Assembly: GCA_013368375.1 (NCBI GenBank)
Contig: JAACJP010000018.1
Location: 558,001-622,000 of the forward strand
From: Tricholomella constricta
Taxonomy: Eukaryota > Basidiomycota > Agaricomycetes > Agaricales > Lyophyllaceae
Length of the DNA: 64,000 bases
Direction of reading: 5' to 3'
A program made the position numbers and the translations under genes. This document shows positions 1 through 64,000 of the stretch, piece after piece (position 1 is the first letter of the stretch; each line of letters begins with the position of its first letter). The notes under the pieces were generated by a model. It made no database searches. It worked only from the letters and a program-made list of their open reading frames with translations, and was not told the DNA's origin.

Positions 1-1
1 C

Positions 2-175
2 GTTGCAGCGGTAACAATCCCGTTCTCAATTTCACATCCCGAGAACATCTTTGCCTATAACTGTCGAACCCATGTCCTCGCGACTCATGCCTTGAAGGTG
101 CTCGGCGAGATCATTAGCTTCGCGAGGCACCGAGAGCCATCGATAGTGACTCTACAACCTGGGTTTCTAGATTGA
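2..175 (+). CDS. Possible 3' end of a gene running off the left edge
   Basis: An open frame of 57 codons runs from the window edge to a TGA at about 173-175. The reading has ordinary composition (contains FAYNCRTHVL and LGEIISFARHREP) and no frameshift. I do not recognise the family. It could be the last exon of a gene lying to the left, or chance. Confidence 0.25.
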   Translation, partial: VAAVTIPFSISHPENIFAYNCRTHVLATHALKVLGEIISFARHREPSIVTLQPGFLD

Positions 176-683
176 AATCTAAAGCCATGGACTGGTTATG
201 GTATGTCTTGCCCAAGCTCTAGCATCTCGGGATGAGCCTTGCATTGACGCGCATTACTTAGATGACAGAAATATGGTCGGTTATCCTACTAAACAGAATC
301 CTCCGGGACGTGATGAATCCGCAACTACGCGTCGCAGCGATGACAATTTCATTCTCAGTCTCCGTATTTTTTCACAGAGTTCAAGCAACATGCCATCTCT
401 TGATTATCCTTTTCAAGTACAGTCCTTTTAAAAACGAGATCAGGGTTCTTTCAAGGTCCTTGGAAAAAGCGGCCAACTGAGAAAATTATAATAACACGAG
501 GTAGTCAATTCCCCATAGTCATCCAGCATTTTAGAACGCTGTTCGATCCTGACAGGCTCAACTATACCCCCGAGTGGAGGAAACCCGATGAATTTGGGCA
601 TGTAGTAGTCCTGGTTATCGCTCGGTCTTTGAAATCACCTCCCGTTTTAGCCAAAACGATAGTACACGATTGTGCCATGAGGT
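176..683. other. Intergenic, no convincing gene
   Basis: Two overlapping short plus-strand frames (198-480) have neither family resemblance nor plausible splicing. A short stretch near 540-640 reads FDPDRLNYTPEW...FGH, which recalls a cytochrome P450 PERF region, but there is no heme motif after it and I do not claim a gene. Confidence 0.4.
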
Positions 684-3220
684 TTACATGGTCAATACAT
701 CCACGCGCTTCAGCCTCCCATTGTCACATCTCTGCACACATTGGGGTAGCAAATTTAGCCTTCGAATTGCAAAAAGACAAAAATGGGGCACACAGACCTT
801 GAGCAACAACAGCCGAGAATCATCCATCATCACATCCGTCACCTCGAAGATCTCCTCGCTTACCACCTCCATGTATGGGAGCCAGCTTGTAACGTCTTCC
901 CGGAATACACCCCGTACATTCGTCACGGTCGGTTCTGTGATCACACGAGGTGTGCGCCAGCTCACTTTTCCCTTCCCTTTCCCTTTTTTGTCGTTACCTG
1001 AGCTTTCCATTGACACGCCATCGCCGTCACCGCCACCCTGAAGCCGACCCTCCTCCTGTAGGCGCTCCATGATAGAATATGGATTGTAATCCCTGAATCG
1101 GAGGTGTCGCCAGGATGTCGATGGCTCGCCTTCATCGTTCGCCTGTGTACCGCTGCCCCCACCAGTAAGACCTGCAGCAGATGATGCCGTCGAGGTTATT
1201 GCAGGAGAAGGAGGTGTCAAATCATCGTTCGACGTCGAAGATGTCGACGCGACTCCAATCTCGATATTGATCTCCGCCGCCACGGGGCTCGCAACACTCG
1301 CGTCAATGCCAGCCGAAGACGCGCCCGCCTCGTTGCCCGTTGAACTGAGAGGCGTTTTAAGGAGTACGGTATCGACGGCATTTGCAAGAGGTGATAATGG
1401 TGACGGCGGCGCCATATGAAGCCTTGGGTGTGTACGCCCAATTTCTTCTAGCGTGACACTCTCGATAGTGCGCAGGCCGTATATTGAGTGCTGCCAGTCC
1501 GTAGTGAGACACTCCTGGAACCAGCGTGTACTCTGCGGGCCCCACACGGACCAAGGAATTTGCAAGGGTGCATGAATTCCGCTACCAGGTTGGGGAAATG
1601 AGACGGATACTGCATGAAGAGTGTGAGGGGGAATGAGAGGGGCGGTTGTGGTATTCTGGGAGGGGGAGGCGACGGATACAGGAGGGGCGATAGTGACAAA
1701 GACGCCTGGAACGATGTAGGGAGTCGACGGGAAGAGGGCTGGGGAAGAGGTTGCAGCGCTAGCGAGTGATACATTTTGAAAGGCAGTATCCGAATTGTCC
1801 GTATTCGAAGGAGAGTTATATTTCCGCGTTCTCATTCTGCCAGAGTTGTAGCGGGCCCGCGTCTTTTCATACCATTCGGCTGGCGGGTGCAGAAGCGTGT
1901 GGATGTTGACAAAAAACACAAAACAATGGACGCGATGATCTTGATCTTCCGAAGCAGGGTTAAAAATATAGAGACAGCACGCGTGTATCCGTTCGTCGGG
2001 TTTGGGATAGTAGATCTGCTTCCCGGGCATGTCTGCACCGGGTTGTGGTCGAGGAATGGATCCAGGAGCGGGATTGCTGCTCATGGTTATATACCAATAC
2101 ATGAAACCATCAGAGAGAGGCGGGAACCCATAGCTGGCTTGGCAAAAGGGCGGGAGACCTTCGATTATGGGGTTTCGGAATGTGTAGACCTCGAAATTTC
2201 CTGTCGGGCGGACTACAAGAAAAGCCTCTTTCGACAAAAAAGTGAAATCGTCAATTCCTGAAGCACGAGTCATCGTACACTAGACACCGGATAAGATGCT
2301 TCTCATTGCCATAGAACCAAGTGACGCACCGAAACCTGCGGATTGTTCATCCAGTCCCAAATTTCCAAATGTGCACCGACACTGTCGTGCACCTCTTTAA
2401 CCAAAAGAGCAACAAGATCCCCTGATACCTGAACCCTGACGGCTGCCACATGGTCGGAGGCTTGGTTCGTATGTGACGTCTTCCATAGGCATGATAATAC
2501 AGACAATTGTGCCTTCGGATGAGGCTCGTTTGTTGACAGTGAACGCAAATGGAGATCGTAAACATATTTCGAGCTGCATAGCATACATTTACGGTTAGCG
2601 GAACTAGAAATCTGAGCACAGAAAGACTGCAGACCTAGGTGTTGCAAGGGCAATAAGCACGAGTAGATCCTGCGATGGATCCATCGTGAAGTCAATGATG
2701 GTGACGTCGGACATCGAATGCGTCCATATCTTGAGCCCACTCTCGCGATAGACTGGATCTCCAGACGGAAGTTCTAGGAACGATATCGAGGCGGTCACTC
2801 TGCGGTCGTCTTCCCTTCCATTCCCATACAAACCACCGACGAACTCGTACACTGAACCAGTCGGGGGTAATTTTAAATTATAGCGGCCGTTCCAAGTAAG
2901 GGTCTTCCATGCGTGTTCTCTATCGCGAAGTCTTTTGAGGCGAGTAACGTAAGGCGGTGCTGAAGAAGGGGGAAGTAGAGAGACCATGCGATGTTTCGCG
3001 AGTTCGATGGTGTACTGCAGCCGGGACGAATCAAGGATAACCTTTCGTAGCTGCTTCGCGACCTACCCCCGCCAATGATTTTTTGAAATTACTTCAGAAA
3101 GACAAGAAAGGAAGTTTTACGCACTACTGTACACCGTATCAGGTCTGTATTGTTGAGAAAGCTCAAGATATGGCAGATGAGCTCGACTGGAAGATTTAAG
3201 AACTGCAGAGTCCAGTACAT
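684..3220 (-). CDS. F-box protein, basidiomycete type
   Basis: Four exons on the minus strand, 3220-3125, 3062-2635, 2573-2336 and 2279-684, join with consistent phase into about 785 residues. The first exon carries the F-box (LPVELICHILSFL, then NNTDLIRCTV). It is followed by the stretch RKVILDSSRLQYTIELAKHRM and an arginine/tryptophan segment (RDREHAWKTLTW) that are characteristic of the large F-box family of Agaricomycetes. The rest would be a degenerate beta-propeller-like body, ending in a low-complexity Ser/Thr/Pro/Gly linker and a conserved-looking tail (VTSWLPYMEV, then MDDSRLLLLK). F-box proteins recruit substrates to SCF ubiquitin ligases; the target is unknown. The ATG at 3220 is the first in frame before the F-box. 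A further short 3' exon is possible, because the tail passes a potential donor at the last lysine. Confidence 0.85.
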
Positions 3221-3477
3221 GGCGGCAATTTCGGTGTCGAGCACTTGTGAGGAGAGATCTGTTAACGTATGGGTAAAGCAGGATTTTCTAGATAGAATCT
3301 ACAAATTCAAAGTAGGCATCAGTCAAGAGAGGGTCGTACCCGAGTTGGAGAACAAGAAGCAGGCCGAACAGAGAGGAAAGGCAGAAATAGCCGAGCACGT
3401 GGCGGCGATTGGCCCTTGTAGTTGCCCGCCACGGCGTCAAGCTTCCTTGGTCCCGGCTTGAACCTAACATACTCACA

Positions 3478-5271
3478 ATGTCAGGCAATGGCTCTCCTAG
3501 TTCAAGTTCCTCACCGATAAAATCATTGGCCTCCGATGCTAGAGCATCCATTGACAGCGAACGTAGCCTCAACAGACTGTCGGTCGACTCCCTAACGGCC
3601 AACGGACACACTCCAACTCACAATGGAGACTCCGGGGATGCAGATTCTGATCCTATTGCCCAGCTACAGCGGGAGCTAGAACGGACGCGGGAGGAGAAGG
3701 ACACGCTTGCAACTCAATATCGCAACCTACTTGCAAAGTTGACTACGATGCGTACTACTCTCGGAAACAAGCTTAAGCAGGACGCCGTGCGCACGCCATT
3801 GCTCTGTACTCATCGCCATCTCTGACGCTTCTTCTCTGCATAGGAAGAACTTGACCGGCGGGAACAGCTGGTACAGCAGCTGACAGCACAGAATGACGAT
3901 CTTGTATCTACTGTCGAGACACTCAAGGAGGAGCTTATAGCATCGCACGAGGAGGCGGATCGTGCTGCAAACGAGCTGGACACGATGCGCAGCCGGGTGT
4001 TGGAAGAGAATGCACAGGAGAGTCTTTTGCGGGAACGGGAGCTCCGGGAAATGCAGACTGAGCTGGAGCGGTGTCGCATGGAGCGGGAAGAGTGGGAGCG
4101 GACAGCGTTGCAAGAGAGGGCACTCGTGGACGATCTCAGGTCTTCTACGGAGACGTACAAACGCGAACTAGAGTTAGAACGGGAGGCGAGGGAAAGTGAG
4201 CTGCTGGAATTAGAGTCAGAAAGGGAAAAGTCGGATAATTTGCAGTCCGTGCTGCAGGACTTCCAGGCTGGTATGCTTCTCAGCTACTCCTCGCATTATT
4301 TATTCTGACTGTGGAATAGCAAAGGACCACGAGTTAAAACAGGCCGTCAAGGAGAACGAATCGCAGCTCACTGTGGTCACGCAATCTCTCGCGGAATTCA
4401 AGCACCGAGCATTGACTGCAGAGGTATATTAACATAATTGTAATATGTCTGTTGCTCACCACAGTGATAGCTCCAACTGGAAGAGTCCCGCGCCAACATC
4501 TCCCGGACGCAGGAATTGGAACAAGAGGTCAAAGAGAAGAATCTTCTCATTGGGAAGCTACGGCACGAAAGTAATTCTTTCCGCTTTCATTCACATTCCC
4601 AAGCTCATTTCTTGTTTCAGCTGTAATTATCAACGAGCATCTAATGGAAGCCCTCCGACGCCTCCGACGCAACTCGTCTGACACCAACGTCGACCGGCGC
4701 CTCGTCACCAATGTTCTCCTCTCCTTTCTCAACACTCCGCGTGCCGACGCCAAGCGCTTCGAGATGCTCTCCCTCCTCGCCACCATCCTGTCCTGGACGG
4801 ACCCCGAGCGTGAAAAAGCCGGCCTCCAGCGCGCACAGCCCACCACAATGCCCGCGCCCTCCTTCTGGTCCCGCTCCTCTGCGAATAACTCCTCCGCCAA
4901 GAGCATGGATCTCGACAAGACCGACGAAACAGAGGTACGCACCGTCCCTTCCGTCCCAGGATCTTTACTCACCATGGCTGCCATACCAGTCCTTCTCCCG
5001 CCTCTGGGTCGAGTTCCTCCTTACCGAAGCCGCGTCCGGCGAGTCCCCCGCCGCTTTCACGAGCTCGCCACCCCCGCGCAACACCTCTCTCCCTGGTACT
5101 CCAACGGGCGCATCGTACCCCACGAACCTCCCCAAAAACAACGGAGGCGCAGGTACGGGCACGCGCCGTCTCGCGTCATACACGTCCCCGAGCGCGATGG
5201 CCAGCTCGCCGAACCTCGTGCTCGCGGCGCCGCCGTCGAGAAAGGGGAAGGAGCGCGATTTGGGACCGTAG
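3478..5271 (+). CDS. RUD3: Rud3-like golgin with GRAB domain
   Basis: Six exons, 3478-3786, 3844-4270, 4320-4423, 4471-4570, 4621-4934 and 4990-5271, close in phase to about 511 residues. The N-terminus is Ser-rich and disordered. About residues 60-270 form a long coiled coil rich in Glu, Arg and Leu (ELERTREEKD, EELDRREQLVQQL, ELELEREARE). A GRIP-related Arf-binding (GRAB) domain follows: NVDRRLVTNVLLSFLNTPR and KRFEMLSLLATILSW. The tail is Ser/Pro-rich. Rud3/GMAP-210 golgins sit on the cis-Golgi through Arf1 and tether ER-derived vesicles. The start is the first ATG of a frame without upstream ATGs. The orientation is head-to-head with the F-box gene, with 257 bp between the starts, so the two may share a promoter region. 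Confidence 0.88.
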
Positions 5272-6049
5272 CGTAGTGTCCGATGCTGCTGCTGCTGGAC
5301 TTGCTTTGTTTCTTGCCTGTGGGAAAGCTTCTCGTGGTGCTGAAGTGCTCTTGCCAATGCTGTCATCCGGACCAGGTTTGGACCTTGGACTAGGGTATTT
5401 ATGATGTTTGTGTTTTCGGTGATTGTCCTTATTCTTTTTTTTTGCGAGCTTCCTTGATTAGTACGTGTTTAGAGCTGTGCAGGACAACGTGCCAGATATT
5501 TGAATCTGTATGTTGGCTTCGATGTCGCCCTCTTTGGGTATGGAAAGTTGGTAGTTCTAGATGAATGTGTTCGTTTACATCGTTGGGACCTTGTGAGGAT
5601 GAAGGCTTCTCGTGATGGATCCGGAGCACCAGATTTCGGGTGTGATCTTTTGCGCCGTGTGATGTTTTTATCGAGATTCAGCGAAGTTACCATTATGCTT
5701 GCGAACACATAACACCAAAGAGCGGATCTCAAATCACCTCGAGTTGATATCGAGAAGGTTTTACACCTTCTCGTACGTTAAGCCGATGTACATGGAACAT
5801 CGGTCCGAACGGACGATTAAAGGGCCTCAACAGTTGTACGGCAGCGATGGGATATATTCCAGATCGCAGCCCCAGATAACCTAGATTCTCCAGCCCCTTC
5901 AATACCCCAGGTCGAGCGCGGGACGCTAGACAATGTTTTCGACAGTCTGGCCTGACCATCCGGAAGCGCACCGAAAGATTGGGTTTGCACATCGAACATG
6001 TCAAGTTTGGCACTCGTTTCTCAAGTCGACGTCCCGTGGTAGAGACGTG
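5272..6049. other. Convergent intergenic region (3' UTRs)
   Basis: The region lies between the ends of the Rud3-like gene and Dus1. Both genes terminate into it. It is AT-richer than the flanks, and all frames over 60 codons look like chance reading. No RNA gene or repeat was seen. Confidence 0.5.
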
Positions 6050-7342
6050 CTATCCAAGTAACAATGCCAAGTCCATAGCGCCATCGAGTGGCTCCCCTTT
6101 CTTGGCCGCATTGGAATCAGATCCAGTTTCATCGTCAGTGGTGTCAATATCCCGGCCTCGCGGACGTCTGCCACGCCACCGCTCGACGCGCGTTCTCAGA
6201 AGCATTTCCATTTCCTCTGTCGATTTGGTGCTGCCCAATGCGGTTCGGAATTTCTGGAACCACGGGCGACGACCGCTGATGATTAGAACGTTCGGAATGA
6301 GGGCCGGTGTATTTGGCTGCATGTGAACGTTGGACTGACCATTGGAATTCGAGGAAGTGTCTGACGTGCGTCTGCATGACCGCCAATGGGGCGGTACCAG
6401 GGAATTGTTGACATATGCCCAAATACTCTAGTGCAATATCCACCGGGTCTGGTAGACTGTTCGCAAAGAGGCTGTCAAAGGAAATGAACCCTCAGCCCGA
6501 AATGGACAGGAAGGAAAGCCCAGACAGACGGACCATGGGTTTCCCAAGAGTGTCTCTCCCACCATAATGCCGTCCGCTCCAGTGTATGCAAGGTTTCCTG
6601 GAATATCATCCCAGACTCGTACATTTCCGTTGCTGATCACAGGGATACGCAGATTCTCTTTGAGACGTTTGACCTCGGTAAGATCAGCCGCTCCCTGGCG
6701 CCGCCGACGAGCAGAGACGGTTCGTGCGTGAAGCGTCACCCACGAGGCACCACATGCTTCTAACCGTTGTGCGAAGTCGATGGTTTTCTCTACAGGCTGG
6801 CAGAGCCTTATCTTTACAGAAGCAGGGACAGTAAAGGATTGGACCATCCCGGATACTGTTCCGTGGTGTAAGAGTGGACGGACCAATGGACTGGATGTAC
6901 ATACATACCAATGTCCTCCACGAGCGGCCAATCCTTTTGGCCAAGTAGGTACGCGCCGTAATGACTATCCCGTGCAGCTTCCAAAGGGCATCCGAGGTTC
7001 AGGTCTGTGGCACTTCGGAATACGATCAACTCTTCCCTTGAGCGAGCAACGAAAGAACAGACCGATACCATCACAGTACGCTTGCAGTTTTCGACCAGCC
7101 TGGACGATGGTGTCTACATCATCCCCACATAATTGTACTACGGTCGGGTGCCCCAGTTCGGCGTCTTGAGTAAGATCACGTAGATGGTGTTCAAAATATT
7201 GTTGGTCATTCAAAATTCTGTCGGGCATGAGCATTTGAGTATACGCCAACGTCGCTCCATGCTTCCGGACGAGGGTCCTAAAAGGTAGATCCGACTGATT
7301 GACCATTGGCGCTGCTATGTACGCAAGGCTTTCCGGCAGCAT
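6050..7342 (-). CDS. DUS1: tRNA-dihydrouridine(16/17) synthase
   Basis: Five exons, 7342-7063, 7004-6909, 6855-6534, 6471-6340 and 6275-6050, close in phase to about 351 residues. The order is typical of a Dus flavoenzyme. The N-terminal segment is YIAAPMVNQSDLPFR, then YTQMLMPDRI and VVQLCGDD. The next exon has DLNLGCPLEAAR with the catalytic-loop cysteine and HYGAYLL. Then come VKIRLC, the tRNA/FMN site residues LHARTV, VISNGNV, and GADGIMVGETLLGNP. The C-terminal helical part ends in an acidic tail. Dus1 reduces uridine to dihydrouridine at positions 16/17 of the tRNA D-loop using FMN and NADPH. The usual GNPALF reads GNPCLF here. The true start may lie slightly upstream in a separate exon, because homologues usually have a few more residues before the first motif. 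Confidence 0.88.
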
Positions 7343-8305
7343 CTTCGAAAGGCTCGTGGAAAGAGGGACAAATTCGAAGCGACCGTGGTGGTGGGTTTGT
7401 GAGAGTTTTGCTTGGCACAGATGTCGTCCATGCTGCCTTGACCCCTTTCCACGCGTTTGCTGACGGCTTCTGGCCGCTTGCTCGACTCATTCCATCTCTA
7501 ACACTAGGAAGTTTAGCGAAGACTAAGCTTTGGACCTGACTTGTTCTTCTCTTGCTCTTCAACATGACTTTCGAGCTCAGCGACTTGACAATTTCTTTTG
7601 AGCATCGTATTTTTGTTCAAGTTCCTTTTTCCTGCTCTTGCGTTGCTTTGGCATACTTATGTCCAGAGCACCAAGGATCCACGCACCCTTGGTAAGTTGT
7701 CCTATCTATTTTCTTTTCCTCTCGAATTTTCCTCTTGGCCTGCTTGTTCGCGTCCCTGTGCGGGGGAGGGTGGCTGAGCGCCTTTGGCGGGGGAGCGAAA
7801 AGTGCTGGTTGGCGACATGGCCGCGCGGCGGTGCCCCGGAGCCGAGCTGTCGACCCAACAAGGGCCGAGACCGGTGCAGGGCGGCACGCCAGTGACGGGT
7901 CAAGCGGGACTGGTCGTCTCGCCGGTCGCAGTTGGGTTGCAGCTTCACTTCTTCTATAATTTGTTTCTCGCCGTCAAACCTTCACGAGACTGTTTTAATA
8001 TATTCTAAAGTACACTGTGTGAATTTTTAGACTGGTAGGAGCTGTGTGAGGTGATATTTTATTCAAAATGACGAATGACCGGGGTTGACGAATGCCATAC
8101 AGGGTACCATAGTGCTACTAATATAGTACACGGACACGAAGCTTGTGCATGCCAGCGCATCTCTCAGGGATGGAATATGGCCGCATTGCGCCCAATGATT
8201 ACATGTGGTTACAGCTACTTAAGATCAAAGAAGATGTCTGATGAAGGCCCTGGCTACTGGTTTTTGCCCTCGTTCGCATCTACTTAGCTCGCTCAATCCT
8301 GCCTC
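7343..8305. other. Intergenic region with a GC-rich block
   Basis: This is 5' flanking sequence of Dus1 (left) and of the secreted peptidase (right). A GC-rich block at about 7780-7950 produces several overlapping frames on both strands, none family-like. A lysine/arginine-rich minus-strand frame begins at an ATG near 7652 (MPKQRKSRKK) but stops quickly. It might be an upstream exon or uORF of Dus1. Confidence 0.4.
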
Positions 8306-11300
8306 ATGGTGTCCACCCCCAAGTTTCTGGCCGCCTTTGTTGGCCTGAGTCTGGTCGGAGCAGCGGTGTTGGAGGAGAGAGCTCCCGATCCATGTGCTGC
8401 TATCGCGGGCAAGAAATGGGTCGCCCCAAGGGATGTACGGGCCTGCTACTCGTCGATCAAAGTCGACGAGATGATCAAGTCGAATGTAAGGCGACCTGCT
8501 TTATTTCGACCATGTAGCTGTTGACCTTGGTTGGCATCCAGATCACTGAAGTCATTAATAAGACTCTCGCGTTCCACGCGTCGACCAATTACCAGATCAA
8601 AGCACCCCAGCCTTTTGCCGACGATGTCCATGAAGATGTGCTGGCGACCCTCGCAAAGATCAAACAGAAAAGATACAGGTCCGACTATGACCTTCATATT
8701 GATTTATCCCGCGCGTTGAAACGGTTAAACGACGGCCACTGTGTTTGGATTAATCGTTGCTACGTAAGTATCGATTTCCTCGATTTCATCTGAATTTACC
8801 AACTGTCTGCAGGATTGTACGTGTGATAAGTCCATCCGTTCGCTGAAGTAGCTGAGGTTGTCCCAAGCGGCCTTCACCAACTTCCTTCCGACGCCGATGT
8901 CTCTCTTGACGGCACCGGATGGTACCCAGAGCGTCCACATTTCCCCTGAGGCATTCACTGTTGCGAAGGCGGAATTCCCCGACCAAATTCAGTTCTGGCA
9001 AGATTCTCTTCTTGGACCGCTGAAGGGAAAGCTTGAATCCGTTCGTCATCCAGTAATGTCTGTGCTTCGAAACCAAATTTCTCATTCATACACCTAGCTT
9101 TCTGGAGCCAAAGTTTTACTGATCAATGGTCGCCCGCCGTTCAACGCAGTCAACGACAATGCTCAGATAACTGGTAGCTATCAGTCCTTTGCTACGCGCC
9201 AAAACTCGTAAAGTTACTTCATTCCATAGCTCTTTCTGACCTCACGCATTCCGAATAGGTTCTTCTCGAGCTATCAGGCCGCTGCTGCCGGCTGGACATA
9301 TCTCATGGGTAACTTTGCCCAACAGTCGCTTCCTCTGAGCGACATCGCTATCCTTACTATTCAGCGAATCAATCACACGCTTCCTGAAATTGTCATCGTA
9401 AGTTAACAACCATGATACCGTCACTTTCTGTTGATCCTGCTTCCTAGTTGCCATATCGTTCCAGAATTGGGTCCAGCGTCAAGCCGTTCACCGATGTAAA
9501 ATCTTACCTCGCCAATAACTGTGTTGCTGTCGCCGGCACCAACGGAGAGGATATCTACAGCTCCTCGTTTGCCTCGATCATTCCCGCTGAGCGTCCTGTG
9601 GAAAAATTCCAGCAACAAGCGCCCGTCTCCGCTCAAATCGCACGCAAGCACCTCATTGACGTGACTTTGGATACTTCTCCGTTGTCCGATGTCGTCCTTC
9701 CACCAGTCCTGGTCCCTGGCTTGCCGGCCGCACCTGGAAGTCGCAATGCTGCCCAGTTCTACCTTTTAAATGACGGAAAAACCGGAGTCTTAGCCCTCGG
9801 TAGTTTCTCGGATTCCGACTATTTCCCCTTCCTGGACAGCTTGTTAAAGGGATTGGTTTCTTTGAAATCTCAGGGAGCTACGCAACTGGTAATCGATGTG
9901 GTACGTCTACATCTCATGAAGATGCCGATTTTCGGACATTGACATGCGATTGCATCCTCGTTGTAGACCAATAATGGTGGCGGCTTCATTTGCGCGGCCC
10001 ATGTAAGTTCATGTGCTATTACTGACGAACCCCTGAACGTATGCTGACCTTCCACGCAGTGGCTTCACCGGATCGTAAGCGACGTCATCCGTCCCGTTAT
10101 CCCCCGCCCTGAATTGCCTATCTTATAGATCATTGGCCCGAAATCAACCACTGTTCCTCAAGCGGGATTAGACACCGAGGCTCGGAACGGCCGGCCCCCT
10201 TGCTCAGTTGATCGTCAAGCAGATTGTCAACAACAACGCCGACCCTGACAATCAGCTGCTGTACAACCCTCTCCAGTGGAATGATGCAAACAACCAGCAG
10301 TTCGCTGCCAATGAGGATTGGCTGCAGCCGCCCGTCGAGAAAATCATCAATGGGCGACGCGACGCTTTCAGTCAGAGGTATGTTGAGATCTATTGAAATT
10401 GAACATAAGTTCTTACCAGTAGACGGTGTACATAGATTGGGCCAAGAGTGCCAGCCGGCTGGTTTCCCCTCAAACGTTCCGGAAGTTGCCCTTTTCGACC
10501 CCAAGAAGGTGGTCATCGTGTCGAACGGCAGGTACGTCGACCGGCGTCAGACCTCGAGCGCTTAATATCGCTCGCTAACTTGCGGGTCACCTGTCTGTAC
10601 CAGATGCGCGAGCTCTTGTTCCCTGTTCAGCGTAAGTTATACGATCAGACAAATTGCGACAGTCGACTTACGGACCATCGGGCCTTTTAGATCACGATGT
10701 CTAAGCACGAGGGCGTCAAGACCGTCGTAGTTGGTGGAAAGAAGGACACTCAGCAACAATATTGCGGTATCGTTGGCGGACAGTCGACTGACTTCTCAAC
10801 TATTGATACTGAAATCAAGGTATGCACCCCGAATCTAAGTGTATTATTCTAGCTCGGATCCGATTGACCCATGACTAGACCACTCACCTCAAAAACAATA
10901 CCTTGGCCCCACCTGATCTGTGCGTCTTCCTCCCGTTTGCCGTCCTCTTCAGACTTCAGCTGCCTATATTGGCCATTCTTGTTCTTTCTTCCCACCTTGC
11001 AGTCACTCCGGCTAAGTCCGGACCTCCTTTTGACTTCGCTTCATCTTGTGTCATCGAATGAAGCGCTGACATTAAGTAACTGGTTTCGTCCTTCTTTATG
11101 CAGGCTGGTCAATGGCGTGCAGGGTATCACTTGGAGACTCGGCTTTGGTATAACTGACCCTGAGCAACCAGAAGGTGAGGAACCCGATCCCAGCTCCGCC
11201 GCCAGCTCTCCTGGTGCCTAGAGAGCCCATGCTTGTGGTGCTGCTGCCCTTAAGCACAACGCACTAATACTTTCCTATAGAATGGCAAGACCACCCCGCC

Positions 11301-11465
11301 GACCTGAATCTGCCTGTTTCTGGGAATCTGTAAGCGCTTCTTACTTACCACCTCTCCCACGACGAGCGCTAACTTTGACGGTTCCACTTTTTCCGCGACT
11401 GTGTGCGCAGTGTCAATAACCCCGTTGCGATCTGGGAGGAAGTGACGCGCTGGTTGCTGGCGTAA
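8306..11465 (+). CDS. Secreted S41-like peptidase, CPAF type, with one apparent frameshift
   Basis: I place 17 exons: 8306-8485, 8542-8763, 8813-8816, 8868-9040, 9098-9207, 9259-9397, 9448-9900, 9967-10002, 10060-10074, 10129-10377, 10436-10531, 10604-10631, 10691-10819, 10879-10919, 11104-11174, 11281-11329 and 11411-11465. Together they give about 682 residues. The N-terminus is a signal peptide (FLAAFVGLSLVGAAV), so the protein is probably exported. The body matches a basidiomycete S41/CPAF-like family: ALKRLNDGHCVWIN early, a PDZ-like middle, TNNGGGFI, and SNGRCASSCSLFS near the C-terminus, where the nucleophilic serine would sit. The end is DHPADLNLP...VAIWEEVT. The exon at 10129-10377 is 249 nt, but phase on both sides needs a length of 2 mod 3. 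The surplus base lies in a run of five C at 10195-10199. Everything else is intact, so the allele is either recently broken or carries a base-calling error. Confidence 0.82.
8813..8816 (+). other. 4-nt microexon (GATT) of the peptidase gene
   Basis: The four bases lie between a clean acceptor (ctgcag, ending 8812) and a clean donor (gtacgt, from 8817). The following exon is 173 nt; 4 + 173 = 177, a multiple of three, and the junction reads CY-D-S-AFTNFLP without a stop. Omitting the microexon breaks the frame. Confidence 0.7.
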
Positions 11466-11582
11466 AATCTCCGTGTCCCGAAATATCCTTATTCTTCTTC
11501 TATCTCGTCGTTCTCTCGAGCAGATGCACACGGACATTTAAAGCTCTAGGAGCTATGTACGGATCATTATTGCTCGAGCTGT

Positions 11583-11735
11583 ATGGCGAATCTGGATCTG
11601 GGATCTGTGGACATCTCAGAAATTGATGTTCTTTTTCCAAGTATACCCAACTACATCGAGGAATGTATGGACACCGATTCTTCTGCTCTTAATGTTACTC
11701 CCGTGCTTGACGGCCACTTCCCACCGGTTCAATGA
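11583..11735 (+). CDS. Small ORF of 50 codons, unknown
   Basis: The ATG at 11583 opens a 50-residue acidic reading ending at TGA 11733-11735. It contains SEIDVLFPSIPNYIEECMD and LDGHFPPVQ. It lies 118 bp after the peptidase stop. It has no signal peptide, no CaaX and no recognised domain. It may be chance, an exon of an unrecognised gene, or a remnant. Confidence 0.2.
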   Translation: MANLDLGSVDISEIDVLFPSIPNYIEECMDTDSSALNVTPVLDGHFPPVQ

Positions 11736-12896
11736 AAGGGCCTCCACGTACGTATGCCGATAGAAGGTGACAACTAAGGCGAACGTACATTGTGGGCCCC
11801 ATCCAGGTGGCCGGTGAACGCGTCGCCGTTCGTCACACCACTGAGGTTGTTTGGCCGCGAGCTATGTCCTTGCGGTCCGATGGCGGTAAAACGGGGTCTA
11901 CCCAGTGTTACGCCAGTATACGCCACTAATCCTTGTGCTCGCTCGCGCGCTTGACTATCGGAGTCCTGTCCAATTCAAAAAGGCAGATTGCCTTCAAAGC
12001 CACAAGGACACATGTCCACATAGACGTACGTGAGTCACCGCAGCAGTTAACGTTCGGCCGACTGTCCAGGAACCCTGAGGAGGCCTTGCCAGAAATAGAA
12101 CGTGCAGACCCACAACGCGCAGCTCGTATTATTGTTTGCCCTGACCCAAAATTCTTTATCTTCTCCCCACAACGTATGTTCGCGGGAACGCGTTCGGATC
12201 TAACCTACATGTACTCGAGTGCAGCTCATTGGGCGGCCCATTAACGTGCGTACGTTACTTAGACTACCGTGACGCACACAACAATATTTGTATGAGGTAT
12301 AGTATATGGTAGGTTCAAAGACAAGTGACCTTGAGTTCGGTTTACGGACATAGGCCTCCACTGTCCCATCCATCATAAATCGTAGAAGTTGTGAAGCAAG
12401 CGTACTCGGGTCCTGTTGTGTGGTTCGTTCGTCAAAAGTGATCAGTCTTCCGTCCTCCAAATCTTTCTTCTTCTGCTCAAGTAAGTATGCCCAGATGAAT
12501 CTACTGATTTATCCATTCCACATCACATCAAACTACTTTGAATTAATACCTCCGAGTCCTCGCGCTCTCCCGCGCGCGAGCCGCCTAATTTAAAGGACAA
12601 CGGACAATAAGGTATCACGCCATGCATCGTTACCGTTACGTTCTATTTCTAGAATACAGAGCACTTATAGCCCTAATATGCAATACGAGCAAAGCAATCC
12701 ATCCTCCGTCTGATAAATGCACGGCGCCCACACTCACCCATACATCACATATATATAATATATAATATATTATACATATACATCCGTCGATGTGGCGTAC
12801 GCGAAAAGGGCACGAATCGGAATTTTTGCAAATCACGATGCTGGGTTACAACGCTGTCAATGTCGTCTAATCAATTAGCGGTCGCCTGGTCGTCGT

Positions 12897-12919
12897 GGGG
12901 GGGGGGGGGGGGGGGGGGG
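12897..12919 (+). repeat. Poly-G tract (23 G)
   Basis: An uninterrupted run of 23 guanines. Such tracts can form G-quadruplexes and are unstable in length; they also confuse base calling. Confidence 0.9.
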
Positions 12920-13136
12920 CGCTCACTCATTTTATTGCCGCTGTCTGAAACCCCCGAACTTTGGACCTCGCGTTTAGCGTTTTTAAATTCAGGGTGGGGT
13001 CCACGCGACGGCGTATTTTTATGTACATACACGATATGTCCTTACATGTCCGATCGCGCGCCATTGTCCCTCGTTGCGGCGCCGGCGGCGGTGTAACCAT
13101 GCACTTGAAACGCGCCCCCAAATTGTTCGAAAGTAG

Positions 13137-13156
13137 AAAAAAAAAAAAAAAAAAAA
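13137..13156 (+). repeat. Poly-A tract (20 A)
   Basis: An uninterrupted run of 20 adenines. No upstream coding sequence suggests a retrocopy tail. Confidence 0.85.
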
Positions 13157-13985
13157 GGAAGGAAATTTTTGTCAAGGTTGACGCAGACATATTTAATTTG
13201 CAGCGCAAATCGGTTCGCCACTACAGACGTCTAATAACAGATTTTATGTATATACATATACATGCAGAAAGAGCCGAAGCACGATTCAGAAGATTGGAGC
13301 AATTTAGCAAAGATTCGATAAATTCCATCCGAGCAGCAGTGGAGCTCTGCTTACTGCGTTCGCGTTCTGATGAGCTACAGTAGTGGATGGAGCCTCTGGA
13401 CCCCCCCCAAAACCACGGTTTTGTTGTGTGAACTCCTGAACTGCATATAGAGACCGCCTTTATTAATCGGAGTGGCCATAATCCAAACGTGATTCTCGCC
13501 GTGAACGGTGGAATGGGGGGTTTGAGGCACTTTTTTGAACATTGAGGGACGCCACCGGAGAAATTCAGGGCCAGGCTTTGACACGCCGACGGTCGGAGTC
13601 GGACTCGTCGCCAGACGATGGAGACGGAGATCGGCGACGAGAACGAAAAAAGAAGATGATTTATCTTTGATTGCGGTAGAAATACAGTGGCCGGTGGATA
13701 AGGGACAAGGAGGGAGCTCGAGGGCGGAACGGATGCAGCAGCAGCGGTGGTACGTACATATGGCACAACGCATGATGTGGAAAAAAATGGAATCCAAAAA
13801 TGGTGGGCAAGGAAGGAGGGAAAATGGTCCGTGAATACGGCGTCGTCCGGATCTATGGGGTGTAGGGGATGGAGGATGTGCGACGGGTAGATGGATGTGC
13901 GTGTGCGTGGAGGGGGCGCGGAAGGATTAGAGGCATCGCGCATGCAGGAAATAATTCAAGTAAAGATATAAAAAGGGGGGGGTAT

Positions 13986-15306
13986 TTATGACGATTCAAT
14001 CATGACTTTAAGAACCATTCTCCCTTCCTCGTCCTGCCCGCGGGCGAGAAGGTTAAAGGCGCGCTGGGCGTCTTTGAGTGGAAAACGGTGTGTGATGAGT
14101 TTCTCGACGTTTTTGAGCTTCCCTGAAGACAGCAGGGCCAGGGCCGCCGGGTAGGTGTTGGCATAACGGAACGAGCCCTGGATGTCGACTTCCCGTAGCG
14201 CGGCGGTAGAGAGGGGTAAAATGACGTTGCGTGTGCCCATCCCGATGAGCATGACCTTGCCCCCGGAAATCGCGGTCTGTGACGCGAGGTGTCCATCAGT
14301 AAACCGAGTAATAGAGGGCACCACGTTACGCGGGTACCAAAGAATGGGAGGGGCACGTACATGAACGGACATTTGGATGACGGGCTCGGCGCCTGTACAT
14401 TCAAAGACGACGTCGAAACCGGCCGTAGCGCCAAACTCCGCTAATGCCGCCTGGGAGTTCTCTTTGGCGCGACGAAGCTGCTCATCGGTGGTTTTGGCCT
14501 TGTCGACGGGTGGCAGGCAGAATGTTTGAGACGCAAAGCCATTGTTGCGGGCGAAGTCTAACCGCGTTTGGTTAATATCGATTGCCACTACTCGTGAAGC
14601 ACCCAAGGATTGTGCGACGGCACACGCAAGGAGACCGATGGCACCAACACCGTAGACGAGCACTGTTTGTCCAGAAGTGAGATTGGCACGTCGGGAAGCG
14701 TGGATGAGGACGGAGAGTGGTTCAGCGAGTGCTGCTTGCTCGAAACTGCACTTGTCGGGCAGACTGCGAGACAACGCGAATATTTAGTGTCAAATGGGAC
14801 TACAACGTTATACATGGACCTACGGATGGAGGACAAAAGCAGGATGATTCATGCGGCCCTGAAGGGTACCATCTGCATGAGGGAAAACGGCAGCACTGCT
14901 GCAGAAGCGCATGCCCTTGCAAAGATTGTACCGGCCCTTTGTGCAGAAGTCACAGGTTCTGCAATAGACACCTGCCTCGATAGCCACGCGCTGGCCTGGC
15001 ACAAGGTGCGTGACGCCAGGGCCGACAGCGGTGACGACACCGGCTGCTTCATGGCCGAGAACTAGCGGTGCTTGGATAGCAAAGTCACCATTGCGTCCGT
15101 GCATGTAGTAGTGCACTAGATAAAGATGAGAATTGCAAAGATGAGGTTTCTACTTACTCACAGTCACTACCGCAGAGACCGGTGGAGGCGACAGCAACTT
15201 GGGCCTGACCTTGGGACGGAGGCCAGACAGAGCGGTCGTCGATGCGAAGGTCTTTTGGGCCGTAGAGGACGGCGACGTTGTGGGAAGGGAGAGCAACAGG
15301 CGACAT
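13986..15306 (-). CDS. Zinc-dependent medium-chain polyol dehydrogenase (sorbitol/xylitol type)
   Basis: Four exons, 15306-15162, 15115-14824, 14763-14361 and 14276-13986, close in phase to about 376 residues. Visible motifs: the catalytic-zinc cysteine in STGLCGSDLHYYMHG; GHEAAGVV; the four structural-zinc cysteines in YCRTCDFCTKGRYNLC; ALAEPLSV; the Rossmann motif VYGVGAIGLLACAVA; and VVAIDINQTRLDFA, whose Asp suggests NAD preference. The C-terminal part IDIQGSFRYANTYPAAL matches sorbitol/xylitol/L-arabitol dehydrogenases. It would oxidise a polyol to a ketose, or the reverse. Insertion-like residues between DINQTRLDFA and the GFDVVFECTGAEP motif are in the range seen in fungal members. It is head-to-head with a sugar-acid-type SDR, so a joint role in catabolism is plausible. 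The exact substrate cannot be told from sequence. Confidence 0.87.
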
Positions 15307-15664
15307 GGCAGTCGAGCAAGGGGTGGAATGAAAGGAAGTCGTGCATAGCGTAGCTTTTTAAATGGAGGATTTCGATATTGACTGTCGTGTGTGGTTTGAG
15401 ACAGGAGATCGAGAGCGGACCGACCCTCCGGACAGCTCTTCGAGAGCGCGTGACCAAGACCCTGGACTTGGCTCAATGTGACACTGTCACTATCTTCCCC
15501 TTTTGGCCCAGATCTGAGTGTCATCTTTCTTTACCGCACATCTCGGTCGTCCGGCGCGTTCGACCGATGCGGGGAAGATCGTCCAAGGCGCCTACTTAAG
15601 TATCTCCCCGACGCGTTTATTAAATAAAGCCTCCATTTCTGCCGAATCGTACTCTTTAAATTCC
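15307..15664. promoter_or_regulatory. Shared 358-bp divergent promoter
   Basis: The start codons of the polyol dehydrogenase (-) and the KduD-like SDR (+) are 358 bp apart, with no other gene between. That space must hold both promoters. I could not assign a specific factor-binding site. Confidence 0.55.
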
Positions 15665-16976
15665 ATGGATCCTACTCCCTCCATTTCCGCTCCCAGTCTC
15701 TTCTCTCTCGCCGGCCAGAATGTCCTCATTACCGGTGCAACGCGGGGTACGAACTACTCCTTCATCCCAATTTGGCTCTGCTGTGCGACTTGTGACCGTT
15801 TTCGGACTTCATTGATCCTCCGCAATACGTCTTCAATACGTTAATCACCCCTCTTGTCTTTCAGGTATCGGGGCTGCTTGTGCACTCGCCCTGGCCGAGG
15901 CAGGTGCCTCCGTTTGTCTCGTCCAACGCAACACCCCCGAGGGTTCCCAGCCGAACCACGAATCCCTGAATACCATCCGTGCGACCGGCGTTAAAGCCGA
16001 AGTCGTGTACTGTGATCTCGACAACACGGAGGCGGTCAAGGGCCTTTTCCAGAAAGCTCTCGATGTAATGAACGGCCAAATTCACGTCCTCGTCAACTGC
16101 GCGGGCATCCAGCGGAGATCACCGAGCGTCGATTTCCCCGAGAGCGATTGGGACGACGTACGTGCGATTTCCGCTCACACAAACGCGCCTACCTCCGACT
16201 CACTTACATCTGCCCATTTTACAGGTCCTTAACGTGAATCTAAAGTCCGTATGGCTGCTATGTCAGGCCGCCGGCCGCCACATGGTGCCCCTCCGCCGCG
16301 GCAAGATCATCAACTTTTGCTCCCTGCTCACCTTCCAGGGCGGGCTCACCGTCCCTGCGTACGCCTCTGCCAAGGGCGCCCTCGGCCAGCTCACCAAGGC
16401 CCTCAGCAACGAATGGAGCCAGCACAACGTTCAGGTCAACGGCATCTGCCCCGGATACATCGCTACAGACATGTAAGTAGCAGCCACCCCATCTCCCGTG
16501 GGTCACGCCCTCATCGCCCTTCTCCCGGTCTGTACCCGAGCTCGCCCGTGTGTACTTGTCTCCTTCCTCTTCTCTCGCACGCACGCACGCATGCACGCTC
16601 GCGCTCCTCCCTTCCCACGTCCATTCCCGCGTCCCCGCTAACCAACTGCCCCCCTCTTCTTCTTCTTCTTCTTCTTCTTCTCCCTTTCCCAGGAACGAGC
16701 GCCTCCTCGCCGACCCAGTGCGCCTGCGCCAGATCTCTGAAAGGATACCAGCCGGGCGCTGGGGCGACCCCAAGGATTTTGCCGGCCCAGTCGTCTTCCT
16801 CGCCAGTAGTGCGAGCCAATACGTCTGCGGCGAGCTGCTCCTCGTCGACGGGGTGAGTTTCTTCTTTCTTCCGCTTCTCTTCCCCCCCCGCTATTGAAGG
16901 CACACGCACACATCTCGGACCGGAGAAATGGTACTCATGCTTTACTGTCCGCGCACAGGGCTGGATGGGCCGGTGA
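15665..16976 (+). CDS. SDR dehydrogenase, 2-deoxy-D-gluconate 3-dehydrogenase (KduD)-like
   Basis: Five exons, 15665-15746, 15865-16157, 16225-16472, 16693-16852 and 16959-16976, close in phase to about 266 residues. Short-chain dehydrogenase motifs are in order: nucleotide-binding TGATRGIG, VNCAG in place of NNAG, the catalytic serine in [13 protein letters not shown], catalytic YASAKGA, and PGYIATDMN. The segment [22 protein letters not shown] and the terminus ELLLVDGGWMGR are typical of KduD-type enzymes. These oxidise 2-deoxy- or 2-keto-3-deoxy-gluconate with NAD. The third intron (16473-16692) holds a (TCT)n pyrimidine tract just before its acceptor. Its divergent neighbour suggests co-regulation in sugar or pectin breakdown, which is inference. 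Confidence 0.88.
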
Positions 16977-17795
16977 TTGGCAGGATCAATGCGTTTTTTG
17001 ACTTTGGTTGTTATGTAGTGCGTCACCAGTACACATAAGCTTGAGCTTAATACGAGCTTGACATTGACATTCCATTGCATTCGCATCTCATCAATCGTTT
17101 TTTTTTGTCCTCGACCTCTGCAGTGCTGCTGCAATCTAATAATAATTACACGTACTCGAAAGATCGATCTGCTGTGCTGTGTGATCCAGACGCCGTCCGA
17201 AGATCTAACATGACTATATATGACATCCGTATCCGCAATCACGACGGTCACGGTAGTAGTACCTTTTAGTGGCACTCCGGACTCGCGGATATTCCAAGCC
17301 CGATGACGCAGTCCCACTAAATGAATCATAAAATTTCTTATGTACATACTTACCGGAACGACGCGCCGCTGAAAATGCAGCGGCGTGGATAAGGCGATCT
17401 TGTTGAAACTCGTGCGCCCGCTCACTCGGCACAACGATCCGACTCCTTCAAAATGCAAAATGCACATGCATCGCTTGGCATCTTATCAGATATCATTACA
17501 CCTACCTCGGAATCAGTGCGACCAATTGCAACCAGCGCTCGATACTGAACCGAGCGCCCATCTGAATCCTAATACATATGCAAACCTTACTTACTTACTT
17601 TGTCACTATGTATGTATGTAGTAGGGCTGCGGGACGATAAATCCCGGCTTCCAGTTCCAGTTCCAGTTCCTTTCTCTTGTGAAGCATGCCATGCATCGTC
17701 GGGTCACGGTCTCCGGGCCTCGTTATCGTATCGTATCGTACTTACAAATTAAAGTGCGCAATGCAATGCAATGCGCAGTGGCAATCTCCGGGCAC

Positions 17796-17797
<2 letters not shown>

Positions 17798-17827
<30 letters not shown>
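17798..17827 (+). repeat. (GGCA)n microsatellite
   Basis: At least seven copies of the GGCA/CAGG tetranucleotide, read directly. Confidence 0.85.
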
Positions 17828-18088
17828 CGGCGCTTACTCGTACTGTAACTTCTTCCTTCTCAGTTGAATTCTGCATCAGTCCATCACGCTCTGATATGGA
17901 CGCTACCACACCATACCGCGAGTTGAGGTCTCGCCTCGCTTCGTCTCTTACCGGTGTGTCCGCTCCTCAAGCCGGGCCGTAGAAGCAGGAAGTAGGAAAT
18001 AGGACCCCGAGGCTCGAGCTCGAGCAGCAGGATTCAGAGCCCAAACGATCGAAAACCGGTCCGAATTGTTACACTTGTAACCTCCGCG

Positions 18089-18122
18089 GCCCATCCATCC
18101 ATCCATCCATCCATCCATCCAT
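18089..18122 (+). repeat. (CCAT)n microsatellite
   Basis: About eight copies of CCAT/ATCC, read directly. Confidence 0.85.
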
Positions 18123-18177
18123 GCACTGTTTCATGCACATGCACATGGCCAAACACTTACTTACTTCCCCAAGTCAT

Positions 18178-18249
18178 CCATATCCATATCCAAATCCAAA
18201 TCCAAATCCATCCTTGGGGCCAAACCCCAAACCCAAACCCAAACCCAAA
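18178..18249 (+). repeat. Hexanucleotide arrays, CCAAAT-like and AAACCC
   Basis: Adjacent runs of CCATAT/CCAAAT units followed by AAACCC units (about four to five copies). The latter resembles a telomere-like motif but is short and internal. Confidence 0.7.
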
Positions 18250-18540
18250 GAAGAACGTTTGAGAATGAGGCAAGGCCAAGGCTAGCGCTATATACTATAT
18301 ACTATATATCGCAAGTTGTAAGGTGTAAGGTGTCCGTGCGTCCCCGCCGTGCCGTGAGCCACATTCGCCAGACCCAGACCGCAAAAACCCGAGATCGCAT
18401 CTCGCCAGCATCGACCTCTGAATTTTTCGTTCCTTCCTCCTCTTCCTCCTTCGCGAAGGTGGAGAGAGAGGGGGGGGGCATGCGGGTGACGGTGCTAAAC
18501 ACGGATACGGATACAGGACCAGGACACTTAGCGCTTAGCA

Positions 18541-18576
18541 GTGAGGAGTGAGGAGTGAGGAGTGAGGAGCGAGGAG
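18541..18576 (+). repeat. GAGGAGT heptamer array
   Basis: About five tandem copies of a GTGAGGA/GAGGAGT unit, the last ones degenerate. Confidence 0.75.
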
Positions 18577-19020
18577 TGGCACGGGGGAAGGGGGAAAGCA
18601 TATCTGATCACGATCAGAATCGCAGCATTGGGAACTCTTGGGAGTTGAGTCTAAGAGTAAAGGAGCGCCGGGCCGCAGGTCCTCGTACGCACTACGCACG
18701 CACTGCTTGTCGCTGGTCGCAGACGGCACCTGGTCACTTGGTGTAAAGGTTCAAGTTCGTTCGGGAGTGCGTGTAGAGCTGTCATAGATCAGGCGCGTCA
18801 TTATCATCAGGATCACCAGCCCGGACGGGGAGGAAGAGGCACGGGTACGTATGCGGAGACGTGCGCCGCGCCTGTTCGAATTCAAAGGCACCTGTGTATT
18901 TTCTGCATAAACATGCCGTCCTGGATGCATATCCGAAGAAACGCCTGCGAAGATTGTAGATCGTCCTGCAGATGATGATGGGGTGGAGTCAAGGAGGGTC
19001 GAGAAGCGCGTGAGCAGTCG

Positions 19021-19068
19021 ACCCCCACACCCACACCCACACCCACGCCCACGCCCACGCCCACGCAG
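19021..19068 (+). repeat. CCCACA/CCCACG hexamer array
   Basis: About seven copies of a CCCACA unit grading into CCCACG, followed by an AGAGAG tract. Confidence 0.8.
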
Positions 19069-19476
19069 CTGCCACACACAGAGAGAGAGAAAAGTCCGGC
19101 TTACGGAGAAACGGAAGACACCCAATACGTCCGCGCGGGGTACGTTGACAGTACTGATACCGAGAGCCGTCAGCCACAAAGGTCAGGCTCAGGCTTAGGC
19201 TCAGCTCAAAGGGGGTAAGACCAGGCCTAGTCAAAACAAAAAAAGTTTGCGTGGCGTGGCGTGTTGCGTGTTGCGGGTGGTTCTGTGTCCCACTGCCTAG
19301 GCAGCGTGAGTGAGTTCCACCGGGGCCACGGGCCCGCTATGTAACAGGTCGAAGAATCAAGCCCACCAGATTGGTGCGCGGCGCGACCTATGTATGATCC
19401 GCCCTTCGCCTGATTCAGAAACCCGGGTGTGCTATAATTGGAACCTGGGGAACGACCTGCAGAGCGCCGGAGATTC

Positions 19477-19592
19477 GGGGGGGGGGGGGGGGCGCAGATT
19501 ACTGGTTTCCGTGTGGTTTGAAGAAGTTCTTCAGCATTGATGGTGATGTGAAGTAGGGTGTATGGCTTGACGGAGGGGTCGGGGGGGGGGGG
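19477..19592 (+). repeat. Two poly-G tracts
   Basis: G16 at 19477-19492 and G12 at about 19581-19592, about 90 bp apart. Confidence 0.8.
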
Positions 19593-19989
19593 AGCGGACC
19601 TAGCGAGTCATCATGAGTAGAGTTGACCAGCGATTGGGTCCACGAGGGCATCATCGAAGCTTGCAGGATAAGGCTCGGTTCCTTGGTTTCAGAGAAAGCC
19701 CGTCCCATGCTCCTAATGACGCGGTAATGAGCGTGGAGTGTATAAGGCGATCGTCTGAGCCTGAAGAAGGTATGCGTTCCGTGTGAGCCTTCCAAGTCAA
19801 GACAGGCGTTTTACGTTTTCCCTCTCTGCGTTCTGGGGCTGTTGTAGGGTGCGGAATGATCCGATGGCCGGATGAGCGGTGGAGACGGGCGCTGCAGGGT
19901 TTCTGGAATGTGTTACTTTGAAGATAGTAAGATGACTTCGATTGGGCCATGTGATCGTTGTTGGTGAGTCTACTGAACAATGAACAATG

Positions 19990-21083
19990 ATTAATGAACA
20001 TTCTATCAGACGATGTTGACTTGGGCCGGTTTTCTCGTCGTTGACTTGGAAGTTAAGCTTTGCTTGCGTGAAAGCGGGGCGCGTCGTGTGACCCATGCGT
20101 GAGATGTTTGCCCGGAAGCATGGGGCGAAAAAGTCGTTTCATGGCTCAGCGATGCACAGAAGTCCCTGTAGGTAACGGTTGTGATTGTCCAGAGCCACTG
20201 GAACTGGGAGCCAGACAGTTTGGGGCCTCGAGCTTCGAGGACCTAGAACCAATTAGCAGCCAAACTTTCGGCCGAGTTTGAGTGTTCGTTTGAAATGCAG
20301 AGTAGGTTTGGAAAACGTACGATACGAAAATAGGAGGCCAAGTAAGCATCACACAACCTGGAGTCATCCTTGAGTCATCCTCTCTTTCAGGAGTATACAA
20401 CGAATTTGACTTGAAGACGAGAGGCAGAAACCATTGGGGATCACGATCGTACTGAGTAGATGCATACTCAGGAGAAAATCACCGCTCACTAAGATTGGAA
20501 GTGAGTGTTAGAGATTGTGGATCACAGCCTGCGCTGTCTGAGGCGCCTCCGTTGGGTCTTGGGAGCGCAGAGAGCCTTTGCCACGTGGTTCACGTGGCTG
20601 TTTTTTTTCTTGTCCCGATCATTGTCATCAAGTGTCCTCAAAATGTTGACTGTGGGGGCGGAGCCAAGCTCGCTGACCGCTTTTACAGCGAGCATTGCTT
20701 TCCATCTAAATCCTCTCGAATATGCAGTTGGGTATCCTAACTAAAGAGCTGATTAAAATCACGACGCTGAATGTTTGTCAAACTCGAAACATGCAGTGAT
20801 CCCCTTGGGGACATTAGCGGACCAATCATGGGCCTCGTAATGTTTGCAGCCGATTCGTCAGCTCACCGCGTAGGCAACAAGCATCGTTCAGAGCAGTCAC
20901 TGTGATTTCACTTTGCGACTTTTCGGCGTTCCGTGCGCCCAACATCAGAGATGAAGATGGCCGCATCGGCATGGCCCAACACGTTCTCAGAATCAGGGTC
21001 CAGGACGACCATCTGAGGCAACGATCCAAGCCAACTAGCACTTGGATCCGGATTAAAAGGCCCCCCAAATTTAAACATGGATC
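19990..21083 (-). pseudogene. Possible remnant of an unidentified minus-strand gene
   Basis: Three minus-strand open stretches have protein-like composition: an ATG frame from about 21077 (MFKFGGPFNPDPSASW...VVLDPDSENVLGHADAA), a frame at about 20750-20530 (FRWKAMLAVKAVSELGSAP) and a frame at about 20245-19990 (LSGSQFQWLWTITTVTYRDF). Plausible splice sites lie between the first two. No family is recognised and no complete gene can be assembled, so this may be a decayed gene or chance. Confidence 0.15.
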
Positions 21084-21186
21084 CCCAAGGTATATATATA
21101 TATATAATGGTTGACATGCACACTAAACATTCATCTCTCTTTCCCTTTCCCTCCCCAGGCCTCTCTGATACCCCCCTCTTATAATA

Positions 21187-23465
21187 ATGACTATAGTTCT
21201 TACTCCCTACTGGTCCAATGGTGTTCAGAAGCTGAAAGTCGCTCCCCAGCGTACGTATTGAACAACCGCTCCTCACCGCTCCCCCCGTTTACACGCGTTT
21301 TTTTCGCAGCACCGCCAAAGCCAAAACACGGCTTGACGCCGCCTGTTCTTGATGACAAAATTCATGCCATGCGCTGCCTCAACCAGCTGCGTTCAAAGGA
21401 CAAGAACATCGAGAAATACATTTACTTGTCGATGCTCAAGGAGCAGGACCCTTCGATGTTTTACAAGCTCTGCCTTCAGTACATGCCCGAGTTCACCCCC
21501 ATCATCTACACTCCGACTGTCGGGGATGCTTGCCTGCAGTACTCCCATATTTACCGGCGTCCAGAAGGCTTGGTATGTTTAACATCTCTTTTGCGCCTCC
21601 CTCCATCTGACGTTGCCTTCGCAGTTCATTTCGATCAAGGACAAAGGCAAGATTCGCAGTGGTAAGCATTTCTCCCGTATTCGTCGCGTCTCTATTCCTG
21701 ATTCCTTGCTCGATAGTCATCAGGAACTGGCCAAAGCTCGATGAAGCCCGGATTAGTGTCGTAACCGATGGTAAGTGATACTCATCGAATCTACTCGGCA
21801 ATTCACCTCTTCTGTGCAGGTTCACGCATTCTGGGGTTGGGTGATCTCGGTGTCAACGGCATGCCTATTTCTATCGGTAAACTCTCTTTGTATATCGCCG
21901 GTGCAGGGTAAGAATATATATCCTCGTCATTCAAGCATTACCTGACCCCAGTTGTTTCAAAGAATTCGTCCCTCCTCCACCATTCCCATCTGTCTCGACC
22001 TCGGAACCAACAATCAGAAGTTCTTGGATGATCCTCTGTATCTCGGTCTCCGGAAGGAGAGGCTCACTGGTCCTGAAATGACCGAGTTCATGGACGAATT
22101 CATGCACGAGATGTCCGTAGCATTCCCCAAGCTCCTGGTCCAATTCGAGGTTCGTATTCCATCTACATAATATCGTCAAGTACCACAGCTAATCAAATTG
22201 ATCGCTAGGACTTTTCCACTGACAACGCCTTTTTGTATCTTGACCGATATCGCAACAAGTATCCCGTCTTCAATGACGACATCCAGGGAACTGGCGCCGT
22301 CGTTCTCTCTGGCCTTATCAACGCCGCAAGGCTGTCGTCCGCTGCCTCGGGTCAACCCATCACCTCGCATCGCATTCTGTTCTTCGGAGCAGGCTCTGCT
22401 GGTGTTGGTGTGGCTATGCAGCTCATGAGCTTCTTCACGCTCAACGGGCTCTCGAAGGACGAGGCTCGTGAGCGTATCTGGCTCATTGATTCACAGGGCC
22501 TCGTGTTCGATGATCGCGGTCCCATGGCAGAACACAAGAAGTGTCAGTCCGAGTTCCTGAAACTGTCGCAGCCCCATGGAGCTCACACATGCTATTACAG
22601 TCTTCTCGCGCAAGGATTACAGTGGTCCTCCCATCACCGACATTCTCGATATCATAGAGCACGTCAAGCCTACAGCCCTCCTTGGCCTGTCCACCATCTC
22701 GGTAAGCGTTGTTATTCCTTGTCCTGACCTTTCCTGAAATGTTGCGTTGTCCTCCACAGAATGCCTTCACCGCCGACGTCATTCAAGCCATGGCGGCGCT
22801 CAACCCTCGCCCCATCATCTTCCCCTTGTCCAACCCCGTCCGCTTGTCCGAATGCTCATTTGACGACGCAGTCAAACACACCAACGGCCAGGTCCTCTTC
22901 GCCTCTGGATCGCCCTTCCCTGCTGTCGACTACAACGGCGTCACGCTGTATCCTGGCCAGGGCAATAACATGTACATCTTCCCCGGTGAGTTGTCCTGAT
23001 GACCTTGGGTCTGAGAGCCTAACCAATGACCGCTGCGTTACCTAGGTCTGGGGCTGGGAGCGATCCTTGCAAGGGCTACGTCTGTGACTGATTCGATGGT
23101 CGAGGCTTCTTCGCTTGGCCTTGCCGGTGCCTTGACGGAGGAAGAGCATTCTATGGGACTCTTGTATCCCCAGGTCGAACGCAGTATGTCGCTTCGCCAC
23201 ATTTCTTTCACACACACGCACTGAGTATTGGTTTGCTTTTGATGTTAGTTCGGGAAATCAGCGCGCATATCGCGAAGGAGGTCATCCGTGCTGCTCAGAA
23301 GGCTGTAAGTCTCCCATCCATAATCTTCTTTCCCTTCACCGCTGTCTGTGTACAGGGGCTCATTCGGGATCGGGATTATAGAATGTGGATCGCTCGACTG
23401 AGCTGCGGTCTTTGAACGATGGGGAGCTGCTCAAGCTCGTCAACAGCAAGATGTGGAACCCTTAG
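21187..23465 (+). CDS. NAD(P)-dependent malic enzyme
   Basis: A multi-exon gene. I placed exons at 21187-21250, 21310-21572, 21625-21661, 21717-21770 and 21820-21907, with later exons continuing to the TAG at 23463-23465. Motifs in order: [17 protein letters not shown] with the catalytic tyrosine; [24 protein letters not shown]; the metal-binding acidic pair at [22 protein letters not shown]; the dinucleotide motif [49 protein letters not shown]; and [14 protein letters not shown]. It decarboxylates malate to pyruvate with reduction of NAD(P). The N-terminus ([12 protein letters not shown]) lacks an obvious mitochondrial presequence, so a cytosolic form is likely. [10 protein letters not shown] differs from the common FEDFGNHNAF form. 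The last residues are SKMWNP. Confidence 0.9.
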
Positions 23466-24486
23466 TATTAGTAACACCTACCTAATTCATTACATGCGTA
23501 ATATGGATCCTGGATCCCCTTTGTAGATGCCTGTTCCTCTGTTACTAGTTCAAGTTGTTAAGTGCTTAGTGTAGACCAGACCCGTGACCCCCTGCTTGTA
23601 TCCCCTACTTTTCGATGTGCAAATTCGATGTTTACTACTACTACTACTAGAGAACACGACGTGAGGAGAAGGAGAGCCATCGTGTCCAGACAATTTAAAT
23701 TCAGTCCTATATATAGTACTGTACAGTAAGTATTACTTACTGTACAAATCCAATGTCCATGTGTTTCCAGTATGTAACTACAACGTCCTGACGACGATAA
23801 GTACGACAGTGGAACGATCGAGAAATAAAAACCCCAAGTCCGTCTCCGAAGCGGAGTGTCCTCGAGCTCCTATTGATATTATCGCATATAAAGTGTTAAA
23901 GTCCCCCCAAGGCCGACCAGCGAAATTGTGGTAAGAGAACATGACTTGGGGGGGGGGAGCCGGGGCGGTGGCAGCAGAGTCAGAGACGCGCTGGGTTGTA
24001 ACTTGTAACTGTTTTGTGGTTGTTGGACTCGGAGCGGTGGTTCTAGCAATGGCAATGGCGATGGAACTTGCGAGAGGCGCTAGTGAGTCGAGCGGCCCTG
24101 TTCGTTCCGTTACAACTGCATAACACGCCAGACAACTTCAACTTGAAGTAAATGTGCATTCAGTCCTACATATACAATGTACAGTAAGTGATACCGTACA
24201 TATCCAAATCCAATGTCCATGGTGTTTCCAGTTTCCAGTAAGTTTAACCACAACGTCCGCGGCAGCAGTCACGACGACCAGATTCAAGTTGTACAATGGA
24301 ACGAGAAACGAGGAACGATCGAAACAATAAACCCCCAAAGTCCGTCCCAAGAAAGTATGTAGAGTCCCTCCTATTAATATCGAAATAGAGTTCCTAAAGC
24401 AGAAGTCCGACCAGCGAAATTATCAAGGTAAGAATAAGGATAAGAATACGAATACGAATAAGAATAAGAACAAGAATCAGAAATTA
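23466..24486. other. Intergenic region containing a diverged tandem duplication
   Basis: The 3' flank of malic enzyme is followed by two related segments (see the repeat entry). No intact gene is present. Confidence 0.5.
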
Positions 24487-24720
24487 TTATGATTTGGGAG
24501 GGGGCCGGGGGGGCGGTCCGGGTGGCGTAGGGGGCAGAGAAGACGCGGGTTGTTGTTGGAGCGGAAGTTCCGGCAATGGCGATGGAAGGGAGAGGTAATA
24601 GTCGACGACGGAGCCGCGGCCCTGTTCGCTCCGCGTGTAGAGGGAGAACGCGCCGCTGGGACTCGGATCGTTTTGAAGAATGGATTCGGTGGAGGTTAGG
24701 ATGGTCCCCTCTGCAACATG
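23690..24720. repeat. Diverged tandem duplication including a terminal-exon copy
   Basis: Segment A (about 23690-24125) and segment B (about 24150-24720) share ordered blocks: TTCAGTCCTA (23701 and 24160), CAAATCCAATGTCCATG, GGAACGATCGA, CCCAAGTCCGTC / CCCAAAGTCCGTCC, and CCGACCAGCGAAATT. After these come GCAGAG...GACGCG, GGCAATGGCGATGGAA and CGGCCCTGTTCG. In B the latter blocks are the last coding exon (minus strand) of the membrane protein gene. In A they form a non-coding, indel-riddled copy. Confidence 0.7.
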
Positions 24721-26119
24721 TAAACGCGTCAGGCGGAGCGTACTGCAGAAGTGGATGGAGGATGGGGCAAAAGAGGGATGGGATGGGATGGGATGGATGG
24801 ATAGATGGACGTACCCCGTAACCCGCGAGAGGAGGAAGCTGTCGAGCTTGTTTCTGACATGTATGGTTTGGACGGTTTAGACTTGGAGGACGGTTTCGTG
24901 GCGCGCTGCCGCCTGTGTAAGGTGAAGAAAAGGATGATGAGGATCACCAGGACGATCAAAGATCCCAGGGTTCCTGCAAGGACTCGGATCGTCATAGAGG
25001 CCGACGCGGTCGCAGACGACGAGGAGGAGGTGGGGATGGGGGTAGTGCCAGAGGACGGTGCGGAGGTAGTGTGAGTGTGGGGAGGAAGGTAATACGTCGT
25101 CGAAGGGAGCGTGTTCACGAGATGTTGGGTGAGATTGAACCGCGGAAACACGAAAAAGGTTTGCAAAATATATGGTGCTGTGGGGAATCCACCGCCGCCG
25201 CCCACTTGGATTGTGAGCTCGTGCTCCACCGTCGTGGATAATTGACTGGCGAAGAATAAAGGTTGGCTTGGTATAGCAAAACTTGCTGTCGGCGAAGTAG
25301 TGACGACTGGCTGGTTGGCGTCAAGGATGTAGGTTGCAGTCGGCGGCCGCACGGTGTCGTTACTTTGCGGCACCGTGCCAAACACAACAATTCCGCTTCC
25401 TGAAAGCGGATGAGTGAGTGAGATGATGCTGAGTGGATTGAATTGAGGGCCGGGTATGGTGAAGAATAATCACCGTTGAATCGGAATGTAACGCTGGCTC
25501 CGCGCTCGGTGGTGCTATGGGTAGTATCAAAAGGAGATCCATTGAGCGCCCAGCTTCCTTTATACATCAACCTCGCATCGTTGTCCCGCGTCACACATGT
25601 AAAACAACCAAAATTTTGGAAACCTCCAAAGCCTCCAGGCATAGTGGAGTTTAAGGAAAAAGCGCTCTTCATATCGTCTAGCACCCTGTTCCAGTCAACA
25701 GCATTGTTGGCATCGTCATCCCCATCCTCCGTCGGTTGCCGGACCGTCAGATTTGCAGGCTTTGATGAACGGGAAGGGTGTAGGCCATCTAGCTTCACGA
25801 TCGTGTCAAGTTTCCTCGATATCCAGAACAGAGGAAACTTGCCTATAGAGAAGGGAGCCATGTTGCCGGACGAACGCTAGCGTTGAGAAGGCGCTGGAGG
25901 CCGATTTCAACCGCTATCTAGAAAAAAAAACGAACGGTAGGTTTGAAGGGCGGAAAAGGCAAATTCGAGTGGGCATATGGAAGCTTTATGTTTATATCTT
26001 GATTTGACCCGCACCACTGGCCCGCACGGGCGAACCGGTGAGAATGGCGAGAAGATTCTCACTCCGATCTGGCGTATGAAGCAGGCACAGATAGCGAGGG
26101 CAAGAGCGCACAACCTCAT
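24487..26119 (-). CDS. Single-pass membrane protein with Ser/Thr-rich ectodomain
   Basis: Core exons 25861(or upstream)-25474, 25399-24815 and 24710-24487 close in phase (about 398 residues from the ATG at 25861). An upstream exon from ATG 26119 (MRLCALALAICACFIRQIG) joins in frame through a GT donor after Gly19 to an acceptor at about 25877. It would supply the signal peptide the ectodomain needs, so I prefer it. The ectodomain has KGSWALNGSPFDTTHSTTE and GSGIVVFGTVP, matching a family common in Agaricomycetes. A Ser/Thr-rich stalk follows, then one TM helix (LAGTLGSLIVLVILIILFF) with the stop-transfer HRRQR, and a cytosolic tail ending in a proline-rich sequence (PPTPPGPPPRPPPKS). The layout resembles cell-surface sensors or Mid2-like anchors. 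Function is unknown. Confidence 0.72.
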
Positions 26120-26189
26120 CTGTTCACGAGTAGGCGTTCCCCAGAACGTTATATTGATCCATGAGATGATATGATGACACGCCAGTCCT

Positions 26190-27060
26190 GAGGGCTCAAG
26201 AGGAGGAGTAGAGCGTTATAGGCGTCGGAAAAGGAGCTTTTGTACGGAGAATTCTCTGGTACTTCGAGGCATGCCGAGAAATATTGTGGGAGTCGTTCCT
26301 CAGAAGCCGCAACGCGGTAACCACCCTCGAAGTGAGCATGACCAGCGATTGTCGAGTTGTCATGCCAGTCAAGTTGGAAACGTGAGAGAATATGCAGGGT
26401 CTAAGGGCCAGAAGACACCCAAAGTCCAGTGCAACCGAATGGTCGCCAGTCCATCCATCTCGATAATTTTCAGCCCTGCTCGAACCTACCACGATAGTAA
26501 GATATATCCAGGGTATATATTAGCGTTCACAATAGGTAAAGCCTAAGGAAGTCAAAGTCCAATCTAAAATTTCAGATTGCCCTATTGACCACATGATCAC
26601 GAGTCGGTCCAGGATGCTCGTAAAGATGCAGAGAATGAAGTTTGTTGGTGGGCCGTAGCACGCTGAAGCGAGGATTTATAGATCCTCCAGATGACGGCAG
26701 TGAAGGCAAGACCAAGAGAATTACCAGTTTGGTGATAAGAACTTGTCAGCGAATCTTGAACAAACCAGCCAGACGCAGGAAAAGAATATGCGCCATGAAA
26801 TCCAGGAACACAAAGGCGGAAGAGGCGCCGGTCGTCATATAGATCGGTAAGTACGAGTCGAACAGCCGCGAAGCATATGGGCGGGAGATGGAGAGCATCA
26901 GACGACGCCATGGCGGAAGTAAATTTGATCAGGATATCAGCGCGGCGGCCGTAGCGATACGCGGGCTCTGAATCCTCACTGTGGCAGTGGCGCTGGTCCC
27001 GTCGTCGTGTCGTCGGACTCAATTACTCGAATTGTGGTGGTCACTGGGTCGATGATGTAG
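26190..27060 (-). pseudogene. Possible decayed multi-TM protein gene
   Basis: Minus-strand frames around 26.9-26.75 kb (PIYMTTGASSAFVFLDFMA, then LITKLVILLV) and 26.5-26.2 kb (SLVMLTSRVVTALRLL) weakly recall fungal DUF6533/DUF6534 membrane proteins. No single splice model restores a full protein. This could be a decayed copy, or coincidence. The remaining sequence up to 27350 shows nothing. Confidence 0.15.
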
Positions 27061-27350
27061 TTCCTGATGTACTTGACAACTGCAAATTAAGCACCCTTGA
27101 GGATTGTAAGCAGGATCGGCCTGGATTGGCGTCGTCGATAGACGTAGCAAGAGATTCTGTTAAAGCCGACGCAAAGAGCTGAGTTCTGCTTCCGTTCCAG
27201 ATCCTAGCTCGGTTGGGCTTGTACTGAACCTATGAATCGTACACCATTCCGAATGGTGGGCATGAAAACAATTTGAAGGAGGTGGAGAATCTAAGAATTC
27301 CGAAGGAGAAAGCAGGAGGGGGTGTCGCTTTGGGTAGCAACGGGGTTGAT

Positions 27351-29763
27351 TCCCGCTACTTTAGTAGTGGGTTTTTTAACACCCTTCGCCCTTGGAAACT
27401 TCGTGGCTCAGGTCGCACTACTTGTCACGTGTTCACGTGTTATCGCGTCATTTTCGCGTCATTTCGTTCTATTGCATTCCATCTCACTTTCGTTGTTTCG
27501 GCTCCTTCCGTGTCTGAACTTCACGCTCCTTGTTTCAGGAGCTGAAAAATTCTCTTCTCCTCCTCGCGTTCGCTTCCCCATCTGCTGAATATGCCTTTTT
27601 TGTTTTATGTTGATGGAGCAGCTTATCCAGCTCTGTTTGACGACACTCGCTTGACCACTGTTGTTCCCTTCTCTGTCAATAGCGAATCCAACGCTCCGTT
27701 ATCCGTCGCCGTCACTTCCACCTGGGGCGATTCCAGTTTCACCTGTGTATTGTCTGTCACAGGCGCGTCCGTCGAAAGTCTGCTTCTTGGGCTTGACTGG
27801 TTTTCTCTTTTTCGGGAGTGTCAGTTGGCAGATGGGTTTTGGCCGCCTTCGTCGAAGACGTTTTCGTTGAGGACATATTCCAGTCAGTTTCGTAAGTCAG
27901 TTTCGTCTTTGAAAATATATTTGCTGATGGCGCTCAGGGCGTGCATTACCTCTATCTGAACCTTGTTTGTTGCCCTCTGTACTTGAACATCGTGGAGTGG
28001 AGGATACATCCTCGTCTTCATGCTTTGTGCCTTCTGCGTTGCAGAGCGTTGTGTCTGCTTTTGCGGATCCTTCGTCTTCCGCATTTGTCATGGGTCTGTT
28101 TGATTCTGCCGTGTTAGATACCACTTTGTCTGCTCACGGTTTGGATTCTGGTAATTCGTTTGTGCATAAACAGCAGATACTGTCTCATCATGTCATTTTT
28201 GGTTTGTGTGCTGGAGGCACTGGATCAGCTTGTCATGCCATCGCTGGATCAAATTCTGTGCGTCAGTTGCGGCATCAGATATTATCACGTCTGTTGGACG
28301 CTTTTCAAAGTCCGGTGATTCCGGTTACTGTCCTTCGTTCTGTTGCTTCTGGTTTAGGTCGTTATGGTGTCATGTCTGATTCTCGGACCGGGGTTTTGGC
28401 TTTCATGGAGAAATTGTTGGCTGAGTTCTGCAAACCTAATAATCCAGATCTATACCGTGTTCTGCGACTGTCTGGGGGAATTACCAAGCAAGACCTCTTG
28501 TTGATTGCAGCCAGTCATGGCATTTCAGTTGCTGGTAAGGTGTCTGAAATTCGAGACATGGTTTTTGACCATCTTCTGAGTGGACGATGTTCGATGACTG
28601 TATATCCGGAAGCTTGCATCGACATTAGAGACACCTTCAGGGGTGATGACGGGACATGTTCTTCGGATGTACTAGTTGGACATTTGTTGAACAGTGTTGC
28701 ACCTACGTTGGCTCTCAAGCCCTTGCGGTGTCTATTGTTGCAACACGGTGTTGCTTTTGACCGGACATTTGGCTTGGCAAGGTTGAGAAAAGTTGCTAGG
28801 TCTCATGCGCATACCTTGTTGATAGGTAAGGCTGTGCGTCGTAATCCTGAGATTGTGCATAATAGGTCGCAGTCTCGTTTAGAACATGTGCGTCAGGAGT
28901 GGCCTTCTCTGATATCTGGTAGTTTGAAGGACAAAGTTAGTCGTTTATTTCGAGAGTCGACTTCCAGCGATGCTTTGCGCTGTGCTCCATGTGCGTCCTG
29001 TTCAAGAGATACTCTGTTGTCTGAGTTGACAAAAGTACCTGTCAAAAGCATCAATTTACGCGTGTTGCGGTGTTCTGGAGTTGACGTTTCTGTTGGTTCA
29101 CATCCAGTATCTTGTGAAGACGACAGCAGAGAAGACAGCGGTGAAGATGAATTTCGTATGGATGTCGATGATGCTACCAGTGGTGATGTTCCTCCCTCCA
29201 TGCAGAGGTTCCTGCCTTATCAGACAGGGCCTTTGCGTGGTGTCATGGTTGATCCTCGAGGTGTGGAAGATGACACTTCCGGTGATCTGAATTTGTCAAT
29301 ATGTAAACCGTGTTCTCTGTCTTTGACTGCAGGCAAAATGCCTAAGTTTGCATTGGCGAATCGGATGTTTTTGGGTGCGGTTCCTGACGTCCTTCGAGAT
29401 TTAACGCCAATGGAAGAGTCTATGATTTCCTTGTGTAGAGCAAAATGTTGGATCGTGCAGTTGCGCGAGGAAGATTGTGATCGTGAAGACCCGTTTAAAC
29501 AGCGAGGTTTGAAAGGGCATTGCATTGTTTACCCTCAAGATCCTGGGGTTATTGCGTCTATGCTCCCTCCTTCGATTGAGGACATTGTCACCCCAGTGTG
29601 TGTCATATTCATAGGTTCAAAGCCCCCTTCTCTGCAGTGGCTTCGTGATAAGGCTAAGCCTTTGTCTGTGCGTGCAGACAGAGTACGGGCAGCTTTGATA
29701 TGGCTCAAGTGCCATAACCCGTTGTATCGTGTCATTGACATTAATGAATCTGTCTTGTCGGAA
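27351..29763 (+). mobile_element. 5' fragment of a Helitron-type element
   Basis: It starts near TTGAT/TCCCGCTACT (27351), where a short imperfect hairpin lies, and carries the N-terminal Helitron ORF (DUF6570 region). The relaxase (Rep) and Pif1 helicase parts that normally follow are absent. At about 29763 the reading diverges from the expected family and the sequence becomes the 3' part of an antisense gene. The element is therefore truncated at its 3' side. Both boundaries are estimates. Confidence 0.6.
27352..27371 (+). other. Imperfect hairpin at the putative Helitron 5' end
   Basis: CCCGCTACT and AGTAGTGGG are inverted copies with one mismatch, around a TT loop, at the proposed start of the element. 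Short terminal palindromes are known in Helitron/Helentron relatives; its role here is inferred. Confidence 0.4.
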
Positions 29764-29787
29764 ATTGCAGCACGGTCGCACTGTTGA
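27591..29787 (+). CDS. Helitron N-terminal protein, DUF6570 domain, truncated
   Basis: Two exons, 27591-27891 and 27938-29787, join in phase (GTAAGT donor, CTCAG acceptor). The N-terminal exon includes ESLLLGLDWFSLF, a remnant-like retropepsin core seen in this family. The central part is a poorly conserved region of cysteine/serine-rich repeats of about 80 residues. The C-terminal part is strongly diagnostic: CKPCSLSLTAGKMPKFALAN, LTPMEESMISLCRAKCWIVQ, YPQDPGVIASMLPPSIEDIV and VRAALIWLKCHNPLYR. In complete elements this precedes Helitron-like Rep and helicase domains. Here it ends eight codons after INESVLSE. No internal stop is present, so decay is limited to the truncation. Confidence 0.75.
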
Positions 29788-29789
29788 GC

Positions 29790-32700
29790 TGCCTGCACAT
29801 TACGCCTTGTTGCTGCACTGTGAACACCAGTACTGACCCGACCACCTGCACCACCTCCGCCACCACCTGCTCTACCTCCGCCTCCACCTCCACCTCCTCC
29901 ACCTCCTCCTCCACCTCCACCTCCTCCTTCTCCTCCACCTGCACCTGCACCATCTCCACCTCCACCTCCACCTCCATCACCTCCACCACCACCTCCACCA
30001 CCACCCTGCTGCTGGCGTCGGTAATGCCGCTGCCAGAAATTAAGGCGGCCGCGCATATCACGCTGCAGCGCATCACTACCACCACTGGCACCACTACCGC
30101 CACCTTGGCCACCTTGAGTCCCCATGGAATCTACAAATTCGCTTGGTGGCTCAAACAAACCCAGACCTGGAAGCATGGTTCCATGTAAATGACTAGAATT
30201 GAAAGACCTTTGTATATGTCAGCACAGGTACAACAAACATCCTATAGTCACTCACCAACACAAGTTAGGTCTCGTACGCCAATAATAGCCCCAGGATGGC
30301 TGGCAAAATGACCAATCTCGATCATGTCGACTACCCCACCAGCGTAATTGACAGCACAGTCCCCAGCCAACATCTTTATCAAAATGTTGGGGTGCGCAGT
30401 AAGAGGCACAGCGAAATAGGTTGTGACCGGATATTCCCAGTCGATCAGCCTCTTCAGATGCGTTAAGCATTCGAGAGTGCATAGGGGGAGCTGCAAAATT
30501 GCACACAGACATGAGAAGCATGGTGTCCTAGTGGAGAACTCTTATTCCGTTAAACAGTAAGGTCAGTTAAATCAAAGAACATACCTCTGCGTAATCAATT
30601 GCCCTGTCCAGCCCAGCTGAGGACTCAACTTCAAAGGAGGAATAGAACCTATAGGTATCTCCTGTAGCACCACCTGTTGGCTGCCGACTGCCAGTAGCCG
30701 TCATTCCTGACGTCTTTCCGATCTGAAATTTCCGGAACTGCTTTCCACGTAAGAGCTTGCTCTCGTCTGTGAACTCAATAAGTAGACTAATACTCTTGAA
30801 GTCATAAAAATGAATTTACTTTGCGAGTGAGCCTCATGGTCTACCATGACCTGATGTACATCTGGATGAAAGGCATTGTAATAGGCCCAGTCAATCTGGA
30901 ATCTTTAGAAATAGTGTTTACTAGTATGATAACAACTTGAACACATACCACCCGTTTTTGTCCAATGCATATCTGCTCAGTGGGATCCTGCTCATTAACT
31001 TTGAATATTGGTATGAAGAAGAAATCGCCATCTTCAGGTGTGACTTCCTTGTTACGCTTCCGTTTCTGCTTGTCTTTTTTGGTTGGGGGTGCTGGTGGCA
31101 CAGAGTGGAGAGGATCGTCCTCAGAGTCATCGGAAACATACCACAGCATGCGCCCACACCGCTGAAGTGTTTGCTCATCAGCATCAAGCTCCACCAAGCC
31201 TAATACTTTGGCATCGTGGATTACATGGTCCTGCTCAACGTGGAAGTCAGTTGAATTACAGACATTCAAATAGGATTCATTGCCTTTTTCGATGTTTTCA
31301 GCCGGTCCGGTGCCAAACTAATGCCATCTTCACGTTTGACAACCATGTCTTCTTCGGAGACGTGTGAAGTGTAGAAGATACGGGTGCACTGCTTGTTCTT
31401 GGGTTGATCGATACATTTCATACACCTTTTCAGCTGTAGCAATAGTTACAAGTGTGAGGAAAGCCTGAGCTGGAAAACCACATACCTGAGGGTCTCGTGT
31501 CCTCAAAGCAGGATTTTCTTGTACTTTACCCGACCATTCCATGTCAGAAATCTTTCTCCCATCCGTCAAGTGATGTTGCTGCACTTCCTGCAAGCGGTGA
31601 TACTGTAGTGTTCGCAGGTAAATATGGGCAACATGATTGCCTGCGATCTTCAGCTCCCTCCACTTTCTTGCTGTACTTTCAATGTTGCCCTTTCTGAGAA
31701 TTGCCTTCTTGAACAAGGAGTAGAAGTCACTGAGTGCCTTCACCGATTTACCAACCCAGTAGACACAGCACGCTGAGTCCTGAAGACCTTGGCCCACCCA
31801 TCGCCAGGCTCTGATAAACGTCCCTTGACTGAGTGTAAAGTATACAACCTCTGGGACCACCAAATGTGGCAGTAGGAAAGGGTTCTGAAGCAGATGTTCC
31901 ACCATTTTGTCTGCGCTGGCTTGATCTACCACAAATTTTGTTGCCGCACTCTAGAATATCAATAGCACATCAATAAAGAGGAGCCCAGAAGTGCTACAAC
32001 ACTTACCTTTTGTTCCGTAGGTGTAAAAATGAGGAGCACCGATTCCCATCCTTCGGAAATCGATTCAGGACACCAATTCATCAATAGCTTTAGAAGCCGA
32101 TCCTGGATGCGCGTGAACCTTGCTAAGGCCTCTGCGTGATGATCACCTCCACGACTTAGCGATGACAAGTAGGAGGGATCAATAATCTGCTTCATCACGT
32201 CGTACAGCTCTGTAACCTTGCCAGGACAATCAGCAAGAAGAATTAGATAGTGCAGCCCTCAAAATACCTTTAGTGCATGCGTCCACACAACTTCGTCATA
32301 ATTGTTCCTTCGAAGGCCAGACATGTCTTGAAGAATGAGTCCAATAATGGACCGTGCACCAGCTCGATAAGCGGAATCCTTAGGCAGAAGAAATTTATCT
32401 TGGCCTTTAGGCAAGGCTCCAAGAATTCGTTTCAAATGTTCAGCGGAAGGCGAGGATTTCTGCCTCAAGGTTAGGTGTTTATAAGTGCGAGAACAAAGGA
32501 ACACTTACCTGGGTTTGATATCGAGCCGATTGGAGCCCAGGAAACAAAGAAAGGAGAGTCAGAGCGTACATATCGCACTTGTATTCAAGAGACTCCTTAT
32601 CAAGCTCTTTCTTGGGTTCCGGTCCCTTGGCTTTGAGAAAAGATTTCTCCGAGTAATCCAGCAGGCTTGGTTCGTTGACGGAGTCCCATAGGGCACTGGC

Positions 32701-33275
32701 TTCATCTTCCAGTCCCAAATCGTCCACATCAGGCAAGGCATTAAATTGCTCATCCTGGCATGTCTCCTGCACAAGGTGGTGCTACGACAATGTTAGGAAG
32801 TGTTGATATATAACAGCAAGAAGACACACCCGGTCAACAGCTTCTTTTGCAAACAAACTGAGGATGTTGAGCTTTTCAGCCGAGTTTTTGGAGTCAAGCA
32901 CCCGAAGGACATAAAGATACAGCAATATCTTCAGAGCCCAGTCCATCTCGACACCCAGAGTAGAGGGAGGTAACCCGAGAACGCTTAGGATCCAGTTGTG
33001 TAGCTTGGCCCACTGCAGGATCTTAGCCAAAGTCACCTGGAAGAAGATCCTACTAGTCTACTTACAGTCTTGTAATCACTGAAGTGATCAGTCAAGCGAA
33101 CTTGTGGATCATGAAAGGTAGCCCGAGTAATTCTCTGGCTAGTATTGATGCTTAGCCGTTTTTGCAAATCCAGAGGCAGGCCAAGTTGTACAGGGGGTGC
33201 ATCTAAACTACTGAGAACTGCCTCAGATGGTGGTTGTACCCTTAGTTCCTCTGTATACAGAAACTTGCTGGACAT
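29790..33275 (-). pseudogene. Large transposon-associated gene with 2OG-Fe(II)-like C-terminus
   Basis: The gene starts at ATG 33275 (MSSKFLYTEELRVQPP) and runs through about 11 exons. Donors and acceptors fit between KT/VTLAKILQWAKLHNWI, VDR/HHLVQETC, TQ/KSSPSAEH, LK/VTELYDVM, EQK/SAATKFVVDQ and RDPQ/LKRCMKCID. The middle is helical and of unknown family. A CxxC...C segment (CMKCIDQPKNKQC) follows. The C-terminal part reads IDWAYYNAFHPDVHQVM, CAPQHFDKDVGWGLCCQL, WSFCQPSWGYY and CHLHGTMLPGLG. An HxD plus a distal HxHGT fits the metal ligands of a 2-oxoglutarate/Fe(II) dioxygenase fold, but this is inference. The exon 31433-30952 is 482 nt where phase requires a multiple of three. The frame moves from ...VVKREDGIS to FGTGPAENIEK near 31316, so one T seems lost. 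The 3' end runs into a Gly-rich repeat and then the Helitron junction. Confidence 0.5.
29850..30010 (-). repeat. Glycine-codon repeat (CCACCT/CCTCCA-type)
   Basis: On the plus strand this is a degenerate CCACCT/CCTCCA array of about 160 bp. On the minus strand it encodes a nearly uninterrupted polyglycine tract in the C-terminus of the transposon-associated gene, downstream of FEPPSEFVDSMG. Confidence 0.8.
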
Positions 33276-33671
33276 GGTGGTCAAGAGCAGAGATGATCTA
33301 TTAATGATTTTGATCTATCCAACAGATCAGTCGGTCTCAGACTTTAGGGTTAGCTCTACAGTGAATGCAACAGTTATAACGCGATCGTTGAAGGATGTTC
33401 CATTATGTATATACTATAGGTAGTTGAAGTTCAAATACATCCAAACTATGAAAGGAGGGTTTTGGGGGCAGGGGCCGTCGCCGGGGACCCAGGCGATTCA
33501 CAGTTACGTGAATTGCTGCTCACCGCAATATTCATCCATCAGTAATAAGTACATTGATTTGATCAGACACCACTTCAACTTCGGAAGTCTAATGAGCCTC
33601 CCACAGCATCGGTTACACTACTCCTGCTTCCTAACGCTCAGTCCTCATTATATTGCTCTGATGTCGGGAAA
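33276..33671. other. Spacer between transposon-associated gene and OGDH fragment
   Basis: About 400 bp with no supported gene. It would contain the promoter of the minus-strand gene. A G-rich patch lies at 33455-33495. Confidence 0.4.
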
Positions 33672-34769
33672 ATGATCAACGCTCCCGTGCTTCACGTCAA
33701 TGGAGACCATCCCGAAGGTAGAATGGATATAGTATCTACGCCATTGGTTCTAACGAGTCGTCCTTTATGTAGACGGCGTTCGCGCCATAGATATCGCTTT
33801 CCGGTACCGCAAATACTTCCGCAAGGTACGTGAGAGGTTTCTGATATCGGTTCATGCTCACACGTTTTTAACAGGACATCATCATCGACCTTCTTGTATG
33901 GTGCATTCCCCAATTAACGTTTGTAATGATCATATAATGCTGATACATGCTATCCACTTGCGACTGAATCTCCTCCCGATAGTCACAACGAGCTCGACCT
34001 TCCCAGTATAACTAGTCCACTGATGTACGAGAAGATCAGCGCCAGGCGTTCAGTTCCCCAGATCTACGAGGAGAAGCTCAAGGTATTGTCCTTCGACCCG
34101 ACCTCTCGAGCGCAAGCTAACTCGCGTTTATAGACCGAAGAAATTCTCAACGAAACCGATATCACTGAAGTCTGCACCGCCTACAAGTCGCATCTCGAAG
34201 CCGAGCTCTCGAAAGTTGGCTCCTTCGTCCCCGAGGCGTCCATGCTGGAAGGCCAATAAAAGGGAATTGTCTGGCCCGCGAGCAAGGAAGCCGAGTTCGA
34301 TCCCGTCACTGGTGTCGATCAAGAAACGCTCACGAAGGTCGGGAAAGCGAGCGTCGCCGTTCCGGACGGTTTCGTATGTGTGGTTTACTGGTCGACAGGC
34401 ATTGTGGCTAACTGACTGACGCTGGTGAGCAGGAGGTTCATTCTAAGCTCCACCGACATATCAAGAATCGTATGAAGAGTGTTGAGACTGGCAAGGGCAG
34501 AGACTGGCAAGGGCATCGACTGGGCTTCAGCTGAGGTTCGTCTGTATTATATGTGCACGATCCTCTCTATAACTTATTTGATTGGAACAGGCAATGGCAT
34601 TTGGCTCCCTGATGCTTGAGGGTTGTGATGTACGCATTTTGGGACAGGATGTCGGCAGAGGAACCTTCAGTCAACGTCACGCGATGTTGGTCAATCAACA
34701 GACGGAAGGTGTCATCGTTCCTCTCAACGACGAGCTCCAGGCTCCTGGGACACTCGAGCTTGCAATAGT
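33672..34769 (+). pseudogene. KGD1: Captured fragment of 2-oxoglutarate dehydrogenase E1
   Basis: Segments in order match the C-terminal half of OGDH E1: INAPVLHVNGDHPE, GVRAIDIAFRYRKYFRKD, IIIDLLVW, HNELDLPSITSPLMYEKI, YEEKLKTEEILNET, EASMLEGQ-stop-[61 protein letters not shown], and [20 protein letters not shown]. Introns are retained, so it is a genomic DNA copy, not a retrocopy. A TAA at about 34257-34259 sits where the family has Trp. A GGCAAGGGC(A)GAGACT block is duplicated near 34490-34515, and part of the copy after IIIDLLVW is scrambled. It stops abruptly at about 34769. A functional copy of this essential gene must exist elsewhere. Confidence 0.82.
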
Positions 34770-34999
34770 AGGTTGACCGACCTTGTGACATCTGAGGTGT
34801 TGGCTGAATGGTATGTTGGATAGGTTCACTGAGTGAGATGGCTGTGCTTCGGGTAAGGAAGAGTCCAAGACACGGTAGGCAGAGGGGTGCATAAATGAGA
34901 TAATACAGGCGCCAGGCGCCGCATAAAGAATGAAACGATAGGGCATATAAGTAGAATGTTGCCTATTCCATCTCACAGCAACTGAAGCAGATATCCGAC

Positions 35000-35269
35000 T
35001 CAGTCCTCCGTCGTTGTCGTATTGAGTGCAGAAAAAGTCAAGATGAGATATAGAATGAGCATCGCGATTGCAATGAGGCCCAGAAGGACTTGCTGCCCGA
35101 GCGACAGCTCGGCCGTCCACTGTTTGAAGCGCCACTCCAAACAACGAATGTCTTGCTGGGGGACGGGTTGGTGGGGTGGAAGGGCGGGCGAGGGCGTGGT
35201 GGAAGTCGTGGGGTAGTCGTTAGGTGAGGGTGGGCCGGCTGGGGCGATGACGACGTCGGGGACGAACAC
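35000..35269 (-). CDS. Small ORF, proline-rich with a C-terminal TM helix
   Basis: The minus-strand frame ends with WTAELSLGQQVLLGLIAIAM and LILYLILTF, a convincing membrane helix, then SALNTTTTED and a stop. Upstream it enters the 162-bp repeats, each unit of which reads FAQTRIVLVVGAVVIAPAGPP plus a Pro/Thr linker. It may be the terminal exon of a tail-anchored protein whose N-terminal part lies in the repeats, or chance reading. Frame is not kept across the whole array. Confidence 0.25.
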   Translation of the reverse strand: MFVPDVVIAPAGPPSPNDYPTTSTTPSPALPPHQPVPQQDIRCLEWRFKQWTAELSLGQQVLLGLIAIAMLILYLILTFSALNTTTTED

Positions 35270-36790
35270 GATTCGCGTTTGCGCGAATCGCCTCAGGCAT
35301 GCGTGCTGGGGGTCCTAAAAGAAAGGTTGGTGGCTTGGAAGGGCGGGCGAGGGCGTGGTGGAGGTGGTGGGGTGGGCATTTAGGTGGGGGTGGGCCGGCT
35401 GGGGCAAAGACGACGGCCCCGACGACCAAAACGATTCGCGTTTGCGCGAATCGCCCCAGATATGCGTGCTGGGGGTTTGGTGGGAGGAATTGGTGGGGTG
35501 GAAGGGCGGGCGAGGGCGTGGTGGAGGTGGTGGGTCGTCGTTAGGTGAGGGTGGGCCAGCTGGGGCAATGACGACGGCCCCGACGACCAAAACGATTCGC
35601 GTTTGCGCGAATCGCCCCAGAGATGCATGCTGGGGGTTTGGTGGGAGGAATTGGTGGGTTGGAAGGGCGGGCGAGGGCGTGGTGGAGGTGGTGGGGTCGT
35701 CGTTAGGTGAGGGTGGGCCGGCTGGGGCAATGACGACGGCCCCGACGACCAAAACGATTCGCGTTTGCGCGAATCGCCCCAGGCATGCGTCCTGGGGGTC
35801 CTTATGGAGGGGTTGGTGGGTTGGAAGGGCGGGCGAGGGCGTGGTGGAGGTGGTGGGGTGGTTGTTAGGTGGGGGTGGGCCAGCTGGGGCAGAGACGACG
35901 TCGCCGGGGACGAACACGATTCGCGTTTGCGCGAATCGCTCCAGAGATACGTGCTGGGGGTCCTTATCGAGGAGTTAGGGGGGTGGAAGGGTGAACGAGG
36001 GCGTGGTGGAAGTGGTGGGGTAATCGTTAGGTGAGGGTGGGCCGGCTGGGGCGGAGACGACGGCCCCGACGACCAAAACGATTCGCGTTTGCGCGAATCG
36101 CCCCAGAGATGCGTGCTGGGGGTTTGGTAGGAGGGGTTGGTGGGGTGGAAGGGCGAACGAGGGCGTGGTGGAGGTGATGGGTGGGCATTAAGGTGGGGAT
36201 GGGCCAGCTGGGACGGTCACGACGGCCCCGACGACCAAAACGATTCGCGTTTGCGCGAATCGCCCCAAACATGCGTCCTGGGGGTCCTTATGGAAGGGTT
36301 GCTGGGTTGGAAGGGCGGGCGAGGGCGTGGTGGAGGTGGTGGGGTGGGCATTTAGGTGGGGGTGGGCCAGCTGCGATGGTGACGACGGCCCCGACGACCA
36401 AAACGATTCGCGTTTGCGCGAATCGCCCCAGGCATGCGTCCTGGGGGTCCTTATGGAGGGGTTGGTGGCGTGGAAGGGCGGGCGAGGGTGTGGTGGAGGT
36501 GGTGAGGTAGTCGTTAGGTGACAGTGGGCCGGCTGGGGCGATGACGACGTCGGGGACGAAAACGATTCGCGTTTGCGCGAATCGCCCCAGAGATGCGTGC
36601 TTGGGGTTTGGTGGGAGGGGTTGACGGAGTCGATGGACGGGCGGGGCTTCAGTGGAAGTGGTGGGGTGGTTGTTAGGTGGGGGTGGGCTAGCTGGGACAG
36701 AGACGACGGTCACGACGACCAAAACGATTCGCGTTTGCACGAATCGCCTAAGATATGGGTGCTGGGGGTGCTAAACGAGGCCTTGAGGGG
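35050..36790. repeat. Tandem array of about ten 162-bp units, each with a perfect palindrome
   Basis: The palindrome has arms CGATTCGCG and CGCGAATCG around a TTTG loop. It occurs at 35269, 35432, 35593, 35755, 35917, 36079, 36241, 36404, 36563 and 36725 (start positions). Spacings are 163, 161, 162, 162, 162, 162, 163, 159 and 162 bp. Only the last copy has a mismatch in an arm. Between palindromes are conserved blocks: GCGTGCTGGGGGT, GGGCGGGCGAGGGCGTGGTGG, GGTGGGGT, and GGTGAGGGTGGGCCGGCTGGGGC. The unit is strongly G-rich on the plus strand. The high identity implies recent amplification or homogenisation. Confidence 0.95.
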
Positions 36791-37019
36791 TGCTGGGGGG
36801 TGTTGGTGACGCGTAGATGGTGTGGAAGGGCGGGCGAGGATGCGAAGGAGGCGGCAGGGGCTCCATTTGCGGCCTGGACGTTGCTGGCACGCCTAGGTAG
36901 CGAGTGGTAAATTCAACCTGGACTCCAAATATCATCAGCGGTGCAATAAAATGTGAGGATTTAGCAGACGTACCCTTCCGACTGTGGATGCATGTGCACA
37001 CACCACCAAGTAATGAAAT

Positions 37020-38605
37020 AAATAAAAACTGTATGCTTTCGGGGCAGCATACGCGTGTAATTGGGACCTAAACCGCAACTTATACAACTTATACGGAGAA
37101 GCCTTCACCTTGGTGCCACCCCATAGCCATGGAGAAAGAGAGAGCGCAGGGCGCTGCCAGGTCATGGTGTCGGAAGCCATTGCCAAACATATACAAGCAA
37201 AGGAGATCAGATTCCGGCGACGCTCACCTGTCCTGGATCTGCAGCAGATTCTGCTCCTAAAAGGACCAGAATTGATGCTGAGGAACAGCCTGGTATGTTT
37301 CCACCTCATCAGGTCGGTATTTTCTTGCTGATGAACTCAGTTACCAATAGCATAGAAGATCAGATCTACACTACCTGGGCAACTACTGTTTCTCTCTGGC
37401 CTGAGGTGCAGGAGCTATGTCCAAATGGTACTCTGTTTCAGCAACTGGAAAGTCTCCAAAACCATGCCGCGCGTTACTTCTTGGTTGATCATGTTCCCAC
37501 CTTCGATACTTACTGCCGTGTGGATGAACTGGAAGGCTACATCCAACAACTAGATGCAGAGGCTGAGCATCATCACAACTCCTCAGCCCACCCGGACCTT
37601 CATGCTAGCTTTACTGTTGCTGCAATTCTACCTATTACGCTGCTTCAAATCAGATTTGACATGGCTACTGGTCAACCGGGTCTACTGGATCAGGTTATTG
37701 ATCGTGGTATAGCTGCAGCTGCGTCGCGTATGTCAGAGCTCTCTGAAAGGGAGAAAGAGGTTGTCAATAGCCTTGAGCATTTGCGGGACGGCCAGTACCT
37801 CAACGACGCAGTTATCAATTTTATGGTCGAACAATGGGCCAGCGCCACAGATCCTAGTATCAAAATCAGTGATACATGGGCACCCACCACCCATCTACTA
37901 TATCTGGGACAGGATGCACCTGCGGGTTCAGCTTTCGGAGAGCCAAGGGAACAGGTTGGGCAGATCACTACGGATACTATTAAAAAGAAAGGTCTTTGGG
38001 GCTCTGAGGTACGTTTTGCAGATTGCAGATATACCTCTGATAACAAAGCCTGACCGAAGTCATACCAGGTCAATCCCCCAGATACCTGGTCACGTCTCTT
38101 CATGCCTGTTCATAGAGACGATAAGAAGCATTGGGTGGTAGCTGTGGCAGATTTCTCTGAGCAGAAGATCACAGTCCTCGATAGTTTACGCGGAGATGAT
38201 GACTATGAACGCAAACTATGCAAGGTAAATCTTATTGCACTCCTGGCTGTTTGAATGAAGAGCTGAAGTCATTGTGCAGATCTTTTCTGATGTCCTCAGA
38301 GCCCTATGGGTCCACTATGATTTGACAGGTTTGACTCTGACACCAGTCATTTCAACTGTATGTTCTGAATCACATTCTCATACACGGTTGATTACATACT
38401 GCTACTCTAGGTCTCCAAGCAGAGTAATCTGACAGATTGCGGTGTACATGCCTTGGCCTGGATGGAGCATTTGGCACGTGGAGGACCGCTTCCACAAGGT
38501 CGTCGTGACTTGCTTCCCTTCACAAACTTGCGGAAGGGTCTATCAGCTTTGAGTTACCGCCTATACTTCGTTCATCTGATTTTACAGTCCCTCAAATTAC
38601 TTTAG
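37020..38605 (+). CDS. Ulp1-like (C48) SUMO protease, transposon-associated
   Basis: The frame is open from about 37020 without an ATG, so the first exon is not defined. An intron at about 37292-37339 joins DAEEQP to VTNSIEDQIYTTWATT. Further exons give EKEVVNSLEHLRDGQYLNDA and VINFMVEQWA at the start of the peptidase domain, then TWSRLFMPVHRDDKKHWVVA with the catalytic His, ITVLDSLRGDD with the catalytic Asp, and VSKQSNLTDCGVHALAWME with Gln and the catalytic Cys. The triad is intact. The stop is at 38603-38605. A second open frame (38535-38709, FELPPILRSSDFTVPQITL) could be an alternative last exon. Ulp1-type proteases cleave SUMO from proteins, and many eukaryotic DNA transposons carry one. 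It faces away from the large minus-strand gene, with the OGDH fragment and minisatellite between. Confidence 0.8.
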
Positions 38606-39791
38606 ATACCATACATACCAATGAAGCTTATATAAGCTACAAGCCTTTGAATATACTGATTGAACTTGTGAACATTAACTCGACTCAGAAGAACATCCAC
38701 TGCTTGTAAGTAGTGATTATTTAGGTTTTATCTCTATCTCAGCCTGTTTATAGGTGATTATTTCCGATGGATGCTGAACTGATCCTCAATTTGACCCAGC
38801 AGGTGAGTATTCCTTGATGCTGGCGAGGCATTTGCAGTTGACAACTTCTTATACAGCATAGGGCGCTCGTCCCATCTGAGGAGCTTGAGACTATTCAGTC
38901 CTCCTTGCGTGAAATGATTACCTGCTTGGAGGGGCCTCACATCTTTCTGAAGTAGTAAGTCAAGATTTTTTCTCCTTTTGTCTTCGATGTTCATGATTCT
39001 GACGTCTGTTTCCGTTAGTTGCTGGTTGTCGGCTTCCACAGCAATTCCGTAGACAAAATGTCGGCCATCCGCTGGGATGGGACTCCTCGCCGTTAGATGC
39101 TCTCAATCCTTTGCTTTGTAACCTTCGACTAATTATTACTGGTGAGTGCACCAAACGAGACGCTTCGACAACGATATATATATTTACCCATTCAGCCCAC
39201 GATCACGTCGCCCGCGTTCCATCTGTGCACATACTCTTCTCTCGCCAATCCATTACTCGAAAGCTGCCACACATGCGTACAACGTCGTTTCCAGCAATCC
39301 AAGCGGAAATAGGTCTTTGACTGCCAGGAACTTGGAATTGTTATTGATGCCAAGCTGTATGACGTACTGGAGGTGGAATATGAGGAGTGGTGGAGGAACA
39401 AGTTTTGTGTGCTTTAGCTTTGAGTTGGCCTGTCAAGGAATGGGTGAATGACCTGTTCGCCTACGTTGTGGGCACCCGTCCAGCTCTTTTTTCCCCCCGG
39501 CGGGAACGGGGTTAGTGTCTGTGTTTGGAATTGGATATTGGTACTACGCCATGCGAAGACAGACGGTTGTATACCTCTCTCCCTGAAACCATGTGCAGTG
39601 TCTGATAAAGTAGATCGACAGATAAGCAAAGTGCATGATATCATGATGAGTTCTGCTCTGTCATGACATTTCCCGCTCGCAATACTTGATCATCCAGAAA
39701 CATTATAGATCAAGGTGTTTCGTCTTACTTTTGTGGACATATAAGACTCTGCCTTCAAAACCTCACATGTATATGTATTATGAATTTTGAT
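38606..39791. other. Right flank of the mobile region, no supported gene
   Basis: It holds a short spliced-looking frame at 38768-38957 (MDAELILNLTQQ joined to HRALVPSEELETIQSS) that may be a further exon of the Ulp1 gene or another element gene. A TA-rich patch lies near 39175-39185. No terminal inverted repeat could be assigned by eye. Confidence 0.35.
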
Positions 39792-40740
39792 ATGCCTCCC
39801 CTTGTTTCCGTCGCTTCACGCTCACGTTCAAAAAAGCCTTCGACAAGTGAGCTGCCTTTTTCTGAGTTGTTACAAACAAAATTAATTGTTATAATAAGAC
39901 CAATGGGATAAATTGGTGTTCGACATAATGCAGAGTATCTTTTTTCAGTTGAACCTGCATGAATTGTCTATGCTCGCCCAAACCAACGTCGAATTCTACC
40001 ATCTTGTCCGCAACCACGTGAACTCCACAATCAATCGCATCTTCGTAAATGCAGGTCTAGACGCTAGTTACATGCTCGGACTCCTAGGAAGAACTCGCAG
40101 TGTCGTGTCCGGCTCCACGGTGCTGCTAGCACTTAATCCTTGGACGTTTACACCTGGAGATATCGACATCTATGTTCCCAAAAGTCACGCTGGTCAGGTC
40201 GTAAAAGAGATGACAGACAAATATGGCCTTGTTCCTTTGTGGACATCTGTTATGCCGATCCAGGACTACTTATCGGCCAGTGGCGTATCCCGAGTCGTTA
40301 CACTGCAAGTGCGCCACTATTCGGTCAACATCATCATCGCCAATGACGAAAATGCTCTCCTCCCCCTTTATTCCTTCCACTCATCTGTCGTCATTTCATT
40401 CATTTCCGCAAACAAGATTTACTGCGCATATCCCGACCTGACGTTCAATTTCAAAAACATCATCAATATGCGTCTCATAAATAGTACGCCGACATCAATG
40501 GCAAGTGTTTCCAGATGTATTATGAAATATCACACTCGAGGATATGATTTTGCAACGACCAGTGCAGAATGGGAGATGTACGAGAACATTGACGAAGAAA
40601 ACATATCGACTTTCGAAACTATTTATCGAAATGTTCGTGATGGCCGAGGTTTTGTCTACCGAATCAGTGGTATCAATAAAGACGCGGAGCATAACGATGA
40701 GATTTCTGCCGACGTTGGAAATTGGTGCCTGCATTCTTAG
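39792..40740 (+). CDS. F-box protein with nucleotidyltransferase-like segment
   Basis: Two exons, 39792-39846 and 39899-40740, join in phase (GTGAGC donor, AATAAG acceptor) to 298 residues. Residues about 15-60 are F-box-like: WDKLVFDIMQSIFFQLNLHE, LSMLAQTN. A central segment reads VVSGSTVLLALNPWTFTPGD followed by IDIYVP. A GS motif plus a DxD-like acidic pair before a beta strand resembles the minimal nucleotidyltransferase fold. Several Agaricomycete families of unknown function show this pattern. The rest (KYGLVPLW, VVTLQVRHYSVNIIIA, VVISFISANKIYCAYPDLTF) would complete an alpha/beta domain. It lies upstream of two BTB genes in the same orientation. Activity is untested and may be lost. 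Confidence 0.65.
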
Positions 40741-40897
40741 CTGTCTTTACATAAAGTAATCTGCAGATCTGTGGTGTATCTCGTTATAGCTCTACGTTGG
40801 ACTGATGCCATTGCATCATGTTCTAGAATTACACCTGTTTTCGTCATCATCAAACATACCCCGTTTGTTCTCACCTCGCTCTCACCTGCAGGACGCT

Positions 40898-41949
40898 ATG
40901 GCAGTTGCAGGAATCTCTTACAGTGGTCTATGTGATCCTCCTCCTTTGCGGCCTCTTACATTCAGCGACGGGAACGTCGTCTACATAGCCGAGGAAATCT
41001 CCGTCCAGGTTCATCAAGGAATCATGGAACTACAATCAAGTCAATTTCAAAATATATGGGCTGCACGCCCGCCTAATATGACTGGTATTCTGCACGTACA
41101 ACTCGATGATCGAGGAAGAGACCTAGTCCATTACACAAATGCAGTATATCGGCTCAACAGGTAAATCATCGTAGTGCCAACAAATCATAGCCCTCATTCG
41201 TCTATAGACTTAGCCCTTTGCCAATGGAAGAGCTGTCAGCTTTGCTTCGAATGTCACGCAAATATGACAACAGATATATGCTGGAATCATTGACAACATG
41301 CATACGATTGCATTTTCCAACAACCTTGGTCGAATGGGACGTTAATGCACTTCTCCAAATCAGCTGCCTGGAAACCTACTCTGGTGTGGAGCTTGACATG
41401 TTACGGATTGCACAGGCAAACAGTCTGTTCTCCCTCATTCCATCAATTTCATACACGATATGTTTAAAATACACCATGGTAAGAATCACCTTCTCTGTCA
41501 TACTGTAATGATTCAGTATCTACTAGACTGAGCTCAAACATGGTATCCCCCGTGGTGATGGCACCATCACTTTTTCGAATGTCATGTTTCAGATCCAATG
41601 TTGCATGGCTAAAGACCTGCTTCTGGAAGCCCAAAAATATTGGACATACTCCTGGTTGCATCCTGGAGTCTTACACTCACCCAAGTGCACAAACAGAAGG
41701 AACTGTGCAGCGGTCATCAAGCGTCTTCGTTGAGTTATCATGGGATATTCTGAACATGTGGCCGCATTGAATCGATGGAGCCCATATTGGAACGGACTCT
41801 GTGCAGACTGTGAAGACCGTGCAAAAACTATGCATCGCAGGGGTCGTCGTCGCGTCTGGGATAGGCTTCCCTTTTTCTTTGTGATGGACCCTTGGGATAT
41901 TTTGACTGTCGCTGAAGAAGATTTTGTAAGTTTGCACTTTCATGGCTAG
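40898..41949 (+). pseudogene. BTB/POZ-like protein, copy 1, with in-frame stop
   Basis: Exons 40898-41160, 41208-41478 and 41527-41949 join in phase. The BTB-like core is LTFSDGNVVYIAEEISVQVH, SQFQNIWAARP, LHVQLDDRGRDLVHYTNAVY; the back part is LPMEELSALLRMSRKYDNR and MLESLTTCIRLHFPTTLVEW. The third exon has a TGA at 41731-41733, after which the same frame continues for 71 codons with clear similarity to copy 2 (LCADCEDRAKTMHRRGRRRV versus LCAECELKAEILHAAARRRL). No splice can skip the stop. Either the gene is inactivated or the protein is about 160 residues shorter than its scale suggests. BTB proteins often act as substrate adaptors for cullin-3 or as dimerisation modules. Confidence 0.7.
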
Positions 41950-42142
41950 CCACTTTCAATTGATTTCATATGACATCAAGATCAATGTTACGAAAAATGT
42001 GACTTTCACGTTTGTAAATAACTGATCTTAGTGCTTCATATTCACGTTCTATGTATTGACTTTGACTCACCTTGTAATTGTAATCGTAAGATGTCTTTCA
42101 TACTGAGACTTTCTTCTCCTTCCCTCCTGCTCCTAATCCACC

Positions 42143-43187
42143 ATGATGACTGCAACCGATTTGACCTTCTCTGATGGAAACGTTCGGTATCGTGCTGAAG
42201 AAACGACTATAGTGGTCCATCAAGGACTCTTTAGTCTGTACTCCCCTGTCCTTCAAAGGATTTGGGACGCTCGCCCGAATAAGTGTTCCTCAGGAGTGTA
42301 TACCATACAGTTGCACGACAAACCAAAAGACCTTCTTCTGTTCGCAAAATCAATATACAACATTGATAGGTGAGCATCATATGATGCTATTTGTTCACGC
42401 CTCATTTTACATACAGAGAGAGTCACCCCGAGGTCGACACTATTGACTCTCTTTTGCGCATGGGCCTCAAGTATCAACATGATACCTTATTCAAGGACAT
42501 GTCCGAGCGTATATATCACGACTTTCCCTGTACTTTGAACTTATGGGAAAAAAACACCGCCCTAGGCTGCCGCGTCCCTTTCCATCCCGGTCTTGAATTT
42601 GAACTCATCCGTGTGGCATACGAGCATGGTCTATATGTAGCTCTGCCTGCACTCTATTACTCGGCATGTGAATCTTACACCATTGTAAGTCCTAACTTGC
42701 ACTTTCACCCTCACTACGATTGACAAATTTGCAGGATGAAATGATGTCCGGTTTACCTCGAGACAATAGCGATTTAACCGTTTTTCCCACACGTAAAGAA
42801 ATGAATAGCATGGCAACAGCTAATCATCGTTTTTGGCGCTGCAGAGAACAATATTATCTGTCATGGACGCTCGAGCCCAGCATTCCAAACAGCCGTTGTG
42901 CTTCTCCTGCCATCTGCACAGCTTATCGCAATAAAACCAGAAAGTTTAATGAAAATCAACGTCCGACGGCAATTGCTTTGACAGCTTGGGAGCCTGTCAC
43001 CACCAACAACCTATGTGCTGAATGCGAGCTGAAAGCCGAGATCTTGCACGCAGCAGCCCGCCGCCGATTGTGGCACGACTTGCCTTCTTTTTTTGACTTG
43101 GGTTCCTGGGACAGCCTGACGAAGGAAGAATCACTTCATGCAAGTCACGCATGTTCCTGTTTGTTCTTTTTTGTTTTCAGCCACTGA
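42143..43187 (+). CDS. BTB/POZ-like protein, copy 2
   Basis: Three exons, 42143-42369, 42417-42684 and 42735-43187, close in phase to 315 residues. It has the same architecture and intron positions as copy 1: LTFSDGNVRYRAEETTIVVH, LYSPVLQRIWDARP, YTIQLHDKPKDLLLFAKSIY, then IDSLLRMGLKYQHDTLFKDM and a cysteine-containing tail (LCAECELKAEILHAAARRRL, WHDLPSFFDLGSWDSLTKEE). The paralogues are clearly diverged, so the duplication is not recent. Function is unknown; the family is expanded in Agaricomycetes. Confidence 0.75.
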
Positions 43188-44131
43188 TTTTTTCCTTAGT
43201 CTGGGACTCATTGTGTCGTTGAGGCGGACTACTTAGGTGCCGTTGACGTCAAAAATACTTAATGTATTGAATAGAGGTTGTTTACATGGCATCAGTAATG
43301 CGGATTACTTCGATCTCCTTGACATCAAAAATATTTAATGTACTTACCGAATATACATCGCGCGACGTCAGTAACCCGCACTACTTAGGTGTCCTTGACA
43401 TCGATGATACTTGATGTTGTACATGTCTAGTTGCAAAGTAGCGGGCTTTGCGGTCGTCAGAGCGCCCTTCCGGTGTTATTTCTAAGCCACCATGTGGTCA
43501 AGTTTCAACGGTCCCGTTTCCGATGAAGATCGCGGATCCGTTGTTTTGAGAGACTCAAAGAGAGTCAGATTTTAGTGCCAAGCTTTCGCCAATCGCAGTC
43601 AATGAAGGTTTTTTCTTCCTGCTGTGGATCCACTGGGCGTTGCCGCGTTAGGCTGCGTTGGAAGATTGGTACACAGCTAGGCTTTATTGTTATCGCTGAT
43701 ATCGCGCTGTCTGAATTCGGCTTCGGAAATGCCGGCCATCTAAAATTGGAGCGACTTGAAGGAGCGCGGGTAATACATCCATCCATGGTAGGCCGTCGTC
43801 GTCGGAACCTTGAATAATAATCGAGCTGAGAGACTGGAAGTCCGGTTCGATGAAATCGTTCCATTTGAGCTGGGAGTAGAGGCTAGTAGAGGCTCTACAT
43901 ATTACAATTTGTAATGTGGTGGTTATCAAATTGTAATTCGGTCCCTGAAGCGCGTCCGGACGCGTCTTAACGAGGGGCTTTGTCAGCAAAGTTTGAGTGC
44001 GAACTTTACTTACGTCCATGCGGTTCCCGAACTCCTTGACAGCTTGACTCACATACCGGCGCTACATTTCATATAGAAAGGCGACCTGGTTAGAGTACGA
44101 CCGCTCAATTACACGCAGGCCGTCCAGTTCT
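43188..44131. other. Intergenic region with short degenerate repeats
   Basis: After three degenerate repeats (separate entry) there is an uninterrupted 120-codon minus-strand frame at 43690-44052 (LKWNDFIEPDFQSLSSIII, DDDGLPWMDVLPALLQV). I cannot assign it to a family or extend it; it may be an exon of an unrecognised small gene. The last 100 bp are the 5' flank of the ABC transporter. Confidence 0.35.
43222..43425 (+). repeat. Three degenerate repeats of about 75 bp
   Basis: Copies begin near 43228, 43303 and 43378 and share ACTACTTAGGTG...CTTGACATCAAAAATA.TTAATGTA with substitutions (for example GATTACTTCGATCTCC in the middle copy). Confidence 0.6.
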
Positions 44132-50936
<6,805 letters not shown>

Positions 50937-51402
50937 CTTATCGAAGTTCGAATCGTTCGCTATTACGATTGTCTCTTACATGTGATCTATGATCAAGCTC
51001 TTATTACACCCATATTATACCTGTGGATTTATGAGGATCGATGAACGAAGAGCACAGCTTCAGAACAACGACCGTAAGGGATGCGCTCATCCTTTGAATA
51101 AATGCACGGTATCGGAAAGAGATAGCCTTCCGCCGAACATGACGGCGAGGCAATCGACGATGTACGGGACGGGTGAGGGCTGAGCGCTGGGGGGTCAGCC
51201 ATAATGCATAACTTTGACGAGCGCTGCAATTATCGTTGTAGACTGGCTGCCAGGTCCGACATTGCAGAAATCAAGGATACAGCACCTGAAGTGCCAGTGC
51301 GCTGTCCTCACCTTGTGTGCAGTCGAACAAGTCTAGCGGGCGTTCCCTCGTACCTCAACATATCCCATAAAACACGACTGTTTCTAATCAAAACAAACTT
51401 AG
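50937..51402. other. Convergent 3' intergenic region
   Basis: 466 bp between the stops of the ABC transporter and UGGT; both 3' UTRs should lie here. No further feature seen. Confidence 0.55.
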
Positions 51403-54400
51403 CTACAGCTCATCTCGCTGGGGCATACTGGAGCTGGGTGTGCAGTCACCAGACTCACAGCCCACATCGTCCGAGCTTTCGACCACCACCACACCACTTC
51501 CTGCGCTGGCGAGTACATTCGCGTCAGCAGCAGCCATCCCCGAGTGAATTAGGCCTTCATCTGCCAGTTGCCGTGCAAAGCGTGCAATTTCGGCATCATA
51601 CTCCTCCCATTCGGGTATTTGCCTGGCCCGCGCCAACTTGGGCTCTTTCTGAATAAAACATGAGCCAAGATATGCCTATGTCCGAGGAATGACTCACAGT
51701 AAGTGGGTTTTGGCAGAGGTCAATTGTCTTCGCTCGATTCAATCTATCTTTGCTGCCTATATTTTTTAATTGAGTTAGAGAATAACACACTAATTTAGAA
51801 CGTAACAACGTACACCAAGTTTCACACTAAGGGAAGATGTTATGTTTAAAGACTGACATTGAAGTAAATCAATAGACATACCCAGAGCCAGTCTTCATGC
51901 AAGGAATACTGATTAAATTTGTCAAAAATGTGCTCCGACTTTGAGCCCAACCCAAGATGCTGATACTCACAATGGGGACTTCGCGTTGGAGATTGTTAGG
52001 TAGATCTATGCCGACATGAGTGCGTTATGTCACCTCGGAAATGCCGAAGCTTACCCTGATCCAGGTTTGCAAGAGAATTTGGGTCAGCGGATAATTGCTG
52101 GTACTGGCCACGGAGGATGTCCTAATTATTGTTCCATCAGTTTGACAACCGGGCCTTACATTTTTGCAAATCTTACCCCAGCAGCCAACTGATATATAAG
52201 TGATGCATTTTTAGCAAAAGAAATTGAATGGATGACTGCGAAACTCACCTGTCGGAATCTAACAAGGTCTACAACATACAAGGCGCTGTCCAATATATCG
52301 TTCAACATCAGCTCGCTCTGCGCGAGGCCCACAGGACCCACCTAATGTGATATGGCCTTCCCTGCAGAAACTCCTTCCAGTAGCCCGTCTTCCAGAATCG
52401 GAATCCCTCCATGTCTGTATTATCATCGCCCATCGGAGTGTATCCATACGGCGCCCCATGTAGGTCCAGATCAACAAGCTCCTTCAAATCGGCACGTACG
52501 ATTTGGTCGGCATCGACGAAGATGACCTTCTTGAGATCCATAGGAAAGAGGACATCGAGGAAGAGGATCTTGTACGCCCAGATGATCCTTTGCTTCTCAG
52601 TTTGTTCACGGAGCCAAGACGGCCATTTGTACGTCACGAGTTCGTATTTGAATTTGTATTTTTCTGCCAGGTGAGGGATGAATTCCTGAACAGGCGACAC
52701 GGTCAGAATACAATCCATGATTTCGAAAGAATGCATGCAAAGACGTACCAGGAACGAAGGGGAGAGGAAATTTTCGATAAACCAGAATTTTACGGTGCTC
52801 TTCGTGTTACGAAGGACACTCAAGATCATTATCGAAGCGAAACGCTATGCAATCAAGTTAGCCTCATAGCACCTCCGATGATACGGAGGATTGACCTCAT
52901 ATAACAATCCAGAGGCGACAGTAAAAATGTTGATCTCTGCCTGCTCCTCTGACACTTGAGGGGGTGCCGTATCCTTGGATTTGAACAGAGATGACACACT
53001 ATCAAGAAAATTAGTCTCCACTACGTGGTCCTGGGAAACGACTAACCGAGTCAGTATCGAGCCCGAGTTACTCTCCTCTTTAGGCTCCTCCAATACATCC
53101 GCCTTCTCCATGCCCGGCTTCCTCGCCAACCTCGGATACAGAGTCAAGCCCTCGAAGCTCGTCAGCGTGATCTCGTCGCCACGTTCCTCGACCGTCGGGC
53201 TATCCCACCCTTCATTCCCCACGCTCTCCATCTGATAAATCTCCCTGCCCCGCCCCTTGCGGATCCCCAGCGCGAACACGCCAGGCTTCGCCTTGAACTG
53301 CAGGTACCCCAAATTCGCAACGACCTGCGTGTCGTCAATGGCCAATGCGTCCTTTCCACCGCGAAGGAGCTCGAGCTGCACGCCTCGAGGGGGGCTGTTA
53401 GTGTGTGCCTCACGCGCATGGCCCTCGACGACGAGGTAATCGAGGTCGAAAACGGCGTCAACGCTGTTGTCTCCTGGTGTGAAATTGGGGAGCTGAATGT
53501 TGTCGAGGTCGTGGAGTGATTCTTTCGGGCGAACAAGCCAGGAGGAGGGGACATCCATTGCGAGGGTATAGATAGGCTCCAGCGGAAGGTCCTCGAAAAC
53601 GGCTTGTGAAGGAATTTCTTGACTGATGGGTTATGTTAAGTTCGATTTGAGCATCATCGAATGAAAGAACAGACCCATTCTCGTCGAAAGACAACGAAGG
53701 CAGTAGATTGTAGCGATAGAAGTTTTTCAGTGGCATCTGGTGCCTAGTGAGCACTAACATGATATGTATCAAAGCGAACTTTCGCACCTCTGTATGTGTA
53801 GCCGGGTGCAGATGGACTTCGATGAAGGTATCAGGTACGTTAGACAGCCACTGACAGCCAAATTCAGCACCTCGTAATTATAATGTGGCACCAGCCTCAC
53901 CTGAAGCAAACTCGACCACTTTTGTCCAGTCACGCTCAATGGATCCATAATGACTGCAATATGATAGAGCGCCGTATAATTGTCACCGGCCTCAAACGCC
54001 CTGCATTTACATGAGCCAGGTGCTCCAGATAATAGCATGCCTACTTACGTGAATTGAGAATCCAATAGCTGGTACTGTCTCTGACGCGGCCGTTGCGGCG
54101 TTTGGAAGAGCGTGAAGTCGCTGGGGTCAGGGAGCTGGACAGCAGCAACGACGGAGGACGCCATCGAAATGAGATGTGAATACTTCGCTCTGTGTCCTCT
54201 TTAGCCTTGTTGGTATGAATGCAGTAAAAAAGCCACCTACCGGTCAACTTGGGAAGACGACGGCGCTATGGATTCGAGGGCATTGATCACCGGCTCAGTT
54301 CGTTTGCGAAATTCATAGACTTCTAGAGCAGAGAAGTCTGCGGCACAAAAATCGCCAGCCTCGATGGGGCCTACGACCTACAAATATACGACGATGCATT

Positions 54401-57400
54401 GATGAATGTCAGATCGACCAGGCGTGCGACGCCAAAACAAATGAAGCTTACCCGTCCGTTGACGAGGAGGGCCTGTTGGCCAGGAGCGATCTGGATATCC
54501 CGCACTAGTAAACGACTAGCCTTGACATATTCCGCATAACGTTTCGCATCAAAGTCTGCCACCTTCACACCCCCAATCAACGCTCGGACCATCTCATCCT
54601 GCGAAAGCACTGTTTGCGTTTCCTCGCTGGGAACCTCAACTCCCAGTACGCGCAGAAGCTGCTCCGGCGCGGCGTTCGAGAGTTGATGGGACTTGATCAG
54701 GTGAGAAATCAGCCACGATGCCAGAGGTCGGTTCGTGGTTTCGGTGGGGTCATTAACTGGATTGTGGATGAACGAGATGCGCGTGCGAGCATTGGGAGTC
54801 TGATGGTGCCGACTGTTGATACATTGGGCCGAGAGATAGTAAGAAGGCTACGCACGATTGACAACAGCGCCTCTTTGACGAGCTGTAAGCCTGCTTGGCT
54901 GTCGAGATCGGCGACGATGTAAAGGCTCAGTGGAACAATCTGGGACCCCGCTATGGAATATGGTGTCAGTTTAGAAGTCAATCCAATGCAAGGCAAACAT
55001 ACAAGGATACAAAAATGATGATGGTGCCAAGCGGAAGCCGGTTCTGGAGAAGAGGTCAGGCAGGTTGATGATTCGCAGCGACCCAGCTGTTGTCGCGGGG
55101 TAGATATATCGATTCCTCCTGAGACCAGTCGAGGGTTGATCGTAGAAGTATGTTGACACGGTTTCATTGTGTTGGTCGGAAAGCTTTCCTGTGTAAACCT
55201 ATTGTGACAATATCAATTAGACCATGATGCAATGATGGCTAGACGTCACTCACCTGCTCCTGCAGGTATTGCATCTGCTTTGCGAGTTCACTCTGCATGT
55301 GTCGAAGGAAATCCTATTTGAGGACAGTAATCAGATATGTCAACTATAAAGCGAGATTAAGAGACGCACATCGTCAAAACCAATGTGTCTTCCATTAAGG
55401 AAGGCATGCCCTAGCGGAGCCGCCGATGACTTGGCACCGAGACGCTCAGAGTATGTCAGGACCTTGTCGAGAGGAGCCAAGGGCGTGGCCTTTCCGGCAA
55501 TAATATCGTCCAGGTTAGCAACTACTTGCGTCTCTGATCTTTTCACCTGAGCAAAATCGGCAAATAGCCTCTCAAGGCTATCCCAATCGATTGTTAATTT
55601 TTCAATTGATTGGGCTTCTGCAACCTGGATCGATCCCCATGAGAGGTCAAAGGATGGCGGTAGGCTAACATGAATATACTCGCCTCTCGGAGGAACCTCA
55701 AGGTCTTTCGGCGTCCATAGTTGTGCACCAGGTGGTAAAAGAGTCTAGCCATGCGAGTACCTGGGACATTTTCCATGAGTGTGCGCTGTTTGGGCACTTG
55801 TAAGGGTGCACTTACCATCCTCTGTCTCAGTGAGAGGAACAACACCGAAACGGAAGGGAAGATCCCTGTTGATGATATTGGCCATCGTACCAGCGATAAA
55901 ACTCACGCTCGTGGTCTGCGAAAGATCCAGGACGAGAATAATGTTGAAGAGGTTCAGCCTGACGCTCGGGAAACCATGATACGTGGGGCGGAGGAGCTAA
56001 ATGTTCCATCCCGTTTAGAGATGAGGCGATGGACGAATTAAAGGATCGACATACAGTGTAAAGGGACGGGCTCCACTTCTCATATCTGGTACGATGCTAT
56101 GAGAATAGCGGAGTATCGAAACTTGGGAAGCCTTCCTCACCGGGTATCCTTCTCCATATCGTTCCAATAAACAATAACTTCACCACCTTCGGGCCGGTCG
56201 CTAGCGTCGAACAAACCATGGAGCACATCCGCACCAGATTGCGCTGCAGCAACACTTGAGTGCGTAAGTAGATTGAACGCCTCAGAACGCGAAATTCCGA
56301 GGGACGTAAGGCTGAGCATTGCGGCTCGCTCCTTCTTCAAAAGGCGCAGCAGACCGAATGGATGGATGTCCTTATCGGGGACGATGGCGCCGTTCAGCCA
56401 GAACATACGGGTACCACCCTGTGCCTTGAGAGAGTTTGCCTGGATCTCGGCCTCGAGACTCGCGTTGACAACGACGCGTCGCCCCAAGGAAGTTGCATAT
56501 TTGGGAAAGTTCTGAGAGAGACGTGTTAACACTATGAGAGGTTCTGAGGAGTCAGCGATGAGTTGTGTGGCTTGAGATCCGATGTCTATTATTTAATATA
56601 TTAGAATGGTTGCCCTTAGGCGTGAGGAGCATGGGCGCACTGTGAAGCTCATCCTCTGTCAATGGCGTCGCTGAGCTTGGGGCTGTTTTATTCTCAGGAT
56701 GGTTGTGTATGAGGGTCAAGATAGGATCCTCGACGGATTCGGAGTCGTCGCTCTTTCGCGTGCTGTCCTTGCCGACATCTAGAATCGGCTTCTCAGTTCA
56801 AGCGCATGAAGGAGATCGAGGTACGCCACTTTTAGGATTATTTCGGTCATCAATGGCAAGGTAGTCCGTCTTCTTTAAGTTCAGTGCAACTCCATAGCCT
56901 GACAAGGAGTTCCGGAACCGATCGTCACGAGCCTTTGGAGGAATATGGCGAAACACGTATTCCACGTGAGGATGAGGTTTGTCTGCGAGTGAAAGCAAGT
57001 AGCTGTGCAGTTCGCGGAAGTTGGCAGAGGACAATGACGCGTAGAAAATGGCAGTCCGCGGAGGGCGTTGCAGAGTGCGTGCCGAGGAGGGGTATACATG
57101 ATCGAAGGTCAGTAACTGAGGCCTAACAAGGCTGATAAAATTCTCAGCGTTCTTTCAATAACCAAAGGAACGGTAGGGACGTACTTAGAGGTTGAAGTTT
57201 TAACTGAAGGGTCGATTGTTTCTACCCCAGCAAGTTTCACAAGCTCTTCGATGTCACATACAACCTTCCCGTACCACTCAACCCAGGAACCGCATTCAGA
57301 GCCCTTGCTATTCTTGTGGTGGTCACCATAGTGCGAGTAAAACGCCTCGATCTTCGGCGTAGCTGCATGTAACGCGAGATTCATCTCCACCGCCGCCATT

Positions 57401-57740
57401 GCTCCGGGTTCGGTTAGGTACCCGTTCGAGGCAGCTACTTCCAGTACAGCTTGATGTACGGCCTCGGGAGACATTTTATGCGGCGAAGGCAACACTTCTG
57501 GATCACTCAACTTGTCCAGGAGCGGGAAGAAGGCATCTGGTGATTCCAGAGCTACGGTTTCGCTTCGACATCGTCAGACAAAACAAATCGTGCTGAAGGG
57601 TGAGCACAGACTCACAGGACTTCGAGGAGCGGTGAAGGCGCAGGCCATGATGACCTCAAAGAAATTTTGACTGGTGGACTGCCATTTGCTCCTCCCAACA
57701 CCGCACAAGACAGCCAGAGGAGCTGAAGGCTCCGCCTCAT
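51403..57740 (-). CDS. UDP-glucose:glycoprotein glucosyltransferase
   Basis: A very large multi-exon gene read on the minus strand from ATG 57740 to the stop at 51403. The N-terminus is a signal peptide ([20 protein letters not shown]). A long folding-sensor region of thioredoxin-like domains follows ([51 protein letters not shown] segments near 56.3 kb, [40 protein letters not shown]). The C-terminal GT24 domain has [46 protein letters not shown], the DxD motif in [17 protein letters not shown], and [11 protein letters not shown]. The chain ends in RDEL, an ER-retrieval signal variant. UGGT re-glucosylates misfolded N-glycoproteins so that calnexin can rebind them. It is head-to-head with NMD3. 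Confidence 0.9.
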
Positions 57741-58052
57741 GTTGCGAATTTAGTCGAGTATTCTCCGTGGTATATAAAGAACCAAATTCTGTTAGAAATT
57801 CCCCCGTGAGTGTCTAGCAGAACATATAAGCAGTGAAGGTAACAGGATTCGTATAACAGAGGCACGTCAACCGCGGTCCACGACACGTCAACAACTTCTT
57901 TTGATCTAATCTTATCGCTAAAGCATCACGTGCTCAGTTTTTTCAAGCTCTTGGGCAAGCTCAGTCATCCATCTGCTTTTCTGCAGTCATCGCCCGCTCC
58001 TTTTCATCGAAAACTTCCTAGATTCGACTCCAGAACTTAGATTGATTCAAAC
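57741..58052. promoter_or_regulatory. 312-bp divergent promoter of UGGT and NMD3
   Basis: The two start codons are 312 bp apart on opposite strands. The space contains a CACGTG-like site near 57927 (ATCACGTGCTCAG), which may be a bHLH/E-box element. Confidence 0.5.
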
Positions 58053-60002
58053 ATGGAGTTTGTTCCAGCTCCACCCGTTCATCGAGTGCTATGCGCAGAT
58101 TGTGGTAAGGCTATCTAATCAAGGGACAGAGATCCTTACAACTGATTCGTGCTCTAGGAACCCCAATCGTCCCAAATTCTGCGAACATGTGTGTGGCATG
58201 TCTACGGAATACGTGAGCAGTATTTCAGATAGGTTTTGGCAAAAAGTGATTCTGATTGGACACAGTGTCGATATCACGGAAGGAATCCCCAAGCAAGGTG
58301 AGCATATTCTAATCTATCCGAAGAATGTGTCTTGCAAACATGCATTCTAGCTTCTGTATCGTTCTGTCGCAACTGTGAACGCTTCCTCTCGCCACCCCAG
58401 GCGTGGATCCTCGCCAAACCCGAATCATCTGAACTTCTCTCGATCTGCCTGAAAAAGCTCAAGGGGCTGAACAAAGTGCGATTAACGGAAGCACATTTCA
58501 TCTGGACAGAACCACATTCAAAACGTCTCCGCGTATCGATGACGATCCAAAAAGAGGTGCGTGGCGACGCAATATCTCTTCCAGACAATCATAACAAGTT
58601 TATAGGTCCTTACCAACACAATTCTGGAGCAAACGTTTGAGATCGAGTATTTAGTACAGCATGGTCAATGCCCCGACTGCGCCAAACTCGCGGCCAAGAA
58701 TACCTGGAACGCCCTCGTGCAAGTTCGTCAGAAGGTTCCGCACAAACGGACATTCTTGTACCTGGAACAGTTAATCTTGAAGCACAACGCTCAAAGGGAC
58801 ACGATCTCTGTAAAAGAAGTCAGGGATGGTCTTGATTTCTTCTACAGTTCCCGCAGCCACGGCCTGAGGATGGTGGAATTCCTGCAGGGCGTCGTCCCCA
58901 TCAGGTGAGCCTGCTCAAACATCTGTGTCGGAATAAATATTGAACTGCTATCTTCAGATCAAAAAGTTCCGAACAAATCATCTCCTCCGACACGCACACC
59001 AGCACTGCCAACTTCAAATACACCTACTCCGTCGAGATCATTCCGATCTGCAAAGACGATCTCGTCTGTATCCCCCCAAAACAAGCGCGGCACTTGAGCA
59101 ACATCAGCCCGCTGACGATCTGCACGCGCGTAGGCAACTCCGTCCACTTGCTTGACCCTTCGACGCTGCAATATTGCGACATCACATCGAGTGCCTACTG
59201 GCGCTCGCCCTTCCACACCCTCGCTAACGTAACGGACCTCGTCGAGTTCACCGTCCTCGATATCGAGCCGGACATGCGACGGTCAAAGGGCAAGTACGTC
59301 ATGGCAGATGCCCAGGTCGCGCTGGCGAGCGCGTTCCGCTCTTCGGGAACGGGACACGGCGGCGATGAAGACATGATGGACTTTGACGGGCTGGGGAAGA
59401 GCAACCAGATCTACCACACCCGGACGCACCTCGGCGCAATCTTGCAGCCAGGCGACACGGCGATGGGGTACCATCTGACAAACAGCAATTATAACTCGGA
59501 TGACTTTGCGACTCTGGAGCCCGGGCGGATACCAGATATCATTCTGGTGAAGAAGTCGTACCCTAATAGGCGAAAGAAGAGCAAGGCGCGGACGTGGAAG
59601 CTCAGGAGTATCTCAAAGGAGGCAGGCGAGGAGGGTGAGACGAGTAACGCGAGGGGTATCGTGGGCCGTCTTGGAGGCAGAGACCAGAAGAAGATTGAAG
59701 AGGATTATGAGCTATTCTTGCGCGATATTGAGGAGGATCCTGAGCTTCGTGGTGCAGTCAACCTTTACAAGGCGCCAGAGGTGAAGATGGCTGCGCCGCA
59801 GGAGAAGAAGGGAGGGAAGAAGAAGGCCCAGTTCGCGATGGACGTGGATGATGCAGCAGTGGAGGCTGTTCGAACGACCATTGATGACGAGCATGAAGAA
59901 GAGGGAGAGTCGGACTTCCCAGAGATATCATTGGATGAATTGCTCGAGGATTTCGATGAGATGACTCTTGGGGCGGAGGAGCCTGCGCCTGTGGAGGAGT
60001 GA
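58053..60002 (+). CDS. NMD3: 60S ribosomal export adaptor Nmd3
   Basis: Six exons, 58053-58104, 58158-58212, 58266-58297, 58351-58556, 58606-58904 and 58958-60002, close in phase to 562 residues. The N-terminus has the paired zinc-binding cysteines (LCADCGTPIV, MCVACLRNTVDITEGIP, FCRNCERF), followed by PPQAWILAKPESSELLSICL and LRVSMTIQKE. The middle contains LVQHGQCPDCAKLAAKNTWN and VQVRQKVPHKRTF. The C-terminus is rich in Lys/Arg (PNRRKKSKARTWKL), with acidic segments ending DELLEDFDEMTLGAEEP, consistent with NLS and CRM1-dependent NES regions. Nmd3 binds the nascent 60S subunit and recruits Crm1/Xpo1 for nuclear export. The start is the first ATG, directly before the first zinc pair. Confidence 0.92.
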
Positions 60003-60244
60003 TTTATGAACTATGGTAGATCTGTGTCTTGACTGGGTCATACAGAACAGCATGATCTTATTACCCATATGCCTCAATACCGATAACGGATCGACTTCAA
60101 CTTTTGAACGAATAGTCGAGTGTGGCGTAACCGTCATCTTCGGAGTGTCGAGTTTGCGCACGTCATCAATATCGTGTGCGATATCGGCATGTACTCATAC
60201 ATTGGTGATAGCTTTACTTTCATAAGACTCTTTTAGCTCTCTCC
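60003..60244. other. Convergent spacer, NMD3 and P450
   Basis: 242 bp with no feature; 3' ends of both genes. Confidence 0.5.
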
Positions 60245-61567
60245 TCACAGGCTCGTGGCGTCAATCTTCCGGTATCTGATATAGCACGGTTCGGCAGCAG
60301 GCCGTCCCTACAAGAATATAACAATGAGAAGAAAATCCTCAAGTTTTGAGCAGGCACTTACTTGGAGGTAATGGTTCTTGTCAATCGCAGGAGGTTTACT
60401 GAGGACATGATCGCGTGCATCAACAACGTCATACTCAAAATCAAGAAGCATCAGAGCAATTATCGCCTTCATTTCGACCTTTGCGACTCTGCTACCAGGG
60501 CATACATGTCTCCCTAACGTTCAAATAACCAAGTCAAAAACGGGCCGCGTACATATGTGGAAGAGTAGATATCAAGAAACACGACTCACCGGCTCCCCAA
60601 CCCAGATGTCCAAAAGCGACCTTCCTATCCTCCTCTCTGCCTTGTCTGTATCTCTCTGGATCGAATTTTTGGGGATTAGGGTACACCGCTGGGTCTTCGT
60701 GCACATCGGCCATGGAATACGCCATGAAGTCCCCCTTTCGGAGAATCCCTCCGACAAGCAGGATATCTTTCTGCAAATTACGCCGCATGGCCGTTGAGGA
60801 CATCGTCAGGCGTAGGGTCTCACGGATGACGCCATCCAAGGCGGGCATCTCGTTCTCCCAGGCATCTAGGGGAATTTCCGAGAGGCGCTTGTGAAGTGGT
60901 TCTGTGGGCGAAGTGTTGGTGTGATTGGAGAGAAGTGATTCGACCTCGAAGGTGACTTTGTTCTTCCACTCTGAGTAGATGCCGAGGTATATCAGGTTCC
61001 AGCAGACTGGAGTGCGACAATCAGTTGAAGCCTCGACCGGAAATGAGGCATGCGCGTACTGTTCATTCCGGTGTTGCTCACTCCAGCCAAGACAATAGTG
61101 AGAACAAACTGTGCACCAGATCGCGAAGATGAGATATGAATGAAACTTGGAGAACAAAGTTAATTTCACCCCCGTGATTGTCTCGTTAGAAGCTCCTTCA
61201 GATATAAGCACATCGATCGCATCCGACGAAGGTATTGCGGACCGTCTCCTGAGGTCGACATACCTGGACAGAATATTGAAGATGTCCCCAGTTGCCTTGT
61301 GTCTCTTCCTCTGGAAACGGTTTGGAAGCCAGGGGAAGAGAAGCGAAGTGACGCTTGTACTGTTCTCGAAATCCCAGTACGCCTGGGAAAGCTTTTCGAT
61401 CGTTCCCAAATCCTCGGAGAGTTCCTGGCATGTGGAGACTCGGACCGTGGTCTGAAAGGCAAGCTATTTGAAGCAGACATCAGGAATGAATTCATCCCAT
61501 GACACACGACCTAAAAAAACACATACGTCGTAGACTTCTTTGAAAGGATTAATCTTCCCCCTTGGTT
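60245..61567 (-). pseudogene. Cytochrome P450 lacking its N-terminal part
   Basis: Read on the minus strand from about 61567 (GKINPFKEVYDLAFQTTVRV). Segments in order: STCQELSEDLGTIEKLSQAY, VTSLLFPWLPNRFQRKR, SSDAIDVLISEGASNETITG, the ExxR helix VIRETLRL, AYSMADVHEDPAVYPNPQ, FDPERY, the heme loop FGHLGWGAGRHVCPGSR with its cysteine, and EPCYIRYRKIDATSL at the stop. The family is CYP51-like P450s common in basidiomycetes. All catalytic motifs remain, but the first roughly 150 residues (membrane anchor, helices A-B') are missing. Upstream of 61567 the frame meets a TAA and no exon can be found before the retroelement at 61788. The gene is probably a 5'-truncated remnant unless distant exons exist beyond the element. 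Confidence 0.7.
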
Positions 61568-61787
61568 GCGCGGGCCGTTAAACGGCAGGTCCGAGTTCTA
61601 GCGGTTTCAAAGTATGTATGAGACACGGCTATCTACCAAAGCCAAGTTATACTTGCATATAGGTTCACTCATCGAAATAACTACGCCCGAACATACACAG
61701 CCATAATTGCATTTTTGGCACCCAAATAGTATGCAAGGCTCCAAATTTCTAAGTCGGACCCTTCATGCTCCACAGAAGCACATGTGG

Positions 61788-63749
61788 TCATCCCATTGTG
61801 CGAGACCTAAAGGGGAGATCACTCGAGAAACAAAGTGGCATTCTGTTACAGTCAAGGCTTAATGGCGGGTCGAGACGATGGGGAGGACAAGTGACGCGGC
61901 CTGTACGAGTAGTAGTAGCAGGGGGAGGTACATAGACAGAACAAGGATTTTGTTTTTTCGTAACAGGGGATTTGGATCGTGCATGGTGTCGTAAAAACGA
62001 TGAAGTGGAATTGCGTACCGAATCCTGTTCACAACCATCTACCGAGGCTGACATGTCTCCTGACGTGACGCTAGTCGTGCCGGAGTGCGATATGTGAGAC
62101 TCAGCCATAGAGAGGGGAGATTCGGCAGTTGATTTGTCTTGATTCACCGCTTGTGTAGGTACAGTAGTGTCTGGGATAGTAGGTACAGTATCAGTAGGAA
62201 GAGAAAAATGTTGTTGTAACATAACTGGGTGAGGTCTTGGAGCACAAGGATGTCGGCAATGGAAACAGTCGATGATTTTGTTGGCGGTGGTAGGGATGTC
62301 AGAGAGAGGAATCCAGGAGTTGTCGGTGTCGGGTAGGGAAGACCAGTGGACAAAATACTCATAATGGTGACCTATTTTGTGAGAGTCGAGAATATGGGAA
62401 ATAGATGGGGGAGAGTCGACGAGTTGGAAGGGTTGTGGAGAGGAATGTGGGTGGAATTCAGAGGGATCTTAATAAGGTTCCAATAGGGAGGTGTGAAAAA
62501 CTGGATGTAGACGAGAGAGATAGAATGGTAGACGTAGCTGATATGATTGTAAGCCGATTCATTGAACAACTGGGAAGGGACCGTGGCGTCAATGATCCAA
62601 TTTAAGTGACGGTCGAGTTGTTCGAATATTCTGGCAAAGCAACCACACCAGTTGGTCGGGCGCATAAGTTGGAGAAGGGAGAACACGAGTGTTGAATATT
62701 TTTTGCTTGACGTTCTTGCAAATACTGAAGTTTGGCACAAAGTTCAGCATGAATCTGATCTAAAAGTTGAGCAAGGTTTTCAGCAGCGGGGACGTTAGAA
62801 AGATTGGAACATTTTGGAGAACAGGTAGGGTAGAAACCTAAGTTGGTGAAGAAGGGCAGAGTGGACGGTTTGTTGGGGTCGAAGAACGGGATAAGAAGTG
62901 AACACGTGTTTGAGATGTTTGAAGGAACTGTGCGCAGACGTAGATGGGAGATCCTGTTGGATGGAAACGAAATAGCGAAACTGGAACATTCTTGGCATAT
63001 TTGAGGAATCTTCCTGGAGTTGTAACCAAGATCTTGGGTTTGGGCATAGACTTGTCGAAGATAGAGCGACCAAAGCCAGTCCAGTTGACGAAAGACTTGA
63101 GATATTGTGTTGACGTTGGAGGTGGTTGTGGTGTTGGTGATAGTGCTGGTGCTGAAGACATAGGGGTGTTGGCAAGACCGAAGCCTAAGCCAGCCATGGT
63201 AATAGGACATGCTTGAATTGAGGTTTGTGTAGTAATAGGCCGTGTAAGACCAAAGCCTTTAGCGGGGACCGTAACCAGAAAAGTGTGCTTGAGATTGCAG
63301 CAAGAAAGAGTAAGATCGGGGTTATCCCTATCGATATGTGGATTGTGGCAGCAAAGCCAATCCAGACCTAGAATAACAGGGAAAGGGACAGAAACTATGC
63401 CTAGTGTGATGCACTTGGAGTGTTTGTCCACCGTTAGTTGTGTAATTACATCAGAGGAAACGAGTCCAGAGGCAATGGGTCAGTTGTCCACTGCTATTAT
63501 TGGGATTGGTAATTCCTTTGCGCATCGTGGCAGAGAATGTCGCATAGCGAAGACGTCCCAAATACAAGATGCCAAAGCACCTGAGTCGACGAGGGCAAAA
63601 GTCTTGACGGGTTTGTGATTTGGAAAATTGAGCGAAACCAAAATAAAGAAATGGTCGGGAGACGAGGCATTTGTATCTGTAGGAAAATTATAACGAGGTG
63701 CGTTGATAGAGCTAGAAGGCCTGTGGGTGCTGTACACAACAACAAAACA
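61788..63749 (-). mobile_element. Decayed, internally deleted Ty3/gypsy (chromovirus) element
   Basis: Read from right to left: a retropepsin domain with FALVDSGALASCIWDVF (63640-63590), continuing to VPFPVILGLDWLCCHNPHI; then integrase C-terminal text (NVPAAENLAQLLDQIHAEL, GPFPVVQ, SRLHPVFHTSLLEPY); then a chromodomain (YEYFVHWSSLPD, SWIPLSDIPTTANKII) and a Ser/Pro-rich tail to 61788. Reverse transcriptase, RNase H and the integrase core are absent, so more than 2 kb has been deleted. Breaks: TGA after AVDN near 63480, TGA after FPVVQ near 62565, TAA after LLEPY near 62470, and frame changes around 62700. LTRs were not found by eye. Confidence 0.82.
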
Positions 63750-64000
63750 ACTAACAGCTATAGGGGGCGAGAAGTGTTAAAAGTTCCCAAACACGCGAGT
63801 GTGCAGGGCTAAAAGGATGGTTTGGACGAAGGTAAAGACGACCCGACTCGATATTAGTCGAACCGACGACGATGCGACGAGCGCGATGGTATGCGATAGT
63901 TCCCAGCTGGAACTGGTCGGCGACGCGACTGTTGATGTCGGAGGCGCGACAACGAGACGAACGATGCTAAAACGGAGAACTCACGGGTTCGGGCGGCGGT
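63750..64000 (-). other. Right edge: unassigned open frame
   Basis: The minus strand is open for about 60 codons (RVADQFQLGTIAYHRARRIV, VGSTNIESGRLYLRPNHPFS) without an ATG. It may be the gag region of the retroelement or an exon of a neighbouring gene cut by the window. The sequence is rich in CGACG. Confidence 0.25.

Follow-up and report, generated by a model that had tools for sequence, protein, structure and literature searches.

A palindrome-bearing minisatellite between divergent genes of an apparent integrase/Ulp1 transposon in Tricholomella constricta

Repeated protein-binding motifs in a DNA transposon have been described for CACTA/Spm (En), whose subterminal repeat motifs have a GC-rich portion and are bound by TNPA, a second element-encoded protein that can also regulate its own activity (PMC2613891). 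The tandem array considered here, located in a 64,000-nucleotide stretch of the Tricholomella constricta genome (the window), resembles this arrangement in that it consists of repeated motifs with a GC-rich portion that apparently belong to a DNA transposon. Unlike the CACTA/Spm repeats as described in that account, however, these lie between divergent genes and are not known at termini, the unit is 162 bp long, the integrase is of the rva_4 type, and binding is only putative here. No CACTA transposase was named by Pfam scans of selected reading frames in the region.

An integrase together with a Ulp1 or OTU domain characterizes Ginger1, which that account reports from four animal species only (PMC2836005). 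Our element is similar in combining an integrase-type DDE transposase with a Ulp1 protease, but the protease domain of Ginger1 is C-terminal in the transposase, whereas here Ulp1 lies upstream of the integrase, the host is a fungus, and the core best matches rva_4 (PMC2836005). IS3EU/GingerRoot elements, in turn, are eukaryotic DNA transposons with an IS3/IS481-like integrase, as is apparently the case here; we found neither TA..TA termini nor 6-bp target duplications of their kind at our loci, and the main text of their description contains no mention of “protease” (PMC10045372). With no shared outer ends seen among its copies, the element resembles these systems without fitting the full definition of any of them.

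Tandem arrays are also described from rolling-circle elements, namely the oyster HINE/Helentron elements, which carry satellite-like tandem arrays and have a palindrome at an element end, as do the Helitrons discussed below (PMC7492417). In the oyster, the array is central and the elements are non-autonomous and dispersed over the genome, whereas here the array pieces are seemingly secondary components of Rep/helicase-encoding Helitrons, and the main array lies in another element (PMC7492417). The maintenance of hairpins by template switching, which bears on one of our explanations, is treated elsewhere (PMC8794818). Among the papers listed in our literature searches, none had a title or abstract opening that describes the present array.

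The window array and its palindrome

The array consists of ten units with a mean pairwise identity of 83% in the ten-unit alignment. The 22-bp palindrome CGATTCGCGTTTGCGCGAATCG is formed by two 9-bp arms (CGATTCGCG and CGCGAATCG) around a TTTG loop; when up to three mismatches were allowed, no match to it occurred in any of 100 dinucleotide-shuffled windows. The array and its surroundings comprise the following features:

33476..33517, plus strand: detached unit remnant with a diverged hairpin, on the gene A side (model positions 108-149; nhmmer E 0.11, a weak match)
33519..35150, plus strand: inserted DNA between the remnant unit and the array, starting about 3 bp past the remnant hairpin
35160..36769, plus strand: tandem array, 10 units of about 162 bp (TRF, unit alignment)
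35269..35290: palindrome of unit 1, exact
35432..35453: palindrome of unit 2, exact
35593..35614: palindrome of unit 3, exact
35755..35776: palindrome of unit 4, exact
35917..35938: palindrome of unit 5, exact
36079..36100: palindrome of unit 6, exact
36241..36262: palindrome of unit 7, exact
36404..36425: palindrome of unit 8, exact
36563..36584: palindrome of unit 9, exact
36725..36746: palindrome of unit 10, one mismatch (G-to-A in a CpG)
36805..36866, plus strand: degenerate eleventh unit without the palindrome (nhmmer E 0.0019)

These results agree with the original prediction, made by inspection of the sequence, in the number of units and in the period, as TRF reported 10.0 copies of 162 bp at 35160-36769 and the starts of consecutive palindromes are spaced 159-163 bp apart. 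The predicted start at 35050 was too early, the array beginning at about 35160. The palindrome is perfect in nine of the ten units, as the prediction also stated. A period divisible by three was also claimed, which is true of the mean (162 bp) but not of the individual units of 159, 161, and 163 bp; a single reading frame through the array is therefore unsupported, and a coding role was rejected. The predicted G-richness of one strand was borne out (46.5% G), but the quadruplex behaviour suggested along with it gained little support, since six quadruplex motifs are barely above the expectation from composition (mean 4.1 and maximum 9 in single-base shuffles).

The palindrome stands out from the remainder of the unit by its constancy. 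Only 1 of its 22 columns is variable in the ten-unit alignment, versus 79 of the other 140 (Fisher’s exact test, 2.9e-6), a permutation scan for the best 22-column stretch anywhere in the alignment gave p = 1.5e-4, and CpG transitions are rarer within the CpG-rich palindrome (1/120) than outside it (20/220; p = 0.0016), although all three tests assume that columns and units are independent, an assumption that tandem units violate. The mean difference between units is 0.009 in the palindrome and 0.193 in the spacer. Invariance extends to the loop and to a single base on either side of the palindrome, beyond which it ends sharply. Single-stranded DNA folding of one unit gave structures stabler than shuffles on both strands (z -3.9 and -5.2), an excess expected of any such palindrome, and the predicted fold places the 9-bp hairpin beside a second hairpin of 6 bp. 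In the detached remnant, 8 of the 9 hairpin pairs are formed.

The DNA inserted between the remnant and the array is composite. Its first part, of about 1340 bp, is a host-gene fragment, 89% identical to C18:497295-498673 (about 93 kb off; C18 is our label for the window contig). The fragment is thiamine-dependent dehydrogenase/transketolase-like (Transket_pyr, E 5.3e-5, below the cut-off and in one of two pieces), and we take it to derive from oxoglutarate dehydrogenase. The last part, of about 300 bp, is 76-77% identical to C18:495527-495877, C32:7506, and C11:970198, and is possibly a separate repeat.

Flanking genes and related loci

The array lies between two genes that diverge from it, gene A on the minus strand and a Ulp1-like protease gene on the plus strand, the latter followed by an integrase remnant:

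30305..33303, minus strand: gene A, multi-exon (second copy on C14, 96% identical in DNA)
33302..33478: upstream flank of gene A, common to the C5:177k (C5c) and C14 loci
37127..38602, plus strand: Ulp1-like protease gene (Peptidase_C48) in several exons or pieces (Pfam E 1.1e-11, joined reading)
38842..38946, plus strand: N-terminal remnant of an rva_4 integrase, cut off after 35 residues (80% identical to the C5 integrase, E 6.6e-9)
C5:177830-178816: second Ulp1 copy, both copies scoring above the Peptidase_C48 cut-off

Gene A matched no Pfam family above the cut-off, none of 7995 scored candidate proteins matched it at E <= 0.001, and a search of the PDB returned one match with E 0.75. A 155-aa piece of gene A and the Ulp1 reading each have two matches in the genome. 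At C5:177k, the 5′ end of gene A is followed by a degenerate array, Ulp1, and an rva_4 integrase (E 6.5e-36, joined reading), which represents a DDE integrase core; this locus carries an inversion. At the C14 locus, gene A is flipped relative to the array, the array is damaged, there is no Ulp1 match, and an insertion of about 2.9 kb (C14:201085-204020), with the ends CAGCCGTTTGCA/TGCAAACGGCTG, lies upstream of gene A. The three loci are truncated, rearranged, or interrupted, and no shared outer ends were seen among them. We infer that they are the remains of a single low-copy transposon, and the array very probably comes from between the divergent genes of this decayed integrase/Ulp1 element. 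The array is not characteristic of the integrase family, given that an integrase relative on C16 (59% identical, one of six other integrase loci, the rest being on C10, C32, C51, C11, and C2) has no array in roughly 4.7 kb upstream and no Peptidase_C48 match on its contig. Ulp1 occurs at nine loci in the genome; of the seven besides C5:178k and C18, none has an integrase match within 80 kb.

The flanking genes, as far as their few differences indicate, show little sign of recent constraint and appear nearly neutral. Between the two Ulp1 copies, dN is 0.027 and dS 0.026, a ratio of about 1 (291 codons), and between the gene A copies on C18 and C14, dN/dS is roughly 0.3 to 1 per exon (seven exons, limits by eye). 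The divergence of the units (19% and more) is far above that of the genes (about 3-4%), suggesting that most of it predates the split of the copies or that the array evolves faster.

Several other repeats and genes were noted in and around these loci. A CCACCT-type simple repeat occupies window positions 29842-30005, between gene A and the Helitron frame described below, and reading frames at 44000-48400 resemble, by eye, an ABC transporter gene of several exons, which is unrelated to the array. A repeat of about 1 kb with short TGAT..ATCA-like ends is present within the C14 array (C14:195533-196579) and at C5:548414-549461, and a relative of it begins at the right end of the window (63698-63998). 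The palindrome was considered as an insertion target and rejected as such, the 1-kb insert of the C14 array sitting beside a palindrome rather than inside it.

Sister arrays and Helitron-borne copies

Searching the 44-Mb assembly (118 contigs) with the unit returned at least 30 matches, located on C18, C14, C5, and C9:

C18 (window), C14:195-197k, C5:177k, C9:577k, C9:591k, C9:812k, C9:826k, C5:514k, C5:563k: unit-bearing loci

A half-palindrome of 15 bases with at most one mismatch matched 24 times, 23 of them within the array loci or their edges, and a control pattern did not match; the lone match outside the family, on C26, looks like chance. The exact palindrome was not found in viral_contigs or in genome_contigs (bacteria, archaea), collections from which sequences close to the genome studied here may be missing.

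Within the sister arrays, C5c and C14, the palindrome is not more constant than the spacer. On the basis of 19 full units (17 of 36 alignment rows being excluded as truncated, interrupted, edge units, or near-identical Helitron copies), the mean difference in the palindrome versus the spacer is 0.409 versus 0.361 in C5c (3 units) and 0.447 versus 0.357 in C14 (4 units), compared with 0.136 versus 0.259 between two Helitron units. Between arrays, the corresponding values are 0.259 versus 0.356 for the window and C5c, 0.282 versus 0.313 for the window and C14, 0.073 versus 0.221 for the window and the Helitrons, and 0.374 versus 0.323 for C5c and C14, the palindrome thus being the more different part in the last pair. 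Among the three Helitron left ends, the palindrome is also unprotected, with 2 of 22 columns variable versus 9 of 924 elsewhere (p = 0.025). Palindromes close to that of the window occur in one C9 unit (exact), in another C9 unit and two C14 units (one mismatch each), and in one C5 unit (two mismatches), and the window form looks ancestral in the family. No covariation beyond shuffles was detected over 25 units (the score was matched in 292/500 shuffles, and the number of paired cells in 57/500), and a conserved RNA-like structure was rejected for that reason. As judged from these alignments, the palindrome is not a conserved feature of the whole family and appears largely worn away in the related arrays; its strong constancy is peculiar to the window array, as the divergence of the palindrome in the sister arrays equals or exceeds that of the spacer.

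The remaining copies of the array reside in Helitrons. The following features in the window are related to these elements:

27349..27371, minus strand: Helitron right-terminus hairpin motif, exact
27928..29787, plus strand: Helitron-type N-terminal reading frame (DUF6570, Pfam E 2.8e-39)
36979..37229: block of ~250 bp beside and into the Ulp1 reading frame, also present in the Helitrons (93% identical)

Two 15-kb copies on C9 (811648-826750 and 576543-591966) are 99% identical over their aligned pieces, and the C5:514k/563k pair represents a third copy, split by other DNA. The carriers are identified as Helitrons by the main frame of the C9 copy (1939 aa), which unites DUF6570, Helitron_like_N, and a PIF1 helicase in one protein. 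The three copies have both ends in common, and a hairpin lies close to one of them. The left 38 bp are present in 27 of 29 matches to the left end, and 14 of 17 matches to the right end extend as far as that end. No obvious target-site duplication was seen by eye at the three copies. With the exact right-terminus motif and a frame whose DUF6570 domain is also found in the full Helitron protein, window positions 27349-29787 apparently represent a truncated Helitron adjoining the element. In one C9 copy, the left terminus occurs twice, at C9:811650 (the outer end) and at C9:812678 (just inside the array), the inner one within about 10 bp of a hairpin with an inverted loop. A frame inside this Helitron (C9:816488-816904) resembles by eye a piece of a kinesin motor and was possibly captured.

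The array pieces near the two Helitron ends are oppositely oriented and share 97-98% identity, so one appears to have been copied from the other. Of the 27 Helitron_like_N matches, just 3 lie in array-bearing elements, and those belong to one lineage. The absence of the array from most Helitrons and the presence of the Ulp1-side flank in the same copies argue for capture by Helitrons, and the array probably entered them together with captured DNA. That inverted pieces occur near both ends of all three copies, and that satellite arrays are described within Helentrons (PMC7492417), would fit a subterminal array native to the Helitron and used by its Rep/helicase, but the restriction to a single lineage, the co-carried Ulp1-side flank, and the apparent copying of one terminal piece from the other make such an origin very improbable.

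Whether the arrays are linked to the Ulp1 gene and the minus-strand gene had been proposed as a check, and each listed locus does adjoin one or both of these genes or sits in Helitrons carrying the Ulp1-adjacent block, rather than being dispersed without a link to them. Both flanking genes had been considered transposon-associated; this applies to the Ulp1 gene, with its Peptidase_C48 domain and the integrase remnant after it, but the minus-strand gene has no Pfam family or protein match to place it. The palindrome had further been described as less variable than its spacer, and as looking selected or gene-converted: in the window array it is indeed less variable and appears to have been kept, but in the C5c and C14 arrays it is not less variable, and conservation does not extend to the family.

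Explanations for the constant palindrome

We slightly favor the interpretation that the palindrome was a protein-binding or hairpin site of the element in its active period, to which we assign a probability of about 0.42. The 162-bp unit would then be a control segment multiplied in tandem, and the palindrome a site for a dimeric DNA-binding protein or a hairpin used in transposition or regulation. Gene A, which has no recognisable domain, might perhaps encode the putative binding protein, although this is a guess. Selection would have kept the palindrome while the element was active, and with the later decay of the element, the sister and Helitron-borne arrays would have lost, or would be losing, it. 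Ongoing selection across the family is not supported by the divergence of the sister arrays and the nearly neutral flanking genes; any selection on the palindrome would, given these near-neutral genes, date from the active phase of the element. A more specific version, in which the long internal, iteron-like array of perfect palindromes served the element both as operator and as hairpin site, the gene A protein recognised it, and array length set the activity of the element, seems rather improbable.

A close rival, doubtful on balance but to be taken seriously, is homogenisation centred on the palindrome, in which extrusion as a hairpin or cruciform would provoke template switching as well as short conversion and exchange among units. 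The palindrome would thereby stay uniform in a long array while being of no use to the element, and it would also be where breaks and joins occur. A number of edges do fall at hairpins: the right array of C9 ends directly after the TTTG loop, a C5c/C14 remnant begins roughly at TTTG, the opening array piece of C5c/C14 begins close to the left arm (weak nhmmer matches, E 0.025 and 0.0085), and both the host-fragment insert, about 3 bp past the remnant hairpin, and the inner Helitron end, within about 10 bp of one, start close by. However, this list was compiled by hand after the fact (with 4 of 11 edges, P is 0.05; with 5 of 11, it is 0.01), and other edges lie away from the hairpin: those at either end of the window array, on the outer side of the left Helitron arrays and the inner side of the right ones, at C5b, and one in C14. 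Similarly, of 39 marker pairs with the palindrome between them, 34 failed the four-gamete test, versus 94 of 199 others at 25-70 bp, but only three markers lie to the right of the palindrome, and the incompatible adjacent marker intervals (9/33) are spread over the whole unit. A recombination hotspot at the palindrome is therefore not established. An inversion of the loop, from TTTG to CAAA, in a unit common to C14 and C9, and the position of the only altered window palindrome in an edge unit are also as expected under homogenisation. On the other hand, conversion tracts should blur the sharp edge of conservation, none of the ten units shows a compensated change in its arms, and the loop is constant although template switching does not protect it.

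A neutral minisatellite, in which the window array retains part of an old mixed array and its units share one palindrome variant by chance, would involve no function and no special process. The free degeneration of the sister arrays, the near-neutrality of the flanking genes, and the damage to arrays by insertions and inversions are consistent with it, but the same ten units differ by 19% in their spacers and by 0.9% in the palindrome, and the column test (2.9e-6) and scan permutation (1.5e-4) disagree with it as well, with columns treated as independent; we consider it unlikely. Overall, we lean slightly toward the past binding or hairpin site over conversion and a hairpin hotspot.

One tandem array is thus found in two settings, intergenic in an apparent integrase/Ulp1 element, and apparently captured, and inverted, inside a Helitron. 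As the palindrome and the spacer behave differently between sister arrays, the family allows selection and hairpin-driven homogenisation in minisatellites to be compared in a small natural test.
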